In this document: piece by piece, positions 1 to 64,000 of the stretch
Layout of the letters: each line of letters opens with the position of its first letter
Numbering within the stretch: position 1 is the first letter of the stretch
NCBI RefSeq assembly: GCF_003002065.1
Contig: NZ_PVZG01000010.1
Span: 186,001 to 250,000 of the forward strand
From: Pseudosporangium ferrugineum
GTDB lineage: Bacteria; Actinomycetota; Actinomycetes; Mycobacteriales; Micromonosporaceae
Direction: 5' to 3'
DNA: 64,000 nt
The notes under the pieces: model-generated
What the model saw: only the letters and a program-made list of their open reading frames with translations
What the model was told of the DNA's origin: nothing
The model's database searches: none
Made by a program: the position numbers and the translations under genes

Positions 1-858
1 GCCCTGTGGATCTCCGACCACTACCACCCCTGGGTCGACGCGCAGGGCCAGAGCGCGTTCGTCTGGTCCACCATCGGCGCCCTCAGCCAGGCCTGCTCCC
101 TGCCCATCAACACCGCGGTGACCTGCCCGACCGTGCGCATCCACCCGGCCGTCATCGCCCAGGCCGCCGCGACCAGCGCCGTGCTCACCGGCGGCCGGTT
201 CCGGCTCGGCGTCGGCACCGGCGAGGCCCTCAACGAGCACATCTTCGGCGACGCCTGGCCCGAGGCGGACGTCCGCCTGGAGATGCTCGAGGAGGCCGTC
301 GAGATCATGCGCGAGCTGTGGAAGGGCGGCGTGGTCTCGTACCGGGGCAAGCACTACACGGTCGAGAACGCGCGGATCTACACGCTGCCCGAGAAGCCCG
401 TCGAGATCCTGGTGTCCGGTTTCGGCCCCAAGGCGGTCGAGGTCGCGGCCCGGATCGGCGAGGGCTACATCCACGTCGAGCCCGACGGCGACGCGGTCCG
501 CCGGTTCCGCTCGGCCGGCGGCGGCGACCGCACCTGTCAGGCGGGGTTCAAGGCGGCGTTCGCGGCCACCGAGGAGGAGGGCGCGCGGATCGCGTACGAG
601 AAGTGGCCCAACGCCGGCGTGCCCGGCGAGCTGTCCCAGGTCCTGCCCTCGCCCAAGCACTTCGAGCAGGCGTCGCAGCTGGTCACCCAGGACATGATCA
701 AGGAGGCGTTCGTCTGCGGCAACGACCCGCAGGCGCACCTAGAGATGATCGGCAGGTACGCGGAGGCCGGGTTCGACGAGATCTACGTCGCCAACACCGG
801 GCCGCACTACCAGGGCCTCTTCGACCTGTACGCCGACCACGTCCTGCCGAAGCTGTAA
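1..858 (+). CDS. LLM-class F420-dependent oxidoreductase, 5' end cut by window edge
   Basis: The reading frame is open from base 1 to the TAA at 856-858, so the N-terminus lies outside the window; 285 residues are visible. The fold is the luciferase-like TIM barrel. The stretch LWISDHYHPW near the visible start, TGGRFRLGVGTGEALNEH, and later VSGFGPKAVEVAARIGEGYI are typical of the F420-dependent glucose-6-phosphate dehydrogenase-like branch (the TIGR03557 type). Such enzymes use reduced or oxidised coenzyme F420 in the cytoplasm; the substrate cannot be read from sequence. The ATG at 118 is internal, because conserved family sequence precedes it. The next gene starts 42 bases downstream. Confidence 0.85.
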   Translation, partial: ALWISDHYHPWVDAQGQSAFVWSTIGALSQACSLPINTAVTCPTVRIHPAVIAQAAATSAVLTGGRFRLGVGTGEALNEHIFGDAWPEADVRLEMLEEAVEIMRELWKGGVVSYRGKHYTVENARIYTLPEKPVEILVSGFGPKAVEVAARIGEGYIHVEPDGDAVRRFRSAGGGDRTCQAGFKAAFAATEEEGARIAYEKWPNAGVPGELSQVLPSPKHFEQASQLVTQDMIKEAFVCGNDPQAHLEMIGRYAEAGFDEIYVANTGPHYQGLFDLYADHVLPKL

Positions 859-900
859 CGGCGTTTCGATGTCGCCGGGGCAGGGCACAATGGCCGCTCG

Positions 901-2547
901 ATGAAGATCCCCGTCTACGGGCCCCGCCTGCGCAGGGTGGCCCGCAAACACTTCGGCTGGCCGTCCCTGCGCCCGGGCCAGTTCAAACCCATGCGAGCCG
1001 TGCTGCGCCGCAAGGACGCCCTGGTCGTCCTGCCCACCGGGGCCGGCAAGTCGGCGATCTACCAGATCCCGGCGGTCCTGCTGCCGGGGCCGACGGTGGT
1101 GATCTCACCGCTGCTGGCCCTGCAGCAGGACCAGATCGCCGCGCTCAACGCCCTCGACGACCCGAAGACCCGCGCCGTACGCGTCAGCTCCGCGGAGACC
1201 CCGGCGCAGCAGCGCGAGGCGATCAAGGAGATCCGCGAGGGCCGCGCCGAGTTCCTGTTCATCACGCCGGAGCAGCTCAGCGACCCGGAGCGGCTGGCCG
1301 AGGTCCGGGCCCTGCGCCCGGGCCTGGTCGCCATCGACGAGGCGCACTGCATCTCCGCCTGGGGACACGACTTCCGCCCCGACTACCTGTCGCTGGGCCA
1401 CCTGATCAAGGGCCTGGGCCGGCCGCCCGTGCTGGCCCTGACCGCCACCGCCTCGCCGCCGGTGCGCGACGACATCATCGAGCGGCTGCACCTGCGCAAG
1501 CCCGAGATCCACGTGTCCGGGCTGGACCGCCGGAACCTCTTCCTCGAGGTCGCGCACTGCCCGGACGAGGACTACCGCTGGCGGCGGCTGACCGCGCTGC
1601 TGGACGAGGCGCCCCGGCCGGGCATCATCTACGTCGCCACCCGGCGCGCCGCCGAGGAACTGGCCGAGCGGCTCACCCGGGCCGGGTACGCCGCCGACTT
1701 CTACCACGGCGGCATGGCGGCCGGTGCCCGCGAGCAGCGGCACGAGGACTTCACCGCGGACAAGCTCGAGATCATGGTCGCCACCTCGGCGTTCGGCATG
1801 GGCATCGACAAGCCGAACATCCGCTGGGTGGCGCACGTGGCCCTGCCGGACTCGCCGGACAGCTACTTCCAGGAGATCGGCCGGATGGGCCGTGACGGCG
1901 AGCCGGGCCGGGCCCTGCTGCTGTGGCGCGCCGAGGACGAGGCCATCCAGCGGTTCTTCACCGGCGGCTCGCCCGACGCCGCCGAGCTGCGCGAGCTCGC
2001 CGCCGCCCTGCGCGCCGGGCCAGCCACCAAAACCGCCCTCAAGGAGCGGAGCGGCCTCGGCCCGCGCAAGCTCGGCCAGTTCCTCAGCCTGCTCGAACAG
2101 GTCGGCGCCGCCGCCGCGGGGCAGGGCAACAAGTGGACGGTGCCGGTGTTCGCCCCGCTCCCGGCCGCCGCGGCGGAGGCCGCCGTCGCCGCATACGAGC
2201 GCCGGCAGGTCGTCCAGCGCTCCCGCACCGACATGATGCGCGGCTTCGCCGAGACCCGGGCGTGCCGCACCCAGACGCTGCTCGCGTACTTCGGCGAGGA
2301 CATGCGCAAGCCCTGCGGCCACTGTGACAACTGCGTCGAGGGCGTGGCCGAGGAGGTCGAGGAGGCCACCGGGGACGGGTTGTTCCCGGTGCACAGCACC
2401 GTGCGGCACCCGGAGTGGGGCCCCGGCATGGTGATGGGCTACGAGGAGGACCGGGTGACGGTGCTGTTCGAGGAGGTCGGCTACAAGACCCTCTCGGTAC
2501 CCGTCGTCGAGGAGCATGCTCTCCTGGTCGCCGAGAAGAAGAAGTGA
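901..2547 (+). CDS. recQ: RecQ-like ATP-dependent DNA helicase
   Basis: A 548-residue superfamily-2 3'-5' DNA helicase. Visible motifs are Walker A PTGAGKS (about 45-51), DEAH box (146-149), motif III TATAS, and the motif V/VI region FGMGIDKPNIRWV then EIGRMGRDGEPG. A zinc cluster follows at about 455-478 (C-x16-C-x2-C-x2-C). The last 50 residues form a small beta-rich domain beginning VRHPEWGPGMV, like the DUF3553-type domain at the end of some actinobacterial RecQ proteins. There is no HRDC domain. Motif VI reads GRMGRDG rather than the usual GRAGRDG. The ATG at 901 has no ribosome binding site; CACAAT at 886-891 could be a -10 element of a nearly leaderless message. Confidence 0.9.
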   Translation: MKIPVYGPRLRRVARKHFGWPSLRPGQFKPMRAVLRRKDALVVLPTGAGKSAIYQIPAVLLPGPTVVISPLLALQQDQIAALNALDDPKTRAVRVSSAETPAQQREAIKEIREGRAEFLFITPEQLSDPERLAEVRALRPGLVAIDEAHCISAWGHDFRPDYLSLGHLIKGLGRPPVLALTATASPPVRDDIIERLHLRKPEIHVSGLDRRNLFLEVAHCPDEDYRWRRLTALLDEAPRPGIIYVATRRAAEELAERLTRAGYAADFYHGGMAAGAREQRHEDFTADKLEIMVATSAFGMGIDKPNIRWVAHVALPDSPDSYFQEIGRMGRDGEPGRALLLWRAEDEAIQRFFTGGSPDAAELRELAAALRAGPATKTALKERSGLGPRKLGQFLSLLEQVGAAAAGQGNKWTVPVFAPLPAAAAEAAVAAYERRQVVQRSRTDMMRGFAETRACRTQTLLAYFGEDMRKPCGHCDNCVEGVAEEVEEATGDGLFPVHSTVRHPEWGPGMVMGYEEDRVTVLFEEVGYKTLSVPVVEEHALLVAEKKK

Positions 2548-2560
2548 AGTGAGGAGACCC

Positions 2561-3064
2561 GTGACGGACGAACCGTTGTACGCCCAGTTCGGCTTCACCG
2601 ACCCGGAGTGGGGGCTGCTCGCCGGCCTGCCGCAGTCGGTGCTGACCGCAGCCAGCGCGGCGACGCCCGACAGTGCCCGCAAGACCCGCCAGGAGACCGC
2701 GGCGGGCCTCGACCGGATCTCGGACGCCCGCGCATCGGCCAGCCCGCTGGTGGCCGCGGTCGCCAGGGCCGTGCTCGCCGCGACCGGCGACCCGGACCGC
2801 GGCGAGGAGCTGCCCGCCATCGAACCGGCCGACCCGGTCGGGTACGTCCAGGACGTGATCACCCGGGCGGCGGAGGCCGCGGCGCTGCTGGCCGCGAAGG
2901 CCACACCCGCGGACGCCGAGACGTACAAGCACTGGCTGGTCGAGATCGCCGAGTCCGTGGTCGGCGCCGCCTCGACGGGCGGGGTGCTCGGCCTCGGCGG
3001 CGACCAGATCACCGAGAACGAGCGGGAATTCCGCGACGAGCTGGCGAAGGCCCTGGCCGGCTGA
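2561..3064 (+). CDS. Conserved hypothetical protein, about 167 residues
   Basis: I do not recognise a named family. The GTG at 2561 is preceded by GAGGAG at 2551-2556, a good ribosome binding site 13 bases after the recQ stop, so it is probably co-transcribed with recQ. The open frame extends upstream to 2516, but that part overlaps recQ. The protein is soluble, mostly helical and Ala-rich. It starts TDEPLYAQFGFTDPEW and ends in an acidic helix (ITENEREFRDELAKAL). No signal peptide or membrane segment is visible. A role linked to RecQ is possible only by proximity. Confidence 0.75.
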   Translation: MTDEPLYAQFGFTDPEWGLLAGLPQSVLTAASAATPDSARKTRQETAAGLDRISDARASASPLVAAVARAVLAATGDPDRGEELPAIEPADPVGYVQDVITRAAEAAALLAAKATPADAETYKHWLVEIAESVVGAASTGGVLGLGGDQITENEREFRDELAKALAG

Positions 3065-3076
3065 CCCACCCCGGAT

Positions 3077-3108
3077 CCCGCGTCACGGTCATCGGGCCGT
3101 GACGCGGG
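3077..3108. terminator. Bidirectional hairpin terminator
   Basis: A perfect 12-bp inverted repeat, CCCGCGTCACGG (3077-3088) with CCGTGACGCGGG (3097-3108) and an 8-base loop, lies between two convergent genes. Neither side has a long T tract, as is usual in actinobacteria. Confidence 0.7.
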
Positions 3109-3133
3109 CCGGGTCCGCCCGGCGGACCCGCCG

Positions 3134-3757
3134 TCAGCCGCCGAGCAGGCCGCGTTCGAAGGCCGCGGCCACTGCCGCCGCGCGGTCACGGACACCCAGC
3201 TTCGCGTACGCGTGCAGCAGATGCGTCTTCACCGTCGCCTCGCTGATGAAGAGCCGGGACGCCGCCTCCCGATTGGTGCACCCGCGCGCGATCAGCCCGA
3301 GCACCTCCAGCTCCCGCTGGCTGAGCGGCTCTCGGGCCGGCGAGCGCAGGCTGCCGATCAACCGCCCGGCCACCGCCGGCGACAGCACCGACTCGCCCCG
3401 GTGCGCCGCCGCCACCGCCCGGAACAGCTCCTCGCGCGGGGCGTCCTTCAGCAGGTAGCCGGTCGCCCCCGCCTTGATCGCCGGCAGCACGTCGCTGTCC
3501 GTGTCGTACGTGGTCAGCACCAGCACCCGCGCGGCGCAACCCTGCTCGCGCAGCGCCCGGATGGCGGTGACCCCGTCCATCACCGGCATCCGCAGGTCCA
3601 TCAGCACCACGTCCGGACCGGCCGCGCGGGCCACCGCCAGCGCCTCGCGCCCGTCGGCCGCCTCGCCGCACACCTCGAAACGGTCGTCGCCGGCGAACAT
3701 GCCGCGCAGCCCGTCGCGGACCACCGGATGGTCGTCGACGATCAGCAGCTTGATCAT
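3134..3757 (-). CDS. LuxR/NarL-family two-component response regulator
   Basis: A 207-residue DNA-binding response regulator. The receiver domain (1-120) has the acidic pair D8/D9, phospho-acceptor D54 in VLMDLRMP and K104 in LLKDA. A NarL-type HTH follows (about 143-205; LSQRELEVLGLIARGCTNREAA, then EATVKTHL). The open frame runs up to 3784, but the ATG at 3757 overlaps the kinase stop as ATGA, so translation is coupled and this start fits the family. The operon order ABC ATPase, permease, kinase, regulator suggests that it controls the transporter or an envelope or drug stress response. Confidence 0.93.
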   Translation of the reverse strand: MIKLLIVDDHPVVRDGLRGMFAGDDRFEVCGEAADGREALAVARAAGPDVVLMDLRMPVMDGVTAIRALREQGCAARVLVLTTYDTDSDVLPAIKAGATGYLLKDAPREELFRAVAAAHRGESVLSPAVAGRLIGSLRSPAREPLSQRELEVLGLIARGCTNREAASRLFISEATVKTHLLHAYAKLGVRDRAAAVAAAFERGLLGG

Positions 3758-5037
3758 GCGGCGAGCGGGATCGCCGGTACGCACGCGGAGACGGCCGTGC
3801 CGGCACCCGGTTCCGACTCGACCTCGAGGGTGCCCGCGATCCGCCGGACCCGCTCGCGCATCGCGGTGAGGCCGAAGCCGCCGTCGTACGCCTCCGCGCG
3901 CGGGACCGCCGGGTCGAAGCCGCTGCCGTCGTCACGGACGTCCAGGGTCACGAGATCCTCCAGATAGGACAGGGTCAGGGCGACCCGCCGGGCGCCGGCG
4001 TGCCGGGCCACGTTGGTGAGGGCCTCCTGCGCCGTACGCAGCAGCGTCGCCTCGATCTCCGGGAGCAGCGGCTGCACCGTACCCGTGGTGATCATCTCCG
4101 CGGCCACGCCGTGCCGCGCCGACCAGCCCGAGGCCAGCTCGGCGAGCGCGGCCGGCAGCGTGGCCTCGTCCAGCGGGCGCGGCCGCAGTGCCCGGACCGA
4201 GCGGCGGGCCTCGGCGAGACTCTCCCGGGCGAGCTGCCGGGCGGTGGCCAGGTGCCGCTGCCGGTCGGCGGGGCGGTCACCGGCCTGGTCGGCGGCCTCC
4301 AGCTGGGTCACGATGCCGGTCAGGCCCTGGGCGAGCACGTCGTGGATCTCCCCGGCCAGCCGCTGCCGCTCGTCCAGCACCCCCGCCTCCCGCGCCTGCA
4401 CCAGCAGCTGGGCGTGCAGGCCGGCGTTCTCGGCGAGCGCGTCGGCGAGCTTGCCGTTCGCCTCCTCCAGGCTGCGGACCATCTCGGCCCGGCGTACGTG
4501 ATGATCCGCGGTGGTCATCGAGAGGTAGGTCATCGACGTGCCGATGACCACGTTGAACGCGACCACGACCAGGAGCGTGCCCCACTGCTGCGGCTCCCCC
4601 AGGATCCACAGGCCGCCCATCTGTGCGAGGGCCGTGCAGATACCCACCCCCGACGCACCGATCAGCCGCCAGCGGCCGCGGAGCGCGTACAGGACGTAGA
4701 GATAGCCGGTCCAGGCGAAGAAGCCGAACAGCGGGTTGCTCCAGATGAGCACGGCCATGAGGACGAGCAGGCCGGCGAAGAACACCGCCATCAGCCGGTC
4801 CCGCTCCTGCCACCGCGGGTGCACGGTGGTCAGCCAGAGCATCCACCCGGCCGTGACCGCGGCGACCGCGAACGACACCCCCAGCGGCTGCCGGGCGATC
4901 TCCGGCATGTCCCGGGCCAGCACCACCAGCGCGAGCGATGCGGCGAGGGCCGCGTACGGCAGCAGCCGCACCCGCCCGTCCATCTTCGTGCGCCACCGGC
5001 CGGTACCCGCGCCGGGCGCCATCACGTCCACCAGCAT
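3754..5037 (-). CDS. NarL-type sensor histidine kinase
   Basis: A 427-residue membrane kinase of the HisKA_3 type. The N-terminal half carries about six hydrophobic helices (roughly residues 25-170), with a coiled-coil stretch (SLEEANGKLADALAENAGL) before the H box. The phospho-acceptor is in GEIHDVLAQGLTG (H about residue 230). The HATPase domain has an N box (EALTNVARHAGARRV) and DDGSGFD. The start at 5037 is 6 bases past the permease stop and has GGGAG upstream. Its stop overlaps the regulator start (ATGA). It pairs with the regulator at 3134-3757 and is probably expressed with the ABC transporter. Confidence 0.92.
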   Translation of the reverse strand: MLVDVMAPGAGTGRWRTKMDGRVRLLPYAALAASLALVVLARDMPEIARQPLGVSFAVAAVTAGWMLWLTTVHPRWQERDRLMAVFFAGLLVLMAVLIWSNPLFGFFAWTGYLYVLYALRGRWRLIGASGVGICTALAQMGGLWILGEPQQWGTLLVVVAFNVVIGTSMTYLSMTTADHHVRRAEMVRSLEEANGKLADALAENAGLHAQLLVQAREAGVLDERQRLAGEIHDVLAQGLTGIVTQLEAADQAGDRPADRQRHLATARQLARESLAEARRSVRALRPRPLDEATLPAALAELASGWSARHGVAAEMITTGTVQPLLPEIEATLLRTAQEALTNVARHAGARRVALTLSYLEDLVTLDVRDDGSGFDPAVPRAEAYDGGFGLTAMRERVRRIAGTLEVESEPGAGTAVSACVPAIPLAA

Positions 5038-5043
5038 CGTCGC

Positions 5044-5784
5044 CTACTCCCAGCGGAAGAGCCTGGCCGCCGCCACCCCGAACACCACCACGTACGCCCC
5101 CAGCACGGCAAGGGCCCCCCACGCCGGCCACGACCCGCTCGTCGCCTCGTGCACGGCCCGCTCCCCCGCGCCCAGCGGCGTCAGGTCGGCGATGTCGCGC
5201 AGGAAGCCCGGGAACGCCTCGCGCGGGGTCCACAGTCCCGCGAAGAACATGGCCGGGAAGAACAGCAGCGTCCCGATGGCGTTCGCGGCCTTGCCGGAGG
5301 GGGCGAGCGCGGCGATGAACAGCCCGATGGCGAAGGCCGCGCCCGCGGTGAGCAGGAACGCCAGCAGGAAGGCGGCGGGCTGCCGCGGCAACGCCACCCC
5401 GAACACGACCCGGCCGACGATCAGCACCAGGCTCACCGACGCCAGGGCGGTCAGCAGGCACATCGCCACCTGGGCGCCGAGCAGGGCGATCGGGCGGGCC
5501 GGGGTGGTGGCGAGCCGCCGCAGGAACCCGGACTCCCGGTACCCCGCCAGCACCATCGGCGCCGATTGGAGGGCCAGGGTGGCGAGGGTGAGGACGGTGG
5601 CGATGCCGACGTACAGGTCGATCACCCGCAGCCCGCCGATCGCGTCGTCGGCCTCCCGGAACGCCGGGATGCTGCCGACGATCAGCACCAGGATCGACGG
5701 GAACGCCAGCGAGAAGAAGACGATCTGCGGTTCGCGCCGGAAGAGCCGCAGCTCGGAGCGGGTCAGCTGGACGAAGACGGACAT
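5044..5784 (-). CDS. ABC-2 type transporter permease
   Basis: A 246-residue membrane subunit with six predicted helices. The N-terminus (VQLTRSELRLFRREPQIVFF) is the usual cytoplasmic lead-in of ABC-2 permeases, and the loop AGYRESGFLRRLATTPARP is characteristic of the DrrB/YhfN-like branch. It starts one base after the ATPase stop. With that ATPase it should form an exporter for a drug, lipid or peptide. The substrate is unknown, although the linked two-component system suggests induction by envelope stress. Confidence 0.9.
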   Translation of the reverse strand: MSVFVQLTRSELRLFRREPQIVFFSLAFPSILVLIVGSIPAFREADDAIGGLRVIDLYVGIATVLTLATLALQSAPMVLAGYRESGFLRRLATTPARPIALLGAQVAMCLLTALASVSLVLIVGRVVFGVALPRQPAAFLLAFLLTAGAAFAIGLFIAALAPSGKAANAIGTLLFFPAMFFAGLWTPREAFPGFLRDIADLTPLGAGERAVHEATSGSWPAWGALAVLGAYVVVFGVAAARLFRWE

Positions 5785-5785
5785 G

Positions 5786-6691
5786 TCACTCCTCCCGGGC
5801 GCCGCGGCCGGTCAGCCGGACGAACGCCTCGTCCAGGCCGGCCTGCTCGATGCGCAGGTCGTGGGCGATGATCCGATGCGCCGCGAGGGTGGCGGCGACG
5901 ACCTGCACCAGGTTGCCGTGGCCGTCGACCTCCACCTGGGAGCCGTGCCTGGTCACCCGGTCGACCTCGGGCAGCACGGTCAGCAGCGCGTCGTCGATCG
6001 GCGCCGAGGGCCGGAACCGCACCCGCTGCCCGGCCGAGACCCGCTCGACCAGGCCGGCCGGGGTGTCGACGGCCACCACCACGCCGGCGTCGATGACCGC
6101 GATCCGGTCGCAGAGCCGCTCGGCCTCCTCCATGAAATGCGTGACGAGCACGACCGTCACGCCGCGATCCCGGACCGCGCCGATCAGGTCCCAGGTGTCG
6201 CGACGGGCCTGCGGGTCCAGCCCGGTGGTCAGCTCGTCGAGGATGGCGATCCGCGGGTTGCCGAGCAGCGCCAGGGCGATCGACAGCCGCTGCTTCTGGC
6301 CGCCGGACAGCTTCCCGAACCGGGTCCCGAGCTTGCCGTCCAGGCCCAGCTCCGCGGCGAGTCGCCGCCAGTCGGCCGGGTCCGGGTAGAAGGCGGAGAA
6401 GAGCTCCAGGGCTTCGCGTACGGCCATCTTCTCGGGCAGCCGGCTCTCCTGCAGCTGTACGCCCACCAGCCGGCGCAGGGCGGGGTCGCGGGGGTCGCGG
6501 CCGAGCACGCGTACGGTGCCGGAGTCCGGCGTACGCAGCCCGGCGACGCACTCCACGGTCGTCGTCTTGCCCGCCCCGTTCGGGCCCAGGATGCCGAAGA
6601 TCTCCCCCGCCTCGACGGCCAGGGAGACGCCGGCCACCGCGACGGTGTCCCCGTACCGTTTCCGGAGTTCTTCGATCTCGATGACTGTCAT
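5786..6691 (-). CDS. ABC transporter ATP-binding protein, DrrA-like
   Basis: A 301-residue ATPase. Walker A GPNGAGKTT is at about 36-44, signature LSGGQKQRLS at 128-137 and Walker B AILDEL at 149-154, followed by TTGLDPQARRD and a switch histidine in VLVTHFMEEAERL. The usual LDEP is LDEL here (Leu154 for Pro), while the catalytic Glu is kept. A C-terminal domain of about 80 residues (DUF4162-like position) follows. It is the first gene of the four-gene minus-strand operon. GACGCT ends 6 bases before the ATG with no ribosome binding site, so the message may be leaderless. Confidence 0.92.
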   Translation of the reverse strand: MTVIEIEELRKRYGDTVAVAGVSLAVEAGEIFGILGPNGAGKTTTVECVAGLRTPDSGTVRVLGRDPRDPALRRLVGVQLQESRLPEKMAVREALELFSAFYPDPADWRRLAAELGLDGKLGTRFGKLSGGQKQRLSIALALLGNPRIAILDELTTGLDPQARRDTWDLIGAVRDRGVTVVLVTHFMEEAERLCDRIAVIDAGVVVAVDTPAGLVERVSAGQRVRFRPSAPIDDALLTVLPEVDRVTRHGSQVEVDGHGNLVQVVAATLAAHRIIAHDLRIEQAGLDEAFVRLTGRGAREE

Positions 6692-6772
6692 GCACCGAGC
6701 GTCACAGCCGCCGCGCGCCGGCGAATCGACCAGCGGGCGGCGGCCGGGGTCAACCGGTCGGTGGATGCGCCG

Positions 6773-7984
6773 CTACACCATCGCCTCGGCCTCGTTGTTG
6801 CGCCGGCCCGAAACCGCCGCGTAGACGGAGCCGAGCTGCGACGCGACGCGCTTCCAGGAGTACGCCTGACGGGCCCGGTCCAGCGCCGCGGTCGCGTACG
6901 CGAACCGCCGCACCTTGTCGTTGACCAGGCGCCGGAGGGCGCTGCCGAGCGCACGGGGGTCCCGGGCCGGCACCAGGTCGCCGGTGAGGCCGTCGACGAC
7001 GGTCTCGTTGATGCCGCCGACCGGCGTGCCGATCACCGGGATGCCGCAGGCCATCGCCTCGAGCGGGGCCAGCTCGAACTGCTCCCGCCAGGGCGCCGCG
7101 ACGAGCAGGTCGGCGGAGCGGTACCAGCGTGGCATCTCCGCGGCCGGCACGGCACCGACGAGCCGCACCCGGTCGGCGACCTTGTACTGCTCCGCGATGG
7201 CGCGCAGCCGCTCGGCCTGGGGGTCCTTGGCGAGCCGCTCGGCGCTCGGACCGCCGACGACCACGCACTCGGCGCCGGGGACGTAGCGCATGGCCTGGAT
7301 GACGTCGCCGAAGCCCTTGCGCTCGACGAGCCGGCCGACGCTGAGGATGCGGGGACGCTCCGGGTCGCGCTCGGCGGCCGGGCCGTCCGGGGTGAAACGG
7401 TCGCTGTCGACGCCGGCCGGGACGACGGTCAGCCGCGCCCTCGGTACGCCGATCCGGACCAGCCCGTGCACCTCGTCCTGGGTCTGGGCGACGACCCGGT
7501 CGACGGCCCGGCCCAGCGCGCGCTCGTAGCCGCCCCGGGAGGTGCCCGGGCCGGCCGGCTCCTCGTCGGCGATCTCGTGGAACGACTGCACCACCGGGAT
7601 GCCGACCTGCCGGGCCGCGGTGACGGCCGCCAGCCCGCTGGTCCAGAAGTGGGCGTGGGCGACGTCGGGCAGCCAGTCGGTCTCGCGCCACTCGTTGCGC
7701 AGCCACTGCGCGAAGTCACCCATGTGCCGCAGCAGTACGTCGTCCTGCAGCGCCTGGGCGGGGCCGGCGGGCACGTACACCACCTTGACCCCGGCCCGCA
7801 CGCCGGCGCCGAGCGGCACGAAGGCGGGCAGCTCCGGGCTGTCCCGGCGGGTGTAGACGCGGACGTCGTGGCCGAGCTCGGCGAGCGCGGTGGAGAGCTC
7901 CGCGACGTGCCGCTGCTGGGCGCCCGCCGAGGCGCCGTCCGCGGGCAGCGGGGTCGCCTGCTCGCTGATCATCGCGATACGCAC
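6773..7984 (-). CDS. GT4-family glycosyltransferase
   Basis: A 403-residue retaining glycosyltransferase of the GT-B fold. The N-terminal acceptor domain begins MRIAMISEQATPLP and has a Gly/Ala loop (GASAGAQQRHV). The C-terminal donor domain has ILSVGRLVERKGFGDVI and the E-x7-E motif in EQFELAPLEAMACGIPV, then GTPVGGINETVVDGLTG. The GTG start at 7984 has CAGGAGGA upstream. It is transcribed away from the SRPBCC/SDR pair. The likely role is transfer of an activated sugar to a lipid, polysaccharide or small molecule; donor and acceptor are not readable. Confidence 0.88.
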   Translation of the reverse strand: MRIAMISEQATPLPADGASAGAQQRHVAELSTALAELGHDVRVYTRRDSPELPAFVPLGAGVRAGVKVVYVPAGPAQALQDDVLLRHMGDFAQWLRNEWRETDWLPDVAHAHFWTSGLAAVTAARQVGIPVVQSFHEIADEEPAGPGTSRGGYERALGRAVDRVVAQTQDEVHGLVRIGVPRARLTVVPAGVDSDRFTPDGPAAERDPERPRILSVGRLVERKGFGDVIQAMRYVPGAECVVVGGPSAERLAKDPQAERLRAIAEQYKVADRVRLVGAVPAAEMPRWYRSADLLVAAPWREQFELAPLEAMACGIPVIGTPVGGINETVVDGLTGDLVPARDPRALGSALRRLVNDKVRRFAYATAALDRARQAYSWKRVASQLGSVYAAVSGRRNNEAEAMV

Positions 7985-8121
7985 GGGGTCCTCCTGGCGA
8001 CAGCTTGAATTCCGGCAGCCTTGATTTCCGGGAGAAGACCGGAGTTGGAGCTGGCGATACGCGGAGCGTCTTGCCCCTGTCCCGAAAGCGTAAACATCCG
8101 GCCAGCGGGTATGTGCCGCTC

Positions 8122-8568
8122 GTGGCTATCGTGCGGCGGGTCGTCCCCGCTCCCCCGGACCAGGTGTTCGCCGTCCTCGCCGACGGCTGGACGTACAGCG
8201 ACTGGGTCGTCGGCACCGTGCACATCCGCGACGTCGACGAGAACTGGCCGCAGCCGGGGTCGAAACTGCACCACAAGGCCGGGCCGTGGCCGCTGTCCCT
8301 GCACGAGAGCTCCGAGGTGCTCTCCTGCGAGCCGGAACGCGAGCTGACCATCCTGGCCGGCCTGTGGCCCCTCGGCGAGGCGACCGTCCGGATACGGCTC
8401 GAGCCGGTCGACGGCGGGCGCACCCGGGTGACGATGGAGGAGACCTTCCGGGCCGGGCCGCTGCGCTGGATCCACACCAAGCTCAACGACCTCGTCCTGC
8501 ACCGTCGCAACATCGAGTCGTTGCGACGTTTGTCGGACATCGCCGCCAGGGAAAAGAGCCGCCCGTGA
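8122..8568 (+). CDS. SRPBCC-fold (polyketide cyclase/dehydrase-like) protein
   Basis: About 148 residues from the GTG at 8122 (VAIVRRVVPAPPDQVFAVL), a typical start of START/SRPBCC lipid- or ligand-binding proteins. TATGTG ending 6 bases before this GTG resembles the leaderless pattern seen elsewhere. The open frame extends back to a TTG at 8005, but that region is the divergent intergenic space and reads as non-coding. The protein has the helix-grip pattern with VTMEETFRAGPLRW and a C-terminal helix. It overlaps the next SDR gene by four bases (GTGA), so the two are coupled. Confidence 0.8.
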   Translation: MAIVRRVVPAPPDQVFAVLADGWTYSDWVVGTVHIRDVDENWPQPGSKLHHKAGPWPLSLHESSEVLSCEPERELTILAGLWPLGEATVRIRLEPVDGGRTRVTMEETFRAGPLRWIHTKLNDLVLHRRNIESLRRLSDIAAREKSRP

Positions 8569-9569
8569 CCCAGAACATCGTGATCACCGGAGCGAGCGCC
8601 GGCGTCGGCCGCGCGGTCGCCGTCGCGTACGCCCGCCGCGGAGTCCGGGTGGCCCTGCTCGCCCGCGGCCGGGCCGGCCTGGAGGGCGCCTCCCTGGAGG
8701 CCCGCGCGGCCGGCGCGGCGGACGTCCGCACCTACCAGCTGGACGTGTCGGACGCGGAAGCGGTCCGGTCGGCGGCCGACGACATCGCCGCCACCTGGGG
8801 CGGCCTCGACGTCTGGGTCAACGACGCGATGACCTCGGTCTTCGCACCCACCTGGGAGATCAGCCCGGCCGAGTTCCGCCGCGTCACCGAGGTCAACTAC
8901 CTGGGCACGGTCCACGGCACCCTCGCCGCCCTGCACCACATGAGGCCGGCCGGCCACGGCGCGATCGTCCAGATCGGCTCGGCGCTGGCATACCGGGGAA
9001 TCCCGCTGCAGTCGGCGTACTGCGCGTCCAAGCACGCGATCCAGGGCTTCAACGACTCCCTGCGCGCGGAGCTCCTCCACGACGGCAACCGGGTCAAGCT
9101 CTCGATGGTCCAGCTCCCCGCCGTGAACACCCCCCAGTTCTCCTGGGTACGCACCCGCCTGCCCCACCACCCCCAGCCGGTACCCCCGATCTACCAGCCC
9201 GAGGTGGTCGCCCGAGCCGTCCTCTGGGCCGCCGACAAGGGAAAACGCGAGATCAACGTGGGCGGCCCCACCCTCAAGACCCGCCTCGGCAACATCGTCG
9301 CCCCGGCCTTCCTGGACCGCCTCCTGGCCAACGACAAGCGCGGCTTCCAGGGCCAGCAGACCCCCGAGCGGATCAACCTCGCCGACTGGCAGGACAACGT
9401 CGACAAACCCCTCGACGACAACCGCGACTACGGCGCCCACGGCATCTTCGACGACCAGAGCCGGACCAGCTCGTTCGCACTGTGGGCAACAATGCACAAG
9501 CCTCTGGTAACAGGCCTCCTGAGCGCAACCGTCGGCCTAGCCGCGGCCACCGCCCTCCGCCGCCGCTGA
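8565..9569 (+). CDS. Short-chain dehydrogenase/reductase with C-terminal membrane anchor
   Basis: A 334-residue SDR. The nucleotide-binding loop TGASAGVGRAV lies at 7-17 and the active site is S...Y-x3-K (IGSALAYRG, then SAYCASKHAIQGF). The N-x-x-Y stretch VNYLGTVHGTL fits classical SDRs. Beyond the catalytic domain lie about 80 extra residues that end in a short hydrophobic helix and three arginines, suggesting a peripheral membrane anchor. The GTG start overlaps the SRPBCC stop by four bases; the two probably act on the same hydrophobic substrate. Confidence 0.9.
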   Translation: MTQNIVITGASAGVGRAVAVAYARRGVRVALLARGRAGLEGASLEARAAGAADVRTYQLDVSDAEAVRSAADDIAATWGGLDVWVNDAMTSVFAPTWEISPAEFRRVTEVNYLGTVHGTLAALHHMRPAGHGAIVQIGSALAYRGIPLQSAYCASKHAIQGFNDSLRAELLHDGNRVKLSMVQLPAVNTPQFSWVRTRLPHHPQPVPPIYQPEVVARAVLWAADKGKREINVGGPTLKTRLGNIVAPAFLDRLLANDKRGFQGQQTPERINLADWQDNVDKPLDDNRDYGAHGIFDDQSRTSSFALWATMHKPLVTGLLSATVGLAAATALRRR

Positions 9570-9587
9570 CCCGGCCCTACGGCCGGG
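9570..9587. terminator. Short hairpin between convergent genes
   Basis: CCCGGCC (9570-9576), a 4-base loop, then GGCCGGG (9581-9587) sits directly after the SDR stop. It overlaps the last codons of the convergent XRE gene and could end transcription from either side. Confidence 0.5.
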
Positions 9588-10449
9588 CCAGATCGAGGTA
9601 GTGGTTCAAGTATTTGTCGAGCATCGCGTCTATGTGCAGGGTCGATTCCTCCTGGAGCCCCTCGAACAAGTCCAGGTAATTCCGGATGTCCGACCTGCCC
9701 CGCGACATGACCAAGGTGTTGAACAGGTCGATCAGGAGCCATCTGTCGTCCACGACCTCGAACCCGTGCACCAGGGGTCCGGAGAGCTGAGCGTCCGCGG
9801 GAATGATGCCGACCGTGATGTTGTCCTGCCGGGCCAGCTCGCGGATCCGCTGAATCTGACCCACCATCTCGGTGGGACTGCACAACCGGTTGCTGAGGGC
9901 GGCCTCCGCCATGACGAAGAAGAACGACTTGTCGGGGTACGCCAGGATCTGGTGGCGCTGAAGGCGTGCGGTGACCGCTTCGTAGATGTCCGCGGGCGGA
10001 GGGTCGCCCGCACCGACATCCATCATGCGACGTGAGGCGAACATGACGGCTCGTGCATATTCACTCGTCTGCAAGAGCCCGATCACCGAGACCGGGTTGA
10101 ATACCCTGATCTGGTGTCCGGCCCCTTCCACCTGGGCGATATCGAGCTGCCGAGTCGCCATGCCGACGCGGGTGGTGCGCCAATCGACCATGTGGTTACG
10201 GGCCTGTGTCGCCAGTTCCACGAGCCGGGTGATCTGCGCTTCCGTCAGTTCGAGCGCCCGTGCGAGTTTCTCCACGTCCACCGGATCAGCCGCGGTGACA
10301 CCGTTCTCGATCCGGGAGACCTTGGCTTGACTCATGCCCGCCAGCCTGCCCAACTGCTGACCGGTGACGTGCTTGGTACGCCGGTATCGACGCAGTTCGG
10401 CACCTACCGACCGGTCGCCCTCAGGTGAACCGGACAAGTGTCGCTCCAC
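9577..10449 (-). CDS. XRE-family regulator of the Scr1/DUF5753 type
   Basis: A 290-residue regulator. An N-terminal HTH lies at about 15-75 (GAELRRYRRTKHVTGQQLGR, SQAKVSRIENG). The long C-terminal DUF5753-type domain has YARAVMF, RQHQILAYPDKSF-like text and VGIIPADAQL. The GTG at 10449 has a strong GGAGGAGG about 8 bases upstream. Family members are widespread in Streptomyces and Micromonosporaceae, usually next to a small DUF397 protein, and act as pleiotropic regulators of development or antibiotics. Here the neighbour at 10492-10749 is a different small protein. Third-position GC is visibly lower than in flanking genes, suggesting a separate origin. Confidence 0.9.
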   Translation of the reverse strand: MERHLSGSPEGDRSVGAELRRYRRTKHVTGQQLGRLAGMSQAKVSRIENGVTAADPVDVEKLARALELTEAQITRLVELATQARNHMVDWRTTRVGMATRQLDIAQVEGAGHQIRVFNPVSVIGLLQTSEYARAVMFASRRMMDVGAGDPPPADIYEAVTARLQRHQILAYPDKSFFFVMAEAALSNRLCSPTEMVGQIQRIRELARQDNITVGIIPADAQLSGPLVHGFEVVDDRWLLIDLFNTLVMSRGRSDIRNYLDLFEGLQEESTLHIDAMLDKYLNHYLDLARP

Positions 10450-10491
10450 GTCCCGCCTCCTCCGGGGAGAGCGGCAATCCGCCGGCCTGGG

Positions 10492-10749
10492 TCAGACGAC
10501 GCTTCGAGCGGCTTCTTGGAGAAGGTCGACGGGAATCTCCACAAGGAGTTCCCCGGCCGGCAGATCGACCCCCGCCGCCTGAGCACTGACGGCATAGCCC
10601 TGAACCACCACCGTGCCTCGATCCGAGCGATACACGGTCGGACAGGTGCCGTGGTTGCAGGAGGCCGCGATCACCTGAAGATCGACGGGCTCGGAGCGAT
10701 GGCTCGCCGCGGGCGGGGCGTCCGCGGAGGACGGTGACGAAGTCTGCAC
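10492..10749 (-). CDS. Small conserved partner of the XRE regulator
   Basis: An 85-residue soluble protein with CNHGTCPTVYRSDRGTVVVQG in its middle and LPAGELLVEIPVDLL near the end. I recall similar sequences as hypothetical proteins beside Scr1-type regulators in Streptomyces; it is not a clear DUF397. It lies 42 bases upstream of the XRE gene on the same strand, so the two are probably co-transcribed. The GTG at 10749 has no ribosome binding site; CACACT at 10756-10761 ends 6 bases before it, fitting a leaderless start. The two cysteines of C-x4-C may bind metal or form a disulfide. Confidence 0.75.
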   Translation of the reverse strand: MQTSSPSSADAPPAASHRSEPVDLQVIAASCNHGTCPTVYRSDRGTVVVQGYAVSAQAAGVDLPAGELLVEIPVDLLQEAARSVV

Positions 10750-11074
10750 TGAGCGAGTGTGCCACAGCCGCCCCCTCGTGGATCACTCAAGAATGGAACC
10801 GGTGACGCGCATATTCGGAGATGGAGTGCATGACTCGTCGCCAGTTGGCTGACGGGAGTATTTCACACTGCTATGTGGCTGTGAATTTCCAGCTCAAGGG
10901 CCTTATTCGCACCAGGTGAATATTCGTTGCTACTCAGCGTGATGACCATGCATATTCAGGCTCAGACCTCGAGTATCGACGCTGTCGTCGCCCGATCGGG
11001 TAGGGGGACGGCGTCCGCGCCGGGGATCGCTGCTGTCCATTCCGCCGCCGAGCGGATCACCGATGGAGGTAGCC
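10750..11074. promoter_or_regulatory. AT-richer divergent intergenic region with repeated ATATTC motifs
   Basis: These 325 bases carry no gene and are the most AT-rich stretch nearby. They separate the minus-strand XRE pair from two plus-strand small genes. GCATATTC occurs at 10809-10816 and 10950-10957, and the perfect palindrome GAATATTC at 10918-10925. Such repeats could be binding sites for the adjacent XRE regulator and could control both directions. This is inference from position and repetition only. Confidence 0.45.
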
Positions 11075-11278
11075 ATGAGTTCCGACTTCCAGATCGGCAA
11101 CCACCGGTCGTTGTATGTCCTGCTGACTGCTCTCTGCCTGGTCGTCGCGGTGCGCCACGTCAAGCGCGCCATCGCCCCCGTCGGCACTCTGGTCGAGGCG
11201 GCCTTCGCGGCCACGATCGTGGCGTTCGCGACCGGCATGGCCGTCGCCTTTGCCGCTGCCGCCGCTCTCAGCCGCTGA
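11075..11278 (+). CDS. Small two-helix membrane protein
   Basis: A 67-residue hydrophobic protein of unknown function. GGAGG at 11066-11070 sits ideally before the ATG at 11075, better than the ATG at 11063. Two hydrophobic helices are visible (about 14-29, LYVLLTALCLVVAV, and 40-65, VEAAFAATIVAFATGMAVAFAAAAAL), joined by a basic loop RHVKRA. It is followed 25 bases later by another small membrane gene. Small tandem membrane proteins near XRE regulators occur as Spd proteins in actinobacterial integrative elements, but no integrase or transfer gene is present, so no such role is assigned. Confidence 0.65.
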   Translation: MSSDFQIGNHRSLYVLLTALCLVVAVRHVKRAIAPVGTLVEAAFAATIVAFATGMAVAFAAAAALSR

Positions 11279-11303
11279 TCGCCGCGTTCTCCGGGAGGTT
11301 GAC

Positions 11304-11525
11304 ATGACCCAGTTCCTGATCGCCGCTTCCGTGGCCGCCTTCGTGCTGATCGTCGTGATCGTGGAGTTGGCCGCGGCCGCGCTCCCGGTGCTGATCGTCG
11401 TCACGATGGTGCCGCCCGAGCAGCGGCCCGCGCTCGCCGCCTGCCTGGCCGCCGCCGACAGCAGCCGGCGATTACGGCTCTGGCCCGCGCTGCGGGCGGC
11501 GGTCGCGGCCCGGCGTCAGCGGTAG
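11304..11525 (+). CDS. Small single-helix membrane protein
   Basis: A 73-residue protein with one long hydrophobic segment (about residues 4-36, LIAASVAAFVLIVVIVELAA onwards) and a basic, Arg/Ala-rich cytoplasmic tail ending RRQR. GGGAGG at 11293-11298 supports the ATG at 11304. It is likely co-transcribed with the preceding gene. Its last 10 bases overlap the 3' end of the convergent oxidoreductase. Function is unknown. Confidence 0.65.
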   Translation: MTQFLIAASVAAFVLIVVIVELAAAALPVLIVVTMVPPEQRPALAACLAAADSSRRLRLWPALRAAVAARRQR

Positions 11526-13105
11526 ATGGCGTGGTGGGCGGCGTTGATCATTGACTGGTATGCCGGGCCCGTCAGGATGCGGTTGCGGGTCAGGGCTGCC
11601 CGGGCCGCGTTCGCGCCCGGGGCGCCGTGGACGCCGCCGCCCGGGTGGGCCGAGGCGCTGGCCAGGTAGAGGCGGTCCACCGGGGTGTCGGGGCGGCCGA
11701 GGCCGGGGACCGGGCGCAGGAAGAGTTGCTGGTAGGCCGCGGCCGTGCCGCCGCCGAGGGCGCCGCCGACCAGGGACGGGTTCTCGCGTTGGAGGTCCGC
11801 CGGGGAGAAGACGTTGCGGCCCGTGACCAGTTGGCCGAAGCCCGGGGCGTGTTCCTCCAGGACCGCCTCCATGCGTGCCACGTGGGCGTCGATCTCGTCC
11901 GGGGACCAGTGGGCGCGGTGCGGGAGGTGGGTGTACGCCCACACCGACTCCGTACCCGCCGGCGAGTGGGACGGGTCGGCGGTGGACATCTGGCCGAGCA
12001 GCAGGAACGGGTGCGGTGGCACCGAGTCGGTGGCGAGGTGGGCCGCGTACCGGGTCAGTCCGTTGAGGTCGGCGCCGAGGTGGACGGTGCCGGAGCCGGC
12101 CGCCGCCGGGTTCTTCCAGGGGAGTTTGCCGTCGACCGCCCAGTCGACCTTCACGGTGGCGCCGTCCCAGCGGAAGAACTCCAGGTCCTCGGCGAACCGG
12201 GACGGCAGCCAGCGCTCGCCGACCAGGTCCAGGAACAGGGCGGGCGCCGGGACGTCGGCGACCACCGCGCGCCGGGCCCGCCAGTTGCGGCCGTCCGCCG
12301 TACGGACGCCCATGGCCTTGCCGCGCGCGACCAGGATGCGCGAGACCGGAGTCTCGTACTCGATCCGGCCGCCGCGGGCCTCCAGGCGGTCGACCAGGGC
12401 CTGGGTGATGCGCTGGGCGCCGCCGACGGGCACCGGCCAGCCGTACTCCTGGCCGAGCATGGCGAGCAGCCAGCCGTAGACGCCACCGCCGGCCTCCTCG
12501 GGCGACAGGTCGGTGTGCAGCGCGCAGCCCGCCAGCGCCAGCTTGGCACCCTCGCCCTCGAACAATTCCGACCCGAGCTCGCGTACGGACAGCAGCAGCC
12601 GCCGCGCCAGCCGCAGCGAGCCACCGACCCGCAGCCGCCGGGCCAGTTGGAGGCCGGAGCGCACCGGCGGGAAAGGGGTGAACAACACTTTCAGCATGTC
12701 GGCGGAGACGGCGCACCAATCGTCGTACGCGTGCTTCCAGCGCTCCCCGTCACCCGGGGCGAACTGCTCCATCGAGGCCATGGTCCGCTCGAGATCGCGG
12801 TTGACCGTGGCCGCGCGGCCGTCGGGCAGCAGATGGGTGAGGACGTCCGGGGCGTGCGTCCACTCGAGGCCGTACTCGTCCAGCCCGAGGCCCCGCATCA
12901 CCGGCGACGCGAAGCCGAGCGGGTAGAAGGAGCTGAACAGGTCGCTGAGATAGCCGGGCGCCGTCACATAGCCGGAGCGGACCGCGCCGCCGGGGTGCGG
13001 CGTCGCCTCCAGCACCTGGACGTTCCATCCGGCGTCGGCGAGCAGGTTCGCCGCTACCAGGCCGTTGTGTCCCGCTCCGATGACGATCGCGTCCGCTCGC
13101 TCCAC
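11516..13105 (-). CDS. Phytoene-desaturase-like FAD-dependent oxidoreductase
   Basis: A 529-residue flavoprotein. The N-terminal dinucleotide-binding motif is VIGAGHNGLVAANLLADAG, then VLEATPHPGGAVRS. The C-terminal FAD loop is LYLASASAHPGGGVHGAPG. This arrangement matches the PYROXD2/carotenoid-desaturase-like NAD(P)/FAD oxidoreductases common in actinobacteria. No carotenoid genes are nearby, so a pigment role is not supported. The GTG at 13105 has TACGGT (13112-13117) ending 6 bases upstream and no ribosome binding site, indicating a leaderless transcript. It is divergent from the YihY/BrkB gene. Confidence 0.87.
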   Translation of the reverse strand: MERADAIVIGAGHNGLVAANLLADAGWNVQVLEATPHPGGAVRSGYVTAPGYLSDLFSSFYPLGFASPVMRGLGLDEYGLEWTHAPDVLTHLLPDGRAATVNRDLERTMASMEQFAPGDGERWKHAYDDWCAVSADMLKVLFTPFPPVRSGLQLARRLRVGGSLRLARRLLLSVRELGSELFEGEGAKLALAGCALHTDLSPEEAGGGVYGWLLAMLGQEYGWPVPVGGAQRITQALVDRLEARGGRIEYETPVSRILVARGKAMGVRTADGRNWRARRAVVADVPAPALFLDLVGERWLPSRFAEDLEFFRWDGATVKVDWAVDGKLPWKNPAAAGSGTVHLGADLNGLTRYAAHLATDSVPPHPFLLLGQMSTADPSHSPAGTESVWAYTHLPHRAHWSPDEIDAHVARMEAVLEEHAPGFGQLVTGRNVFSPADLQRENPSLVGGALGGGTAAAYQQLFLRPVPGLGRPDTPVDRLYLASASAHPGGGVHGAPGANAARAALTRNRILTGPAYQSMINAAHHAIYR

Positions 13106-13193
13106 GGGCCGACCGTACCCCCGGCAGTTTGCGGCAAACCAACGCCGGGTAGTGGCCGGTGCGCACGGTGTGACGGATGGGAGCCGAGATCAG

Positions 13194-14162
13194 ATGACAG
13201 CCGCCACGACCCGCCCCGACGTGACGCCGCTGCCCAGCCGCTTCCGCCAGCTGCGCTGGTCGACGTGGCGCGGGGTGCTGTGGCGCAGCGTCAACGGCTA
13301 CCTCGACGACGAGTGCGGGGATCTAGCGGCGGCGCTGACGTACAACGCGGTGCTGGCGGTGTTCCCGGTGGTGATCGTCGTGGTCGCGCTGGTCAACCTG
13401 GTCACCGACGGGCGTACGGCGGTCGGCACGATCCTGGGCATCCTCGAGGATCTGGGCGCCGGGTCGGTGATCGGCAACCAGAACTTCACCGCGGTCCTCG
13501 ACGCGATCATCGTCCAGCAGAGCTCGGCGAAGGTCCTGCTGAGCTTCGGCCTGCTCGGCGCGCTGTGGTCGGCCTCGAACTACGTCGGCGTCTTCACCCG
13601 CGCGTCGAACCGGGTCTACGGGGTCAAGGAGGGCCGGCCGTTCTGGAAGCTGCGCCCGCTGCAGCTGGGGCTCAGCGCCGTCGGCCTGGTGCTGATGGCG
13701 GTGGTCGGCACCGGCCTGGTGATCAGCGGCCCGCTCGTCGACGCGGTCGGCAACGCCCTGCACGCCGGGAGCACCGCCCGTACGGCCTGGTCGATCGGCC
13801 GGTGGCCGGTGCTGGTGGCGATCCTCATGCTGCTGCTGTCGCTGCTGTTCTGGATCGCGCCCAACGTCCGCCAGCCGCGCTTCCGGTGGCTCACTCCCGG
13901 CGGCGCCGTGGCCCTGGTCGCCTGGGCGCTGGCCTCGTTCGGCTTCGGCCTCTACGTCGCTAACTTCGGCTCGTACGACGAGACGTACGGAAGCCTGGGC
14001 GCGATCATCGCCTTCCTGGTCTGGCTCTACCTGGCGAACTCGGCGCTGATGCTGGGCGTCGAGATCAACGCCGAGGTGCAGCGTGGGCGCCAGCTCCAGG
14101 CCGGGGAGAAGGACCCCGATCCGCCGCTGCCGCCGAAGGAACCCGCCGATCCGCCGGTTTAG
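13194..14162 (+). CDS. YihY/BrkB-family inner membrane protein
   Basis: A 322-residue membrane protein with about six helices. Family hallmarks are DLAAALTYNAVLAVFPVVIVVVAL near the N-terminus, LWSASNYVGVFTRASNRVYGV in the middle, and YGSLGAIIAFLVWLYLANSALMLG then EINAE near the end. The ATG at 13194 follows GGGAG. The frame is open further upstream to 13065, but that overlaps the divergent gene. The Pro/Asp-rich C-terminus is cytoplasmic. Family members have been called virulence factor BrkB or putative RNase BN, though the biochemical role is unsettled. Confidence 0.9.
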   Translation: MTAATTRPDVTPLPSRFRQLRWSTWRGVLWRSVNGYLDDECGDLAAALTYNAVLAVFPVVIVVVALVNLVTDGRTAVGTILGILEDLGAGSVIGNQNFTAVLDAIIVQQSSAKVLLSFGLLGALWSASNYVGVFTRASNRVYGVKEGRPFWKLRPLQLGLSAVGLVLMAVVGTGLVISGPLVDAVGNALHAGSTARTAWSIGRWPVLVAILMLLLSLLFWIAPNVRQPRFRWLTPGGAVALVAWALASFGFGLYVANFGSYDETYGSLGAIIAFLVWLYLANSALMLGVEINAEVQRGRQLQAGEKDPDPPLPPKEPADPPV

Positions 14163-14255
14163 CCGCCCGAGGGGCGGGCACCAAGCTGTCATGCGCAAGG
14201 TCTGGGACGCCTTCGACGCGTACCAGGCGGGGAAACCCACAAGGAGGGAAACACC

Positions 14256-14720
14256 GTGAGTACAGTCACCGAGTCCGTCGACGTCAGCGTGCCGGTACGG
14301 ACCGCGTACAACCAGTGGACCCAGTTCGAGGAGTTCCCCCGGTTCATGGGTGGCGTGGAGGAGATCCGTCAGCTCGACGCCACGACGACCCACTGGAAGA
14401 CGAACATCGACGGCGTGAAGCGCGAGTTCGACGCCAAGATCACCGAGCAGCTCCCCGACGAGCGCGTCGCGTGGACCTCCACCGAGGGCAGCAAGCAGGC
14501 CGGCGTGGTGACGTTCCACCGCCTCGACGAGACCCACACCCGGGTCACCTGCCAGATGGACTTCGAGCCGGACGGCGTGGTCGAGCAGGCCGGCGACAAG
14601 CTCGGTTTCCTGGACCGCCAGGTCAAGGGCGACATGAAGCGCTTCAAGGAGTTCATCGAGAACCGCGGCGGCGTCGAGACCGGCGCCTGGCGCGGCGAGG
14701 TGGACCGCCCCCAGCCGTGA
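14256..14720 (+). CDS. SRPBCC-family protein (cyclase/dehydrase-like)
   Basis: 154 residues, one START-like helix-grip domain. It starts MSTVTESVDVSVPVRTAYNQW and has FEEFPRFMGGVEEI, then RVAWTSTEGSKQAGVVTFHRL, as in a widespread actinobacterial stress-related family. The GTG start is preceded by AAGGAGGG at 14240-14247. A 22-codon ATG frame (14191-14259) overlaps this start; it may be a leader peptide or chance. A clear intrinsic terminator follows. The ligand is unknown. Confidence 0.85.
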   Translation: MSTVTESVDVSVPVRTAYNQWTQFEEFPRFMGGVEEIRQLDATTTHWKTNIDGVKREFDAKITEQLPDERVAWTSTEGSKQAGVVTFHRLDETHTRVTCQMDFEPDGVVEQAGDKLGFLDRQVKGDMKRFKEFIENRGGVETGAWRGEVDRPQP

Positions 14721-14734
14721 GGCAGATCGAGAAG

Positions 14735-14759
14735 GCCGCCGGATTTCCGGCGGCTTTTT
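14735..14759 (+). terminator. Intrinsic terminator
   Basis: GCCGCCGGA (14735-14743) pairs with TCCGGCGGC (14746-14754) and is followed by TTTTT at 14755-14759. It lies 14 bases after the SRPBCC stop and is the clearest rho-independent terminator in the window. Confidence 0.88.
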
Positions 14760-14795
14760 CGTGTCCCCGGCCCGCTGTCCGGGTACGCCGGGAGC

Positions 14796-15035
14796 ATGAC
14801 TGATCGCAATGACGACGGCGTGTGGCGCGACGAGGACAAGCTCTCGGTGAAGGACCTCGGCGAGGCCATGGCCAGCTGGGACACCGACGGACAGGGCGAC
14901 CCCACCGGCAACGACGCGGGCGAGGAGCAGGCCTTCGGCCACGACGCCCGGGTACGCCCGGAGGCGGCCACGGACCGGACGGACCCGGACCGCGAGTACC
15001 GCCCGAGCACCACGGGCCGCGGCGGCCCGCACTGA
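14796..15035 (+). CDS. Small acidic, probably disordered protein
   Basis: 79 residues, very rich in Asp, Glu, Gly, Arg and Thr, with no hydrophobic core. The only patterned part is DEDKLSVKDLGEAMASWDTDG. A GGGAG lies close upstream of the ATG at 14796. The preceding terminator implies its own promoter. I do not recognise a family; similar small hydrophilic proteins are common in Actinoplanes genomes. Function is unknown. Confidence 0.55.
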   Translation: MTDRNDDGVWRDEDKLSVKDLGEAMASWDTDGQGDPTGNDAGEEQAFGHDARVRPEAATDRTDPDREYRPSTTGRGGPH

Positions 15036-15042
15036 CCCTCGC

Positions 15043-15771
15043 TCAGCCCACGACGGTGACGGTGCCCACCTCGGAGTCGACGTCGAGCAGGTAGCGGTCG
15101 GTGGCCGTACCGGACCCGGCGGGGGCGACGACGGCGCCCGGCGCGGCAGGGGATCGGCCCGCCCACGGCACCGCGACCATCCCGGCGCCACCGCGGAGCC
15201 GCAGCCGGACCGCGGTGGCCGCCGGGACGGCGACGGCCAGCTCCCCCACCGCACCGGTCAGGTCCACCGGCACCGAACCGGTCGGCGCCGGCAGCCGCAG
15301 GCTCACCAGCCCGGTGCCGGAGCCCAGCTCCAACCGCCGGATCCGCCCGGCGGCGAGGTCGAGATGCTGCTCCCCGGCACCGGCGGGCAGCCGGATGTCC
15401 CACCGCACGCCCCGGTTCAGCAGGATCTCCACGGTGTCGGGCCCGTCGGCGCCGGTCGGCACCAGCCCCACCCGCACCCGCCCCGGCGCCCCGCTGACCA
15501 GCGGGGACAGCCCGGAGTCGGCCGGCGTCGTGACCCGGTAGAGCAGCCCGGGAAGGTCGGCCAGGCGCACCTCGACCCGCGAGGCGGCATCCCGGACGAT
15601 CAGGAAGGCTCCGGTACGCCCGTGCAGGGCGCCCGCCTGCACGTGAGGCTGCGGACCGTCGTCGGCCGGCACCTGCCGCGCCCCGATCGTGGCGGCCGGC
15701 GAGCAGGCGGCCACCGCCAGCGTCGCCACCGCGGCCGCCCCGAGCCGGCCTCGGCGGGCGACGGTCTCCAC
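15043..15771 (-). CDS. Putative lipoprotein with beta-rich extracellular domain
   Basis: From the GTG at 15771 the protein has 242 residues and a lipoprotein signal: VARRGRLG, a hydrophobic stretch and the lipobox VAAC with Cys23. The frame stays open to 15879, but starting there would bury the signal. No good ribosome binding site is seen for either. The mature part has a regular alternation of Val/Leu/Arg strands ending DVDSEVGTVTVVG, reminiscent of the beta-solenoid adhesin (DUF4097-like) repeats. It probably sits on the outer face of the membrane; function is unknown. Confidence 0.62.
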   Translation of the reverse strand: METVARRGRLGAAAVATLAVAACSPAATIGARQVPADDGPQPHVQAGALHGRTGAFLIVRDAASRVEVRLADLPGLLYRVTTPADSGLSPLVSGAPGRVRVGLVPTGADGPDTVEILLNRGVRWDIRLPAGAGEQHLDLAAGRIRRLELGSGTGLVSLRLPAPTGSVPVDLTGAVGELAVAVPAATAVRLRLRGGAGMVAVPWAGRSPAAPGAVVAPAGSGTATDRYLLDVDSEVGTVTVVG

Positions 15772-16061
15772 GGACCGGACGAATCGGGTGAGAGACGCAG
15801 CATTACGGCGTCCCGAGCGAGCCCCGCTTTCTGTCACGAAAGGTATAAACGCCCCAGAAAGCCGCACCGATGCTCCCACCAGCGATGCATCCTCGGGAGG
15901 GCTCGGGCGGCCGGCCCGACCATCCGGCTCTGACCTGGGGAAACGGGAGTTGAGTACGGCTCGTGGAAAGACGACGACGCTGCGCAGTGGGCACTATCGG
16001 ACAACCCGAGATCGTCCGAACGGGTGACGGCGAAGCGCCCGAATCGGGCCACACTAGCCGG

Positions 16062-16265
16062 ATGCGATCTGCCGGTTTCCTCTCCGAGCGTCAGCGCCGA
16101 CTCGCCTGGGTGGGCTTCCTGCTCGCCGCGTTCCAGGCGCCGTTGGCCGCGTCGCTCATCGATGACGCCTCCTGGTTCTTCGCCGTCGTGGTGGCCCTCC
16201 TCGTCGCCACCGTGATCATCGCGGACGACGCCCAGCGCCGCCGCCCCCGCGCCGAGGCGGAGTAG
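16062..16265 (+). CDS. Small two-helix membrane protein
   Basis: 67 residues: a basic N-terminus (RQRRL), helix one (about 15-32, AWVGFLLAAFQAPLAASL), the short acidic turn IDDASW, helix two (39-55, FFAVVVALLVATVIIAD) and a charged tail. The ATG at 16062 has CACACT ending 6 bases upstream (16050-16055) and no ribosome binding site. I do not recognise a family. It is divergent from the lipoprotein gene and convergent with the next gene. Confidence 0.6.
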   Translation: MRSAGFLSERQRRLAWVGFLLAAFQAPLAASLIDDASWFFAVVVALLVATVIIADDAQRRRPRAEAE

Positions 16266-16296
16266 ACCGCCCCGGCCCGCTCCCCCGGCGCCCCGG

Positions 16297-16725
16297 TCAC
16301 GGGCGGGCTTCGTGGCCGCGGCGGCCCCGGGTCCGGCGCCGCTCCTTGAGCTCCGCCTCGTACAGGTGCCGCCGGCCTTGGACGAGCTGGTCACGCGCGT
16401 CCTTCTCGAGGGCCCGGAACTCCGCGTAGTAGCCGTCGTCGAACTCCTCGACGATCTGGAACGTCCAGCGCCCGCCGATGACGTTGCGGCCGATGAGTTC
16501 GTGCCGGATGCGTTCGGCCAGGTCGTGGTGCCCGGCCCGGCCGAGCAGTTCCACCGCGTCGTCGAGCTTGAAGTCCGCCTCGCCGACGAGCTGGTGCAGC
16601 GTGTACAGCTGCCCGCGGACGCGCTCGACGACCTCCAGGGCCTCGCTCAGTTTGCCGAGCGCCTCGACCGTGGTGTCGCCGACCCCTTCGGGCCGGCGGT
16701 GCTCGCTGTCGGGACCGTCACTCAT
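16297..16725 (-). CDS. Conserved actinobacterial hypothetical protein
   Basis: 142 residues from the ATG at 16725 (MSDGPDSEH), chosen over 16758 because AATGGT ends 6 bases before it. The core EALGKLSEALEVVERVRGQL and the strongly conserved block IGRNVIGGRWTFQIVEEFDD, rendered here as ELIGRNVIGG then FQIVEEFDDGYY, followed by RRHLYEAELKERRRTRG, match a family I recall in Streptomyces and Micromonosporaceae without known function. It is soluble and helical, with a basic tail that could contact nucleic acid. Confidence 0.75.
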   Translation of the reverse strand: MSDGPDSEHRRPEGVGDTTVEALGKLSEALEVVERVRGQLYTLHQLVGEADFKLDDAVELLGRAGHHDLAERIRHELIGRNVIGGRWTFQIVEEFDDGYYAEFRALEKDARDQLVQGRRHLYEAELKERRRTRGRRGHEARP

Positions 16726-16817
16726 GCCGGGACCATTTCCCCCCGGTACGCCTTTCAACCAAGCTGCACCGATCGGAAGAACCGTTGGCTACCTCCGCCT
16801 CCCTAACGTTTCTTCTC

Positions 16818-17171
16818 ATGAATGGCCTGTTCAGCGGCGCTGCCGCCCGCGCTGCCCTGCGTTCCGCCCACGCCAGCCTCGCCGAGCTGATGTCCAGCGT
16901 CGGGGTCACCGGCCTCGAGGCCGCGGCCCACTCGCCGGGCCTGCTCGCGATCGTCGACCAGCACGAGGCCGGCATCCGCGACAGCCTCACGACCGAGGCC
17001 CGCCCGCTCACCCCGGTGATCCTCGCCGCGTACGCCGAGGGTGTCCGCGACGCCGCCTTCAAGCACGGCTGGCGCGCCCCGGCCGGCCCGATCGACTGGG
17101 CCGCCAACGACTGGGTCCTCAACCGCCTGCTCGCGGTCTGCTCCCTCGCCCGCACGCTGCCCGCGGCCTGA
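16818..17171 (+). CDS. DUF6401-like small protein
   Basis: 117 residues from the ATG at 16818; the open frame reaches back to a TTG at 16785. Key text is LAELMSSVGVTGLEAAAHSPGL, IVDQHEAGIRDSL, YAEGVRDAAFKHGWR and a C-terminal DWAANDWVLNRLLAVCSLAR. This helical pattern matches my recollection of DUF6401 proteins, which occur singly or near natural-product genes. There is no membrane segment. TAACGT at 16804-16809 may be a -10 element. A strong hairpin follows the gene. Confidence 0.65.
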   Translation: MNGLFSGAAARAALRSAHASLAELMSSVGVTGLEAAAHSPGLLAIVDQHEAGIRDSLTTEARPLTPVILAAYAEGVRDAAFKHGWRAPAGPIDWAANDWVLNRLLAVCSLARTLPAA

Positions 17172-17220
17172 CCCGGGACACCCGTCCAGCACCGCCCGGC
17201 AGGCCACCCGATCGTCCCGG

Positions 17221-17248
17221 GGCCGGCACCTCCACCGAGGTGCCGGCC
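17221..17248. terminator. Bidirectional hairpin terminator
   Basis: A perfect 12-bp stem, GGCCGGCACCTC (17221-17232) with GAGGTGCCGGCC (17237-17248) and a 4-base loop, lies between convergent genes. Confidence 0.8.
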
Positions 17249-17262
17249 CTTCCTAGTACCCG

Positions 17263-18585
17263 CTATCCGGGCGTGTGGGACGGCTTGATCACCTGCGTCT
17301 CCTCGCCGTCGGAGGGTTCGGCCGGGCCGGGGATCACCTGGGTCCGCTCGTCACCCTGGGGCGAGATCACGAACGCCGTGGTGTCGTCGTCCTCGTCCTC
17401 GTCGTCGTCGAAGCCCGGGACCGGATTGCTGCTGCGGCGACGCGGCCGCTTCACCGGAATGACCTGGGTCGGCTCGGAGTCGTCGGCCTCCCCCGCCGCC
17501 GTCTCCACCGGCGCGTCAGCCCCCGCCTCCTCGGCGAGTCGAGCCTCCTCGGCCTTCCGCGCCTCCTCAGCCTTACGCGCTTCCTCGGCCTTGCGGGCCT
17601 CTTCAGCCTTGCGCGCTTCCTCGGCCTTGCGGGCCTCTTCAGCCTTGCGCGCTTCCTCGGCCTTGCGGGCCTCTTCAGCCTTACGGGCCTCCTCGGCCAG
17701 GCGCGCCTCCTCCGCCTTGCGAGCCTCTTCGGCCTTGCGCGCCTCTTCCGCCAGGCGCGCTTCCTCCGCCTTGCGAGCCTCCTCCGCGCGGCGCGCTTCC
17801 TCGGCCTTGCGAGCCTCCTCCGCCAGGCGCGCTTCCTCGGCCTTGCGGGCTTCCTCCGCCAGGCGGGCCTCCTCGGCGCGGCGGGCCTTCTCCTCGGCGT
17901 ACGTGCGGGCGTGCTCCCGGATCACCGCGGACTCGGCGCCCGCGCGGTCGAGCCAGATCTCCCAGCGGCGCTGCATCGGGCGGATCAGCCCGCCGCCCAC
18001 GCCGACGATCACCACGCCGGCGACCGTGGCCAGGACCGCGATCAGGACGGGCTGGGTCACCGCCGTCGCGATGTGGACCTGCTCGAGGGCGGCGATGATG
18101 CCGAGGGCGACGATCAGCCAGTACGCCACCTGGGCCAGCACCCGCCCGTACGCGAGGCCGCCCAGCGCGCTGCCGATCAGGTCGCGGACCGCGCCGCCGA
18201 TCGCCGCGGCGACCACGATGATGACGATGGCCACGAAGGCCCGGGGCAGCCAGGCGATCAGCGCCGTGAGCAGGTCGCTGACCGCGTTGGGCCCCCAGAT
18301 GCCGAAGGCGAGCTGGATGGCGAAGAGCAGCACCGCGTAGAAGGCGATCTTGGCGCACAGGTCGCTGGGCTCCAGCCGGCCGCCGAGGGCGCGCCCCATC
18401 GCGCCGCGTTCCACCGCGCGGTCGAAGCCCACCCGGTGCAGGGTCTTGGCGACGACCGTACGCCCGAGCCGGGCCAGCACGTAGCCGATGAGCAGGATCG
18501 CCACGAAAGCGACCGCCGTGGGAACGAACAGCAGCACGGAACGCCACATGTCGCCGAGCGCGTCGCCCAGATCCGAGCCGTTCAT
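17263..18585 (-). CDS. Mechanosensitive-channel-like membrane protein with (xAEEAR)20 tail
   Basis: 440 residues from the ATG at 18585, with GAGGAG upstream (the open frame reaches 18672). Five hydrophobic helices cover about residues 12-205. They include YVLARLGRTVVAKTL and two YW/G-rich helices typical of the TM-helix repeats of MscS-related actinobacterial proteins. A basic linker (MQRRWEIWLDRAGAE) leads into about 135 residues of uninterrupted charged helix with 20 hexapeptides xAEEAR (x mostly K, also L or R). The last 100 residues are acidic and disordered, with TQVIP, TQVIP and TQVIK repeated and DDDTTAFVI. Expected role: a membrane tension channel or scaffold with a long cytoplasmic rod. 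No true MscS beta domain is visible. Confidence 0.8.
   Translation of the reverse strand: MNGSDLGDALGDMWRSVLLFVPTAVAFVAILLIGYVLARLGRTVVAKTLHRVGFDRAVERGAMGRALGGRLEPSDLCAKIAFYAVLLFAIQLAFGIWGPNAVSDLLTALIAWLPRAFVAIVIIVVAAAIGGAVRDLIGSALGGLAYGRVLAQVAYWLIVALGIIAALEQVHIATAVTQPVLIAVLATVAGVVIVGVGGGLIRPMQRRWEIWLDRAGAESAVIREHARTYAEEKARRAEEARLAEEARKAEEARLAEEARKAEEARRAEEARKAEEARLAEEARKAEEARKAEEARLAEEARKAEEARKAEEARKAEEARKAEEARKAEEARKAEEARKAEEARKAEEARLAEEAGADAPVETAAGEADDSEPTQVIPVKRPRRRSSNPVPGFDDDEDEDDDTTAFVISPQGDERTQVIPGPAEPSDGEETQVIKPSHTPG
17521..17880 (-). repeat. 20 x 18-bp coding repeat, with a 36-bp higher-order unit
   Basis: Exactly twenty 18-base units code for xAEEAR. Inside, 36-base units at 17575-17610, 17611-17646 and 17647-17682 are identical except for the first base of the first copy. 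This is a sign of recent duplication by slippage or recombination. The synonymous codons differ in other units, so part of the array is older. Confidence 0.92.
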
Positions 18586-18768
18586 CGTTCTCCTCGTCAG
18601 AATGGGGGGCAGGCCTGAGAAGAGGTTAGATCGGCGCTCCCAGCCCCGCAGCGGCCCGGGCCCGGCAGGCACATCGGGTCAGGTGTGGCGCATGGGGCTC
18701 CCCCGCGCGTACCGGGTAGAACCGGACGTCCGTACAGTGGCCCCATCGTCCGAATGGCCGAGGCGGGC

Positions 18769-18774
18769 TAGGCT
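18769..18774 (+). promoter_or_regulatory. -10-like TAGGCT, leaderless start
   Basis: TAGGCT ends 6 bases before the ATG at 18781, and no Shine-Dalgarno sequence is present. Transcription would begin at or next to the start codon. The same hexamer and spacing precede allantoinase at 40980. Confidence 0.55.
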
Positions 18775-18780
18775 CAACCC

Positions 18781-20913
18781 ATGGTCGGCATGGGCAGTCC
18801 TTCGGCGGCGACGATGGCCGCGCGGGACGGGGGGACGGCACCGCGCACCCCCGACTGCGCCCGGCTCGTCGCCGAGCACCCGTGGGACACCACCTCGCTG
18901 GGTCCGATGGAGAGCTGGGATCCGGTGGTGCGCGCGACCGTCGAGGTGGTCCTGTCCTCGCCGGTCCCGATGGCGCTGGCCTACGGCGACGACTACCTGC
19001 TCCTCTACAACGACGCGTACGCCGAGGTCATCGGCCCCAAGCACCCGGGCGCGCTGGGCCGGCCCGCCGCCGACGTGTTCGGCGACCTCTGGCAGGCGCC
19101 GGGGGTCGGCGGGGTGATCGACGACGTCTACCGCTCCGGGCAGTCCTTCCTGGAGGCGGAGGCCCAGGTGGCCGTCCCGCGTGACGGGCAGGTCGAGCAG
19201 GCGTCGTTCACCCGCGGGCATTCCGTCGTCCGCGACCGGCACGGTTCGGTCGTCGGCGTGCTGACCGTGGCGGCCGAGACCACGCAGGTCACCCGCCGGC
19301 TGCAGAGTCTCGGCGAGCTGACCGCGCGGCTCGCCTCCACGCTGACCATCGACGACGTCGCGCGCGTCGTGCTGGCGTACGCGATGGCCTCTTTCGATGT
19401 TGATCACTGTGTGTTCGCGGTGGACGACGGCGCCGGGTTCCGTTATGTGCGGCGCATCCGCGGCGAGATGGTCGACGAGGTCGACGAGCGCCTGCCCCCG
19501 CTGTGGAAGCGGATCGGCAACGACCCGGCGTTCCCGCTGGCGGTGGCCGCGCAGAGCGGCCGGCCCTCGTTCCTGCCCGACGGTTCCCCGCTGGCGAAGG
19601 TGGCGACGGACCGGCACGAGCGGCGGATCCGGGCCCTCGCCGCGATGCCGCTGCGCACGCCGTCCCTGCACGGCGCCCTCACCATGGGTTACCGCTCCGC
19701 CCACACCTGGCTGCCCGCCGAGCGCGCCCTGCTGTACGCCGCGGCCGAGCTGGTCGCCCAGGCGGCCGAGCGGGCGCGCCGGTTCGAGGCACAGCACGGC
19801 ACCGCGCAGCTCCTGCAGCGCAGCATGCTCCCGGAGCACCTGCCGGAGCTCGACCGGTTCCGCATCGCCGCCCGCTACGACGTGGGCGTGGACGGCAACG
19901 CCGCGGGCGGGGACTTCTACGACGCGTTCGAGCTGGGTGACGGCCGGCTGGCGATGGTGCTCGGCGACGTCGCGGGCCACGACGTACGCGCGGCCGCGGT
20001 GATGGGCCAGGTCCGCGCGGCGCTGCGGGCGCTCGCGCTCACCGATCCGGCGCCGCAGACGGTGCTGGCGGGGCTCGACCGGCTCGTCGGGTCGCTCGGC
20101 GCGGAGTCGCGCAACGAGGAGATCTTCGTGACGGTCGTCTACGGGGTGCTCGACCAGGCCGACGGGACGATCACGCTGGGCAGCGCCGGCCACCCGCCAC
20201 CCGTGCTGCGCCGGGCCGGGCAGGGCCGGGCGTCGGCCCAGTTGGTCGCGGTGCCGCCGGGTGCGCCGCTGGGCCTGGGCGGTTCCTGGCGTACGACGAC
20301 CGTACGGCTGGAGCCCGGCGACACGATCCTGATGTTCAGCGACGGCGTGGTGGAGCGCCGGGGCCGCCCGCTCAGCGCCGGCCTCGACGACCTGGTACGC
20401 GCCGCCGCCGCTGCCGCCAGCGGCGACCCCCGCAACCTCTGCGCGCTGGCCACGGCCGCGGTCGCCGGGCGTACGGATGACGACGTGGCCGTTCTCGCGG
20501 TCGAGCGGGCCGTGGCGCAGAGCCGGTCCGCGACCATGCAGGTGCCCGCGGAGCCGACCGGGCCGAGCCGGGTGCGGCAGTGGATGACGACGCGGCTGCG
20601 CGAGTGGGCGGTTCCCGAGCCGGTCATCGGCGCCGCGATCCTCTGCACGAGCGAGCTGACCACGAACGCGCTGCTGCACGCGGGCACCCCGGCCCAGGTG
20701 CACATCGATCTGAGCGCGGAGCGCCTGCTGGTCTCGGTCGCCGACACGGGTACGCGCGGCAGCGTCACCCGCGCGCGTACGGAGACCCTGAGCAGCCGCG
20801 GCCGCGGGCTGGGCCTGATCGAGGAGCTCAGCGACACCTGGGGCACGGATCCCACGGTGCGCGGGTCCACGGTGTGGTTCGAGATGCTGATACCCCAGGC
20901 GGAAAAGGGGTAA
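18781..20913 (+). CDS. SpoIIE/PP2C phosphatase with PAS, GAF and anti-sigma kinase domains
   Basis: 710 residues. An N-terminal PAS-like sensor is followed by a GAF domain (about 180-340), then the SpoIIE/RsbU-type PP2C domain (about 350-565; QRSMLPEHLPEL, AGGDFYDAFEL, VLGDVAGHDVRAAAVM, SAGHPPPVL, MFSDGVVE, DDDVAVLAV). A GHKL HATPase of the RsbW/SpoIIAB type ends the protein (about 575-705; SELTTNALLHAG, VADTG, GRGLGLIEEL). Such proteins both dephosphorylate anti-anti-sigma factors and hold an anti-sigma kinase module. The aspartates of the phosphatase are intact. No sigma factor or antagonist gene is adjacent. It is soluble and has a leaderless start. Confidence 0.92.
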   Translation: MVGMGSPSAATMAARDGGTAPRTPDCARLVAEHPWDTTSLGPMESWDPVVRATVEVVLSSPVPMALAYGDDYLLLYNDAYAEVIGPKHPGALGRPAADVFGDLWQAPGVGGVIDDVYRSGQSFLEAEAQVAVPRDGQVEQASFTRGHSVVRDRHGSVVGVLTVAAETTQVTRRLQSLGELTARLASTLTIDDVARVVLAYAMASFDVDHCVFAVDDGAGFRYVRRIRGEMVDEVDERLPPLWKRIGNDPAFPLAVAAQSGRPSFLPDGSPLAKVATDRHERRIRALAAMPLRTPSLHGALTMGYRSAHTWLPAERALLYAAAELVAQAAERARRFEAQHGTAQLLQRSMLPEHLPELDRFRIAARYDVGVDGNAAGGDFYDAFELGDGRLAMVLGDVAGHDVRAAAVMGQVRAALRALALTDPAPQTVLAGLDRLVGSLGAESRNEEIFVTVVYGVLDQADGTITLGSAGHPPPVLRRAGQGRASAQLVAVPPGAPLGLGGSWRTTTVRLEPGDTILMFSDGVVERRGRPLSAGLDDLVRAAAAAASGDPRNLCALATAAVAGRTDDDVAVLAVERAVAQSRSATMQVPAEPTGPSRVRQWMTTRLREWAVPEPVIGAAILCTSELTTNALLHAGTPAQVHIDLSAERLLVSVADTGTRGSVTRARTETLSSRGRGLGLIEELSDTWGTDPTVRGSTVWFEMLIPQAEKG

Positions 20914-20923
20914 TCCGGGAGGC

Positions 20924-21598
20924 ATGACGGCCAAACGGGGAGTCCTCTTCGACGTCGACGGCACCCTCGTCGACACCACGTACCTGCACACGGTGGCCTG
21001 GTGGGAGGCGTTGCGTCAGCACGACGTGGACGTACCCATGGCGGAGATCCACCGGGCGATCGGGATGGGCTCCGACAAGATCCTCGACCACCTCCTCGGC
21101 AGCGACCGGGACACCGGCGCCGACGACGACATGTCCGCGGCGCACGACATCCTGTACGGCGCCTGGTGGGAGCGGTTGCGCCCGCTGCCCGGCGCCGCGG
21201 ACCTGCTGCACGCCTGCGCGGAGCGAGGGCTGGCGGTCGTGCTCGCCTCCTCGGCCAAGGGCGCGGAGCTGGAGAAGCTGCGCCGGGTCGTCGGCGCCGA
21301 CGACGTGATCACGGCGGCCACCTCGTCGGCCGACGCCGAGCAGAGCAAGCCGGCGCCGGACATCCTGGAGGCGGCGCTCGACCAGTCCGACGTGGACCCC
21401 GAGCACTGCGTCTTCGTCGGCGACGCGGTCTGGGACGTGAAGGCGGCGGGCAAGCTCGGCATCCCGTGCATCGGCCTGGAGTGCGGCGGCACCAGCGCGG
21501 ACGAGCTGCGGGCGGCCGGCGCCGTCGAGACGTACGCCGATCCCGCCGCCCTGCTCGCCGCCCTGGACCGGTCGGCGATCACGAAGCTGACGGACTGA
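20924..21598 (+). CDS. HAD-superfamily phosphatase
   Basis: 224 residues, subfamily with a cap like beta-phosphoglucomutase. Motif I is DVDGTLVDTT (nucleophile Asp10), motif II LASSAKG, motif III Lys in SKPAPDI, and motif IV FVGDAVWDVKAA. GGGAGG directly precedes the ATG 10 bases after the phosphatase gene, so the two may share a transcript. The substrate is a small phosphorylated metabolite; the sequence does not say which. A hairpin follows. Confidence 0.88.
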   Translation: MTAKRGVLFDVDGTLVDTTYLHTVAWWEALRQHDVDVPMAEIHRAIGMGSDKILDHLLGSDRDTGADDDMSAAHDILYGAWWERLRPLPGAADLLHACAERGLAVVLASSAKGAELEKLRRVVGADDVITAATSSADAEQSKPAPDILEAALDQSDVDPEHCVFVGDAVWDVKAAGKLGIPCIGLECGGTSADELRAAGAVETYADPAALLAALDRSAITKLTD

Positions 21599-21602
21599 GC
21601 CT

Positions 21603-21642
21603 CGCGCGACCGCACGACAACCGCGCGGTCGCGCGCATGTTT
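21603..21642 (+). terminator. Hairpin with short T run
   Basis: An 11-bp stem (21603-21613 with 21625-21635) starts 4 bases after the HAD stop and is followed by TTTT at 21639-21642. It separates the HAD gene from the antiporter, consistent with a separate antiporter promoter. Confidence 0.65.
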
Positions 21643-21669
21643 TGCCCCCGCGCCGGGCAGTGTGGGCTG

Positions 21670-22938
21670 GTGCAACTGCCCGACCTCCTCTTCGCGATCT
21701 TCGGCGTGGGGGCCCTGCTGGCGGGCATCCTGCCGCGGGTCCTCGAGCGCCGCCCCCTGTCCATGCCGATCGTGTTCCTGGGGCTGGGCGCGGCGCTCTT
21801 CGCCCTGCCCCTGGGCCTGCCGGAGGCCGATCCCCTGGCCCACCCGGCCCTGACCGAGCACCTCACCGAGATCTGCGTGATCGTCGCCCTGATGGGTGCC
21901 GGGCTGAAGATCGACCGCCCGCTGGACCGGCGGCGATGGTCCTCGACGTGGCGGCTGCTGGGCATCGCCATGCCGGTCACCATCGCCGCCGTCGCCCTGC
22001 TGGGCTGGTGGTGGGCCGGCCTGGTGCCGGCGGCGGCCCTGCTGCTCGGCGGCGCGCTCGCCCCGACCGACCCGGTGTTGGCCTCGGACGTGCAGGTCGG
22101 CGAGCCGACCGACGAGGAGGATTCCGAGGACGAGGTGCGGTTCGCGCTGACCTCGGAGGCGGGCCTGAACGACGGCCTGGCCTTCCCCTTCGTGTACGCG
22201 GCGATCGCGATGGCCACGGCCGCGGTGACGCACGAGAGCTGGCTCGGCGAGTGGGCGCTCAAGGACGTGCTCTACAAGATCGTCGTGGGGGCGGTCGGCG
22301 GCCTGCTCATCGGGCGGCTGCTCGGCCGGCTGTTCTTCCGCGCCCGCAACAAGAAGCTGCGTCTCGCCCATCATTCCGAGGGCTTTCTCGCCCTGGCGGC
22401 GACGTTCCTGGCGTACGGCCTGGTCGAGGTCGCCGGCGGCTACGGGTTCCTCGCGGTGTTCGTCGCCGCGCGGGGGATCCGGTCGGCGCAGCGCTCGCAC
22501 GAGTACCACCAGGTGTTGCACGACTTCGCCGAGCAGATCGAGCGGCTGCTGACCGTGCTGCTGCTGTTGCTGCTCGGCGGGGCGGCGGTGGGCGGCCTGC
22601 TGTCGGCGCTCACCTGGGAGGCGGCCCTGATCGGGCTGGCCCTGGTGTTCGTGATCCGGCCCGTGGCGGCGTTCCTGTCGCTGCGCGGGGCGCCCGGCCA
22701 CCCGGCCGAGCACTGGGTCATCGCCTGCTTCGGAATCCGGGGGATCGGGACGTTCTACTATCTTGCGTACGCGATGGGCCACGCCACGTTCCCGGGAGTG
22801 GATGTCGTATGGGCGACAGCCGCCTTCGTCGTTCTGGTGAGCGTGGTGTTGCACGGCGTGGCGGTCACGCCCGTGATGCGGCTTCTGGACCGATACAACG
22901 AACGGTCGCGCACCCCGGAGGAGCGACACGCACAGTAA
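21670..22938 (+). CDS. Cation:proton antiporter (CPA1/NhaP-like)
   Basis: 422 residues with about 12 membrane helices. The family core is present: GGALAPTDPVLASDVQVG in the discontinuous helix, SEAGLNDGLAFPFVY (the ND motif of electroneutral CPA1 antiporters) and a conserved Arg in FGIRGIGTFYYLAYA. It exchanges Na+ or K+ for protons across the cell membrane. The GTG at 21670 is taken as the start: CAGTGT ends 6 bases before it and the sequence VQLPDLLFAIFGV fits the family. An in-frame ATG at 21637 is possible. Confidence 0.9.
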   Translation: MQLPDLLFAIFGVGALLAGILPRVLERRPLSMPIVFLGLGAALFALPLGLPEADPLAHPALTEHLTEICVIVALMGAGLKIDRPLDRRRWSSTWRLLGIAMPVTIAAVALLGWWWAGLVPAAALLLGGALAPTDPVLASDVQVGEPTDEEDSEDEVRFALTSEAGLNDGLAFPFVYAAIAMATAAVTHESWLGEWALKDVLYKIVVGAVGGLLIGRLLGRLFFRARNKKLRLAHHSEGFLALAATFLAYGLVEVAGGYGFLAVFVAARGIRSAQRSHEYHQVLHDFAEQIERLLTVLLLLLLGGAAVGGLLSALTWEAALIGLALVFVIRPVAAFLSLRGAPGHPAEHWVIACFGIRGIGTFYYLAYAMGHATFPGVDVVWATAAFVVLVSVVLHGVAVTPVMRLLDRYNERSRTPEERHAQ

Positions 22939-23119
22939 TCGGCATTGCTCTGAGTAATCGCAGCTCCGCGAAACCGTAGTTTATTTAGGACATTGAACCC
23001 GGGTGTAGTGGCGGAGCGTATTCATGGCTGTAAAGTGATCGGCACCTCCCCCAGGCCGGTAGTGAGGATCGCCCCCGTGCGCGACCTCATCCATGATGGA
23101 GCGACGAAAGGTGTGGCCG

Positions 23120-23902
23120 ATGCGTATACGGGGCTTTGCGCCGGGAACACCCTGCTGGGTCGAGCTGGCGAGCACGGATCCCGCCCGGGCGGCGGACTTC
23201 TACGCCCGCCTCTTCGGCTGGGAGCCCGCCGGCGACCGGTTCAAGCTCAACGGCCGCGCGGCCGCCGGCCTGACCCGCGCCCGTGCGGACCGCCCCGCGG
23301 GCTGGCTGACGTACCTGACCGAGCACAACCTCGAGGCCTCCGTCATGCGGGTGCGTGAGGCGGGCGGCCGGCTGGTCAGCGAGCCGGCCGAGGGGCACGG
23401 CGGCCGTTCCGCCGTCATCGCCGACCCGGCCGGCGCGATCCTGGGCATCTGGGAGCCGCGCGAGTTCACCGGCGCCCAGATCGGCGGCGAGCCGGGCACC
23501 ATGACCTTCCCCGAGCTGCTCACCGACGACACGGTGACGGCCGCCAACTTCTACGGCCAGGCGTTCGGCTGGCTGCTGCGCGACGAGTACGGCAGCGACG
23601 GCACCCGCGGCGAGTGGATCACCACGGCCCACGACGCGATGGCCGGGCTCGCCCCCAGCCGGGGCGGTAGCTGGTGGCGCGCCGCGTTCCAGGTCGCCGA
23701 CTGCGCCGAGACCCTGGAGGACGCCCGCGCGTACGGCGCCACGGTCATCTCCGGGGCCAGGGACATGGGCTTCGGCACGTACGCCGAACTGCTCGACCCC
23801 TGGGGCGTCCCGTTCTCCATCGCGGCCCCGGCGGTGATCCCGATCGAGTTGACGATGTCCTTCACCCCGAATTCAGGCATGGAGCTGACGTTCGGCGGGT
23901 AG
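23120..23902 (+). CDS. Two-domain VOC (glyoxalase-like) protein
   Basis: 260 residues, two tandem glyoxalase/bleomycin-resistance folds. Domain one begins FAPGTPCWVELASTDPARAADFYARLFGW and domain two begins FPELLTDDTVTAANFYGQAFGW. The paired repeat is typical of actinobacterial VOC proteins such as the hydroxylase-like set. AAGGTG precedes the ATG at 23120; an ATG at 23093 is in frame but poorly placed. The 180-base upstream region is AT-richer (GTTTATTTAGGAC at about 22979-22991) and probably holds its promoter. Function is unknown beyond ligand or metal binding. Confidence 0.85.
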   Translation: MRIRGFAPGTPCWVELASTDPARAADFYARLFGWEPAGDRFKLNGRAAAGLTRARADRPAGWLTYLTEHNLEASVMRVREAGGRLVSEPAEGHGGRSAVIADPAGAILGIWEPREFTGAQIGGEPGTMTFPELLTDDTVTAANFYGQAFGWLLRDEYGSDGTRGEWITTAHDAMAGLAPSRGGSWWRAAFQVADCAETLEDARAYGATVISGARDMGFGTYAELLDPWGVPFSIAAPAVIPIELTMSFTPNSGMELTFGG

Positions 23903-23941
23903 TGGTACGCCTGTTCGAATCACCATCGAGGAGGCGGCGCC

Positions 23942-24151
23942 ATGGCGGCGACGGAGCAGGATCCGGCATCGAACACGATCAAGGACCCGGCGGACTGGAC
24001 CACCGGCGACGAGCCGGCCACCGGAGCACAGCAGTCATATCTGCACACGCTGGCTTCCGAAGCGCACGAGGAAGTGCCCGAGGACCTCACGAAGGCGGAG
24101 GCGTCGGAGCGCATCGACGAATTGCAGGAGAAGACCGGCCGCGGCCGGTAG
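23942..24151 (+). CDS. DUF3072 family small protein
   Basis: 69 residues. The C-terminal half, TGAQQSYLHTLASEAHEEVPEDLTKAEASERIDELQ broken here as TGAQQSYLHTLASEAHEEVP and DLTKAEASERIDELQ, matches DUF3072, a small helical domain found across bacteria. The N-terminal part is acidic and flexible. GAGGAGG precedes the ATG at 23942. The role is unknown. It is followed by a strong terminator. Confidence 0.9.
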   Translation: MAATEQDPASNTIKDPADWTTGDEPATGAQQSYLHTLASEAHEEVPEDLTKAEASERIDELQEKTGRGR

Positions 24152-24168
24152 GGGATCACTTTCGCGAG

Positions 24169-24198
24169 GAGGGCCGGCCCGTCGGGCCGGCCCTCTTT
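24169..24198 (+). terminator. Intrinsic terminator
   Basis: GAGGGCCGGCCC (24169-24180), a 3-base loop and GGGCCGGCCCTC (24184-24195), then TTT. It follows the DUF3072 gene by 17 bases. Confidence 0.85.
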
Positions 24199-24208
24199 CC
24201 GCCCTCGC

Positions 24209-24256
24209 TGTCAACCCGGGTTGACACCGCGCGAGCTGTCAACGTAAGTTGACAGC
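24209..24256 (+). promoter_or_regulatory. Twin palindromic operators overlapping a leaderless promoter
   Basis: Two 18-bp inverted repeats are present: TGTCAACCCGGGTTGACA (24209-24226) and TGTCAACGTAAGTTGACA (24237-24254). They share the half-site TGTCAAC and their centres are 28 bp apart. The first ends in TTGACA, a perfect -35 box. After 18 bases comes TAAGTT (24245-24250), a plausible -10, and 6 bases later the ATG at 24257. No ribosome binding site exists. The operators therefore cover both promoter elements, as expected for repression, perhaps by the HTH protein they precede. Confidence 0.85.
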
Positions 24257-24493
24257 ATGACCGAAGCAACCGATCTGGCCGCCGCCGCGGGCAGCACCGA
24301 TCCCCGGGTCGGGCTGCGCGCGGTGGTGGCGCTGCGCCGCCTCCTGGAGGGCCTCGAGCACCTCCAGGTGGCCAACGCCCGCCGCAAGGGCTGGTCCTGG
24401 CAGGAGATCGCGGACGCCCTCGAGGTGACCCGCCAGGGCGTGCACAAGAAACACGCGAACCGCGTGCCGATGCAGGACCCACGGGAGGGCTGA
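24257..24493 (+). CDS. Small HTH protein, possible autoregulator of the Clp_N operon
   Basis: 78 residues. The core RKGWSWQEIADALEVTRQGVHKKHAN is a helix-turn-helix (here shown in parts: WSWQEIADALEVTRQGV and HKKHAN); the recognition helix is rich in polar residues. The preceding helix LRAVVALRRLLEGLEHLQ likely dimerises. The gene is followed one base later by a Clp N-domain protein, an arrangement I recall from Streptomyces. The palindromic operators directly upstream make autoregulation likely, but this is inferred. Confidence 0.85.
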   Translation: MTEATDLAAAAGSTDPRVGLRAVVALRRLLEGLEHLQVANARRKGWSWQEIADALEVTRQGVHKKHANRVPMQDPREG

Positions 24494-24494
24494 G

Positions 24495-25100
24495 ATGTTC
24501 GAGCGATTCACCCACGCCGCGCGCGAGGTCGTCGTCCGCGCCAAGACCGAGGCGCTCGACCTCGGCCAGGCGCCGGTCGGCACCGAGCACACTCTGCTGG
24601 CCCTGCTGGCCGACCCCACGATCGCGGCGGCGCCCGCCCTCAAGGGCCTCGACGCCCGCACCGTCCGGGCCGAGATCATCCGCCGCGTGGGCACCGGCAC
24701 CGCCGACCCGGCGGCACTCGCCGACCCCGACGACGCCGACCGCGAGGCGCTCAAGGCCATCGGCATCGACCTGGACGCGGTCCGCCGGGCGATCGAGGAG
24801 AACTTCGGACCGGGCTCACTGCACCTGCCCCGCCCGGCGGCCCGCAAGCGCAAGGGCCTGATGCGACGCCTCTCCGGCAGCAACCACACCCCGCTCTCCC
24901 CCCGCAACAAGAAGGTGCTGGAGCTGTCCCTGCGCGAGGCCCTGCGGCTCAAGCACAACTTCATCGCCCCGGAGCACATCCTGCTGGGCCTGCTGCGCGA
25001 GGGAAACGGCCTGGCCGCCCAGATCCTGTCCGCCAACGGCGTCGACTTCACCGCCCTCCGCGACGACGCGACCCGCTCCCTCAAGTCGGCAGCCGCTTGA
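24495..25100 (+). CDS. Stand-alone Clp N-terminal (double repeat) domain protein
   Basis: 201 residues with two Clp_N motifs: FERFTHAAREVVVRAKTEAL...GTEHTLLALL, and SPRNKKVLELSLREALRLKHNF...PEHILLGLLREGNGLAAQIL. There is no ATPase domain. A basic linker (RPAARKRKGLMRRLSG) joins the halves. In ClpC/ClpA the N domain receives adaptors and substrates, so a free copy may act as an adaptor, decoy or regulator of ClpC-ClpP. It starts one base after the HTH stop. Its last 20 bases overlap the convergent GNAT gene. Confidence 0.88.
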   Translation: MFERFTHAAREVVVRAKTEALDLGQAPVGTEHTLLALLADPTIAAAPALKGLDARTVRAEIIRRVGTGTADPAALADPDDADREALKAIGIDLDAVRRAIEENFGPGSLHLPRPAARKRKGLMRRLSGSNHTPLSPRNKKVLELSLREALRLKHNFIAPEHILLGLLREGNGLAAQILSANGVDFTALRDDATRSLKSAAA

Positions 25101-25545
25101 CCATCTCGGCGTACGAACTGCCGTCCCACGCAGTGGCGAGCCGGTCGAGGACGTACCCGTTGGCAAGGTAGAACCCCCGCGCGTGCAGGGCCACGCCGGC
25201 CCGCACGAGCCGCCGGCCGGTCCGCTCGCGCACCTCGTCCTCGACGCGGCCCACCAGCACCGTCGCGATCCCGCGGCGGGTGTATCCGGGATCGACGTAC
25301 ACGTGGCGCAGCCGGTCCCCCACGCACCCCGCCAGTCCGACGATCACCGTGCCGGCGCGCGCCACGAACAGGCGTGCGTCGGCAGCCATCGCGTACAACT
25401 CGTCCGGGTCGACGTCGGCGATCAGCGTCTCGACCTCCGCCGGGGAGTACGCCTGCGGGGCGTGCGCGGCGAATGCGGCGTGCCGGATCTCCAGCAGCCG
25501 CGGCACGTCCGCGGCCGCGGCCGGCTCGGTCACGATCTCGTTCAC
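25081..25545 (-). CDS. GNAT-family N-acetyltransferase
   Basis: 154 residues, single GNAT fold. Motif A reads LRHVYVDPGYTRRGIATVLVG, containing the pyrophosphate-binding R-x-x-G-x-A (RRGIAT). The start EIVTEPAAAADVPRLLEIRHAAF and the end FYLANGYVLDRLA (a beta6-beta7 signature) fit. It transfers an acetyl group from acetyl-CoA to an unknown amine. It is convergent with the Clp_N gene, with overlapping 3' ends. Confidence 0.87.
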   Translation of the reverse strand: MNEIVTEPAAAADVPRLLEIRHAAFAAHAPQAYSPAEVETLIADVDPDELYAMAADARLFVARAGTVIVGLAGCVGDRLRHVYVDPGYTRRGIATVLVGRVEDEVRERTGRRLVRAGVALHARGFYLANGYVLDRLATAWDGSSYAEMVKRLPT

Positions 25546-25583
25546 AGGCCTATTTTCCCAGCGGGCGGGGTACCGAGGGCGCC

Positions 25584-26006
25584 ATGACGTACCGGGTCGA
25601 TTACAACGGCGAGGACGCCGAGCTTGCCACGCTGGATGCTGCTCTCGACACCGCCAAGGAGGCGATCGCGGCGGATGTGGGGCCGGTGAGCGGCTGGGCC
25701 GTCGAGCACGACGAGACGATCAACGACTGGTTCGTGCAGGGTGTGCTCGACGGCAAGGCGGTGGGGGCGACCGCCGTGGTCTCCGGCCCCGAGCCGACGA
25801 CGGCCGCCCAGACCTACCCGCGGCCCGCGCCGGCGGCCGGTGAGTCCGCCGTACGCTGCATGACCTTCACCGGGGCGACCCCCGCCGAGGCGCTCGACAT
25901 GGCCGCCTCCTGGCTCGCCGGGCGGCCCGAGGTCGTCGAGGTCGACGACCTCGGCTGGCACCCCCGGCGTACGGGGTACGTGATGCGGGTCTACTACCGC
26001 TCCTGA
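25584..26006 (+). CDS. Hypothetical protein, 140 residues
   Basis: Start ATG at 25584 after GAGGGC. The sequence is acidic and soluble, with an alpha/beta look: MTYRVDYNGEDAELATLDAA, VSGWAVEHDETINDWFVQGV and a C-terminal half AVRCMTFTGATPAEALDMAA then RRTGYVMRVYYRS. I do not recognise the family. The 3' end overlaps the convergent ROK gene by 13 bases. Confidence 0.68.
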   Translation: MTYRVDYNGEDAELATLDAALDTAKEAIAADVGPVSGWAVEHDETINDWFVQGVLDGKAVGATAVVSGPEPTTAAQTYPRPAPAAGESAVRCMTFTGATPAEALDMAASWLAGRPEVVEVDDLGWHPRRTGYVMRVYYRS

Positions 26007-27166
26007 GCCGCCCACTCCGCCAGGGCCGCCTCGCTGGTGACGTGGTCCAGGCCGAGCACCGCCGCGCCCTGCAACGGTCCGTCCTCGCCGTGGGCCGCGT
26101 CGACGACCTCGGGCGGGCGTACCCGGTGGAAGGCCATGAGCGCGTCCCGGTAGGCCTCGTCGAACGCCGCGGGCGCGGCCCGGCGCAGCGGTGCCGCCGC
26201 GCCGCCGAGCGTCACCAGCGCCGGGTCGTGCGCGTTGACCAGGGCACCGACGCCACCGCCCAGCGCCGAGGCCACCGTGGCGACGGCGGCGCGCATCGCC
26301 GGGTCCGGGGACCGCAGCACCGCCCGTGCGAAGGCGATCGGGTCGGCCGGCTCGGTCACCCCCAGGTGCCGGGCGAGCGCCCGGCCGTCGACCTCCAGGT
26401 CCCAGCAGCCGCGGGCTCCGCAGGGGCAGATCAACCGCTTGTCACCGTACGGCTGGTGCCCGTACTCACCCGCGGCACCGTGCGAGCCGGTCACGGGCCG
26501 TCCGCCGGCGGTGACCGTGCCGCCGATGCCGACGCCGGTCATCAGGTGCAGCGCCGTGGACGCTCCCACCGCCGCCCCGGTGCGCGCCTCCGCCACCCCG
26601 GCGAGGGTGGCATCGTTGCCGAGCAGCAGCGCCGGGCCGCCCGCGAGGTCGCCGAGGTCGGCGTCGCGCCAGCCGAGGGTCGCGGACTGGACCAGGCGGC
26701 CGTCGTACACCGTGCCCGCGACCGCCACCGACACCGCGCGCAGCCGTGGCCCGTACGCCTCCCGGACCGCCGTGACACGCTCGCGGACCGCCGCCAGGAC
26801 CGCCGCCGCGGCCCGCGAGGCGTGCCGGGTGATCGTCACGTCGTGCAGGGCACCGTCGATCGTGACCAGGGCGGAGCGCCAGTCGTGCGTACGGACGTCG
26901 AGCGCGAGCAGCACCGGACCGGCCGGGTGCGGTCCCAGCAGGGTCGTCGGCCGGCCCCGCCCGGTCCGCGGCGCGGGCGTCTCGACGAGCAGGCTCGAGG
27001 CGCGCAGCCGCCCGGTCACCTCGGCGGCCAGCCCGCTGGCGAGCTGGAGTTCGCTGGTCAGCGCCGCGCGGGTGGCACCGGGGTGCTGCCGGATCCAGGC
27101 CAGCACCCGGCTCGCGGTGTGCCAGCGCGCCTCCTCGGCCCGCAGCCGCCCGGGGGTTGCCGTCAC
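25994..27166 (-). CDS. ROK-family transcriptional regulator or sugar kinase
   Basis: 390 residues. An N-terminal winged HTH (about 15-75) precedes the ROK fold: LALDVRTHDWRSALVTIDG, LLLGNDATLAGVAEARTGAA, GVGIGGTVTAGGRPVTGSHG, the H-x9-Cys zinc site with GHQPYG and CPCGARGCWDLE, and a final LVTLGGAAAPL. The HTH argues for a NagC/XylR-type repressor responding to a sugar. Its target could be the divergent HAD-MFS pair, from which it is separated by only 47 bases. Confidence 0.88.
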   Translation of the reverse strand: MTATPGRLRAEEARWHTASRVLAWIRQHPGATRAALTSELQLASGLAAEVTGRLRASSLLVETPAPRTGRGRPTTLLGPHPAGPVLLALDVRTHDWRSALVTIDGALHDVTITRHASRAAAAVLAAVRERVTAVREAYGPRLRAVSVAVAGTVYDGRLVQSATLGWRDADLGDLAGGPALLLGNDATLAGVAEARTGAAVGASTALHLMTGVGIGGTVTAGGRPVTGSHGAAGEYGHQPYGDKRLICPCGARGCWDLEVDGRALARHLGVTEPADPIAFARAVLRSPDPAMRAAVATVASALGGGVGALVNAHDPALVTLGGAAAPLRRAAPAAFDEAYRDALMAFHRVRPPEVVDAAHGEDGPLQGAAVLGLDHVTSEAALAEWAAQER

Positions 27167-27213
27167 AGGGGTTCACCACCTTATCCTCGGAGCACGAGAA
27201 TATTGGAGGAAGC

Positions 27214-27819
27214 GTGGACCTGACCAGCATCGAGGCCGTGCTCTTCGACATGGACGGCACCCTCGTCGACTCCGACGCCGCCGTCGAACGCGCCTGGCGG
27301 ACGTGGGCCGCCGAGTACGGCGCCGACCCGGCGGCCGTGCTGGCCGTCGCGCACGGCGCCCCCGCCGGACGCACCGTCCACCTCGTCCGCCCCGACCTCG
27401 GCGAGGCCGCCGTGACCGCCGCCGCGGCCCGCCAGCTCGAATTGCAGTACGACGACCTCTCCGACGTCGTGGCCACCCCCGGCGCGAAGGAGCTGCTGGC
27501 CGGGCTGCGGCTGCCGTGGGCCGTGGTGACCAGCGCCGACGTACGGCTCGCGAAGGCGCGGCTCGGCGCGGCCGGCATCGACGTACCCGTGCTGGTCACC
27601 GTCGAGGACATCCACGCCGGCAAGCCCGACCCGGAGGGCTATCTGCGCGGCGCCGAGCTCCTCGGCGTACCGGCCGGGCGGTGCCTGGTGGTCGAGGACG
27701 CCGAGGTGGGCGTGACCGCGGGCCGCGCGGCCGGCGCCGTCGTCGCGGCCCTCAAGGGCCTGGCCGCCGATCTCTCGATCCGGGACCTCGCCGAACTGGC
27801 CGTCCTGCTGCGGCGATGA
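27214..27819 (+). CDS. HAD-superfamily phosphatase (sugar/glycerol phosphatase type)
   Basis: 201 residues. Motif I FDMDGTLVDSD, motif II VVTSAD, motif III GKPDPEGYL, motif IV VVEDAEVGVTAGRAAGA. It is close to the DOG/GPP-like sugar-phosphate phosphatases. The GTG at 27214 has GGAGGA immediately upstream. It overlaps the MFS start by four bases (ATGA), suggesting that the phosphatase and transporter act on the same sugar, under the divergent ROK regulator. Confidence 0.87.
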   Translation: MDLTSIEAVLFDMDGTLVDSDAAVERAWRTWAAEYGADPAAVLAVAHGAPAGRTVHLVRPDLGEAAVTAAAARQLELQYDDLSDVVATPGAKELLAGLRLPWAVVTSADVRLAKARLGAAGIDVPVLVTVEDIHAGKPDPEGYLRGAELLGVPAGRCLVVEDAEVGVTAGRAAGAVVAALKGLAADLSIRDLAELAVLLRR

Positions 27820-28902
27820 CCGTGGCGACCCGGTCGCGGGTCCTGCGGGCGGGCATCGCCCAGGCCACCCCCGGGTACGCGATCACCGGCCTCGGCGCCT
27901 GCATCGTGCTGCTCGCCCGCGACCTGGCCGTGGCACCGCAACGCCTCGCCTGGCTGCCCGCCACGTTCGGGGCCGGCCTGCTGGTCGTCGCGGCCACGGG
28001 CCCGGTGCTGCTGCGCGGCGGGCCGGGGCGCGCCCTGGTCGGCGGCTCGCTGGTGCTGGCCACCGGCGTCACGGTCCTCGCGCTCGCGCCGGCCCTGCCC
28101 CTGGCGGTGCTCGGCGCCCTGCTGCTGGGCGTCGGAGGGGCCGCGTTCGTCCTGGTCACCCCCGCGCTGCTGGCGGGGCCGGAGGCGGCCGTCCAGCTCT
28201 CCCGGGTGGTCGGCGTCTCGAGCGCGGCGGCCGTCCTCGCCCCGGGGGCCATCGGCGCGCTGGACGCCTCCGGGGTCGTGGGCGGGCGGCTCGCGCTGCT
28301 GGTCGCCGTACCCCCGCTGCTCTTCCTTGCCTGGAATGCCCGGGAGCCGGAACCGCCGCCACCACCGCTCCCCGCCGCCAGGCCGGCGGCCGGCCCGGTG
28401 GCCCGGCGCTGGATCGTCGTGGTCCTCGCCGTGTCGGTCGAGTTCTGCTTCACCATCTGGGCGGTGGCGCGGCTCGCCGACTCGGGGCTGACCCCGTCGC
28501 GGGCGGCGGTCTTCGGCACCGCGTTCCCCATCGGCATGGCCGTCGGCCGCCTCGCCGCCCCCCGCGGTCCTCGGCCGCATCCCGGTGGTGCCGATCGGCG
28601 CGGCGGTCACGGCCGCGGGCGCCGTCGTCGTGGCCGCCGCCGGCCACCCGGCCGTCGTGATCGCGGGCCTGCTGGTGGCGGGGGCCGGCATCGCCACGCT
28701 CTACCCGGTGACACTCGCCGCCCTGACCGGCACTCCGGGCCTCAGCGGCGCTCACGCCGCGTCGCTGGGAGCACTGGCCTCGGGTACGGCGATCCTGGCG
28801 GCCCCGGCGGCGCTGGCCCGGGTGGCGGACGTTACCGGCCTGCGCCCCGCGTTCCTGATCACAGTGCCGCTCCTGGCCCTTTTGCTGGTATTTAAGATTT
28901 GA
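27816..28902 (+). pseudogene. MFS transporter broken by a +1 frameshift
   Basis: The frame from the ATG at 27816 encodes typical MFS helices (GYAITGLGACIVLLARDLAV, LGALLLGVGGAAFVLVTPAL, VEFCFTIWAVARL, GTAFPIGMAVGRLAAP) until a run of six Cs at 28558-28563. After it that frame becomes Arg/Gly-rich and the next frame continues the same protein: VLGRIPVVPIGAAVTAAGAV to a normal end at 28902. Removing one C restores one continuous protein of about 361 residues. It is either a real frameshift mutation, phase variation at a homopolymer, or a sequencing error. In intact form it would be the transporter partner of the HAD gene. TGA of the HAD gene overlaps its ATG. Confidence 0.82.
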
Positions 28903-28921
28903 AGGAGTTAGTCTCTCTGTC

Positions 28922-29380
28922 ATGGCCGAACCCCTCGACTCCGCGCAGCAGGCGTGCTGGCGTGCCTACATCGAGAGCAGCTGGGCGCTGCAGACCCGCC
29001 TCGAGGACGAGCTGCGGGCGCAGACCGGGCTGAGCATGGCCGACTACCACGTGCTCGTGGTGCTCTCCGAGGCGCCCGGGCACCGGCTGCGGATGGGTGA
29101 GCTGGCCGGCTTCATGGTCTTCTCGCCGAGCCGGGTCACGTATCAGATCACCTCCATGGTCAAGCGCGGCCTGGTCCGCAAGCAGAGCTGCCCCGCGGAC
29201 GGCCGCGGCCAGGAGGCCGTCCTCACCGCCGAGGGCCTGGCGGCGCTGGTCGCCGCCGCCCCGCTGCACCTGGCCACCGTCCGCGACAGCTTCATCGACG
29301 ACCTCGAGGACGCCGAGCTCGCCGTTCTCGCCCGCGTCTTCACCCGGCTCGGCGCCCGCCTGCGCCCCGCCACCTCTTGA
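28922..29380 (+). CDS. MarR-family transcriptional regulator
   Basis: 152 residues with a winged HTH: TGLSMADYHVLVVLSEAPGH, RMGELAGFMVFSPSRVTYQI and the wing RKQSCPADGRGQEAVLT. The gene begins 20 bases after the MFS stop and is followed 10 bases later by pirin, a combination often seen in actinobacteria; it probably regulates the pirin gene and itself. AAGGAG at 28902-28907 is 14 bases before the ATG, rather far, in an AT-rich stretch that may instead be promoter or operator. Confidence 0.9.
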   Translation: MAEPLDSAQQACWRAYIESSWALQTRLEDELRAQTGLSMADYHVLVVLSEAPGHRLRMGELAGFMVFSPSRVTYQITSMVKRGLVRKQSCPADGRGQEAVLTAEGLAALVAAAPLHLATVRDSFIDDLEDAELAVLARVFTRLGARLRPATS

Positions 29381-29389
29381 GGGAGAGCC

Positions 29390-30361
29390 ATGCCCGCGAT
29401 CACCGTCGACGACGTCCTGGTTCTGCCGCGCCTGCCGCGGCTCGACCCGGCCACCACCACCTACCGCCCCGTGCGGCGGCTCACCACCGCCCCGAGCGGC
29501 TACGAGGGCGAGGGCTTTCCCGTACGGCGGGCCTTCGCCGGCGTACCGATGAACGAGCTGGACCCGTTCATCCACCTCGACCAGATGGGCGAGGTCGACT
29601 ACGCCCCCGGCGAGCCGAAGGGCACGCCGTGGCACCCGCACCGAGGCTTCGAGACCGTGACCTACATGATCGACGGCACCATGGACCACCAGGACTCCCA
29701 CGGTGGCGGCGGCACGATCACCAACGGCGACACCCAGTGGATGACGGCCGGCGGTGGCATCCTGCACATCGAGGCGCCCCCGGAGCAGCTCGTCATGAGC
29801 GGCGGCCTCTTCCACGGCCTCCAGCTCTGGGTCAACCTCCCCCGCGCCGCCAAGATGATCGCCCCGAAGTACCAGGACCTCCGCGGCCGCGAGGCGGCCC
29901 TGCTCACCACCCCGGACGGCGGCGGCCTCATCCGCGTCATCGCCGGCACGATCGCCGGCCACGCCGGCCCCGGCTCCACCCACACCCCGATCAACCTCGC
30001 CCACGTGACCCTCCAGCCCGGCGCCCGGCTCGAGCTCCCCTGGCAGCCCGGCTACAACGCCCTCGTGTACGTCCTGGCGGGCCGCGGCACGGTCGGCGCG
30101 GAGCAGCGTCCGATCCACCTCGGCCAGCTCGCCGCCCACGCCATGGGCGACGCCCTCCGCGTGGACGCGGACCCGGCGCAGGACTCGAACATCCCGGCGA
30201 TGGAACTCTTCATCATGGGCGGCCGGCCGATCCGCGAGCCGGTGGCCCACTACGGGCCGTTCGTGATGAACACCCGGGAGGAACTCATGCAGGCCTTCGA
30301 GGACTTCCAGAAGGGCCGGCTCGGCGTGATCCCCGCGGAACGCATCCCCCACACCGGCTGA
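29390..30361 (+). CDS. Pirin family protein
   Basis: 323 residues with two cupin domains. The metal-binding HPHRGFETVTYMI is the pirin signature (His-x-His...Glu), followed by DHQDSHGGGGTI and GDTQWMTAGGGILHIE. The C-terminal domain runs from about 180 with GPFVMNTREELMQAF at the end. Pirins bind Fe(II) and act as quercetinase-like dioxygenases or redox regulators. GAGGGAG lies just before the ATG. The gene is paired with the MarR regulator. Confidence 0.93.
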   Translation: MPAITVDDVLVLPRLPRLDPATTTYRPVRRLTTAPSGYEGEGFPVRRAFAGVPMNELDPFIHLDQMGEVDYAPGEPKGTPWHPHRGFETVTYMIDGTMDHQDSHGGGGTITNGDTQWMTAGGGILHIEAPPEQLVMSGGLFHGLQLWVNLPRAAKMIAPKYQDLRGREAALLTTPDGGGLIRVIAGTIAGHAGPGSTHTPINLAHVTLQPGARLELPWQPGYNALVYVLAGRGTVGAEQRPIHLGQLAAHAMGDALRVDADPAQDSNIPAMELFIMGGRPIREPVAHYGPFVMNTREELMQAFEDFQKGRLGVIPAERIPHTG

Positions 30362-30419
30362 CGCCCTGTCACCCTCACGGGGAACGGTTTTGTCGGTGGT
30401 CGCCGATACCCTGTCCGGC

Positions 30420-31157
30420 ATGGCTGTGGACATCGGCGAAATGCTGGATCGGCTGCTGACCGAGGGCGCGCACCGCTTCGACGACGCCCACGACTGCCGC
30501 ATGACCATGATCCCGCTCGGCGAGGTGACCGTGCCGACGGGCCGCATCGTGGCCTGCGACCCCTTGATCCACCCGGGTGAGACACCACCGTTCACCGTGA
30601 CGGCGCCACCGGGCCGCTACCCGCTGCGCGCCTGGGTGGCGGTGGTGCACCCGGCGGGAAGCATGCTCGCCGCGGACCCACCCGCCACCGCACCCGGCCC
30701 GGCCACCACCCGGCCCGGCGGCAACGACGCCGGGGGCGCCGGGCGGCTCGCCGGGCTCCCGATCGAGGCGGACCGGCGCACGGCCGCCCTGCAGCTGGTC
30801 GTCCGCGACGAACCCGTGGCCACCTGGGAGCCCGCGGTGCCGGCCGGACCGGGTCCGTCCATCCTCGACGAGGACGGCTTCGCCACCTACCCCGCGGATT
30901 CCGGCACCGGCGCCCTGGCCGACGAACGGGCCCTGGCCGGCCTCCGCACCTGGAGCTACGCCCGCGTCGAGCAGACCTACCTCCCCGAACCCGGCCCGCC
31001 CGCCCTCAGCGCCCTCGACGCGGTGACCGACCCGGCCACCGGCGCCAACGTGGTAGCGGTGGCCACCGGCGACGGAGACGGCGGCTACGCGACCTTCATC
31101 GGCCGCACGGCCAGCGGAAAGGTCGCCACCTTCGTCACCGACTTCCGCGTGATCTGA
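30420..31157 (+). CDS. DUF4241-like protein
   Basis: 245 residues from the ATG at 30420. TACCCT ends 7 bases before it and no ribosome binding site is visible; the frame is open to a TTG at 30390. The pattern matches DUF4241: IPLGEVTVPTGRIVACDPL near the start, PGRYPLRAWVAVV in the middle, and FATYPADSGTGALADERAL then GDGDGGYATFIGRTASGKV near the end. The central part has an Ala/Pro-rich insertion. Function is unknown. DUF4241 proteins are often associated with bacterial immunity or polymorphic toxin neighbourhoods, but none is visible here. Confidence 0.8.
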   Translation: MAVDIGEMLDRLLTEGAHRFDDAHDCRMTMIPLGEVTVPTGRIVACDPLIHPGETPPFTVTAPPGRYPLRAWVAVVHPAGSMLAADPPATAPGPATTRPGGNDAGGAGRLAGLPIEADRRTAALQLVVRDEPVATWEPAVPAGPGPSILDEDGFATYPADSGTGALADERALAGLRTWSYARVEQTYLPEPGPPALSALDAVTDPATGANVVAVATGDGDGGYATFIGRTASGKVATFVTDFRVI

Positions 31158-31401
31158 CGCCCGCCCCGGGCACACTCCGGGCGGCCCCGCGCGAGAGCGC
31201 CGCCGCACTTTGCCCGCCGGCGCGTTCGACGAGGCCACCGCACCACCGGTCCCGGGTGATCACCCCACGACGCCCCCGGACCCCGCGCATGACCAGCCCG
31301 CCGCACCACCGACCCTCACGCGTGACCAGCCCGCCGCGCCGGCGCACCGGCAGTCTTCATCGGTCGGGCGGCCGGGCCGCCGCGCCGCTCAGGGTGCGGG
31401 G
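31158..31401. repeat. Non-coding gap with degenerate tandem repeat
   Basis: Between two convergent genes. Units resembling TGACCAGCCCGCCGCACCACCGACC recur (for example near 31288 and 31320, with a more diverged copy near 31256), about 32-35 bases apart. An imperfect hairpin near 31162-31187 may end the DUF4241 transcript. No credible gene is seen. Confidence 0.4.
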
Positions 31402-33234
31402 TCAGTTCGGGAAGGCGTTGGGGTCCACGTCGCTGGTGGAGGCGTTGCCGCCGATCATCGGGGTCAGGGTGATGGTCCAGATCGACGACGAGAACGACGT
31501 GGTCGTGAACTTGAACGTGTCGTCGAACTTGCTGAAGTGGCAGTTGCGGGTGAAGCCCTTCTTGCCCGCGTTCCAGTCCTGGCCCGACGCCGTGTAGATG
31601 CGGTACGTGCCGTCGCGGATGCCCTTGGCCGTGTAGGTGCCGCCCTTGCGGACATACACGGTGAAGACGGGCTTGGGTTTTTTGCCCTTGTTCGGCACCA
31701 GCGAGATCAGGGTGTCCGAGGCGCCGTTCTTGATCTTCAGGTGGCCGAGGCCGCCGGTGCTCGATCGTTTGACGAACGTGCCGGTCTTGAGGCGGCGGTT
31801 CTGCTGCTTGGGCTCGGCCGGGAGGAACGAGCCGAACCGGTAGGCCGGGTCGGCCGCCACGAGCTTCTTGGCGTCCTCGCGCAGGCCGTCGGCCCAGCCG
31901 GACTGCAGGACCGCCGCGTACGGGGACGCCGCCGGGCATTCCTGCTTAGTGCCCGCGGTCTCCTCGACCATGTCGCCGAGGTTCTCGAGCCCCTGGGTCA
32001 GCCGGAAGTGCACGGACTCGGCGCCGGACGGCGGCTTCGTCGACCGCAGCTTCCCGGCCTCGGCGCGGATGGCGTTCGCCGCGGTCGGGGCCGCCCTGGC
32101 GAACGCCGCGTTGTCGCCGGTGTTGAGCCTGGCGAACGGCGCCTTGATCGCGGTGTCGGAGGCGGCCAGCACCTGCGCGTACTGCTCGGGCGTGACGGGG
32201 CCGGCGGTGGTCGGCGTCGTGGCCACGATCCCGTTGCGCTTCTTGGCCTGCGGGGTGTCGTCGTCCCCACCGGAGAAGAGCCGGACCACACCGCAACAAC
32301 CGAGCCCGACCAGGAGTACGCCCACAAGCCCGCCGGCGATCAGCTGGTTGCGCCGGCGGGTGGGCGGCGCCGCCGGAGGACCCGCGAACGCCGGGCCCTG
32401 GCCTGGCGGATACCCGCCGGGCTGGAAGGCCCCCGGCGGATAAGCACCCGCCGGGTAGGCGCCAGGCGGGTAGGCGCCGGGCTGCTCAGCCCCGGGTGGG
32501 TATGCACCGGGCTGACCGGCGCCAGGCGGGTACGAGCCGGGCGGGTACGAGCCGGGCGGATACGCGCCGGGCTGGCCGGCGCCCGGCGGGTAGGCACCGC
32601 CCGGGAACGAGCCGGGCGGATAGCCACCGGGCGTGGACCCGTCGGGCGACTGCGGATAGCCGGCTGCGGGCGTGATGCCGGGCGGATAGCCCGCCGCGGG
32701 CGGCGGGAACGCTCCCGGCGGATAGCCGCCGGGAACAGGGTGGGCGCCCGGCGCGGGAAAATCGGAAGCCGGTGCACCGGAAACCGGAGGCGGCCCCCAG
32801 GCCGGCGGACCCGAAGCGGGCGGCACCGACGAAGGCGGACCCGATGCGGGCGGCCCGGAAGCAGGCGGCGCGGACGAGGGCGGCCCGGACGAGGGCGGCG
32901 CGGAAGACGGAGGCGGCGCGGTGGGGAGCACGGCCGTCGGGTCGGCGGCGGGCGCTGCCGGGGAGCTCGGCAGGACGGCCGTCGGATCGGCGGCCGGCGG
33001 GTCCGGGACCGGGAAGGGCGGCGGGGGCGTGAAGGCCGACGGCACCCGGATGGTCACCGCGACGGTGCCGCCCGGGGTCTCGACCCACAGCACCGCGCCG
33101 TCGGCCGTGCCCGGGGGCACCTCCACCGTCACGGGGCCGTGGGTCGCCGTGAAGACCACCTTCGTGGCGCCCGCGGCGGCCTCGGAAGGTGGGATTTCGA
33201 TCGATGCGCTGCTGAAAGCCGGCTCCCCCGTCAT
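31402..33234 (-). CDS. Proline-rich membrane protein with extracytoplasmic domain
   Basis: 610 residues. The first 75 residues form a beta-rich segment (VVFTATHGPVTVEVPPGTAD) that resembles the DnaJ C-terminal consensus. Residues about 80-290 are low complexity, first P/S/A-rich, then tandem GAYPPG/GSYPPG units. After RRRNQ comes one membrane helix (about 293-316, LIAGGLVGVLLVGLGCCGVV). The remaining 295 residues are outside: a helical part (EQYAQVLAASDTAIKAPFAR) and a C-terminal beta domain (GTYTAKGIRDGTYRIY). The ATG at 33234 has CATACT (33242-33247) ending 7 bases upstream and no ribosome binding site. The family is common in Micromonosporaceae; function is unknown. Confidence 0.75.
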   Translation of the reverse strand: MTGEPAFSSASIEIPPSEAAAGATKVVFTATHGPVTVEVPPGTADGAVLWVETPGGTVAVTIRVPSAFTPPPPFPVPDPPAADPTAVLPSSPAAPAADPTAVLPTAPPPSSAPPSSGPPSSAPPASGPPASGPPSSVPPASGPPAWGPPPVSGAPASDFPAPGAHPVPGGYPPGAFPPPAAGYPPGITPAAGYPQSPDGSTPGGYPPGSFPGGAYPPGAGQPGAYPPGSYPPGSYPPGAGQPGAYPPGAEQPGAYPPGAYPAGAYPPGAFQPGGYPPGQGPAFAGPPAAPPTRRRNQLIAGGLVGVLLVGLGCCGVVRLFSGGDDDTPQAKKRNGIVATTPTTAGPVTPEQYAQVLAASDTAIKAPFARLNTGDNAAFARAAPTAANAIRAEAGKLRSTKPPSGAESVHFRLTQGLENLGDMVEETAGTKQECPAASPYAAVLQSGWADGLREDAKKLVAADPAYRFGSFLPAEPKQQNRRLKTGTFVKRSSTGGLGHLKIKNGASDTLISLVPNKGKKPKPVFTVYVRKGGTYTAKGIRDGTYRIYTASGQDWNAGKKGFTRNCHFSKFDDTFKFTTTSFSSSIWTITLTPMIGGNASTSDVDPNAFPN

Positions 33235-33367
33235 GCCGACGAGTATGTATGAGCCTCGCGGTCGAGCGCTGCCCGCTTTCCGTCTCGAATTGTCACCGGC
33301 TGATGGGACGTACGTCACGGTCCGGGGCGTGGCCGCATCTGAGAAGCGGCGAACCGGGCAAAGGGCT

Positions 33368-33496
33368 TCAGGACATCATCAGCATCGCGCCCACGCCCAG
33401 GAGGACCATGAGCAACATGGCGATCAGCAGACCTCGTTCGGAGGAGGCGGCGGCGTCGGCGGATACGGCGGTCGTGGTCATAGGCTCGCTGCTCAT
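33368..33496 (-). CDS. 42-residue single-span membrane protein
   Basis: ATG at 33496 with AAGGA 6 bases upstream, TGA at 33368-33370. The N-terminal 21 residues are polar (Ser/Thr/Ala), then one hydrophobic helix GLLIAMLLMVLLGVGAMLMM ends the protein. It is very Met/Leu-rich for this genome, so it is unlikely to be a chance frame. It lies between the proline-rich membrane gene and the phospholipase-like gene on the opposite strand. Function is unknown. Confidence 0.6.
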   Translation of the reverse strand: MSSEPMTTTAVSADAAASSERGLLIAMLLMVLLGVGAMLMMS

Positions 33497-33592
33497 GAGG
33501 GGTCCTTCGCGGGGGCGGGCTACGGGCTCAGGGTGCGGGCGGGCGTCAAGGGGCCTACCGTGAGGGCGTCGTCGACCTCGGAGGGGCTGCCC

Positions 33593-35170
33593 GTGTCACC
33601 GGACGACTGGTTCCTGACCGCCGACGAGCGCGGCAACCCGGACTCACAGATACCCACCTGGACGGCGGGAAACACCGCCGAGCCGCTCTTTCACGGCGGA
33701 ACATATTTCGATCGGCTGGTGACCGAGGTGGAAGCGCTCGGTGACGGCGACCATCTGTTCTTCACCGACTGGCGGGGCGACCCCGACGAGCGGATGCGCG
33801 ACGACGGCCCGACCATCGCCGAGCTGTTCGCCGCGGCGGCCAAGCGGGGTGTCGTGGTCAAGGGCCTGCTGTGGCGCTCGCACCTCGACAAGCTGGCGTA
33901 CAGCGAGGAGGAGAACCGGAACCTCGGCGAGGACATCCGGGCCGCCGGCGGCGAAGTGCTGCTCGACCAGCGCGTACGCCGCGGCGGGTCGCACCACCAG
34001 AAGCTCGTCGTGCTGCGGCATCCGGGGGCGCCGGAGAAGGACATCGCGTTCGCGGGCGGGATCGACCTGTGTCACAGCCGGCGGGACGACGCCGATCATC
34101 GGGGCGACCCGCAAGCGCTGGCCATGGCTCAGGCGTACGGTAGGAATCCGCCCTGGCACGATGTGCAGCTGGCCCTGCGGGGGCCGGTGGTGGGTGCGCT
34201 CGACCTCACGTTCCGTGAACGCTGGAACGACCCGGCGCCGCTGGATCAGCACGGTCCCGTGAGCACGGTGACCGACAAGCTGCGGCACGCCGACCTGCGC
34301 GCCGACCGGCTTCCGCCGCAGCCGCCCGACCCGCCGGAGTGTGGCTCGCACGACATTCAGGTGCTGCGGACCTATCCTGCGATGCGTCCCGCGTACGGAT
34401 TCGCGAAGCTGGGTGAGCAGAGCATCGCGCGAGGTTACACAAAGGCCATCAAGAGGGCACGCCGCCTCATTTACCTCGAGGATCAGTATCTCTGGTCCAA
34501 GGAGGTGGCGCAGTTGTTCGCCGACGCGCTCAACGACAACCCGGGGCTGCACCTGATCGCGGTCGTGCCCCGGCATCCGGACGTGGACGGGCGGTTCGCG
34601 CTGCCCCCCAACCAGGTCGGGCGCGCGGAGGCGATCGCGTTGTGCCGCAAGGCCGCACCCGACCGGGTCCACGTCTTCGACGTCGAGAACCACGAGGGCG
34701 ATCCCGTGTACGTGCATGCGAAGGTCTGCGTCGTCGACGACGTGTGGGCCAGCACGGGCAGCGACAACTTCAACCGTCGTTCGTGGACCCACGACAGCGA
34801 GCTGTCCTGCGCGGTGCTGGACCGCACGCGCGACGAGCGCACGCCGGTGGATCCGGCCGGGCTGGGTGACGGCGCCCGCGTCTACGCGCGCGACCTGCGG
34901 CTGGCGCTGCTGCGCGAGCACCTCGATCGCGACGACGACGAAGGTCTTCTCGACCCCGACGACACCGTACGCGCGGTGAGCGAATCCGCCGACGCGCTCC
35001 GGGACTGGCACCGTGGCGGCGAGCAGGGCCCCCGGCCGCCGGGCCGCCTGGTGCCGCACGAGACCGAGCGGCTCCCGTGGCATCAACGGCTCTGGGCGGT
35101 CCCGGCGTATCGCCTGGTCTACGACCCGGACGGCCGGCCGTGGCGGGCCCGCCGCGCCGGCACATGGTAG
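33593..35170 (+). CDS. Phospholipase D-like protein
   Basis: 525 residues, two HKD half-sites. The first reads SHHQKLVVLRHPG, with Arg where the motif usually has Asp, followed by AFAGGIDLCHSRRDD. The second, VHAKVCVVDDVWASTGSDNFN, is complete. Between them are FTDWRGDPDERM and LEDQYLWSKEVAQLF, typical of the PLD superfamily. GGAGGGG sits 5 bases before the GTG at 33593. No signal peptide is evident, so it is probably cytoplasmic. Substrates may be phospholipids or other phosphodiesters. Confidence 0.87.
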   Translation: MSPDDWFLTADERGNPDSQIPTWTAGNTAEPLFHGGTYFDRLVTEVEALGDGDHLFFTDWRGDPDERMRDDGPTIAELFAAAAKRGVVVKGLLWRSHLDKLAYSEEENRNLGEDIRAAGGEVLLDQRVRRGGSHHQKLVVLRHPGAPEKDIAFAGGIDLCHSRRDDADHRGDPQALAMAQAYGRNPPWHDVQLALRGPVVGALDLTFRERWNDPAPLDQHGPVSTVTDKLRHADLRADRLPPQPPDPPECGSHDIQVLRTYPAMRPAYGFAKLGEQSIARGYTKAIKRARRLIYLEDQYLWSKEVAQLFADALNDNPGLHLIAVVPRHPDVDGRFALPPNQVGRAEAIALCRKAAPDRVHVFDVENHEGDPVYVHAKVCVVDDVWASTGSDNFNRRSWTHDSELSCAVLDRTRDERTPVDPAGLGDGARVYARDLRLALLREHLDRDDDEGLLDPDDTVRAVSESADALRDWHRGGEQGPRPPGRLVPHETERLPWHQRLWAVPAYRLVYDPDGRPWRARRAGTW

Positions 35171-35227
35171 TGCTGGGTATACCCGAAGACTATCCGTAGA
35201 CGGCTGGGACGGGGCTCCACCGCGACC

Positions 35228-35233
35228 TAGCGT
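35228..35233 (+). promoter_or_regulatory. -10-like TAGCGT, leaderless start
   Basis: TAGCGT ends 6 bases before the GTG at 35240 with no ribosome binding site. TGGGAC at 35205-35210, 17 bases upstream, is a poor -35 candidate. Confidence 0.5.
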
Positions 35234-35239
35234 GGCGAG

Positions 35240-36067
35240 GTGTCCACGAATGATGCCCCGCTGCAAGCCCTCCTGCACCGCCGGTACCTGCTGTCGGCCG
35301 GTCCCTGGCGGGCGTTCGTCTACGCGCTGACCACCCTGCCCGTGATGGCGCCCGTCGGTGCCGCGATGGGCCTGCTGGTCCTGCCGTGGGTCGCCGCGCT
35401 GTCCTGGCTGACCGAGGGCACCGCGCCGCACCGCACCGTGCTGTTCCTCATGGTGCTGTCGCTGGCACTGTTCGCCGGCGTCGGCCCGTTGTTCGCCATC
35501 CCCCTCGGCGTGGTGGAACGCGCCCGGCTCGCTCTGCTGGACCCGCGTCCGCTGCCGTCACCGCATCCGCCGCTCGTCGCCGGCCCGCCGGCCTGGGCGC
35601 GGGCCCGCTACGCCGAGACCGCCACCTGGCGCGAGCTCTGCTATGCGGCCTTCCTGGGCCTGATCGTCCCCACCGTCTACTTCGGATACGGCCTGGCGGT
35701 GCTGCTCGACGTCGCGTTCGTGCTGAGCCCGCTCTTCGCGAGCACCGGCACGGTCGGCTGGACGTTCGGGGCGTTCACGGTGCATTCCTCCGGGGAGGCG
35801 CTGCCGTTCGCGATCCTCGGCGTGCTGCTGGCACCCGTCCTCTGGTATCTGCTGGGACTGATCGCGGCGGGCCAGGCCGCCACCGCCCGGGCCCTGCTCG
35901 GCGCCCGCGCCGACGGCGCCGCGCCGCTACCCGTCCCGCCGGCCGGCGACCCGGTGGGTCCGGGCTTCGTGACCGGACCGGGTCCGGCGGCCGACGCGTT
36001 CGACCGGGATCGGCGGCGCATCGCAGGCGACCCCACCCTGGTACGGGTCGAGTTCCCATGGCGATGA
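35240..36067 (+). CDS. Sensor-domain (PF13796-like) membrane protein
   Basis: 275 residues. About four or five hydrophobic helices lie in the first 215, in the order found in the putative sensor domain that precedes NarL-type kinases in Streptomyces (PVMAPVGAAMGLLVLPWVAA; ATWRELCYAAFLGLIVPTVY; LGVLLAPVLWYLLGLIAAGQ). Here there is no kinase domain; the C-terminus is a short Pro/Gly/Asp-rich tail. It could be a stand-alone input subunit. It is convergent with the methyltransferase gene. Confidence 0.72.
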   Translation: MSTNDAPLQALLHRRYLLSAGPWRAFVYALTTLPVMAPVGAAMGLLVLPWVAALSWLTEGTAPHRTVLFLMVLSLALFAGVGPLFAIPLGVVERARLALLDPRPLPSPHPPLVAGPPAWARARYAETATWRELCYAAFLGLIVPTVYFGYGLAVLLDVAFVLSPLFASTGTVGWTFGAFTVHSSGEALPFAILGVLLAPVLWYLLGLIAAGQAATARALLGARADGAAPLPVPPAGDPVGPGFVTGPGPAADAFDRDRRRIAGDPTLVRVEFPWR

Positions 36068-36121
36068 CCTCCCGTCCGCGGTGGCATCGCTGCTCCGGTC
36101 CCCTGCGCCTGGCGTCGGCCG

Positions 36122-37219
36122 CTACCGGTCGAGTTCCCAGGTCGCCGGGCACCAGATCGGGGCGTCCGGGTCGCCGGTGCGCTCCAGCGCGATGCGCCAC
36201 GCCTGCATCCGGGGGCGGGCCGCCGCGTCCCAGCGGTCCAGCACCTCGGCGGCCTCCGCGGCGTAGCGCAGGGCGTGGCCGCCGCCGGCCAGGATCGCGC
36301 CGTCGGACAGGATCGCGGCGCCGCCCGTACCGGTCTCGTCGAGGAGCGTGAGGGTGCTGCCGTCGCGACCCCGGATCGCGGCGTGGGTGGCGCGGGTGCT
36401 CCAGACGCCGGCCGCGTAGGAGAGGTCGCGGTAGGCGTACGGGTCCAGCGGTTGCGCCCAGCGGGCGGGGGTGGCCTCCTCGAAGGCGCTGAGGGCGTCC
36501 GGTGGCACGGGGTGCGGATGGGAGCGGGCGTGCGCGGCGGTCAGCGGGCCGGCCGCGGTCATGAAGCCCGACGGGCAGACGACCTTCGCGGCCACGGGAC
36601 CGTCGGCGGTGCCGCGCACGGCCAGCACGGGATGGGTGCCGGCGTGTTCCACGGGCGCGATGATCGGGCCCGGTCCCACCTGGGCGAGCCAGTGCGGCGA
36701 CACGCCCGCCACCCCGACCGTCACGATCACCCGGTCGAAACGCTCCCCGGGGACGCCCCGGTAGCCGTCGGCCGCTATGACGCGTACGCCCTCGACCCGG
36801 GCCCGGGCCAGCGCCGCGCGGGCCCGCTCGGCGACGTCGGCCTGCACGTCGACGCTGGTGACCCGGGCGCCGAGCGCGCTGAGCAGGGCGGCGTTGTATC
36901 CGGTGCCGGCGCCGATCTCCAGCACCCGGTCGCCGGGGCGGACGTCCAGCGCCGCCAGCATGATGGCCATCAGCGACGGCTGGCTGGACGAGCTGACCGG
37001 CAACCCGCCGTCGACCTTGGTGACCAGCACGTCGTCGCGGTAGACCGTGTCGAGGAAGCCGCGGCTGCCCGCCTCCACCCAGGTGCCGTCCCGGCGCTGG
37101 AACCCGCCGGCCACGAAGGCCTCACGGGGAACGGCGGCGAAGGCGGCGGCGAGCGCGGGCGACAACGGCGCGCCGTTGTGCCGGAGCTGGTCGACGAAGC
37201 GGCGCCGCAGATCGGTCAC
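36122..37219 (-). CDS. PCMT-like protein methyltransferase
   Basis: 365 residues. The N-terminal two thirds match protein-L-isoaspartate O-methyltransferase: VPREAFVAGGF, SSSSQPSLMAIMLAALDV, the SAM-binding motif VLEIGAGTGYNAALLSALG, VTSVDVQADV, GVPGERFDRVIVTVGVAGV. A C-terminal extension of about 150 residues is typical of long actinobacterial homologues, some of which act in peptide natural-product pathways; none is seen here. The GTG at 37219 has TACGGT (37226-37231) ending 6 bases upstream, a leaderless pattern. Confidence 0.85.
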   Translation of the reverse strand: MTDLRRRFVDQLRHNGAPLSPALAAAFAAVPREAFVAGGFQRRDGTWVEAGSRGFLDTVYRDDVLVTKVDGGLPVSSSSQPSLMAIMLAALDVRPGDRVLEIGAGTGYNAALLSALGARVTSVDVQADVAERARAALARARVEGVRVIAADGYRGVPGERFDRVIVTVGVAGVSPHWLAQVGPGPIIAPVEHAGTHPVLAVRGTADGPVAAKVVCPSGFMTAAGPLTAAHARSHPHPVPPDALSAFEEATPARWAQPLDPYAYRDLSYAAGVWSTRATHAAIRGRDGSTLTLLDETGTGGAAILSDGAILAGGGHALRYAAEAAEVLDRWDAAARPRMQAWRIALERTGDPDAPIWCPATWELDR

Positions 37220-37354
37220 CGCTCCACCGTAGGTCGTCCCGGCCCACCCCGCCGCCCACGTCCACCGACCGTGCCACCCACCGGACCGGCCGGTCCACCG
37301 CCCGACCCGCCGACCGGGGCACCGCCGGCGCGCCGGGAGCGGGCCGGCCCACCG

Positions 37355-37444
37355 GGACAGGGCCGGCCGGGACAGGGCCCGCCGGGAGAGGGCCCGCCGG
37401 GAGAGGGCCGGCCGGGAGAGGGCCGGCCGGGAGAGGGCCGGCCG
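37355..37444. repeat. Six 15-bp tandem repeats
   Basis: Six consecutive units of GGGAGAGGGCCGGCC or close variants (GGGACAGGGCCGGCC, GGGACAGGGCCCGCC, GGGAGAGGGCCCGCC) run without gaps from 37355 to 37444. Four units contain the palindrome GGCCGGCC. The array fills part of the 230-base gap between the APH-like gene and the methyltransferase and begins 7 bases from the APH stop codon. No gene is seen in the rest of the gap. Confidence 0.9.
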
Positions 37445-37450
37445 TAGGGC

Positions 37451-38629
37451 TCAGCCGAGCTGGGCGGCGGTCGTGACGGCGGCGTGGAGGCGTTCCGGGA
37501 CGTCCTGCTCGTGGTAGGGCCGCTCCGAGTCCTCGATGTGGTCGAGGAACTCCTGGTAGAGCGCCGCCGAGCGGAGGGCCGCCACCGGGCGCATCAGCGC
37601 CGCCGCCGTCTCCGGGTCGCTGTCCGGGGCGTTCTCCCGCCAGCGGCCGGCCCACTCCGCGATCAGCGCCGCGGCGTCCGGCTCCGGGAGGTCCGCGGTC
37701 AGGCGCAGGATGTCCAGCGCGGGATGGGACACGATCGCGTCGCCCCAGTCGACGATCACCCGCCGGCCGGACGCCTCCCGTACGTTGCCCGGGTGCAGGT
37801 CGCCGTGCACGAGCGTGTCGGGCATCCCGCACGCGTCGATGGCGGCGAGCCGGGCGGGCAGCTCGTCCATCAGCTCCGCCAGGCCGTCCACAGTGTCCAG
37901 CCACGGCTCGGCGACCCGGGCGAACCGGTCGAAGCTCAGCCGCCGGTCGGGCACCCCCGCGGCGAGGAGCTCGCCGGTCCGGGTCGCGAAGTGGGCCTGC
38001 ACCGGATGGAGATCGGCGGCCACCCGCGTACAGAAGGCTGCTCCGGCGCCGTAACGGTCCTCGCCCGGGACGTGGGCCAGCAGGGTCCGGCCGGCGTCCC
38101 CGGCCGCCAGCACGGCCGGCACCAGGCCGGGCGCCGCGGCGGCGACCAGGCGCAGGACGGTGGCCTCGTGGGCGAGGAGGACCGGCACCTGCTTCAGCCA
38201 GGCGACCGGCTCGCCGCCGCCGTCCTCGAGGCGCCAGATCGCCGACAGGTTCCAGGTGCGCTGCTGGACGGCCACCAGGTCGCCGCGGCCCAGCGCCGCC
38301 GCGGCCCAGCTCAGCGACGCGGCCGGGCCGCCCGGCACGGCCCACGGCGCCCGCAGCGGCGCCGGATCACGGTTGTCGTCCCACGGCTTCAGCGCCACCT
38401 CCACCGGCTCGCGGACCTGCGCCAGGTAGGTGACCTCTCCCCCGGGCGGCGCGGCGTTCGCCGCCGACAGAAGACGCAACACCGTGACGCGTACGCCGTA
38501 ACGGGCGCGCGCCTCCGCGACCACCTCGGAGACCTCCTGCCACCACGGCAGTTCCACGTCGAAGGGTGGCAGCGCGCCGAGCGTCTCCCCGGCGGCGTCC
38601 ACGAGTACGAGAGTCACGGTCCGGCCCAC
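37451..38629 (-). CDS. Aminoglycoside phosphotransferase-family kinase with degenerate Nudix-like N-terminus
   Basis: 392 residues from the GTG at 38629; TACGGT (38637-38642) ends 7 bases before it, while the open frame goes to 38656. Residues 1-90 have the strand-helix outline of a Nudix domain (VTLVLVDAAGETLGALPPF, WWQEVSEVVAEARARYGVRV) but lack the catalytic Nudix box. The APH fold follows: the catalytic loop LVHGDLHPGNV and VIVDWGDAIVSHPALD, preceded by weak N-lobe lysines (VAWLKQV). It probably phosphorylates a small hydroxyl compound; real aminoglycoside resistance is not implied. Confidence 0.82.
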   Translation of the reverse strand: MGRTVTLVLVDAAGETLGALPPFDVELPWWQEVSEVVAEARARYGVRVTVLRLLSAANAAPPGGEVTYLAQVREPVEVALKPWDDNRDPAPLRAPWAVPGGPAASLSWAAAALGRGDLVAVQQRTWNLSAIWRLEDGGGEPVAWLKQVPVLLAHEATVLRLVAAAAPGLVPAVLAAGDAGRTLLAHVPGEDRYGAGAAFCTRVAADLHPVQAHFATRTGELLAAGVPDRRLSFDRFARVAEPWLDTVDGLAELMDELPARLAAIDACGMPDTLVHGDLHPGNVREASGRRVIVDWGDAIVSHPALDILRLTADLPEPDAAALIAEWAGRWRENAPDSDPETAAALMRPVAALRSAALYQEFLDHIEDSERPYHEQDVPERLHAAVTTAAQLG

Positions 38630-38665
38630 GCGAGAGACCGTAACGCCCTGCCGCACGCCCGTCGA

Positions 38666-39667
38666 TCAGGTGGTGGCCTCGTAGCGGGCGCGCAGGGCGG
38701 GACCGTCGGGCCGGCCGTACAGATGCAGCCGGGCCATGCCCCCGTCCGGGAAGATGTCGAGCCGCACGTGGGTGGCGACCGGCACCACCGGGATCGGGAA
38801 GCGGTGCCGGGTGTCCGGGCTGAGGCGCACCTGCGGCAGCAGCTCGAACCAGTCGTCCGGATCGTCGAGCAGCCCGGTACGCGTGTCGATGCCGCGCAGG
38901 GTGGCGCTGCCCGGGGCGTTGCCCTTGAAGTGGCTGGTGTCCAGCTCCGCGAGCTCGATCACGGCCGGCGCCGCGAGCTGCACCAGCACCCAGTCGTTGG
39001 CGTCGTCGCGGCGGCGGGCGGTCTCCCAGCCGTCGCCCATCGAGCGGGCCAGGCCGGGGTTGAGCATGTTCTGCGGGTGGCCGTAGAACATGTTGCTGCA
39101 CCCGGCGATCCGGGCGCCGTGTTCGGCCGCGGCGACGTCGAAGACGCTGGGCAGCAGGCGCGGGTCGGGCACCACCTCACCGTGCACGCGCAGGCGCGCC
39201 ACGCCGCCGTCCGGGTAGATGGTCAGGCGTATGTGGGTGTAGCGCTGCCGCGAGTCGACGGCGAACAGGTTCTGGCTGTCGCCGGCGAGCGGGGAACGGG
39301 GCACGAGCGGCACCCACGGCGCGTGCGCCAGCTGCAGCGCGTCCGGGTAGCCGTCGAAGGCGCAACCGTCCACCGAGGCGTACGGCGGATAGTTGCCGGT
39401 GAAGAACGCCGTGTCGATGTCGATGCCGTGCACCACGCCGGGGGCACCCAGCCGGATGATCGCCTCGTCGTGCCCGGGTTCGCGGCGGCGGCGCGTCTCC
39501 CAGCCGTCGTACACCTGGCCCTTGTGCCCGAAGGTGTGCGGCGCGAACACCGGGGTGGCCGGATCGACGAGGTGGTCCGCCGCGGCGAAGAACTCGTCGT
39601 TGGTGAACACCACCCCGCCGCCGTACAGGCGCGACGCCAGGTCGGGCAGCAGCGTGAACTCTTCCAT
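38666..39667 (-). CDS. alc: Allantoicase
   Basis: 333 residues, two allantoicase beta domains. Domain one: TNDEFFAAADHLVDP, KGQVYDGWETRRRREPGHDE, HGIDIDTAFFTGNYPP. Domain two repeats the pattern: NMFYGHPQNMLNPG, MGDGWETARRRDDANDW, ELDTSHFKGNAPG. The enzyme hydrolyses allantoate to ureidoglycolate and urea in the cytoplasm. Its ATG shares one base with the allantoinase stop (TGATG), so the two are translated in tandem. It is downstream of allantoinase in the same operon. Confidence 0.96.
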   Translation of the reverse strand: MEEFTLLPDLASRLYGGGVVFTNDEFFAAADHLVDPATPVFAPHTFGHKGQVYDGWETRRRREPGHDEAIIRLGAPGVVHGIDIDTAFFTGNYPPYASVDGCAFDGYPDALQLAHAPWVPLVPRSPLAGDSQNLFAVDSRQRYTHIRLTIYPDGGVARLRVHGEVVPDPRLLPSVFDVAAAEHGARIAGCSNMFYGHPQNMLNPGLARSMGDGWETARRRDDANDWVLVQLAAPAVIELAELDTSHFKGNAPGSATLRGIDTRTGLLDDPDDWFELLPQVRLSPDTRHRFPIPVVPVATHVRLDIFPDGGMARLHLYGRPDGPALRARYEATT

Positions 39668-40980
39668 CAGGAGGCCTCCCGGGTGAGGAATCGGCCGTGC
39701 GGGGCGGCGCCGGTCACCGTCCGGCCGCGCAGCCAGGTGGTGCGGACCACCCCGGTCAGGGTCTTTCCCGCGTACGGCGTGACAGGGTTGCGGTGGTGCA
39801 GGCGCCGGGGATCGACCACGAAGGTCGCGTCCGGGTCGAAGGCGACGAGGTCGGCGTCGGCGCCGACGGCGATCCGCCCCTTGCCGGCGAGCCCGGCGAG
39901 GTCGGCGGGGCGGCGGGCCATCCAGTCGGTCACGTCGGCGAGGCTGTGCCCGCGTTCCCGGGCCGCCGTCCAGACGACCGGCAGTCCGAGCTGCACCGAG
40001 GCGATGCCGCCCCACGCCGCCGCGAAGTCGCCGGTGTCGCGGCGCTTGAGGTCCGGCGTGCACGGTGAGTGGTCACTGACGACGCAGGTGATCAGCCCGT
40101 CGGCGAGCGCTGCCCACAGCAGGTCCCGGTTGGCGGCGTCGCGGATGGGCGGGCAGCACTTGAACTCGGTGGCGCCGGCGGGGATCCCGGCCGCATCGAG
40201 GGTCAGATAGTGCGGGCACGTCTCGGCGGTGACCCGCAACCCGCCGGCGCGCGCGGCGGCGATCAACGGCAGCGCGGTGGCGGCGGACAGGTGCAGAATG
40301 TGCACCCGCGCCCCGGCGACCCGGGCCGCCTCGATCGCGGTGGCCACGGCGGCGTGCTCGGCCTCGGGCGGCCGGGAGGCGAGGAAGTCCGCGTACGCCG
40401 GCGACGACGCGGCCGCGTGCAGATGATCGGGATCCTCGGCGTGGATGACGAACTGCGCGTCGACCGCGGCGAGCGCCTCGGCGAGCTGGGCCGGGTCGAG
40501 CGGCGGGAACTCGGGCACGCCGGAGTCCGCGAGGAACGCCTTGAAGCCGTACACCCCGGCCCGGTGCAACCCGGGCAGGTCGCCGGCGTTCCCCGGGACG
40601 GCCCCGCCCCAGAAGCCCACGTCGACGTGGATCTGCCCGGCGGCGGCCTCTCTCTTCAGCTCGAGCGCGGCGACCGTGACGGTGGGCGGCAGACTGTTCA
40701 GCGGCATGTCCACGATGGCGGTGACCCCACCCGCGGCGGCCGCCCGGGTCGCGCTGGCGAACCCCTCCCACTCGGTCCGCCCCGGCTCGTTGACGTGCAC
40801 GTGCGTGTCGACCAGCCCCGGCAGCAGCGCAAGCCCCCCGAGATCGACGTCCTCGGCCGCCTCGACGACGGCGTAGTGCTCCCCCACGGCAACGATCCGC
40901 CCGCCCGCGACCGAGACGGCAGCGGCCCGCTCCCCGCCCGGCAGGACGGCACGGCGGGACCGCACCACGAGATCGACCAT
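39667..40980 (-). CDS. allB: Allantoinase
   Basis: 437 residues, amidohydrolase TIM barrel. Metal ligands are [11 protein letters not shown] near the start, the carboxylated Lys in [19 protein letters not shown] and SDHSPC. It opens the hydantoin ring of allantoin to allantoate. TAGGCT (40987-40992) ends 6 bases before the ATG, with no ribosome binding site, so the message is probably leaderless. Allantoicase is coupled directly downstream. Confidence 0.95.
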
Positions 40981-41323
40981 GGACCGAGCCTAACTGCCCA
41001 GCGTTACCGGATGGCTACCTCGGGCGAAGCCGCCCCGAGAAGTCGCCGCACCCCACGACACGCATCGGCCGCGGCGGCGCCAGCGCATTCGAGCAGGGCG
41101 CGCGGTCCGGGCGGAAGGTGTGCGGGTGACGGCCGCCGGGAAAGGCCGCGCACCCACGATCTGGGCTCGAACCCGGCGGCAGCGCACCCCCGACCCGAGC
41201 CGATTCCCGGCCGCGCACCCCCGGCCCGAGCCCCACCCGGCGGCCCACCCCCAGCCCGAGCCCCACCCGAGGGCGCGACCGCGACCCGGGCCCGTGCCGC
41301 GCAGGCGGGCGCTCGGTGGCGGG
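40981..41323. other. 343-base intergenic gap with degenerate 30-bp repeats
   Basis: No credible gene is seen. The left end holds the allantoinase -10-like element. The right half (about 41183-41273) carries three diverged units built on CGCACCCCCGGCCCGAGCC, about 30 bases apart, GC-rich and Pro-coding only by composition. The gap separates the DUF6986 stop from the allantoinase promoter. Confidence 0.5.
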
Positions 41324-42478
41324 TCAGGTGAGGTCGCGCAGGTCTTCTCGGGTGAAGGGCAGGCTTTCCGGCGGCAGCGCGCCGCAGTCCAGCCCGCGCA
41401 GCAGGTAGCCGGCGAGCGCCCGCGCCGTGGCGGGCTCGTCGAGGATTCCGCCCGCCTGGCGGTCGAGATAGCGGCGCAGCCGGCCCACCGCGGCGTCCGT
41501 GCCGTCGGTGAAGAAGGCGTAGGTGGCGGCGAAGCGGGTGGGGAGTTGGGCCGGGTGGAGGTCCCAGCCCTGGTAGAAGCCGTGTTCCAGGGAGCGGCGG
41601 ACGAGGCGGTGGTGCAGGGCCCAGGCGTCGTGGACGGCGACGTCGGTGCCGACCGGGAGGATGTTGGTGGAGCCGTCGGAGAGGCGCACGCCGGTGCCGG
41701 CGGCCGCGGCCTGCATGACGGCCTTGGCGTGGTCGGCGACCGGGTGGTCCATCGCCTGGTGGGCCGCCGCCACGCCGGCCGCCGCGCTGTAGTCGTACGT
41801 GCCGTAGTGCAGGCCGGTGCAGCGGCCGTCCGCGGCGGTGATGAGGCGGGCCACCGTCGCCGTGCCGTCGGCGCCCAGGACGGCGGACGGCAGCTCGATC
41901 TGGATCTCGAAGCGCAGCGCACCGCCGGCCAGCCCGTACGCCCGTTCGAGCCGTTCGCAGAGCGCCACCGCCGCGGCGGCCTGGTCGGGGCCGCTCACCT
42001 TGGGCACCGTGATGACGAACGGCTCGGGGTAATGCGTGAGCCACAGGTCGAGGGTGCGCAGCGCCCGGTGCCGGGTCGGCGCCTCCAGCGATTTGACGCG
42101 CACCCCCACGAACGGCGGCCGGGGGCCGTCGAGCAGCACCGCGGCGGCCTGTTTGACCGCCGCGTCCTCCTGGTCGTCGTCGCGGACGCCGTACCCGTCC
42201 TCGAAGTCGACGCGGAGGTCCTCGATCGGCTCGGTGGTGAGCTTGGCGCGGACCCGGTCGGCGAGCGCGGCGGGAAACGGCAGCGGCGGGTGCTCGTCGA
42301 GCACCGCGAGGGCGCGGGCGCCCCACTCGCGGAAGCCGCCGATCCGGTCGGCCGGGATGTACACCGTGTGCACCGGCTGCCGCCCCGGCCGCTCCCCGGG
42401 GTAGCGGACGGCCAGGAAGGCGTCGTGGGCGGCGAGCCGGTCGTCCAGCGCGGCGTAGTCGTCGTCGCGGAGCCGCAC
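41324..42478 (-). CDS. DUF6986 protein, HpcH/HpaI aldolase fold
   Basis: 384 residues from the GTG at 42478, four bases after the malate synthase stop. The N-terminal part contains YPGERPGRQPVHTVYIPADR and the central barrel has DLRVDFEDGYGVRDDDQEDA, VGVRVKSLEAPTRHRALRTL, FVITVPKVSGPDQ, FEIQIELPSAVLGADGTATV and TGLHYGTYDYSAAAGVAAAH. The Glu of EIQIE and the Asp of GTYDYS sit where citrate-lyase-like/HpcH aldolases bind Mg. The family is strongly associated with malate synthase and purine degradation in Streptomyces relatives, but I know of no proven reaction. A C-C bond or ureidoglycolate reaction yielding or using glyoxylate is a reasonable guess. Confidence 0.85.
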   Translation of the reverse strand: MRLRDDDYAALDDRLAAHDAFLAVRYPGERPGRQPVHTVYIPADRIGGFREWGARALAVLDEHPPLPFPAALADRVRAKLTTEPIEDLRVDFEDGYGVRDDDQEDAAVKQAAAVLLDGPRPPFVGVRVKSLEAPTRHRALRTLDLWLTHYPEPFVITVPKVSGPDQAAAAVALCERLERAYGLAGGALRFEIQIELPSAVLGADGTATVARLITAADGRCTGLHYGTYDYSAAAGVAAAHQAMDHPVADHAKAVMQAAAAGTGVRLSDGSTNILPVGTDVAVHDAWALHHRLVRRSLEHGFYQGWDLHPAQLPTRFAATYAFFTDGTDAAVGRLRRYLDRQAGGILDEPATARALAGYLLRGLDCGALPPESLPFTREDLRDLT

Positions 42479-42480
42479 GA

Positions 42481-44028
<1,548 letters not shown>

Positions 44029-44112
44029 GGGCGGCGACTCCCTTCAACAGGTGGCTCTCCGTACCGTATCGGTCCCGGCGCGGCCGCGCTCCCGGCCTGT
44101 GGACAACGAAGA

Positions 44113-44146
44113 ACGGCGGTCCCCGCGGGGAATCGGGGACCGCCGT
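44113..44146 (-). terminator. Strong hairpin terminator after the DUF1996 gene
   Basis: A 13-bp perfect stem (44113-44125 with 44134-44146) and an 8-base loop, extended by GAAG/CTTC across a one-base bulge. It lies 38 bases past the DUF1996 stop, and the minus strand reads TTCTTCGTT beyond it. It insulates malate synthase from the upstream gene. Confidence 0.8.
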
Positions 44147-44183
44147 CTTCCTCATTCCTTCCGACCGGTGGTGCGGGGATGGG

Positions 44184-45602
44184 TCAGAAGTTTCCGAACG
44201 AGTCGCATTTGGCCTTCTGGGTGATGCAGTTGCGGACCCGCTCGGCGAGCGGCTTCGTCTCCCACGCGTTCATGAAGTCGCCGTGCATGGACGAGGCCAG
44301 GCCGCTGGCGAGCTGGAAGCCGGCGGCGCCGCCCGAGGTGGGATAGCCGATCACGAAGGACACCGAGGGGATCGCGACCGGGAACCTCCCGCCGGCGCAG
44401 GTACCGTCCGGGCCGGTCGGTCCCACGTGCGACCGGTGGTCGGGGCTGTCCAGGTGCTCGCCGTCCCAGCAGTCCGGGAAGGTGAGCTGGAAGGTGACCT
44501 CGGCGGTCTTCGCGCACACCGGCCAGTTGCCGTCGGCACTGCGGCCGGTCTCGCCGCCGGCGCCGGCGCACCAGAACTGCCCGGGGGCACCCTTCGGGGT
44601 GGCTACCTGCCGCTTCGCGTCCCCAGCGATCATGCGGAAGCCCTCGGGGAAGGGCACCGTCCGGGTCGGGTCCTTCAGGCGCGAGCCGTAGTAGACGGTG
44701 ACACCGTGCGGGTCCACCGGTCTGCCGTTCTCCAGGAGCGTGGGGATCCAGTACGCGGACCGGTCCTCCTTCGGATCGCAGCTGGTGCCGGCGTTCGCGA
44801 ACAGCGAGGCGTTCGTGGACGTCGCGCTCGTGCTCCTGTTGCCCATGAACGTGTGCAGGTGGGAGGCGCCCGCCATGCCGGGGAAGACGATCGGGTCGTC
44901 GGGGAGCCGGTGGCTGACCTTGCAGCTCGCGTTGAACTCGGGCACCCGCACGTTGCCGGCCGGCACCGGCTCGGCCGCGGTGGCCTGGTACTCGGCGAGT
45001 TGCGTGGCCCACCTCGCCTTGTCGATCTTCACCCAACCGGCCGCGGCGGACGGCGACGGGGAGGGGGACGGGGACGGGGACGGGGAGCCGCCGAAGGTGA
45101 ACCAGTTGATGTTGACGAAGTCGTTGCGCTGCGCGCTCTTCAGCACCGCGAACACCGTCCGCGCACCGGCCGGGACCGAGGACGCCGTCGCGCCGACGGT
45201 GGTCCACTTCTGCCAGCCGCCCGTCCGCTTGACCGGGAACGTGGCGAGCAGCGCCCCGGTCCGCGACCCGAGGCGCAACTCGATCGAGCCGCCCGCCGGA
45301 TTGTCGGACGCGATCCGGGCGGCGAGGCCGGCGCCGCCGACGGTCACCCGGTCGAAGCGCAGCCAGTCGCCGCCGGCGAGCCAGCCGACGTTCCTGCCGC
45401 CGTCGGTGTCGGCGGTCCCCTCGGTCCGCGCGCCGGACTGGGCCGCGAACGACTCCGCCTGGACGCGGCCCGGGACCACCGTTTCCGCCGCGTCGGCCGT
45501 GGCGACGTACACGCCGCTCGCGCCCAGCGTCGCGGCCACCGCCGCGGCGAGAACGAGGCGGGTGCCGCCGCTACGCTTCCGGGGGTCTCCGGGATTCCGC
45601 AT
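44184..45602 (-). CDS. Secreted carbohydrate-binding protein with DUF1996 domain
   Basis: 472 residues. A signal peptide (about 1-39: RKRSGGTRLVLAAAVAATLG ... ADAAE) is followed by a CBM6/35-like beta sandwich (about 42-170; VQAESFAAQSGARTEG, GDWLRFDRV, FVNINWFTF). A Ser-Pro linker comes next (six SP pairs, about 174-186), then DUF1996 (about 200-470; NASCKVSHRLPDDPIVFPG, HLHTFMGNRS, AYWIPTL, TFQLTFPDCWDG). AAAGGA precedes the ATG at 45602. It should be exported and bind polysaccharide. Its location between purine-degradation genes seems incidental; a strong terminator isolates it. Confidence 0.9.
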   Translation of the reverse strand: MRNPGDPRKRSGGTRLVLAAAVAATLGASGVYVATADAAETVVPGRVQAESFAAQSGARTEGTADTDGGRNVGWLAGGDWLRFDRVTVGGAGLAARIASDNPAGGSIELRLGSRTGALLATFPVKRTGGWQKWTTVGATASSVPAGARTVFAVLKSAQRNDFVNINWFTFGGSPSPSPSPSPSPSAAAGWVKIDKARWATQLAEYQATAAEPVPAGNVRVPEFNASCKVSHRLPDDPIVFPGMAGASHLHTFMGNRSTSATSTNASLFANAGTSCDPKEDRSAYWIPTLLENGRPVDPHGVTVYYGSRLKDPTRTVPFPEGFRMIAGDAKRQVATPKGAPGQFWCAGAGGETGRSADGNWPVCAKTAEVTFQLTFPDCWDGEHLDSPDHRSHVGPTGPDGTCAGGRFPVAIPSVSFVIGYPTSGGAAGFQLASGLASSMHGDFMNAWETKPLAERVRNCITQKAKCDSFGNF

Positions 45603-45760
45603 GACCGGTCCTTTACCTGGATTGGCGTTTCCAGGAGGGAGTATGCGGAGGTAAGGACGCTTACTACAAGCCGCGAAAGAAGATTTGAGAAAGCCCTCCG
45701 GAGGCGCCGCAGGTCGCCGCGATATCCATTCCGGATAACCTTTTTCTCGGGCGCCGGAGC

Positions 45761-47113
45761 TTAAATGTCGCTTAAGAGTTTCCGATGCGCGCGGCGGGCG
45801 GCGCGGGCCAATGAGCCGGCGTCGGCGTGCACCAGCTCGCCGCGCTCGACCACCGGACGGCCGCCGACCAGCGCCAGCTCGACCGGCGCGGCCGGGCCGA
45901 ACACCAGCGCCGCGACCCGGTCCTCGATCCCCGCGTGCCCGAGCCCGTCGAGGCGCCACAGCACGAGGTCCGCCAGCTTACCGGGCTCCAGGGAGCCCAG
46001 GTCGTTCTCGCGGCCGAGGCAGCGGGCCCCGCCCATCGTCCCCAGGCGCAGCGACTCGCGGGCGGTCAGCGCGGCCGGGCCGCCCCGCAGCCGGGCCACG
46101 TACAGCGCTTGCCGCAGCTCCTCGCCCAGGTGCGCCGCCTCCTGCGACGCCGAGCCGTCCACCCCGAGGCCGACCGGGACGCCGGCGTCGAGCAGGTCGC
46201 GGACGCGGGCCAGGCCGGCGCCGAGGCGGGCGTTGGAGCTCGGGCAGTGCGCCACCCCGGTGCCGGTGGCGCCCAGCTTCGCCACCGCGGCGTCGTCCAG
46301 GTGTACGCCGTGAGCCAGCCACACGTCGTCGTCCAGCCACCCGAGGCGCTCGGCGTACTCGACCGGGGTGCAGCCGAACTTCTCCCGGCAGAAGTCCTCC
46401 TCGTCGTCCGTCTCGGCGAGATGGGTGTGCAGCCGTACGCCCTTGCGCCGGGCCAGCTCCGCCGCCTCGCTCATCAGCCGCGACGTCACCGAGAACGGCG
46501 AGCACGGCGCCACCCCGACGCGCAGCAGGGATTCCGGCGACGGGTCGTGCCACCGGTCGATCGCCGCCTCGGTCGCCGCGAGCGCCGCGTCGGTCTCCTC
46601 CACCACGTGGTCCGGTGGCAGCCCGCCCTGCGACTCGCCCAGATCCATCGAGCCGCGGGTGGGGTGGAAGCGCAGCCCGATGCGCCGGGCCGCCTCGATC
46701 TCCGCCTCGAACACGTCACCGCCGTCGCGGGGGAAGACGTAGTGGTGGTCGGTGCTGGTGGTGCAGCCGGACAGGGCGAGCCAGCCCAGCCCCGCCGCGG
46801 CCGCCGCGCCGACCGTCCCGGCGTCGATGCGGCCCCAGATCGGATAGAGGGTGGTCAGCCAGCCGAACAGCGTCTCGTCCTGGGCCAGGCCGCGGGTCGC
46901 CCACTGATAGAGGTGGTGGTGCGTGTTCACCAGGCCCGGGGTGACCAGGCAGCCGGTGCCGTCGACGCGGCGCGCCGCACCGGGCACCTCGCCGGCGGAA
47001 CCCGGTCCCACGGCCGCGATCCGGCCGTCGTCGCCGGCCACGACGTGGCCGTCGGCGTACTCGGTGCCGTCGCCGTCGACCGTCGCCACCGCGACGTTCT
47101 CGATGACGATCAC
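45761..47113 (-). CDS. 8-oxoguanine deaminase (amidohydrolase family)
   Basis: 450 residues from the GTG at 47113, which overlaps the uricase stop (GTGA). Amidohydrolase metal sites: NTHHHLYQWATRGLAQD, HLAETDDEEDFC, AHGVHLDDAAVAKLG and GVDGSASQEAAHLGEELR; the typical GMGGARCLGRENDLGSLEPG occurs here as TMGGARCLGRENDLG. The uricase operon context favours 8-oxoguanine deaminase, which converts 8-oxoguanine to urate, over guanine or atrazine-type deaminases. It is the last gene of its operon and feeds urate into the pathway. Confidence 0.88.
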   Translation of the reverse strand: MIVIENVAVATVDGDGTEYADGHVVAGDDGRIAAVGPGSAGEVPGAARRVDGTGCLVTPGLVNTHHHLYQWATRGLAQDETLFGWLTTLYPIWGRIDAGTVGAAAAAGLGWLALSGCTTSTDHHYVFPRDGGDVFEAEIEAARRIGLRFHPTRGSMDLGESQGGLPPDHVVEETDAALAATEAAIDRWHDPSPESLLRVGVAPCSPFSVTSRLMSEAAELARRKGVRLHTHLAETDDEEDFCREKFGCTPVEYAERLGWLDDDVWLAHGVHLDDAAVAKLGATGTGVAHCPSSNARLGAGLARVRDLLDAGVPVGLGVDGSASQEAAHLGEELRQALYVARLRGGPAALTARESLRLGTMGGARCLGRENDLGSLEPGKLADLVLWRLDGLGHAGIEDRVAALVFGPAAPVELALVGGRPVVERGELVHADAGSLARAARRAHRKLLSDI

Positions 47114-47979
47114 CGGTACCACTCCGGGTCGGCCGACGGGCCCACCGCCGGGTTGTCGCGGGTCACGGTCCCTTCGATGAGCCCGTACGGCCGATCGCCG
47201 GCGAGGAACACCTCCCCCGGGTTCTCCAGGTCGAACGGCGACAGGTCGACCAGGTAGTGATGCTTGTTCGGCAGCGCCAGCCGGATCTCGGCGATCTCGG
47301 GCCGGCTCTCCAGCACCCGCGTGCCCATCGAGAACAGGGTCTGCTGCAACGAGTAGCTGTACGTGTTGACGAACGCGTTGACCAGCGCGTCCTTGGCCTC
47401 CTCGAACGACTCGCCCCAGTCCGCGGTGTCCGAGAGATGCCGCCAGCGGGCGTCCACCTCGGTGGCGAGGATGCGGTCGGTGGTCTCGGGCAGCGTGGTG
47501 TAGCGGTCGCGGGCGAACCCGTGGAACTCCGACGCGGTCGTGTTCAGCACCACGAAGTCCTTGAGGCCGGAGACGACCTGGGCGGAGTCCGCCCCCACGG
47601 TGACCGTGCACAGCCGGGTGAAGTCGCCCTTGCGCCGGAACGAGTGCGGGCCGAGCCGCTCCCAGCCGTACGCCTCGATCCCGACCCGCGCGGTGACGAT
47701 CTGCGGCAGGCCGGCGACGAAGTGGCGGCCGAGCCGGAGCGCGAACGCCTCGGGCTGGCCGACCCCGTGCTCGCGGGCGAACGCGTACACGGTGTTCTTC
47801 ATGGTGTCGGTCGGCAGGACGGCCGAGTTGTCGCCGGTGAAGTGGGTCGCCGTCAGGTCGCCGGAGAGCGCGATGCTGACGTTGAGGTCGATCAGCTCGT
47901 GCGTGTCGCCGTCGCGCGTGACGTGCACCAGGCGGGTCTCCGCCTTGCCGTATCGGTGGGGTCCCAGCACGATCGCCAC
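47110..47979 (-). CDS. uao: Urate oxidase (uricase)
   Basis: 289 residues, two T-fold halves. Catalytic Lys in HRYGKAETRLVHV, catalytic Thr in LPTDTMKNTVYAFA, the Phe/Arg binding region HSFRRKGDFTRLC, SGLKDFVVLNTTASEFHGF, and LPNKHHYLVDLSPFDLENPG near the end. It oxidises urate to 5-hydroxyisourate with O2 and no cofactor. There is no peroxisomal-type tail. It overlaps the deaminase start by four bases and lies 3 bases after hydroxyisourate hydrolase. Confidence 0.96.
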   Translation of the reverse strand: MAIVLGPHRYGKAETRLVHVTRDGDTHELIDLNVSIALSGDLTATHFTGDNSAVLPTDTMKNTVYAFAREHGVGQPEAFALRLGRHFVAGLPQIVTARVGIEAYGWERLGPHSFRRKGDFTRLCTVTVGADSAQVVSGLKDFVVLNTTASEFHGFARDRYTTLPETTDRILATEVDARWRHLSDTADWGESFEEAKDALVNAFVNTYSYSLQQTLFSMGTRVLESRPEIAEIRLALPNKHHYLVDLSPFDLENPGEVFLAGDRPYGLIEGTVTRDNPAVGPSADPEWYR

Positions 47980-47982
47980 GCG

Positions 47983-48321
47983 TCAGCTCCCTCGGTAGGT
48001 GGTGTAGCCGTATCGGCTCAGCAGCAGCGGCACGTGGTACGGCCTTCCCGGGTCGCGCACGTGGAAGGCGACGGTGATCTCGGGGAAGAACGCGTCGCCG
48101 CCCAGGTACGCGTCCACGGCGAACACGAGCCGGTAACCGCCCGCGGCCCACTCGTGCGCGGGCAGCCGGGGCCGGAGCCGGCCGTCGTCGTCCGTGCGCC
48201 CCTCGGCGACCGTCCGCCACCCGCCGGCGTCGCGGCGGTCCAGGCGCACCCCGACGCCGCGGGCCGGTTCCCCGGAGACCGTGTCCAGGACGTGCGTGGA
48301 GATCGGCTCAGCCGGGTCCAT
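47983..48321 (-). CDS. uraH: 5-hydroxyisourate hydrolase (transthyretin-like)
   Basis: 112 residues. The N-terminal STHVLDTVSGEPARGVGVRL carries the catalytic His, and the protein ends YHVPLLLSRYGYTTYRGS with the diagnostic YRGS tetrapeptide. It hydrolyses 5-hydroxyisourate to OHCU. The ATG at 48321 lies inside the 3' end of the OHCU decarboxylase gene (14-base overlap), so it is coupled. Confidence 0.96.
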   Translation of the reverse strand: MDPAEPISTHVLDTVSGEPARGVGVRLDRRDAGGWRTVAEGRTDDDGRLRPRLPAHEWAAGGYRLVFAVDAYLGGDAFFPEITVAFHVRDPGRPYHVPLLLSRYGYTTYRGS

Positions 48322-48805
48322 CGAGCAGCCTCTCCAGCCGCAGCAGCGCGATCCTGCGCAGCTCGCCCACGACGACCGGCCGCTCGGTCCGCTCGTCGTG
48401 TCCGAGCCGCTCGCGGGCCGCCGCCAGGATCTCCTCCTGCGACCTGCCGGTGGCGAAGATCAGGAACACATGACCGAACTTCTCCTCGTACGCCCGGTTG
48501 ACCGCGATCAGCTCGGCCTTCACCGCCTCGTCGGTGCCGCCCGCGGCGGTGGACTGCTCGCGGCGCGACCAGGCGGCCTCTCGGGAGTCGCCCCGCGCCC
48601 GTTCGCCGATGCGGGGGTGGGCCGACAGCGCCCGCAGCACCTGCTCCCAGCTCAGCGCGTCGACGGCGGCACCGGCGGCGGCGAGCAGCGCGGCGCGGGA
48701 GGCGTAGGGCCGTCCCGCCGCGACCGCCGCGGCCCACTCCGGCGCCGCGCACACGGCGAGCAGCTCGGTTTCGGGCAGGGAGTCGAAGGCCTCGATCCGG
48801 TCCAC
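48308..48805 (-). CDS. uraD: OHCU decarboxylase
   Basis: 165 residues. Key sites: the catalytic His in LSAHPRIGERARGD, ELIAVNRAYEEKFGHVFLIF and ATGRSQEEILAAARERL. It decarboxylates 2-oxo-4-hydroxy-4-carboxy-5-ureidoimidazoline to S-allantoin. It is the first gene of the minus-strand operon uraD-uraH-uricase-deaminase. The GTG at 48805 follows GGGGTGA. About 70 bases separate it from the divergent helicase gene; GATTGACT in that gap may be part of its promoter. Confidence 0.95.
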   Translation of the reverse strand: MDRIEAFDSLPETELLAVCAAPEWAAAVAAGRPYASRAALLAAAGAAVDALSWEQVLRALSAHPRIGERARGDSREAAWSRREQSTAAGGTDEAVKAELIAVNRAYEEKFGHVFLIFATGRSQEEILAAARERLGHDERTERPVVVGELRRIALLRLERLLDGPG

Positions 48806-48875
48806 GGTTCACCCCCTGTCGTCGGCGAAGATCAGTCAATCACACCCGCCGCACGGCATAGGCGAGACTTGTCCG

Positions 48876-51347
48876 GTGCTGATCGCCCCCGACGCCCTCC
48901 CGGACCTCCCGATCCGGCCGGTCCTGCCCGCGGTGAGCGCCGCCCTCGCGGCGCACGGCGCGGCGGTGCTGGTCGCCCCGCCCGGCACCGGCAAGACCAC
49001 GGTGGTGCCGCTCGCGGTGGCGGAGGCCGGCGGCGGCCGGGTGGTGGTGGCCGAGCCGCGCCGGGTGGCCGCCAGGGCGGCGGCCCGCCGGATGGCCGCG
49101 CTGCTCGGCGAGGAGGCCGGCGAGCGGATCGGTTTCACCGTACGCGGGGAGCGCCGGGTGTCCGCCCGTACGCGCGTCGAGGTGGTCACCACCGGCGTGC
49201 TGGTACGCCGCCTGCACCGCGATCCCGAGCTGGCCGGCACCGACGTGGTGATCCTCGACGAGTGCCACGAACGCCACCTCGACTCCGATCTGGCGCTGGC
49301 CTTCCTCGTCGAGGTCCGCGCCGCCCTGCGCCCCGGCCTACGGGTGCTCGCCACGTCCGCCACCGCCGAGGCCGGACGCTTCGCCACCCTGCTCGGCGAC
49401 GTCCCGGTGGTGGCCGCCGAGGCCGCGCTGCACCCGGTCGACGTGTCCTGGTGCCCTCCCCCGCGGCCCGTCACGCCCCCGCACGGCCTGCGCGTCGACC
49501 CGCGCCTGCTCGACCACGTCGCCGCGACCGTCCGGCGGGCGCTGGCCGAGGGGGACGGCGACGTCCTCGTGTTCCTGCCGGGCGCCCGGGAGATCGAGAC
49601 GGTGGCCGGGCTCCTGCGCGGCGTCGATGCCGCCGTGGTGCCGCTGCACGGGCGGCAGCCGGGTGCGATCCAGGACGCCGCGCTGCGCCCCGGCCGGGGG
49701 CGGCGGGTCGTGCTCGCCACGGCGGTGGCGGAGAGCAGCCTGACCGTGCCCGGCGTACGCGCGGTCGTCGACGCCGGGCTCAGCCGGGTCCCGCGGATGG
49801 ACCACGGCCGGGGGCTCGGCGCGCTGGTGACCGTGCCGGTGTCCCGGGCCGCCGCGGTGCAGCGCGCCGGACGGGCCGGCCGGGAGGCGCCCGGCCGGGT
49901 CTACCGCTGCTGGTCGCAGGCGCAGCACGACCGGCTGCCCGCCCAGCCGGAGCCCGAGGTGGCCGCCGCCGATCTGACCGGCTTCGCGCTCGACCTGGCG
50001 CTGTGGGGACATCCGGACGGCAGCAGCCTGGCCCTGCCCGACGCCCCGCCGCCGGGCGCGCTCCAGGCGGCGAGGGCCACCCTGCGGGCGCTGGGCGCCA
50101 CCGGGGACGACGGGCGGATCACCCCGCGCGGGCGCCGCCTGGCCGACGCCGGCCTGCACCCGCGGCTGGCCCGCGCCCTGCTGGACGGCGCCGCGCAGGT
50201 CGGGGCCCGGCGGGCGGCCGAGATCGTGGCGCTGCTCGACGCCGACCGGGCCGCGGACGACCTGGTCGCGGGGTGGCGGCGGGCACGCGCCGACCGCGAC
50301 GGCCCGTGGACGGCCGAGGTGCGGCGGCTCACCGCGGCGCTCGACCGGCATCCGGCGGCGGAGGCGGGCGTACGGCTGACCGACGACCTGGCGGCGGGGC
50401 TGGTCGTGGGGCTCGCGTACCCGGAACGGGTGGCCCGGGCCCGGGAACCGGGCTCCCGGGCGTACCTCATGGCCGGCGGGACCGCCGCGGAGCTGGGCGG
50501 CGGCAGCAAGCTGGCCGGCACGACGTGGGTGGCGGTCGCCGACGCGGACCGCGCGCCGGGGGCACGGACCGCGCGCATCCGCAGCGCCGCCCCGCTGGAC
50601 GAGGCGACGGCCCGGGCGGCGGCGGAGACCCTGGCCGTGACCGCGACGGAGATCGGCTGGATCGACGGGGACGTGGTCGCGCGCCGGGTCGAGCGCCTCG
50701 GGGCGATCACCCTCGCCGAGCGGCGGATCGACGACCCCGACCGGGAACTGGTGCACGCCGCGCTCCGGGAGGGCCTGCGCCGGGAAGGGCTGGCACTGCT
50801 GACCTGGACGCGGACGGCGACCGCGCTGCGCGAGCGGCTGGCGTTCGCGCACGCGACGCTGGGCGGGCCCTGGCCGGACGTGTCGGACGCGGCGCTGGCG
50901 GAGGCGGACTGGCTGGAGCTGGGCAGCGCCCGCCGGCGCGCCGACCTGGCCCGGCTCGACGTCGCCACGGCGCTGCGCCGGCTGGTGCCCTGGTCGGTCG
51001 CGGGCCGGCTGGACGAGGTGGCGCCGGAGCGGCTGCCGGTGCCCAGCGGCTCGGCGGTACGGGTCGACTACACCGACCCCGCGGCGCCCGTGCTGGCGGT
51101 GAAGTTGCAGGAGACCTTCGGCTGGCAGGACACGCCGAAGCTGGCCGGCGGCCGGGTGCCCGTGGTGCTGCACCTGCTCTCCCCGGCGGGCCGGCCGCTG
51201 GCCGTGACCAGCGACCTGGCGTCCTTCTGGGTCAACGCGTACCCGCAGGTGCGCGGGGAGATGCGCGGGCGCTATCCGCGCCATCCGTGGCCGGAGGACC
51301 CGGCCACGGCCGTGCCGACGCGGCGGACCAACCGCCGGGGTCAGTAG
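48876..51347 (+). CDS. hrpB: HrpB-type ATP-dependent helicase
   Basis: 823 residues. DExH helicase of the HrpA/HrpB group: Walker [72 protein letters not shown], and motif [20 protein letters not shown]. The C-terminal HrpB domain ends with the expected [20 protein letters not shown] and HPWPEDP. It is presumed to act on RNA; its physiological role is unclear. GAGACT ends 6 bases before the GTG start with no ribosome binding site. Confidence 0.93.
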
Positions 51348-52987
51348 CGGAAGTTGCTGATGCTCTCCTGAAGCTCGCCCGACATCCGGGCCAGCGCCGC
51401 CGCGGACTCCTTCGCCTCCTCCACCGACTCCGCGGTGCCCCGCGCGGTGGTGGCGACGCCCTCGATGCTGGTGCTGATCCGGTTCGTGGCGGCAGCGGCC
51501 TCGGAGACGTTGCGGTTCATCTCCGCGGTCGTCGCGGCCTGCTCCTCGACCGCCGACGCGATCGTGGTCGTGTACTCGTTGATCCGCTCGATCACCCCGG
51601 CGATCTCACTGATCGCCTCCACCGCCGAGCCGCTGTCCGACTGGATCGCCTCCACCCGCCGCGAGATGTCCTCGGTCGCCCGGGCCGTCTCCTGCGCCAG
51701 GTCCTTCACCTCACTGGCGACGACCGCGAAGCCCTTGCCCGCCTCCCCGGCCCGCGCCGCCTCGATCGTGGCGTTCAGGGCCAGCAGGTTGGTCTGCTCG
51801 GCGATCGACGTGATCACCTTGATGACGTCACCGATCTGCCGGCTCGACTCGCCCAGCGTGGCGATCGTCCGGTTCGTCGACTGCGCCACCGAGACTGCCT
51901 GGCCGGCCACCTCCGCGGCGGCGTTGGCGCTCTGCGCGATCTCACCGATCGACGCGCCCATCTCCTCGGTGCCGGCCGCGACCGTGTTCACCCCGGTCGA
52001 CACCTGCTCCGACGCCGCCGCCACGTCCTGCGCCTGCGCTGACGCCGCCACGGCACCCTCGCTCATCCGCGCCGAGATCGCCGTCGTCCGCTGCGCCGCA
52101 TCCGCCAGCGACTGCGACGCCGCACCCACCGAACCGACGACCTGACGGATACCGACCCGGGCCCGGCCCAGCGCCGCCGCCATCCGGCCCACCTCGTCGC
52201 GGCCGGTGACCGGCACGTCGACGGTCAGGTCCCCGGCCGCCATCGCCTCCGCCGAGCGGGTCAGCTCGGTCAGCGGCCGCACGATCAACCGCGCCACCAG
52301 CAGCGCGAACGCGATTGCCAGGAGCAGGCCCACGGCCAGGACGACGGCGATCGACACGTAGGCGGCGCGATAGGTCGAAGCTCCGGAGTCGGCCGCCGCG
52401 GCCGCCGCGGACCGTTCCTGCGCGGAGAGGGCGTCGATCGACTCGGTGAGGTTGGTGTTCAGCGCGACGATGCCGGGCTCGTCGGTGGGCATCACGAAGC
52501 CGGCCGGCGGAGCGGCGCCGAAGAAGAACACGTCCCGGAAGTTCCGGTACGCGGCGAGCGCCTCCTGCGCACGGGCCACGCCCGCCTCCCGCTCGGCGGT
52601 CGAACCGCCCTTGGCACGGTAGCCGGCCAGTGAGGCGTCGATCCGCCCGTCGATGCCCTTGACGATCTCCTGGTACTTGGCGACCCCCTGCTTGTACTCC
52701 GGGGAGTCGGGCTTGACGCGGTCGCTGAGGGCCGCGGAGCCGATCAGGTAGTAGTACATCTCCATGAGCCCGGCCCGCGTGTCGGACAGCTCGACCATGC
52801 GCTCGAGGTTCTGCTCGCGCATGACCTGGAGCCGGTCGTTCATGACGTGGAGGCGGTTCAGGCCGATGGCGCCGACCGCCACGGTCACCACCGCGAGCAG
52901 GGCCACGATGGCGAGGATCTTGACGCGGACGGGACGGTTCGCGAGCAGGCCGCCCCGGGCCGGCTTCGCCGATTTTTCAGGCACCAT
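51341..52987 (-). CDS. Methyl-accepting chemotaxis protein
   Basis: 548 residues. The first membrane helix (about 21-45) is followed by an extracytoplasmic helical-bundle sensor (about 45-208) with [14 protein letters not shown] second helix lies at about 209-232, HAMP follows ([20 protein letters not shown]), and the signalling domain contains the invariant hairpin [19 protein letters not shown]. It is a transmembrane chemoreceptor acting through CheA/CheW, which are not in this window. A FliA-like promoter lies directly upstream. The 3' end overlaps the convergent helicase gene by 7 bases. Confidence 0.95.
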
Positions 52988-52996
52988 GCAATCATC

Positions 52997-53023
52997 ATCG
53001 GCCTGCCGGGAGGCCGACTTGAG
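52997..53023 (-). promoter_or_regulatory. FliA-type (sigma-28) promoter
   Basis: Read on the minus strand: CTCA (53023-53020), 17 bases, then GCCGAT (53002-52997), 9 bases before the ATG at 52987. This fits the FliA-dependent consensus reported for Actinoplanes missouriensis as I recall it, CTCA-N15-17-GCCGAA, with one mismatch at the last base. It also resembles the general TAAA-N15-GCCGATAA motif for motility sigma factors. It would place the chemoreceptor under motility (zoospore) control. Confidence 0.7.
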
Positions 53024-53050
53024 CCGTTCTTGAGATTCGGGTCCCGGCGG

Positions 53051-55393
53051 TCAGGACGTGAGGTTCGCGGTCGACGGCGGGCCGGCCTGCGACGGCACGG
53101 CACCGGCGAGGCGGTGCGCCGGGGCCGGCTGGCCGAAGAGGTACCCCTGGCCGAGGGCGCAGCCCAGCGCCGTCAGCGCCTGCGCCCGGGCCGGCGTCTC
53201 GACCCCCTCGGCCACCACCGCCACCCCCAGCTCGGCGCAGATCCGCAGCACCGAGCGGCACAGCGCGCCGGCCCGCTCCGGATCGACCTCCACGTCGGTC
53301 AGCGTCGAGTCCAGCTTGACGATGTCGACCGGCAGGGAGTGCAGCTGGGCGAGCGCGTTGTAGCCGCTGCCGAAGTCGTCGAGGGCCACCCGGACGCCGT
53401 GCCGGCGCAACCGGTGCAGCACCTCGACGGCCCGCGCGAGGTCCGGGATCCGGCGGGTCTCGGTGATCTCCACGACCAGGCGGGAGGCGCGTACGGAGTG
53501 CCGCTCCAGCGCCCGCAGCACCGCCTCCTCCACCCCGGGCCGCCCGAGGCGCGCGGCCGAGACGTTGACGTGCACGTCGATCGGGCGGCCGTACGCGTTC
53601 GCCAGCCGCGCCGCGTCCGCGCACGCCCGGTCCAGCACGAAGTCGTCGATGGCCGCGACCAGCCCGGTGCGCTCGGCGACCGTCACGAACACGTCGGGAT
53701 CCACCGGGCCGGCGACCGGATCGGTCCACCGGGCCAGCGCCTCGACCGCCACCACGGCGCCGTCGGTGAGGCGCACGATCGGCTGGTAGAAGGTCGCGAA
53801 GCCGTACTCGGCCGGCGCCCCCACGGCCCGGGCCAGCAGGTGCGGCAGGTCCGCGTTGGGACCGCCGTCGGCGCCGGCCGTGTAGCGCTCCATGGCGTTC
53901 TTGCCGCGGCGCTTGCTGACGTACATGGCCGCGTCCGCCCGGCGCAGCAGCACGTCCGCCGAGAGCTCCTTGTCGCCCGCCTCCGGCAGGACCAGGCCGA
54001 GGCTCGCGCTGACCACCACCGACTGCCCGTCGATCAGGTACGGCTCCCGCAGCGCGTTCAGGATCCGCTCGCCGGCCTCCTCCGCCTCGGGCGGCCGGCG
54101 CTCGAGCAGCACGGCGAACTCGTCGCCGCCGAGCCGGGCCACCAGGTCGTCGGGGCCGACGGCGGAGAGCAGGCGCTCCGAGATGAGCCGCAGGAGCTTG
54201 TCGCCCATGGCGTGACCGAAGCTGTCGTTGATCAGCTTGAAGTCGTCGAGGTCGGCGAAGACCAGGGCCACCGGCACCCGGCGGTAGTGGTACGCGTCCA
54301 GCGCCAGGACCAGCCGCTCGCGGAACAGCGCCCGGTTGGCGAGGCCGGTGAGCGGATCGTGGTACGCCTGGTGGTGCAACTTCTGCTGGCCCTCGGAGAC
54401 CCGGGCGAGCAGCACCATGTTGTCCACGATGGTGAACATCTGCCGCGCCACCACCAGCCCGAGCACCAGCCAGCCCAGGTACGCCTCGTACGACGTCAGC
54501 CGCCCCCCGCTGCCGGTGCGCACCGCGATGAAGACGCCGGTCGCCACGACGGGCACGTACGGCAGCAGCAGGTGCAGCCACTCCCGGTCCACCCGCTCGA
54601 GCCCCGGCACGTCGTCGGGGAGTCCCCGGTTGCTCAGCGCCGCCAGCCCGAGCAGCGCCGGCCCGAGCAGGTATCCGGCCGATTCCACCGGGCTCCAGGC
54701 GCCGGTGCTCAGGTGCAGCAGCCGCAGCGTGTCGGAGCAGCCGAGCGCGGCCATCGCCGCCACCAGCAGGCGCAGCGGTCCCCGGGCCGCCCGCGAGGAC
54801 GGCCGGGTGATCATCAGCAGCAGTCCCATGACGACCAGCACCAGGTCCACGACCGGGTACGCCGTCGCGATCCCGACGATCCACGGGTCCTGCCCGGCCG
54901 GGTCGAAGAGCCGCCCGGGCAGCGCCGACCGGGCGATCGCCAGCAGCGACCCGCTGATCAGCACGCTGTCGATGACCAGCGCGACCCGGTCGCGGCGCAG
55001 CGACGCCTGGATCGGGCGGGGCAGCGCCATCGAGCCGACCACCAGCGCCACGAAGGTCAGGATCGGCAGGGTCAGCAGGCCCACGTCGGCGACCGTGACC
55101 GCGGGGGCGCGGCCGGGCTCGCCGAGGTCGCGGACGGTCCACCAGAGCCGCACCAGCGTCCAGGCCACCAGGGCGGCGCCGAGCAGGTTGCGCCAGAGCG
55201 CCCGCCGCCCGGTGCGTTCCCGCGCGGTGACGAAGCAGACCGCCGCGGCGCCGGCACCGACCAGGAACTCGGTGACGTCGGCGAAGACCCGCTGGGCGGC
55301 ACCGGCGGGCACGGCCCACGTGCCGACGGCCGTGACGGCGGCGACGAGCGCCAGCGTCACGAGCAACCGCGCGGGCAGCCGTACCGTCGTCAT
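53051..55393 (-). CDS. Membrane-bound diguanylate cyclase/phosphodiesterase (GGDEF-EAL)
   Basis: 780 residues. About eight to ten membrane helices fill residues 10-335, as in MASE/MHYT-like actinobacterial sensors. The GGDEF domain (about 345-510) has an intact RLGGDEFAVLL and HDPLTGLANRALF. The EAL domain (about 525-770) has VEALARW, VNVSAARL, EITETRRIP, LDDFGSGYNALAQL, VKLDSTLTD and VVAEGVETPAQ-like text. Both active sites look functional, so it may make or degrade c-di-GMP. Three in-frame starts (55399, 55396, 55393) lack a clear ribosome binding site. The neighbouring chemoreceptor suggests a link to motility or development. Confidence 0.92.
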   Translation of the reverse strand: MTTVRLPARLLVTLALVAAVTAVGTWAVPAGAAQRVFADVTEFLVGAGAAAVCFVTARERTGRRALWRNLLGAALVAWTLVRLWWTVRDLGEPGRAPAVTVADVGLLTLPILTFVALVVGSMALPRPIQASLRRDRVALVIDSVLISGSLLAIARSALPGRLFDPAGQDPWIVGIATAYPVVDLVLVVMGLLLMITRPSSRAARGPLRLLVAAMAALGCSDTLRLLHLSTGAWSPVESAGYLLGPALLGLAALSNRGLPDDVPGLERVDREWLHLLLPYVPVVATGVFIAVRTGSGGRLTSYEAYLGWLVLGLVVARQMFTIVDNMVLLARVSEGQQKLHHQAYHDPLTGLANRALFRERLVLALDAYHYRRVPVALVFADLDDFKLINDSFGHAMGDKLLRLISERLLSAVGPDDLVARLGGDEFAVLLERRPPEAEEAGERILNALREPYLIDGQSVVVSASLGLVLPEAGDKELSADVLLRRADAAMYVSKRRGKNAMERYTAGADGGPNADLPHLLARAVGAPAEYGFATFYQPIVRLTDGAVVAVEALARWTDPVAGPVDPDVFVTVAERTGLVAAIDDFVLDRACADAARLANAYGRPIDVHVNVSAARLGRPGVEEAVLRALERHSVRASRLVVEITETRRIPDLARAVEVLHRLRRHGVRVALDDFGSGYNALAQLHSLPVDIVKLDSTLTDVEVDPERAGALCRSVLRICAELGVAVVAEGVETPARAQALTALGCALGQGYLFGQPAPAHRLAGAVPSQAGPPSTANLTS

Positions 55394-55492
55394 CACCACC
55401 CGCAGAGCCGGAGGAGGTTGCCACCGCCCGGCTCAGCCGCCGCGCGACCGGAGTAAGGTACCGCAGCCCGCGACACCTGCAAGAAGGCTGTT

Positions 55493-55509
55493 CCGCGGGT
55501 CACCCGCGG
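55493..55509 (-). terminator. Possible hairpin terminator after PP2C gene
   Basis: CCGCGGGT, one base, ACCCGCGG: a compact inverted repeat 3 bases beyond the PP2C stop codon. The short loop makes it a weaker candidate. Confidence 0.4.
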
Positions 55510-55512
55510 GGC

Positions 55513-56235
55513 TCAGCCGGCGACCGTCAGATCGGCGACGATGACGGTGATGTTGTCGGGGCCGCCGCCGCGCAGCGCGAGCTCGACCAGGTTCTCCGCG
55601 CAGGCCTGCGGCGCGTCGCAGCCGAGCAGCTCGGCCTCGATGCGGTCGGGCGGCACGACCGTGGTCAGGCCGTCGCTGCACAGCAGCCAGCGGTCGCCGG
55701 GCTCGGGCTCGACGATGACGTACGACGGGCTCACCGGCTCGCCCTGCAGTGCCTGCGTGACCACGGCGCGGCGGGGATGGCTGCCGGCCTCCTCGGGCCG
55801 GATCAGGCCCTGGTCGACGAGCATCTGGACGTACGTGTCGTCCTTGGTCAGCTGGTTGAGCCGGCCGTCGCGCAGCAGGTAGGCACGGCTGTCGCCGACG
55901 TGGGCGAGGGCGGCCCGGTCGCCGGAGAAGATCACGGCGGTCAGCGTGGTGCCCATGCCCTGGAGCGCCGCGTCGCTCGCGACGGTCTCCGCGATCCGCC
56001 CGTTCGCCACCTCGAGGGCCTTGTGCAACGAGTCCATCTGATGCTCGTTGTCGATGGGCACGTCCAGCGAGGCCATGGCCTCGACGGCGAGGCGGCTGGC
56101 GACGTCACCGGCGGCCATCCCGCCCATGCCGTCGGCGACGACCAGCAGCCGGTCACCGGCGTAGTAGCAGTCCTGATTGCTGCTTCGCACGTGGCCTTTA
56201 TCGGTGACGGCCGCCCACCGCAGGTGCAAGGTCAT
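55513..56235 (-). CDS. PP2C-type Ser/Thr protein phosphatase
   Basis: 240 residues. PPM-family metal ligands are in RSSNQDCYYAG, VVADGMGGMAAGDVAS, VGDSRAYLLRDG, LLCSDGLTTVV and GGGPDNITVIV. It is cytoplasmic with no membrane anchor, unlike PstP. CAGGCT (56243-56248) ends 7 bases before the ATG at 56235 with no ribosome binding site. It dephosphorylates Ser/Thr-phosphorylated proteins. The two genes upstream on the same strand (membrane protein and solute-binding protein) resemble inputs of a PknG-like system. Confidence 0.93.
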   Translation of the reverse strand: MTLHLRWAAVTDKGHVRSSNQDCYYAGDRLLVVADGMGGMAAGDVASRLAVEAMASLDVPIDNEHQMDSLHKALEVANGRIAETVASDAALQGMGTTLTAVIFSGDRAALAHVGDSRAYLLRDGRLNQLTKDDTYVQMLVDQGLIRPEEAGSHPRRAVVTQALQGEPVSPSYVIVEPEPGDRWLLCSDGLTTVVPPDRIEAELLGCDAPQACAENLVELALRGGGPDNITVIVADLTVAG

Positions 56236-56329
56236 GGCGTGCAGCCTGCCAGGTCGGGTCCAGCCTGTCTGCACGCGGTCGGCGGCGCGCCGGGAGGAGT
56301 GCCCACGAACTGCGGAAAGAGGCAACCTG

Positions 56330-57352
56330 TCATGGTTTCAAGGGCCGGCCGAGGCAGCGGGGGTCGACGTCGGTCACCGGTCTGGTGGGCGCCACCCACT
56401 CCAGCGCGGACTGATCGACCGCCCATCCGCGTACGGTGATCCGGCTGTGCTGGGCCCGGACCGGCTCCGGGCAGAGGGTCTTGGACCGCACCTCGGCGTT
56501 GGGCACGAAGACCACCTCGCCGCCGCGCCGCAGGATCGTGGTGGCCGTGTCGTCGACGGTGATCAGCTGCCCGCGGATGACCTGGGTCGGCCCGGTGCCG
56601 GCGCCGACCTCCACGGCGCTGTCGGGCAGGACGGGCGCGCGCAGGAACACCACGCCGACGACGAACGGGGCGACCAGGGCCGCGCCGACGGCCGGCCAGT
56701 GCGTGGCGATGCGGGCGGCGCGTGGCGGCACCGGGCCAGTCAGCAGCCAGCCGAGCAGGGGCGGGGCGGTGAGCAGCACGACGGTGCTCATCTCGCCGGC
56801 GGAGTGGGCCGCGCGGATGCCGGGCCACACCCAGATCAGCTCCAGCACGCCGAGCACGATCGGGATCACGATGGTGACGACGAGGAGCATGCGGTGCTCG
56901 CCCGGATAGCGCTGCACCGCGGTCAGCCCGAGGATCGCCACCACGAGCATCAGCAGCACCGGCAGCATCCGCATCTGCCAGGTGAAGCCGGCGAGGCCCA
57001 CGGCCAGCAGCACCACCCAGTCGGGCATGCGCAGCGCGGTGAGGGCGAGCAGCGAGCGCCGCGCGGCCTCGTCCTCGTCGGGGGCACTCACCAGCAACAG
57101 ACCGCCGAGGGTACGCAGCACGAGCACCACCGCCGGCACCGTCCAGACCAGCGTGATGACGAGCGCGCTGATCATGCCCAGCGGGCTGATGTACTGCACC
57201 AGCAGCAGCATCGTCGGCAGGTCCTGGCGGCTCAGGTACCAGAGCCGGAGCACGAGCAGCACCAGCGGGAACGCCGGCAGCGCGGTGAACAGCCAGTTGA
57301 GCTGGGAGCGCCGCAGCCGCGGCCGCTCGTACGTCCGCACGGCGGCGGTCAC
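56330..57352 (-). CDS. Multi-span membrane protein, GlnX-like partner of a solute sensor
   Basis: 340 residues. About eight membrane helices span residues 18-250, and the last 90 residues form a beta-rich soluble domain that includes GPTQVIRGQLITVDDTATTI and RRGGEVVFVPNAEVRSKTL. Because of the coupling (GTGA overlap with the solute-binding protein stop at 57349), the two proteins probably form a complex. In mycobacteria the pair GlnH/GlnX passes an Asp/Glu signal to PknG. I do not see clear sequence homology to GlnX, so this is an inference from arrangement and topology. Confidence 0.65.
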   Translation of the reverse strand: MTAAVRTYERPRLRRSQLNWLFTALPAFPLVLLVLRLWYLSRQDLPTMLLLVQYISPLGMISALVITLVWTVPAVVLVLRTLGGLLLVSAPDEDEAARRSLLALTALRMPDWVVLLAVGLAGFTWQMRMLPVLLMLVVAILGLTAVQRYPGEHRMLLVVTIVIPIVLGVLELIWVWPGIRAAHSAGEMSTVVLLTAPPLLGWLLTGPVPPRAARIATHWPAVGAALVAPFVVGVVFLRAPVLPDSAVEVGAGTGPTQVIRGQLITVDDTATTILRRGGEVVFVPNAEVRSKTLCPEPVRAQHSRITVRGWAVDQSALEWVAPTRPVTDVDPRCLGRPLKP

Positions 57353-58461
57353 GAGAGGACCTCCTCCCACGGCAGCTCCCGCACGTCCGGCCGGCGCGGG
57401 GGCGGCTGCTGCGGGCGGGCGAGCGGCACCGGGTGGCCCTCGGGGTCGACGTTGGCGCGTACCTCGGTCGCGATCGTGCTCTCGTACGCCCGCTCCCACC
57501 GCGAGTCCTTCGGATCGGTCGCGGAGCGGTAGAGGGTGAGGTCGACGAGGTCGCGCAGCGCCTCGTTGTTGCCCACGCTGACGCCCCACGCCTCGGTCTT
57601 GTCGTCGCCGAGGTCCCAGTGGTCGTAGCGGCCGGGATCCCGCGCCTTGTAACCGCCCAGGATGGTGGCGTCGGTGCTGACCGCGTCGACGTGGTTGCGG
57701 TTCAGCTCGTCGAAGCACTGCGAGACCCGGTTGCGCCGGATCAGCACGGCCCCGGAGGAGGACGCGGTGTCCGCGCTGGTCGAGGCGGAGAGGGTGCAGA
57801 CCTTCTTGTTCTTGAACTCCTCGAGGCTGGAGACCTTGTCGTGCCCGCGCAGGGTGATCACCGACTGCTCGGTGTGCAGGTAGGACGCCGTGAACATGAC
57901 GTTCGGCTCGGCCTCGCGCTTGGCGGTGATGCTGTAGCTGGCGATCACCATCTTCACCGGCACCGGGTTGCCGGCGAGGTCGGTCGCCTCCATCCGGGCC
58001 CGGTCCTCGCTCTCGATGCCGTAGAACCGCACGTCGTCGCGGCGGAACCCGAGATCCTCGGCGATCATGTACGCGATGTCGATGTCGAACCCGCGCCAGC
58101 TGCCGTCCCCCGGGTCCCGGTAGGCGAGGCCGGGCTGATCGTCCTTGACGCCGATGGGCAGCGTGCGCCACTCGTCGACGCCGGCCGCCCGGCGCAGGTC
58201 CTCCACCGAGGGCGGGCCGACGTGGAAGAGCCGCACCCAGGCGAAGCCGAGCACCAGGATGATGACCACGCCGACGGCCGCCAGCCGCCACGGTGCCAGC
58301 GAGGCGCCGAAGGTGCGGGCGAACTCCTCCGGGCGCGTGAAGGTGCGCCGCAGCCCGGCCAGCGCGCGGTCGCCCCGGCGTTCCCGGGCACCGGCCGGCC
58401 GCGGCGCCCGGCGCCTCGTGATCTTGCGGACCGGCGGGCGGTCCCCGTCCATCGTCGACAC
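57349..58461 (-). CDS. Membrane-anchored solute-binding protein (family 3)
   Basis: 370 residues from the GTG at 58461 (GGGAG 4 bases upstream; an ATG at 58452 is in frame). Residues about 1-55 are strongly basic (KITRRRAPRPAGARERRGDR) and cytoplasmic. One membrane helix follows (about 60-80, LAAVGVVIILVLGFAWVRLF). The outside part is a periplasmic-binding-protein fold of the amino-acid type: AYRDPGDGSWRGFDIDIAYM, IAEDLGF, VKMVIASYSITAKREAEPNV and KNKKVCTLSASTSADT. It has a membrane helix in place of a lipobox, and a sizeable cytoplasmic segment, which suits a sensor better than a transporter. Confidence 0.82.
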   Translation of the reverse strand: MSTMDGDRPPVRKITRRRAPRPAGARERRGDRALAGLRRTFTRPEEFARTFGASLAPWRLAAVGVVIILVLGFAWVRLFHVGPPSVEDLRRAAGVDEWRTLPIGVKDDQPGLAYRDPGDGSWRGFDIDIAYMIAEDLGFRRDDVRFYGIESEDRARMEATDLAGNPVPVKMVIASYSITAKREAEPNVMFTASYLHTEQSVITLRGHDKVSSLEEFKNKKVCTLSASTSADTASSSGAVLIRRNRVSQCFDELNRNHVDAVSTDATILGGYKARDPGRYDHWDLGDDKTEAWGVSVGNNEALRDLVDLTLYRSATDPKDSRWERAYESTIATEVRANVDPEGHPVPLARPQQPPPRRPDVRELPWEEVLS

Positions 58462-58508
58462 TGCACTCCCGTCCGGCGTAGCGGAGCGACCATCGTGGCA
58501 AGCCCAGG

Positions 58509-58883
58509 TCACGGAACGGGGTCGGCCGTCCCGTACGCCACGCCGGGCCGGCACCGGCGCAGCCGTCCGGCGGTCAGGATCAGCCCGCGCCGGGTGCCGT
58601 AGCGCTGCACCGCCTCCAGCCCGTACGCGCTGCACGTGGGGGTGTAGCGACAGCGGGTGGGCAACCGGGGCGAGACCCGCCGGTAGCCGCGGATCGCCGC
58701 GGTCACCGCGCGGGCGGACCCCGTCCGCGGCGCACCGGCCGCCCCGGCGAACCGGGCGAAGACGAGCATAAGGGTGCTCAGCAGACCGAAGTCGCAACCC
58801 GGGAGGTCACAGACATCGCAGTCACAGTCGCAGCCGCCCCTGTCCTTTTTCTTGCGCTTCCGCCGTCGTTCGCTGCCCCACAT
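58509..58883 (-). CDS. yidD: YidD-family protein with Cys/Asp-rich N-terminal extension
   Basis: The YidD domain (membrane protein insertion efficiency factor) covers the C-terminal 85 residues: IRGYRRVSPRLPTRCRYTPT, CSAYGLEAVQRYGTRRG and RLRRCRPG. It would help YidC insert membrane proteins. An ATG at 58769 gives a minimal 86-residue form. The frame continues upstream to the ATG at 58883 with a clearly biased sequence: basic ERRRKRKKKDRGG, then CDCDCDVCDLPGCD (Cys18, 20, 22, 25, 30) and a hydrophobic stretch GLLSTLMLVFARFAG. I recall similar Cys-rich leaders on YidD-like proteins of other actinobacteria, so the long form (124 residues) is preferred. Confidence 0.8.
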   Translation of the reverse strand: MWGSERRRKRKKKDRGGCDCDCDVCDLPGCDFGLLSTLMLVFARFAGAAGAPRTGSARAVTAAIRGYRRVSPRLPTRCRYTPTCSAYGLEAVQRYGTRRGLILTAGRLRRCRPGVAYGTADPVP

Positions 58884-58914
58884 GGTCACCATGGTGAGGC
58901 ATGGCCGCGACAAA

Positions 58915-58928
58915 CCCGGGTACCCGGG
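58915..58928 (+). promoter_or_regulatory. 14-bp palindrome before start codon
   Basis: CCCGGGTACCCGGG, a perfect palindrome, ends 4 bases before the ATG at 58933, in the divergent gap with yidD. It could be an operator or a translation-blocking hairpin. TACCCG inside it is placed like a -10 element. Confidence 0.4.
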
Positions 58929-58932
58929 CACC

Positions 58933-59682
58933 ATGAGAATCGGGCGTGCACTCGTGGCGGCGGGCGTGGTCGCCGCCGGGGTGCGGGTCGCGCACTCCCG
59001 GACCCGCCGCTTCCTGCACCCGGACGGGCGCTCGTTCACCGGCGAGCTCGAGGTGTGGGGGCTCGGCGCGCCGACCGGCGCCGCCCTGCTCGACCGCCCG
59101 GGGCGGCATCCGGTCACCCTGCGGATCTCCCGGGGCGCGGGCACCCCGCCGGGCTACCCGGACGTGCTCGGCGTGGCGGTACGCGTCCACGGCCCGGTCG
59201 CCGGCCGCCGCCACGACCTGCTCTTCTCGACCGCCGGGCGGGGCCGCTGGACCCGCCACCTGCCGGCGCCCCGGTTCGAGTTCGACACCCTGTACGGCTC
59301 GCTCCTGCCGTACCGCACGGGCACCGGGCGCAAGCTCTACCTCGCCGTGCAGCCCGACCTGTACGCCCGCGCGCTCGGCCGTACGCTCGAATCGGTCGTC
59401 GCCGCCGCCCGCCACGACGGCGCCCGGCTGATGCTGACCGCCGCCACCGGGTCCGGCCCGTTGCGCCCGGCCGGCCGGATCCACTTCGGCCAGGTGCTGC
59501 CCGCGGGCATCGACGCGGCGCTGGCCTTCGACCCGGTCCGCAACGTGCCGGCGGACCTGCACCCGACCGGCCTGATCCACGCGTCCCGGGCGCCCGCCTA
59601 CCGCCTCGGCCAGCGCTGGCGCGGCGCGCGCCCCGCCGAGCCGGACCAGGCGGCGGTGGCGCGCACCGCCACGCACGGCTGA
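58933..59682 (+). CDS. Catalase-like-fold or uncharacterised conserved protein
   Basis: 249 residues from the ATG at 58933 (an ATG at 58891 is also in frame). A short hydrophobic N-terminus (IGRALVAAGVVAAGVRVAHS) could be a signal or anchor. The body has HPDGRSFTGELEVWGLGAP, VTLRISRGAGTPPGYPDVLG, VAVRVHGP, DLLFSTAGRGRWTRHLP and FDTLYGSLLPYRTGTGRK. The order RxSRGxGxP-D-x-x-G-x-AVRV recalls catalase-related proteins (mature catalases have a similar beta-barrel segment), but a heme ligand is not recognisable. Streptomyces homologues are usually called phosphodiesterase or hypothetical. Its TGA abuts the treZ stop with no gap. Confidence 0.68.
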   Translation: MRIGRALVAAGVVAAGVRVAHSRTRRFLHPDGRSFTGELEVWGLGAPTGAALLDRPGRHPVTLRISRGAGTPPGYPDVLGVAVRVHGPVAGRRHDLLFSTAGRGRWTRHLPAPRFEFDTLYGSLLPYRTGTGRKLYLAVQPDLYARALGRTLESVVAAARHDGARLMLTAATGSGPLRPAGRIHFGQVLPAGIDAALAFDPVRNVPADLHPTGLIHASRAPAYRLGQRWRGARPAEPDQAAVARTATHG

Positions 59683-61416
59683 TCAGCGGGCCAGGACCAC
59701 CACGGCGGTCTCCGGCGGCAGCTCCACCCGGTCGCGCTGCAGCACCACACCCTGCTCGGTGGCGAGCAGCACCTTGCTGGGCACCGAGCGCAGGCTCACC
59801 GTCTGCGGCACCGGCGCGAGGTTCGCCGCCACCACGCACCGGCCACGGCGCATGACCACGTGCTGATCGCCGTGCCACACCTCGACCCGGTCGAGCCGGG
59901 GGTCGGAAAGATCGGCGTGCGCGCGGCGCAGGGCGATCAGCCGCTTGTGCAGCTCCAGCATCTCGGCGTGGCCGGGCTTGTCGCGTTCCGCCCAGTCGAG
60001 TTTGGACCGCTCGAACGTCGCCCGGTCCTGCGGGTCGGGCACCTCGGCCTCGGCCCAGCCGTGCGAGGCGAACTCGCGCCGGCGGCCGTTGCGGACCGCC
60101 TCCGCGAGCTCCGGCTCCGGGTGGCTGGTGAAGAACTGCCACGGGTTGCCGGCCGCCCACTCCTCGCCCATGAAGAGCATCGGCGTGAAGGGCGACGTCA
60201 GCAGCAGCGTCGCGCCGACCCGGAGCAGGCCCGGCGACAGCGTCGCCGACAGCCGGTCGCCGATCGCGCGGTTGCCGATCTGGTCGTGATTCTGCAGGTA
60301 CGCGACGAAGCGGTGCCCCGGGATCCGGGCCCCGTCCACCGGCCGGCCGTGCAGCCGCCGGCGGAAGCTCGACCACGTGTTCGCGTGGAAGAAGGCGCCG
60401 GTCAGCACCGTCTCCAGGCAGTCGAGCGAGCCGAAGTCGCCGTAGTAGCCCTGCCGCTCGCCGGTGAGCAGCGCGTGCAGGGCGTGGTGCACGTCGTCGT
60501 CCCACTGGGCGTGCAGGCCGTACCCGTTCGCCTCGCGCGGGGTGATCAGCGTGGGGTCGTTGAGGTCCGACTCGGCGATCAGCGAGAGCGGACGGCCCAG
60601 GTGCGTCGACAGGCTCTCCACCTCGGTCGCCAGCTGCTCGAGCAGGTGGACCGCGTTGTGGTCGACCAGCGCGTGCACGGCGTCCAGGCGCAGGCCGTCG
60701 ACGTGGTAGTCGCGGAGCCAGCCCAGCACGCTGTCGATGATGTAGCGGCGTACCTCGCCGGAGAGCGGGCCGTCGAGGTTGACCGAGGCGCCCCACGGGT
60801 TCGACCCGGCCGCGCTCAGGTACGGCGCGAACATGGGCGCGTACGCGCCGCTGGGGCCGAAGTGGTTGTAGACCACGTCCAGCACCACGCCGAGCCCCCG
60901 GGCGTGGGCCGCGTCGACGAAGCGCTTGAGCCCGTCCGGGCCGCCGTACCCCTCGTGCGGCGCGTACCAGCAGACACCGTCGTAGCCCCAGTTGTACTCG
61001 CCGTTGAAGGCGTTGACCGGCAGCAGCTCCACCAGGTCGACGCCGAGCTCGGCGAGGTGGTCCAGCCGCTCGATCGCGGCGTCGAACGTACCCTCCGGTG
61101 TGAAGGTGCCGACGTGCAGCTCGTAGAGGACGGCACCGGGCAGCTGACGCCCCGTCCAGGCGCTGTCCGTCCAGGAGAACTCCGCGTGGTCGTACACCCG
61201 GCTGGGCCCGTGCACGCCCTCAGGCTGCCACCTCGACCGGGGGTCGGGAAGCGGGCTGTCGCCATCCGGCAGAACGTACGCGTAGTCCGTGCCGGGCCCG
61301 GCCCCGGGCACGTCGAGCCGCCACCAGCCGTCGTCGCCGCGTTCCATGTCGCGGTCGCCGCCGTCGAGCCGGAGCTTCACGGTCTTCTCGGGAACCCACA
61401 CCTCGAAGAGGGTCAT
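59683..61416 (-). CDS. treZ: Malto-oligosyltrehalose trehalohydrolase
   Basis: 577 residues. An N-terminal E-set domain (FEVWVPEKTVKLRLDGG) precedes the GH13 barrel: DLVELLPVNAFNGEYNWGYD, VLDVVYNHFGPSGAY, nucleophile Asp in VDGLRLDAVHAL, acid/base Glu in LIAESDLNDP, and AYLQNHDQIGNRA. It releases trehalose from the end of maltooligosyl trehalose. It starts 2 bases after the treY stop, with AAAGAG upstream, and is last in treX-treY-treZ. Confidence 0.96.
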   Translation of the reverse strand: MTLFEVWVPEKTVKLRLDGGDRDMERGDDGWWRLDVPGAGPGTDYAYVLPDGDSPLPDPRSRWQPEGVHGPSRVYDHAEFSWTDSAWTGRQLPGAVLYELHVGTFTPEGTFDAAIERLDHLAELGVDLVELLPVNAFNGEYNWGYDGVCWYAPHEGYGGPDGLKRFVDAAHARGLGVVLDVVYNHFGPSGAYAPMFAPYLSAAGSNPWGASVNLDGPLSGEVRRYIIDSVLGWLRDYHVDGLRLDAVHALVDHNAVHLLEQLATEVESLSTHLGRPLSLIAESDLNDPTLITPREANGYGLHAQWDDDVHHALHALLTGERQGYYGDFGSLDCLETVLTGAFFHANTWSSFRRRLHGRPVDGARIPGHRFVAYLQNHDQIGNRAIGDRLSATLSPGLLRVGATLLLTSPFTPMLFMGEEWAAGNPWQFFTSHPEPELAEAVRNGRRREFASHGWAEAEVPDPQDRATFERSKLDWAERDKPGHAEMLELHKRLIALRRAHADLSDPRLDRVEVWHGDQHVVMRRGRCVVAANLAPVPQTVSLRSVPSKVLLATEQGVVLQRDRVELPPETAVVVLAR

Positions 61417-61418
61417 GG

Positions 61419-63731
61419 CTACTCTTTCACCAGGAGAGCGACGGGGTACGTGTGCAGCAGGTCGGCCACGGCCAGCCGGCTCCCGCCGTAACTGGTGTTC
61501 GTGAAGACCTCCGTCCAGGTGTGGCCGTCGAGGGTCAGCGTGGTGTCGTGCCAGCCACCGTGCCGCGACAGGCCGACCGGCAGCCGCGTCGCCACCGCCA
61601 CCGCACCGCCGCGGTCGAAGGCCACCACGTGCTCGGCGACCCGGCCGTCGGCGAACACCGGCCGGTACCCGCCGAACAGCTCCGGCCGCTGCCGGCGCAG
61701 CCGCAGGGTGCGGCTGGTGACCAGGAGCTTGGCGGCACCGCTCCCGTCGACCGGCGGCTGCCATCCGTCGTCGATGCGGGCCAGCAGCTCGCGGCGCAGG
61801 CCGAAGTCCACCGGGCGCCGGTTGTCCGGGTCGACCAGCGAGTGGTCCCACAGCTCGGTGCCCTGGTAGACGTCCGGCACGCCGGGCATGGTCAGCTGCA
61901 CCAGCTTCTGAGCGAGCGAGTTGGACCAGCCCGGCCCGCTGATCGTGCGGGCGAACGCGTCGACCTCGGCGTGCAGGGCCGGGTCGTCGTAGATCCGGTC
62001 GACCATCGCCCGCAGCGCGGTCTCGAACCTCTCGTCCGGCCTGGTCCAGGTGGTGCCGACGCCGCTCTCCCGGGCCGCCTTCAGCGCGTACGCGTGCAGC
62101 CGCTCCCGGTCGAGCGGCCACGCACCGACCGCGGCCTGCCAGATCAGGTGCGCCAGCGCCGGATCCGGCAGCGGCGCGAGGCGCACCCAGCGGCGTACCA
62201 CCTCGGTCCAGTCGCCGGGCAGCTCGGAGAGGACGGCGAGCCGGGCCCGGACGTCCTCGCTGCGCTTGGTGTCGTGGGTGGACAGCGACGTCATGCCGGC
62301 CGGCCACCGCCGCTGGCGCTCCGCCGCGGTGTCGTGGAACTCGTCCAGGTTCACGCCGAACTTCGACGGGTCGTTGCCCACCTCGTTGCGGGCCGTGAAG
62401 CGGGTCCACCGGTAGAACGCGGTGTCCTCGACGCCCTTGGCCATCACCGCGCCGGTGTACTGCTGGAAGCGGACGGCCAGCTCGTCCGCGGGGTTGCGCA
62501 GCCGGGCGGTGAGCTGGTCGAGGGCCGGGATCAGCCCCGGCCGGCGGCGGCCCGCCTCGGACCGGGCGCGGGCCAGGTGACGCGAGCCGAACGGCAGGTA
62601 CGAGCGGTACACCGGGAAGCAGGCGGCCAGTTCGGCGAGGGCCTTCGGCGCCGCCTCGATCTCGGGCACGAGCCGGCACATCCGGGCCAGCTCGGCGGCG
62701 AGCTGGGTGGTGGCCAGGTGGTACTTCGTCCCGTGGACCAGGTCCTGCCAGCTGGTCTCCCCGCCGGTCAGGTGGTGGTCGAGCGTGTCGAAGAACCGCT
62801 CGGTGGTGGTGTCGACGAAGACGCCGCAGACCTCGGCGAGGGCGTCGTATCCGGTGGTGCCGTCGATCGGCCAGTCGGGGAGCTCCTCGCCGGGCTCCAG
62901 GATCTTCTCGACCACGAGCCAGGCGTCCGGCGCGGCGTCACGCAGCCGCCGCAGGTAGTCCCCCGGGTCGCGCAGCCCGTCCGGGTGGTCGACGCGCAGG
63001 CCCTGGACGGCGCCCTCGGCGTACCAGCGCAGGATCTCGCGGTGGGTGGCCTCGAAGACCTCGGGGTCCTCGACGCGCAGGCCGGCGAGGTCCACGATGG
63101 CGAAGAACCGCCGGTAGTTCAGCTCGGCGTCGCCGCGGGTCCAGGTGACCAGCTCGTAGTGCTGCCGGTCGTGCACCTCGCGGGCGGTGCCCTCGCCGGT
63201 GCCGTCCGCGATCGGGTAGCGCTTGTCGAAGTAGTGCAGCTCGCCGTCCTCGACCCGCAGCTGGTCGAGCGCGTCCGGCTCGTCGGCCAGCACCGGGATC
63301 AGCAGCCGGCCCCGGGACCAGTCGATGTCGTAGAACTTCGCGTACGCGGACTCCCGCCCGTGCTTCAGCACGTCCCACCACGTCGGGTTGGCGGCGGGCA
63401 CCCCGACCCCGGCGTGGTTGGGCACGATGTCCACGACCAGGCCCAGCCCGGCCGCGTCCAGGGCGGCCTTGAGCGCGAGCCGGCCCTCCTCGCCGCCGAG
63501 CGCCGCGCTGACCCGCGTGTGGTCGACGACGTCGTAGCCGTGCTCCGAGCCGGGCGCCGCGGTCAGGATCGGCGCGGTGTAGAGGTGGCTGACGCCGAGG
63601 TCCGCCAGGTAGTCGGCGAGCTCGGCGGTGGGCTTGAAGCCGAAGTCGGGGCGGATCTGGATTCGGTACGTGGAGGAGGGCATGCCTTCAGTCCGGTCGT
63701 GGGCGGCGGTGGGGAGGTCGGATCGGGGCAT
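61419..63731 (-). CDS. treY: Malto-oligosyltrehalose synthase
   Basis: 770 residues. GH13 motifs: STYRIQIRPDFGFKPTAEL, GVSHLYTAPILTAAPGSEHG, LVVDIVPNHAGV, WSRGRLLIPVLADEPD, GLRVDHPDGLRDPGDYL, LVVEKILEPGEEL and LSTHDTKRSEDVRARL. It converts the reducing end of maltodextrin into an alpha-1,1 (trehalose) linkage. The ATG at 63731 shares one base with the treX stop (TAATG); a second ATG at 63683, just before PSSTYRIQI, is also possible. Confidence 0.95.
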   Translation of the reverse strand: MPRSDLPTAAHDRTEGMPSSTYRIQIRPDFGFKPTAELADYLADLGVSHLYTAPILTAAPGSEHGYDVVDHTRVSAALGGEEGRLALKAALDAAGLGLVVDIVPNHAGVGVPAANPTWWDVLKHGRESAYAKFYDIDWSRGRLLIPVLADEPDALDQLRVEDGELHYFDKRYPIADGTGEGTAREVHDRQHYELVTWTRGDAELNYRRFFAIVDLAGLRVEDPEVFEATHREILRWYAEGAVQGLRVDHPDGLRDPGDYLRRLRDAAPDAWLVVEKILEPGEELPDWPIDGTTGYDALAEVCGVFVDTTTERFFDTLDHHLTGGETSWQDLVHGTKYHLATTQLAAELARMCRLVPEIEAAPKALAELAACFPVYRSYLPFGSRHLARARSEAGRRRPGLIPALDQLTARLRNPADELAVRFQQYTGAVMAKGVEDTAFYRWTRFTARNEVGNDPSKFGVNLDEFHDTAAERQRRWPAGMTSLSTHDTKRSEDVRARLAVLSELPGDWTEVVRRWVRLAPLPDPALAHLIWQAAVGAWPLDRERLHAYALKAARESGVGTTWTRPDERFETALRAMVDRIYDDPALHAEVDAFARTISGPGWSNSLAQKLVQLTMPGVPDVYQGTELWDHSLVDPDNRRPVDFGLRRELLARIDDGWQPPVDGSGAAKLLVTSRTLRLRRQRPELFGGYRPVFADGRVAEHVVAFDRGGAVAVATRLPVGLSRHGGWHDTTLTLDGHTWTEVFTNTSYGGSRLAVADLLHTYPVALLVKE

Positions 63732-64000
63732 TACACCGTCCTGTCGAGCACGATGAGCGAGCGGTCGGGCACGAGGATCGTGGAGCCGGCCTCGACCACG
63801 TTCGGGCGGTCGGGCGATGGTTCGGCGGTCTCGATGACCTTCTCCCATTTCTCGCCGTACTCGGTGGGCGGGGTGGCGAACTCGATGGGCGCGTCGTGCG
63901 CGTTGAAGAACAGCAGGAACGAGCTGTCGACGTGGCGCTGGCCGTACTGGCCGCGCTCGCGGATGCCCTCGCCGTTGACGAAGAGCGCGACCGCCCGGCC
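63731..64000 (-). CDS. glgX: Glycogen debranching enzyme, C-terminal end only
   Basis: The frame enters from the right edge and stops with TAA at 63733-63731, giving 89 visible residues. They include RAVALFVNGEGIRERGQYGQ, SSFLLFFNAHDAPIEFATPP, EYGEKWEKVIETAEP and a closing TILVPDRSLIVLDRTV, the usual C-terminal beta domain of GlgX/TreX isoamylase-type enzymes. It would debranch glycogen to supply maltodextrin to TreY. It is coupled to treY by a one-base overlap. The catalytic domain lies outside the window. Confidence 0.93.
   Translation of the reverse strand, partial: GRAVALFVNGEGIRERGQYGQRHVDSSFLLFFNAHDAPIEFATPPTEYGEKWEKVIETAEPSPDRPNVVEAGSTILVPDRSLIVLDRTV

Follow-up and report, generated by a model that had tools for sequence, protein, structure and literature searches.

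The locus described here is probably a split, two-gene version of the actinobacterial ClpC2 switch, in which a small helix-turn-helix (HTH) protein would repress its own promoter, a ligand would lift this repression, and a free Clp_N protein would act as a decoy. It lies in a 64,000-nucleotide stretch of the Pseudosporangium ferrugineum genome, the whole of which is called the window, and its features (window coordinates) are as follows.

24209–24226, forward strand: distal palindrome TGTCAACCCGGGTTGACA (TGTCAAC-CCGG-GTTGACA), operator-like, with perfect arms, the right one containing the −35
24221–24226, forward strand: −35 TTGACA, a perfect hexamer inside the right arm of the distal palindrome
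24237–24254, forward strand: proximal palindrome TGTCAACGTAAGTTGACA (TGTCAAC-GTAA-GTTGACA), operator-like, with perfect arms
24245–24250, forward strand: putative −10 TAAGTT (TANNNT), 18 bp from the −35 and ending 6 nt before the ATG
24257, forward strand: predicted leaderless start, from the sequence
24257–24493, forward strand: HTH protein of 78 aa, predicted repressor of its own promoter (ORF, AF2 model, profile match to the ClpC2 N-terminal domain)
24483–24489, forward strand: Shine-Dalgarno-like GGGAGGG before the Clp_N gene, from the sequence
24495–25100, forward strand: free double Clp_N protein of 201 aa, a ClpC N-domain without ATPase (ORF, Pfam, PDB match, AF2/Foldseek)

The centres of the two palindromes are 28 bp apart, and the proximal one ends 2 nt upstream of the ATG of the HTH gene at 24257. 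An earlier sequence-only reading had described two inverted repeats with the shared half-site TGTCAAC at this distance, and this was confirmed: the arms are perfect and, with up to two mismatches allowed, these are the sole two matches in the window, where 0.03 are expected. Two matches were obtained in none of 100 shuffles of the window. The pattern GTCAACN{3,6}GTTGAC occurs six times in the 8.65-Mb genome, the window pair accounting for two of these occurrences, and the reversed pattern, used as a control, was absent from this genome and from every one of 67 genomes of the genus.

The layout is conserved well beyond the window. A collection scan gave at least 437 relatives, the best 80 of which (named loci) were analysed; among these 80, the nearest belong to Amorphoplanes, a name resolved by the taxonomy to Actinoplanes, with 97% HTH identity. 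Clp_N is encoded downstream of the HTH gene in all of these best 80 loci (tblastn), each time as a separate ORF whose start lies between −4 and +3 nt relative to the HTH stop codon, and the identity to the window proteins ranges from 67 to 97% for the HTH and from about 32 to 70% for Clp_N. Within 75 nt upstream, both palindromes with a four-base spacer (N4) are present with at least 10 of 12 arm letters in 79 of the 80 loci. Two exact N4 palindromes were found in 56 loci, one in 12 and none in 12; the loci without an exact palindrome match 10 or 11 of the 12 arm letters at each of the two positions, and among those with one, 11 have a partner with 11/12 letters and L037 has a partner with 8/12. 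No exact palindrome with another spacer (2–8) was detected in the 75 nt upstream of the 80 loci, and the highest N4 score among 1261 control windows was 10, reached once. The palindromes are thus kept upstream of orthologous HTH/Clp_N pairs, and the loss of the sites in orthologues, named in the sequence-only reading as a refutation, was not seen. Phylum-wide, the 30 best HTH matches (own genome included) all have Clp_N just downstream, and the split-HTH profile matched 102 of 296 genomes, a count that includes fused and other proteins. Some observations count against the main reading: no in-frame HTH–Clp_N fusion of the split type was found in the 30 loci; one N4 twin (L240) lies 64 nt from the HTH start, with no Clp_N found in the available 1.2 kb downstream; and the P. 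ferrugineum genome encodes two further HTH relatives (L159 and L160; frames of 228 and 128 aa) with no exact palindromes in the upstream stretch inspected.

The sequence-only reading had also placed a promoter within the palindromes. Its −35 is a perfect TTGACA; the proposed −10 is less clear-cut, as TAAGTT agrees with TATAAT at 3/6 positions and a plain sigma-70 consensus scan at this promoter was negative. This negative scan is weak evidence against the −10 and is outweighed by the conservation of TANNNT, which TAAGTT fits, in the proximal site. The spacing of six bases between TAAGTT and the ATG is seen as described, and no Shine-Dalgarno sequence is visible upstream of the HTH gene. The promoter geometry was compared over distinct twins in the fetched loci with an ORF start 0–4 nt after the proximal palindrome; identical stretches were counted once, twins without such an ORF were dropped, classes were assigned by sequence pattern, and the related species among the rows are not independent. 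The 152 rows comprise 88 split HTH, 24 alpha/beta hydrolase, 19 fused ClpC2, 4 DUF998, 2 beta-lactamase-like, 4 labelled Ada/AlkA and 11 other twins; among the last, L106 is an HTH missed by the pattern, and others resemble opposite-strand frames. TANNNT is found in the proximal spacer of 86/88 split HTH, 24/24 hydrolase, 19/19 fused ClpC2, 4/4 DUF998 and 2/2 beta-lactamase-like twins, and at the distal site of 3/88, 3/24, 1/19, 0/4 and 0/2, respectively. In all 135 classified twins with the proximal TANNNT, the −35 and −10 are 17 or 18 bp apart, and the −10 stands 6 or 7 nt from the ATG, a distance partly fixed by the 0–4 nt selection. The palindromes of the hydrolase class stand one base further apart (gap of 10–11 versus mostly 9–10) and the TA comes one base earlier, so that the promoter spacing is kept. 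This comparison provides good evidence that the two boxes would form a real promoter with a leaderless start, and the fixed geometry across twins is a new observation.

Much of this design has a published counterpart. According to the available passages on mycobacterial ClpC2, this protein binds the operator CGTCAAC-n5-GTTGACG, located 1–2 nt before the ORF and, in many of the compared species, repeated over the putative −35/−10 (Taylor et al., 2023; PMC10030653). The same passages present a leaderless transcript as the authors' suggestion, report self-repression and its relief by cyclomarin, and call ClpC2, which takes up cyclomarin, a molecular sponge (PMC10030653). An excerpt of a 2026 study states that, of three ClpC1-binding peptides, the cyclomarin analogue alone induces ClpC2 (PMC12913811). 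The name itself can mislead, as in the part available of a Streptomyces paper ClpC2 denotes a full Clp-ATPase. Since twin palindromes, leaderless transcript, autorepression and sponge role are described in those passages for a homologue, the autoregulated decoy switch that the sequence-only reading considered undescribed is largely known already (PMC10030653). The window locus resembles ClpC2 (Rv2667/M. smegmatis) in having Clp_N without ATPase, an HTH-type partner domain, GTCAAC/GTTGAC half-sites, two sites over the −35/−10 and, by sequence only, a leaderless start 1–2 nt past the proximal site; the autorepression and sponge role shown for ClpC2 are predicted for the split pair. The two differ in that ClpC2 joins HTH and Clp_N in one polypeptide, while the window has two ORFs 1 nt apart, and in that the ClpC2 operator has an N5 spacer and outer bases C/G, while that of the window has N4 and T/A. 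No published description of a split HTH/Clp_N pair was found in searches of an open-licence library, the Clp_N passage available from PMC7159879 dealing with other systems, and the split variant with N4 spacing is new.

The relationship of the HTH protein to ClpC2 emerges from profile comparisons. Its Pfam search returned general HTH families alone, under their cut-offs; the AF2 model (mean pLDDT 90.8) has four helices (2–11, 16–43, 48–55 and 59–66), and Foldseek gave no match with E ≤ 0.001, so the fold alone proves nothing here. The split-HTH profile matches 8ADA, the crystal chain of the ClpC2 N-terminal domain, with E 0.0096, and hhalign of the split HTH against fused N-termini gave 97.8% and E 1.1e-12 over 45 columns, with thin alignments. 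Judged from these alignments, the N-terminal domain of ClpC2 is the same HTH as the split protein. R59/Q60 of the HTH protein align with the Arg-Gln pair of the DNA-bound TipsytheTRex immunity repressor (7R6R), which we take to be the base-contacting R45/Q46 by our own count, assuming a 20-residue tag; the site of this phage repressor presumably contains TGTCAA. The repressor, from a cluster A mycobacteriophage, is matched by the profile with E 0.0011, ranks first with Foldseek at a non-significant E 0.73 and starts its recognition helix with GVTRQAV, resembling GVSRQAV. In the published passages, its R45 and Q46 contact guanines, R45 being essential and Q46 not, and it differs from the HTH protein in being monomeric, in carrying a second domain that binds DNA and in having an asymmetric site of 13 bp (PMC9283540). 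The stoperator sequence is absent from the available parts of PMC9283540 and PMC6550527. Another relative, the RelI antitoxin (Rv2664; PDB 9SDC), is a short HTH of the ClpC2-related family (profile E 1.2e-4) that differs in having the RelS toxin as partner, with the toxin gene first; in the accessible text its authors report that they found neither upstream inverted repeats nor evidence that it binds DNA (PMC13284704). A RelS/BrnT-like toxin neighbour is absent from the HTH operon, the adjoining gene being Clp_N.

The comparison also bears on how ClpC2 recognises DNA. Aligned to the fused N-termini, the 8ADA chain covers positions 1–72 and breaks off at MGV, immediately ahead of the conserved (S/T)(K/R)QA(A/V)Q, the recognition-helix equivalent. 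Because this chain stops just short of the recognition helix, it is probably the HTH, and not Clp_N as published, that reads DNA in ClpC2. The ClpC2 article, in the passages available, mentions that proteolysis took place in the drop and attributes DNA binding to the Clp_N arginines R185/R189; it also reports weaker binding by the dimer mutant and by the CTD alone, cited there as support for the need of a dimer (PMC10030653). This weaker binding would be in favour of the HTH reading DNA, whereas the reduced binding of the R185A/R189A mutant counts against it (PMC10030653). The presence of an HTH in ClpC2 is not new, since an HTH region is noted in PMC13284704, which in its available text does not point out the conflict with the CTD model.

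The second gene begins 1 nt after the HTH stop codon. Clp_N (Pfam E 5.9e-27) is the sole family above the cut-off in the 201-aa ORF, with no AAA+ modules, and the PDB matches include ClpC1 NTD (E 7.9e-31) and ClpC2 CTD 8AD9 (E 5.6e-12). For the AF2 model (pLDDT 83.6), the best Foldseek match is ClpC1 NTD 3WDB (E 9.3e-11, TM 0.86 by target), and the ClpC2 CTD structures 8AD9 and 8B9O give TM 0.65–0.74. ORFs, Pfam and Foldseek thus agree with the earlier description of the operon as a 78-residue HTH and a free double Clp N-domain. Like the ClpC1 N-terminal domain, the window protein has Clp_N in two repeats, and most of its pocket residues agree with those of that domain; it differs in being a separate small protein without AAA+ modules. 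It is nearer to ClpC1 NTD than to ClpC2 CTD, which is a point against the split-ClpC2 reading. The pocket positions, in ClpC1 numbering, are kept in most of 81 split Clp_N proteins (F2 in 76, F80 in 73, E89 in 77 and R93 in 79), and this conservation supports a putative ligand role in the family. The window protein keeps F2 and E89 and has Leu at F80, which is a further difference from ClpC2 and a further point against the split-ClpC2 reading.

Split and fused systems occur side by side. Besides the split N4 pair, the P. ferrugineum genome encodes a fused ClpC2 (L144, on contig 1) that has two N5 palindromes, and thus has one twin of each kind. Exact N4 twins were found in 11 of 396 phylum genomes, one each, all upstream of a split-type HTH; exact N5 twins were found in 21 of the 396 (23 twins). 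Of the 21 N5-twin loci fetched, 19 precede fused ClpC2 and two (L264 and L269) do not; of the two left out, G292:C45 and G055:C105, the former belongs to ClpC2. In L270 the start is 48 nt downstream of the N5 twin. Among 16 fused HTH–Clp_N proteins, 13 have two exact N5 sites, L151 has one, and L153 and L154 have none. With N4 before split HTH and N5 before fused ClpC2, one base of spacing sets apart two paralogous systems within the same cell. Not every N5 site belongs to ClpC2, because a lone N5 palindrome precedes another HTH gene in the P. ferrugineum genome: GGATWAQIAEVLGLASRQAAEQ (G000:C5:328736, L236), 2 nt upstream of the ATG for an HTH paralogue of 159 aa, which may be one more self-regulated member that has no Clp_N. 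In L264 (G292:C23), an ORF of 140 aa follows the N5 twin after 1 nt and is divergent from an ORF of 415 aa that we read as FAD-monooxygenase-like; this twin is possibly a second ClpC2 target. The Streptomyces-like L154 (G228) encodes a divergent fused HTH–Clp_N protein with no GTCAAC palindrome and has another inverted repeat around TTGACA/TGTCAA just before a start codon. A third small Clp_N protein of 235 aa is encoded outside the window in the P. ferrugineum genome (G000:C10, L274:1066–1773); it starts with a CcdA-like ribbon-helix-helix (Pfam CcdA E 2.4e-4, just under the cut-off), followed by Clp_N, so that on this domain assignment the sensor-like domain is combined here with another type of DNA-binding domain. 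Elsewhere in the window (17263–18672, minus strand), a 469-aa ORF has a membrane-like N-terminal part and then a long run of near-identical KAEEARLAEEA-type repeats.

Genomes of the genus also contain N4 twins at other genes. By our count, 66 of 67 have an N4 twin and 40 have two or more. With one exception, the extra twins fetched from these genomes precede genes for alpha/beta hydrolases (Abhydrolase_6 in the one tested), DUF998 proteins and beta-lactamase-fold proteins; several of the hydrolase twins are flanked on their opposite side by the start of Ada/AlkA genes. The exception, an N4 twin at 1044 in one sister genome (L198), precedes a 326-aa protein without a Pfam match. The shared N4 sites suggest that the same HTH may control these genes, and the extra twins in the sister genomes are a probable trans regulon, absent from the genome of the window, in which no extra N4 twin was found. 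A hydrolase target was sought in this genome as well and rejected, the best relative being 30% identical and the genome having no twin besides the two known ones.

It is proposed that the HTH protein would bind each palindrome as a dimer and would cover the −35 and −10 of its own leaderless promoter, leaving the operon silent in unstressed cells. The second, closely coupled gene would provide a free copy of the substrate- and drug-binding domain of ClpC. When Clp_N is occupied by a ClpC-directed peptide antibiotic or an unfolded protein, repression would be lifted and more of the domain made, the extra copies serving as a decoy for ClpC ligands. DNA binding, repression, HTH–Clp_N contact and ligand sensing are what we infer for the split pair, and its repressor part is supported by analogy with ClpC2, for which passages of PMC10030653 show self-repression at the same half-site. 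The compact, leaderless, self-regulated switch of the sequence-only reading is partly supported in this way and fits the conserved layout, sites and geometry. Of its two proposed roles for Clp_N, that of an adaptor found no support here; that of a decoy for ClpC is plausible in view of the sponge role demonstrated for fused ClpC2 in the passages available (PMC10030653). The separation of HTH and Clp_N into two chains counts against this proposal, in which ligand binding would have to reach the HTH.

The same separation favours an explanation in which the HTH self-repressor answers a signal other than a Clp_N ligand, e.g., its own degradation by ClpC/ClpP, and Clp_N is an adaptor or brake of ClpC and not a sponge. 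Stand-alone double Clp-N proteins exist in chloroplasts, where they have an accessory role, and two of them (4Y0B and 4Y0C) are among the PDB matches. We regard this explanation as unlikely, since ClpC2, as far as the accessible text describes it, joins sensing and repression in one chain, and the drug-pocket residues F2, F80 and E89 are kept in the large majority of the split Clp_N proteins. It is much less probable still that another regulator, such as the fused ClpC2 of the genome, binds the twins and that the HTH has other targets or is itself an antitoxin-like partner, as RelI is for RelS. ClpC2 reads the same half-site in the excerpts seen, and RelI, an HTH of the same family, has a toxin as its binding partner, its authors seeing no evidence in the available text that it binds DNA (PMC13284704). 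However, N4 stands before split HTHs, nearly all fused ClpC2 that have exact sites are preceded by N5, and the genome possesses one twin of each kind. To our knowledge, Clp_N is not a toxin fold. That the palindromes are a chance or functionless local repeat has their shortness and nothing else in its favour; it is refuted by the conservation of the sites in many genera and by the control windows, and the low number of matches expected in the window and the empty reversed-pattern control in each genus genome leave it a practically negligible probability.

The split ClpC2-type switch thus remains the preferred reading. A wider picture, in which the pair is a two-protein sensor of antibiotic or proteotoxic stress, with a trans regulon in sister species (alpha/beta hydrolase, DUF998 membrane protein, beta-lactamase-fold hydrolase and possibly divergent Ada/AlkA genes), insulation by N4/N5 spacing and DNA read by the HTH in both systems, all of these jointly, is put forward tentatively, as somewhat doubtful in its entirety. 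The locus is ordinary in principle; it is a distinct, conserved variant with a clean operator code, and it offers a testable correction to the published ClpC2 model, as the comparison of split and fused forms allows a direct and cheap test of the ClpC2 domain that reads DNA. Cyclomarin is one of the compounds against ClpC1, an essential drug target, and is blunted by ClpC2. The occurrence of another such switch in other actinomycete lineages, this one split, under an operator code of its own and with extra targets possible, suggests that ClpC ligands may be sensed more widely than by mycobacterial ClpC2.
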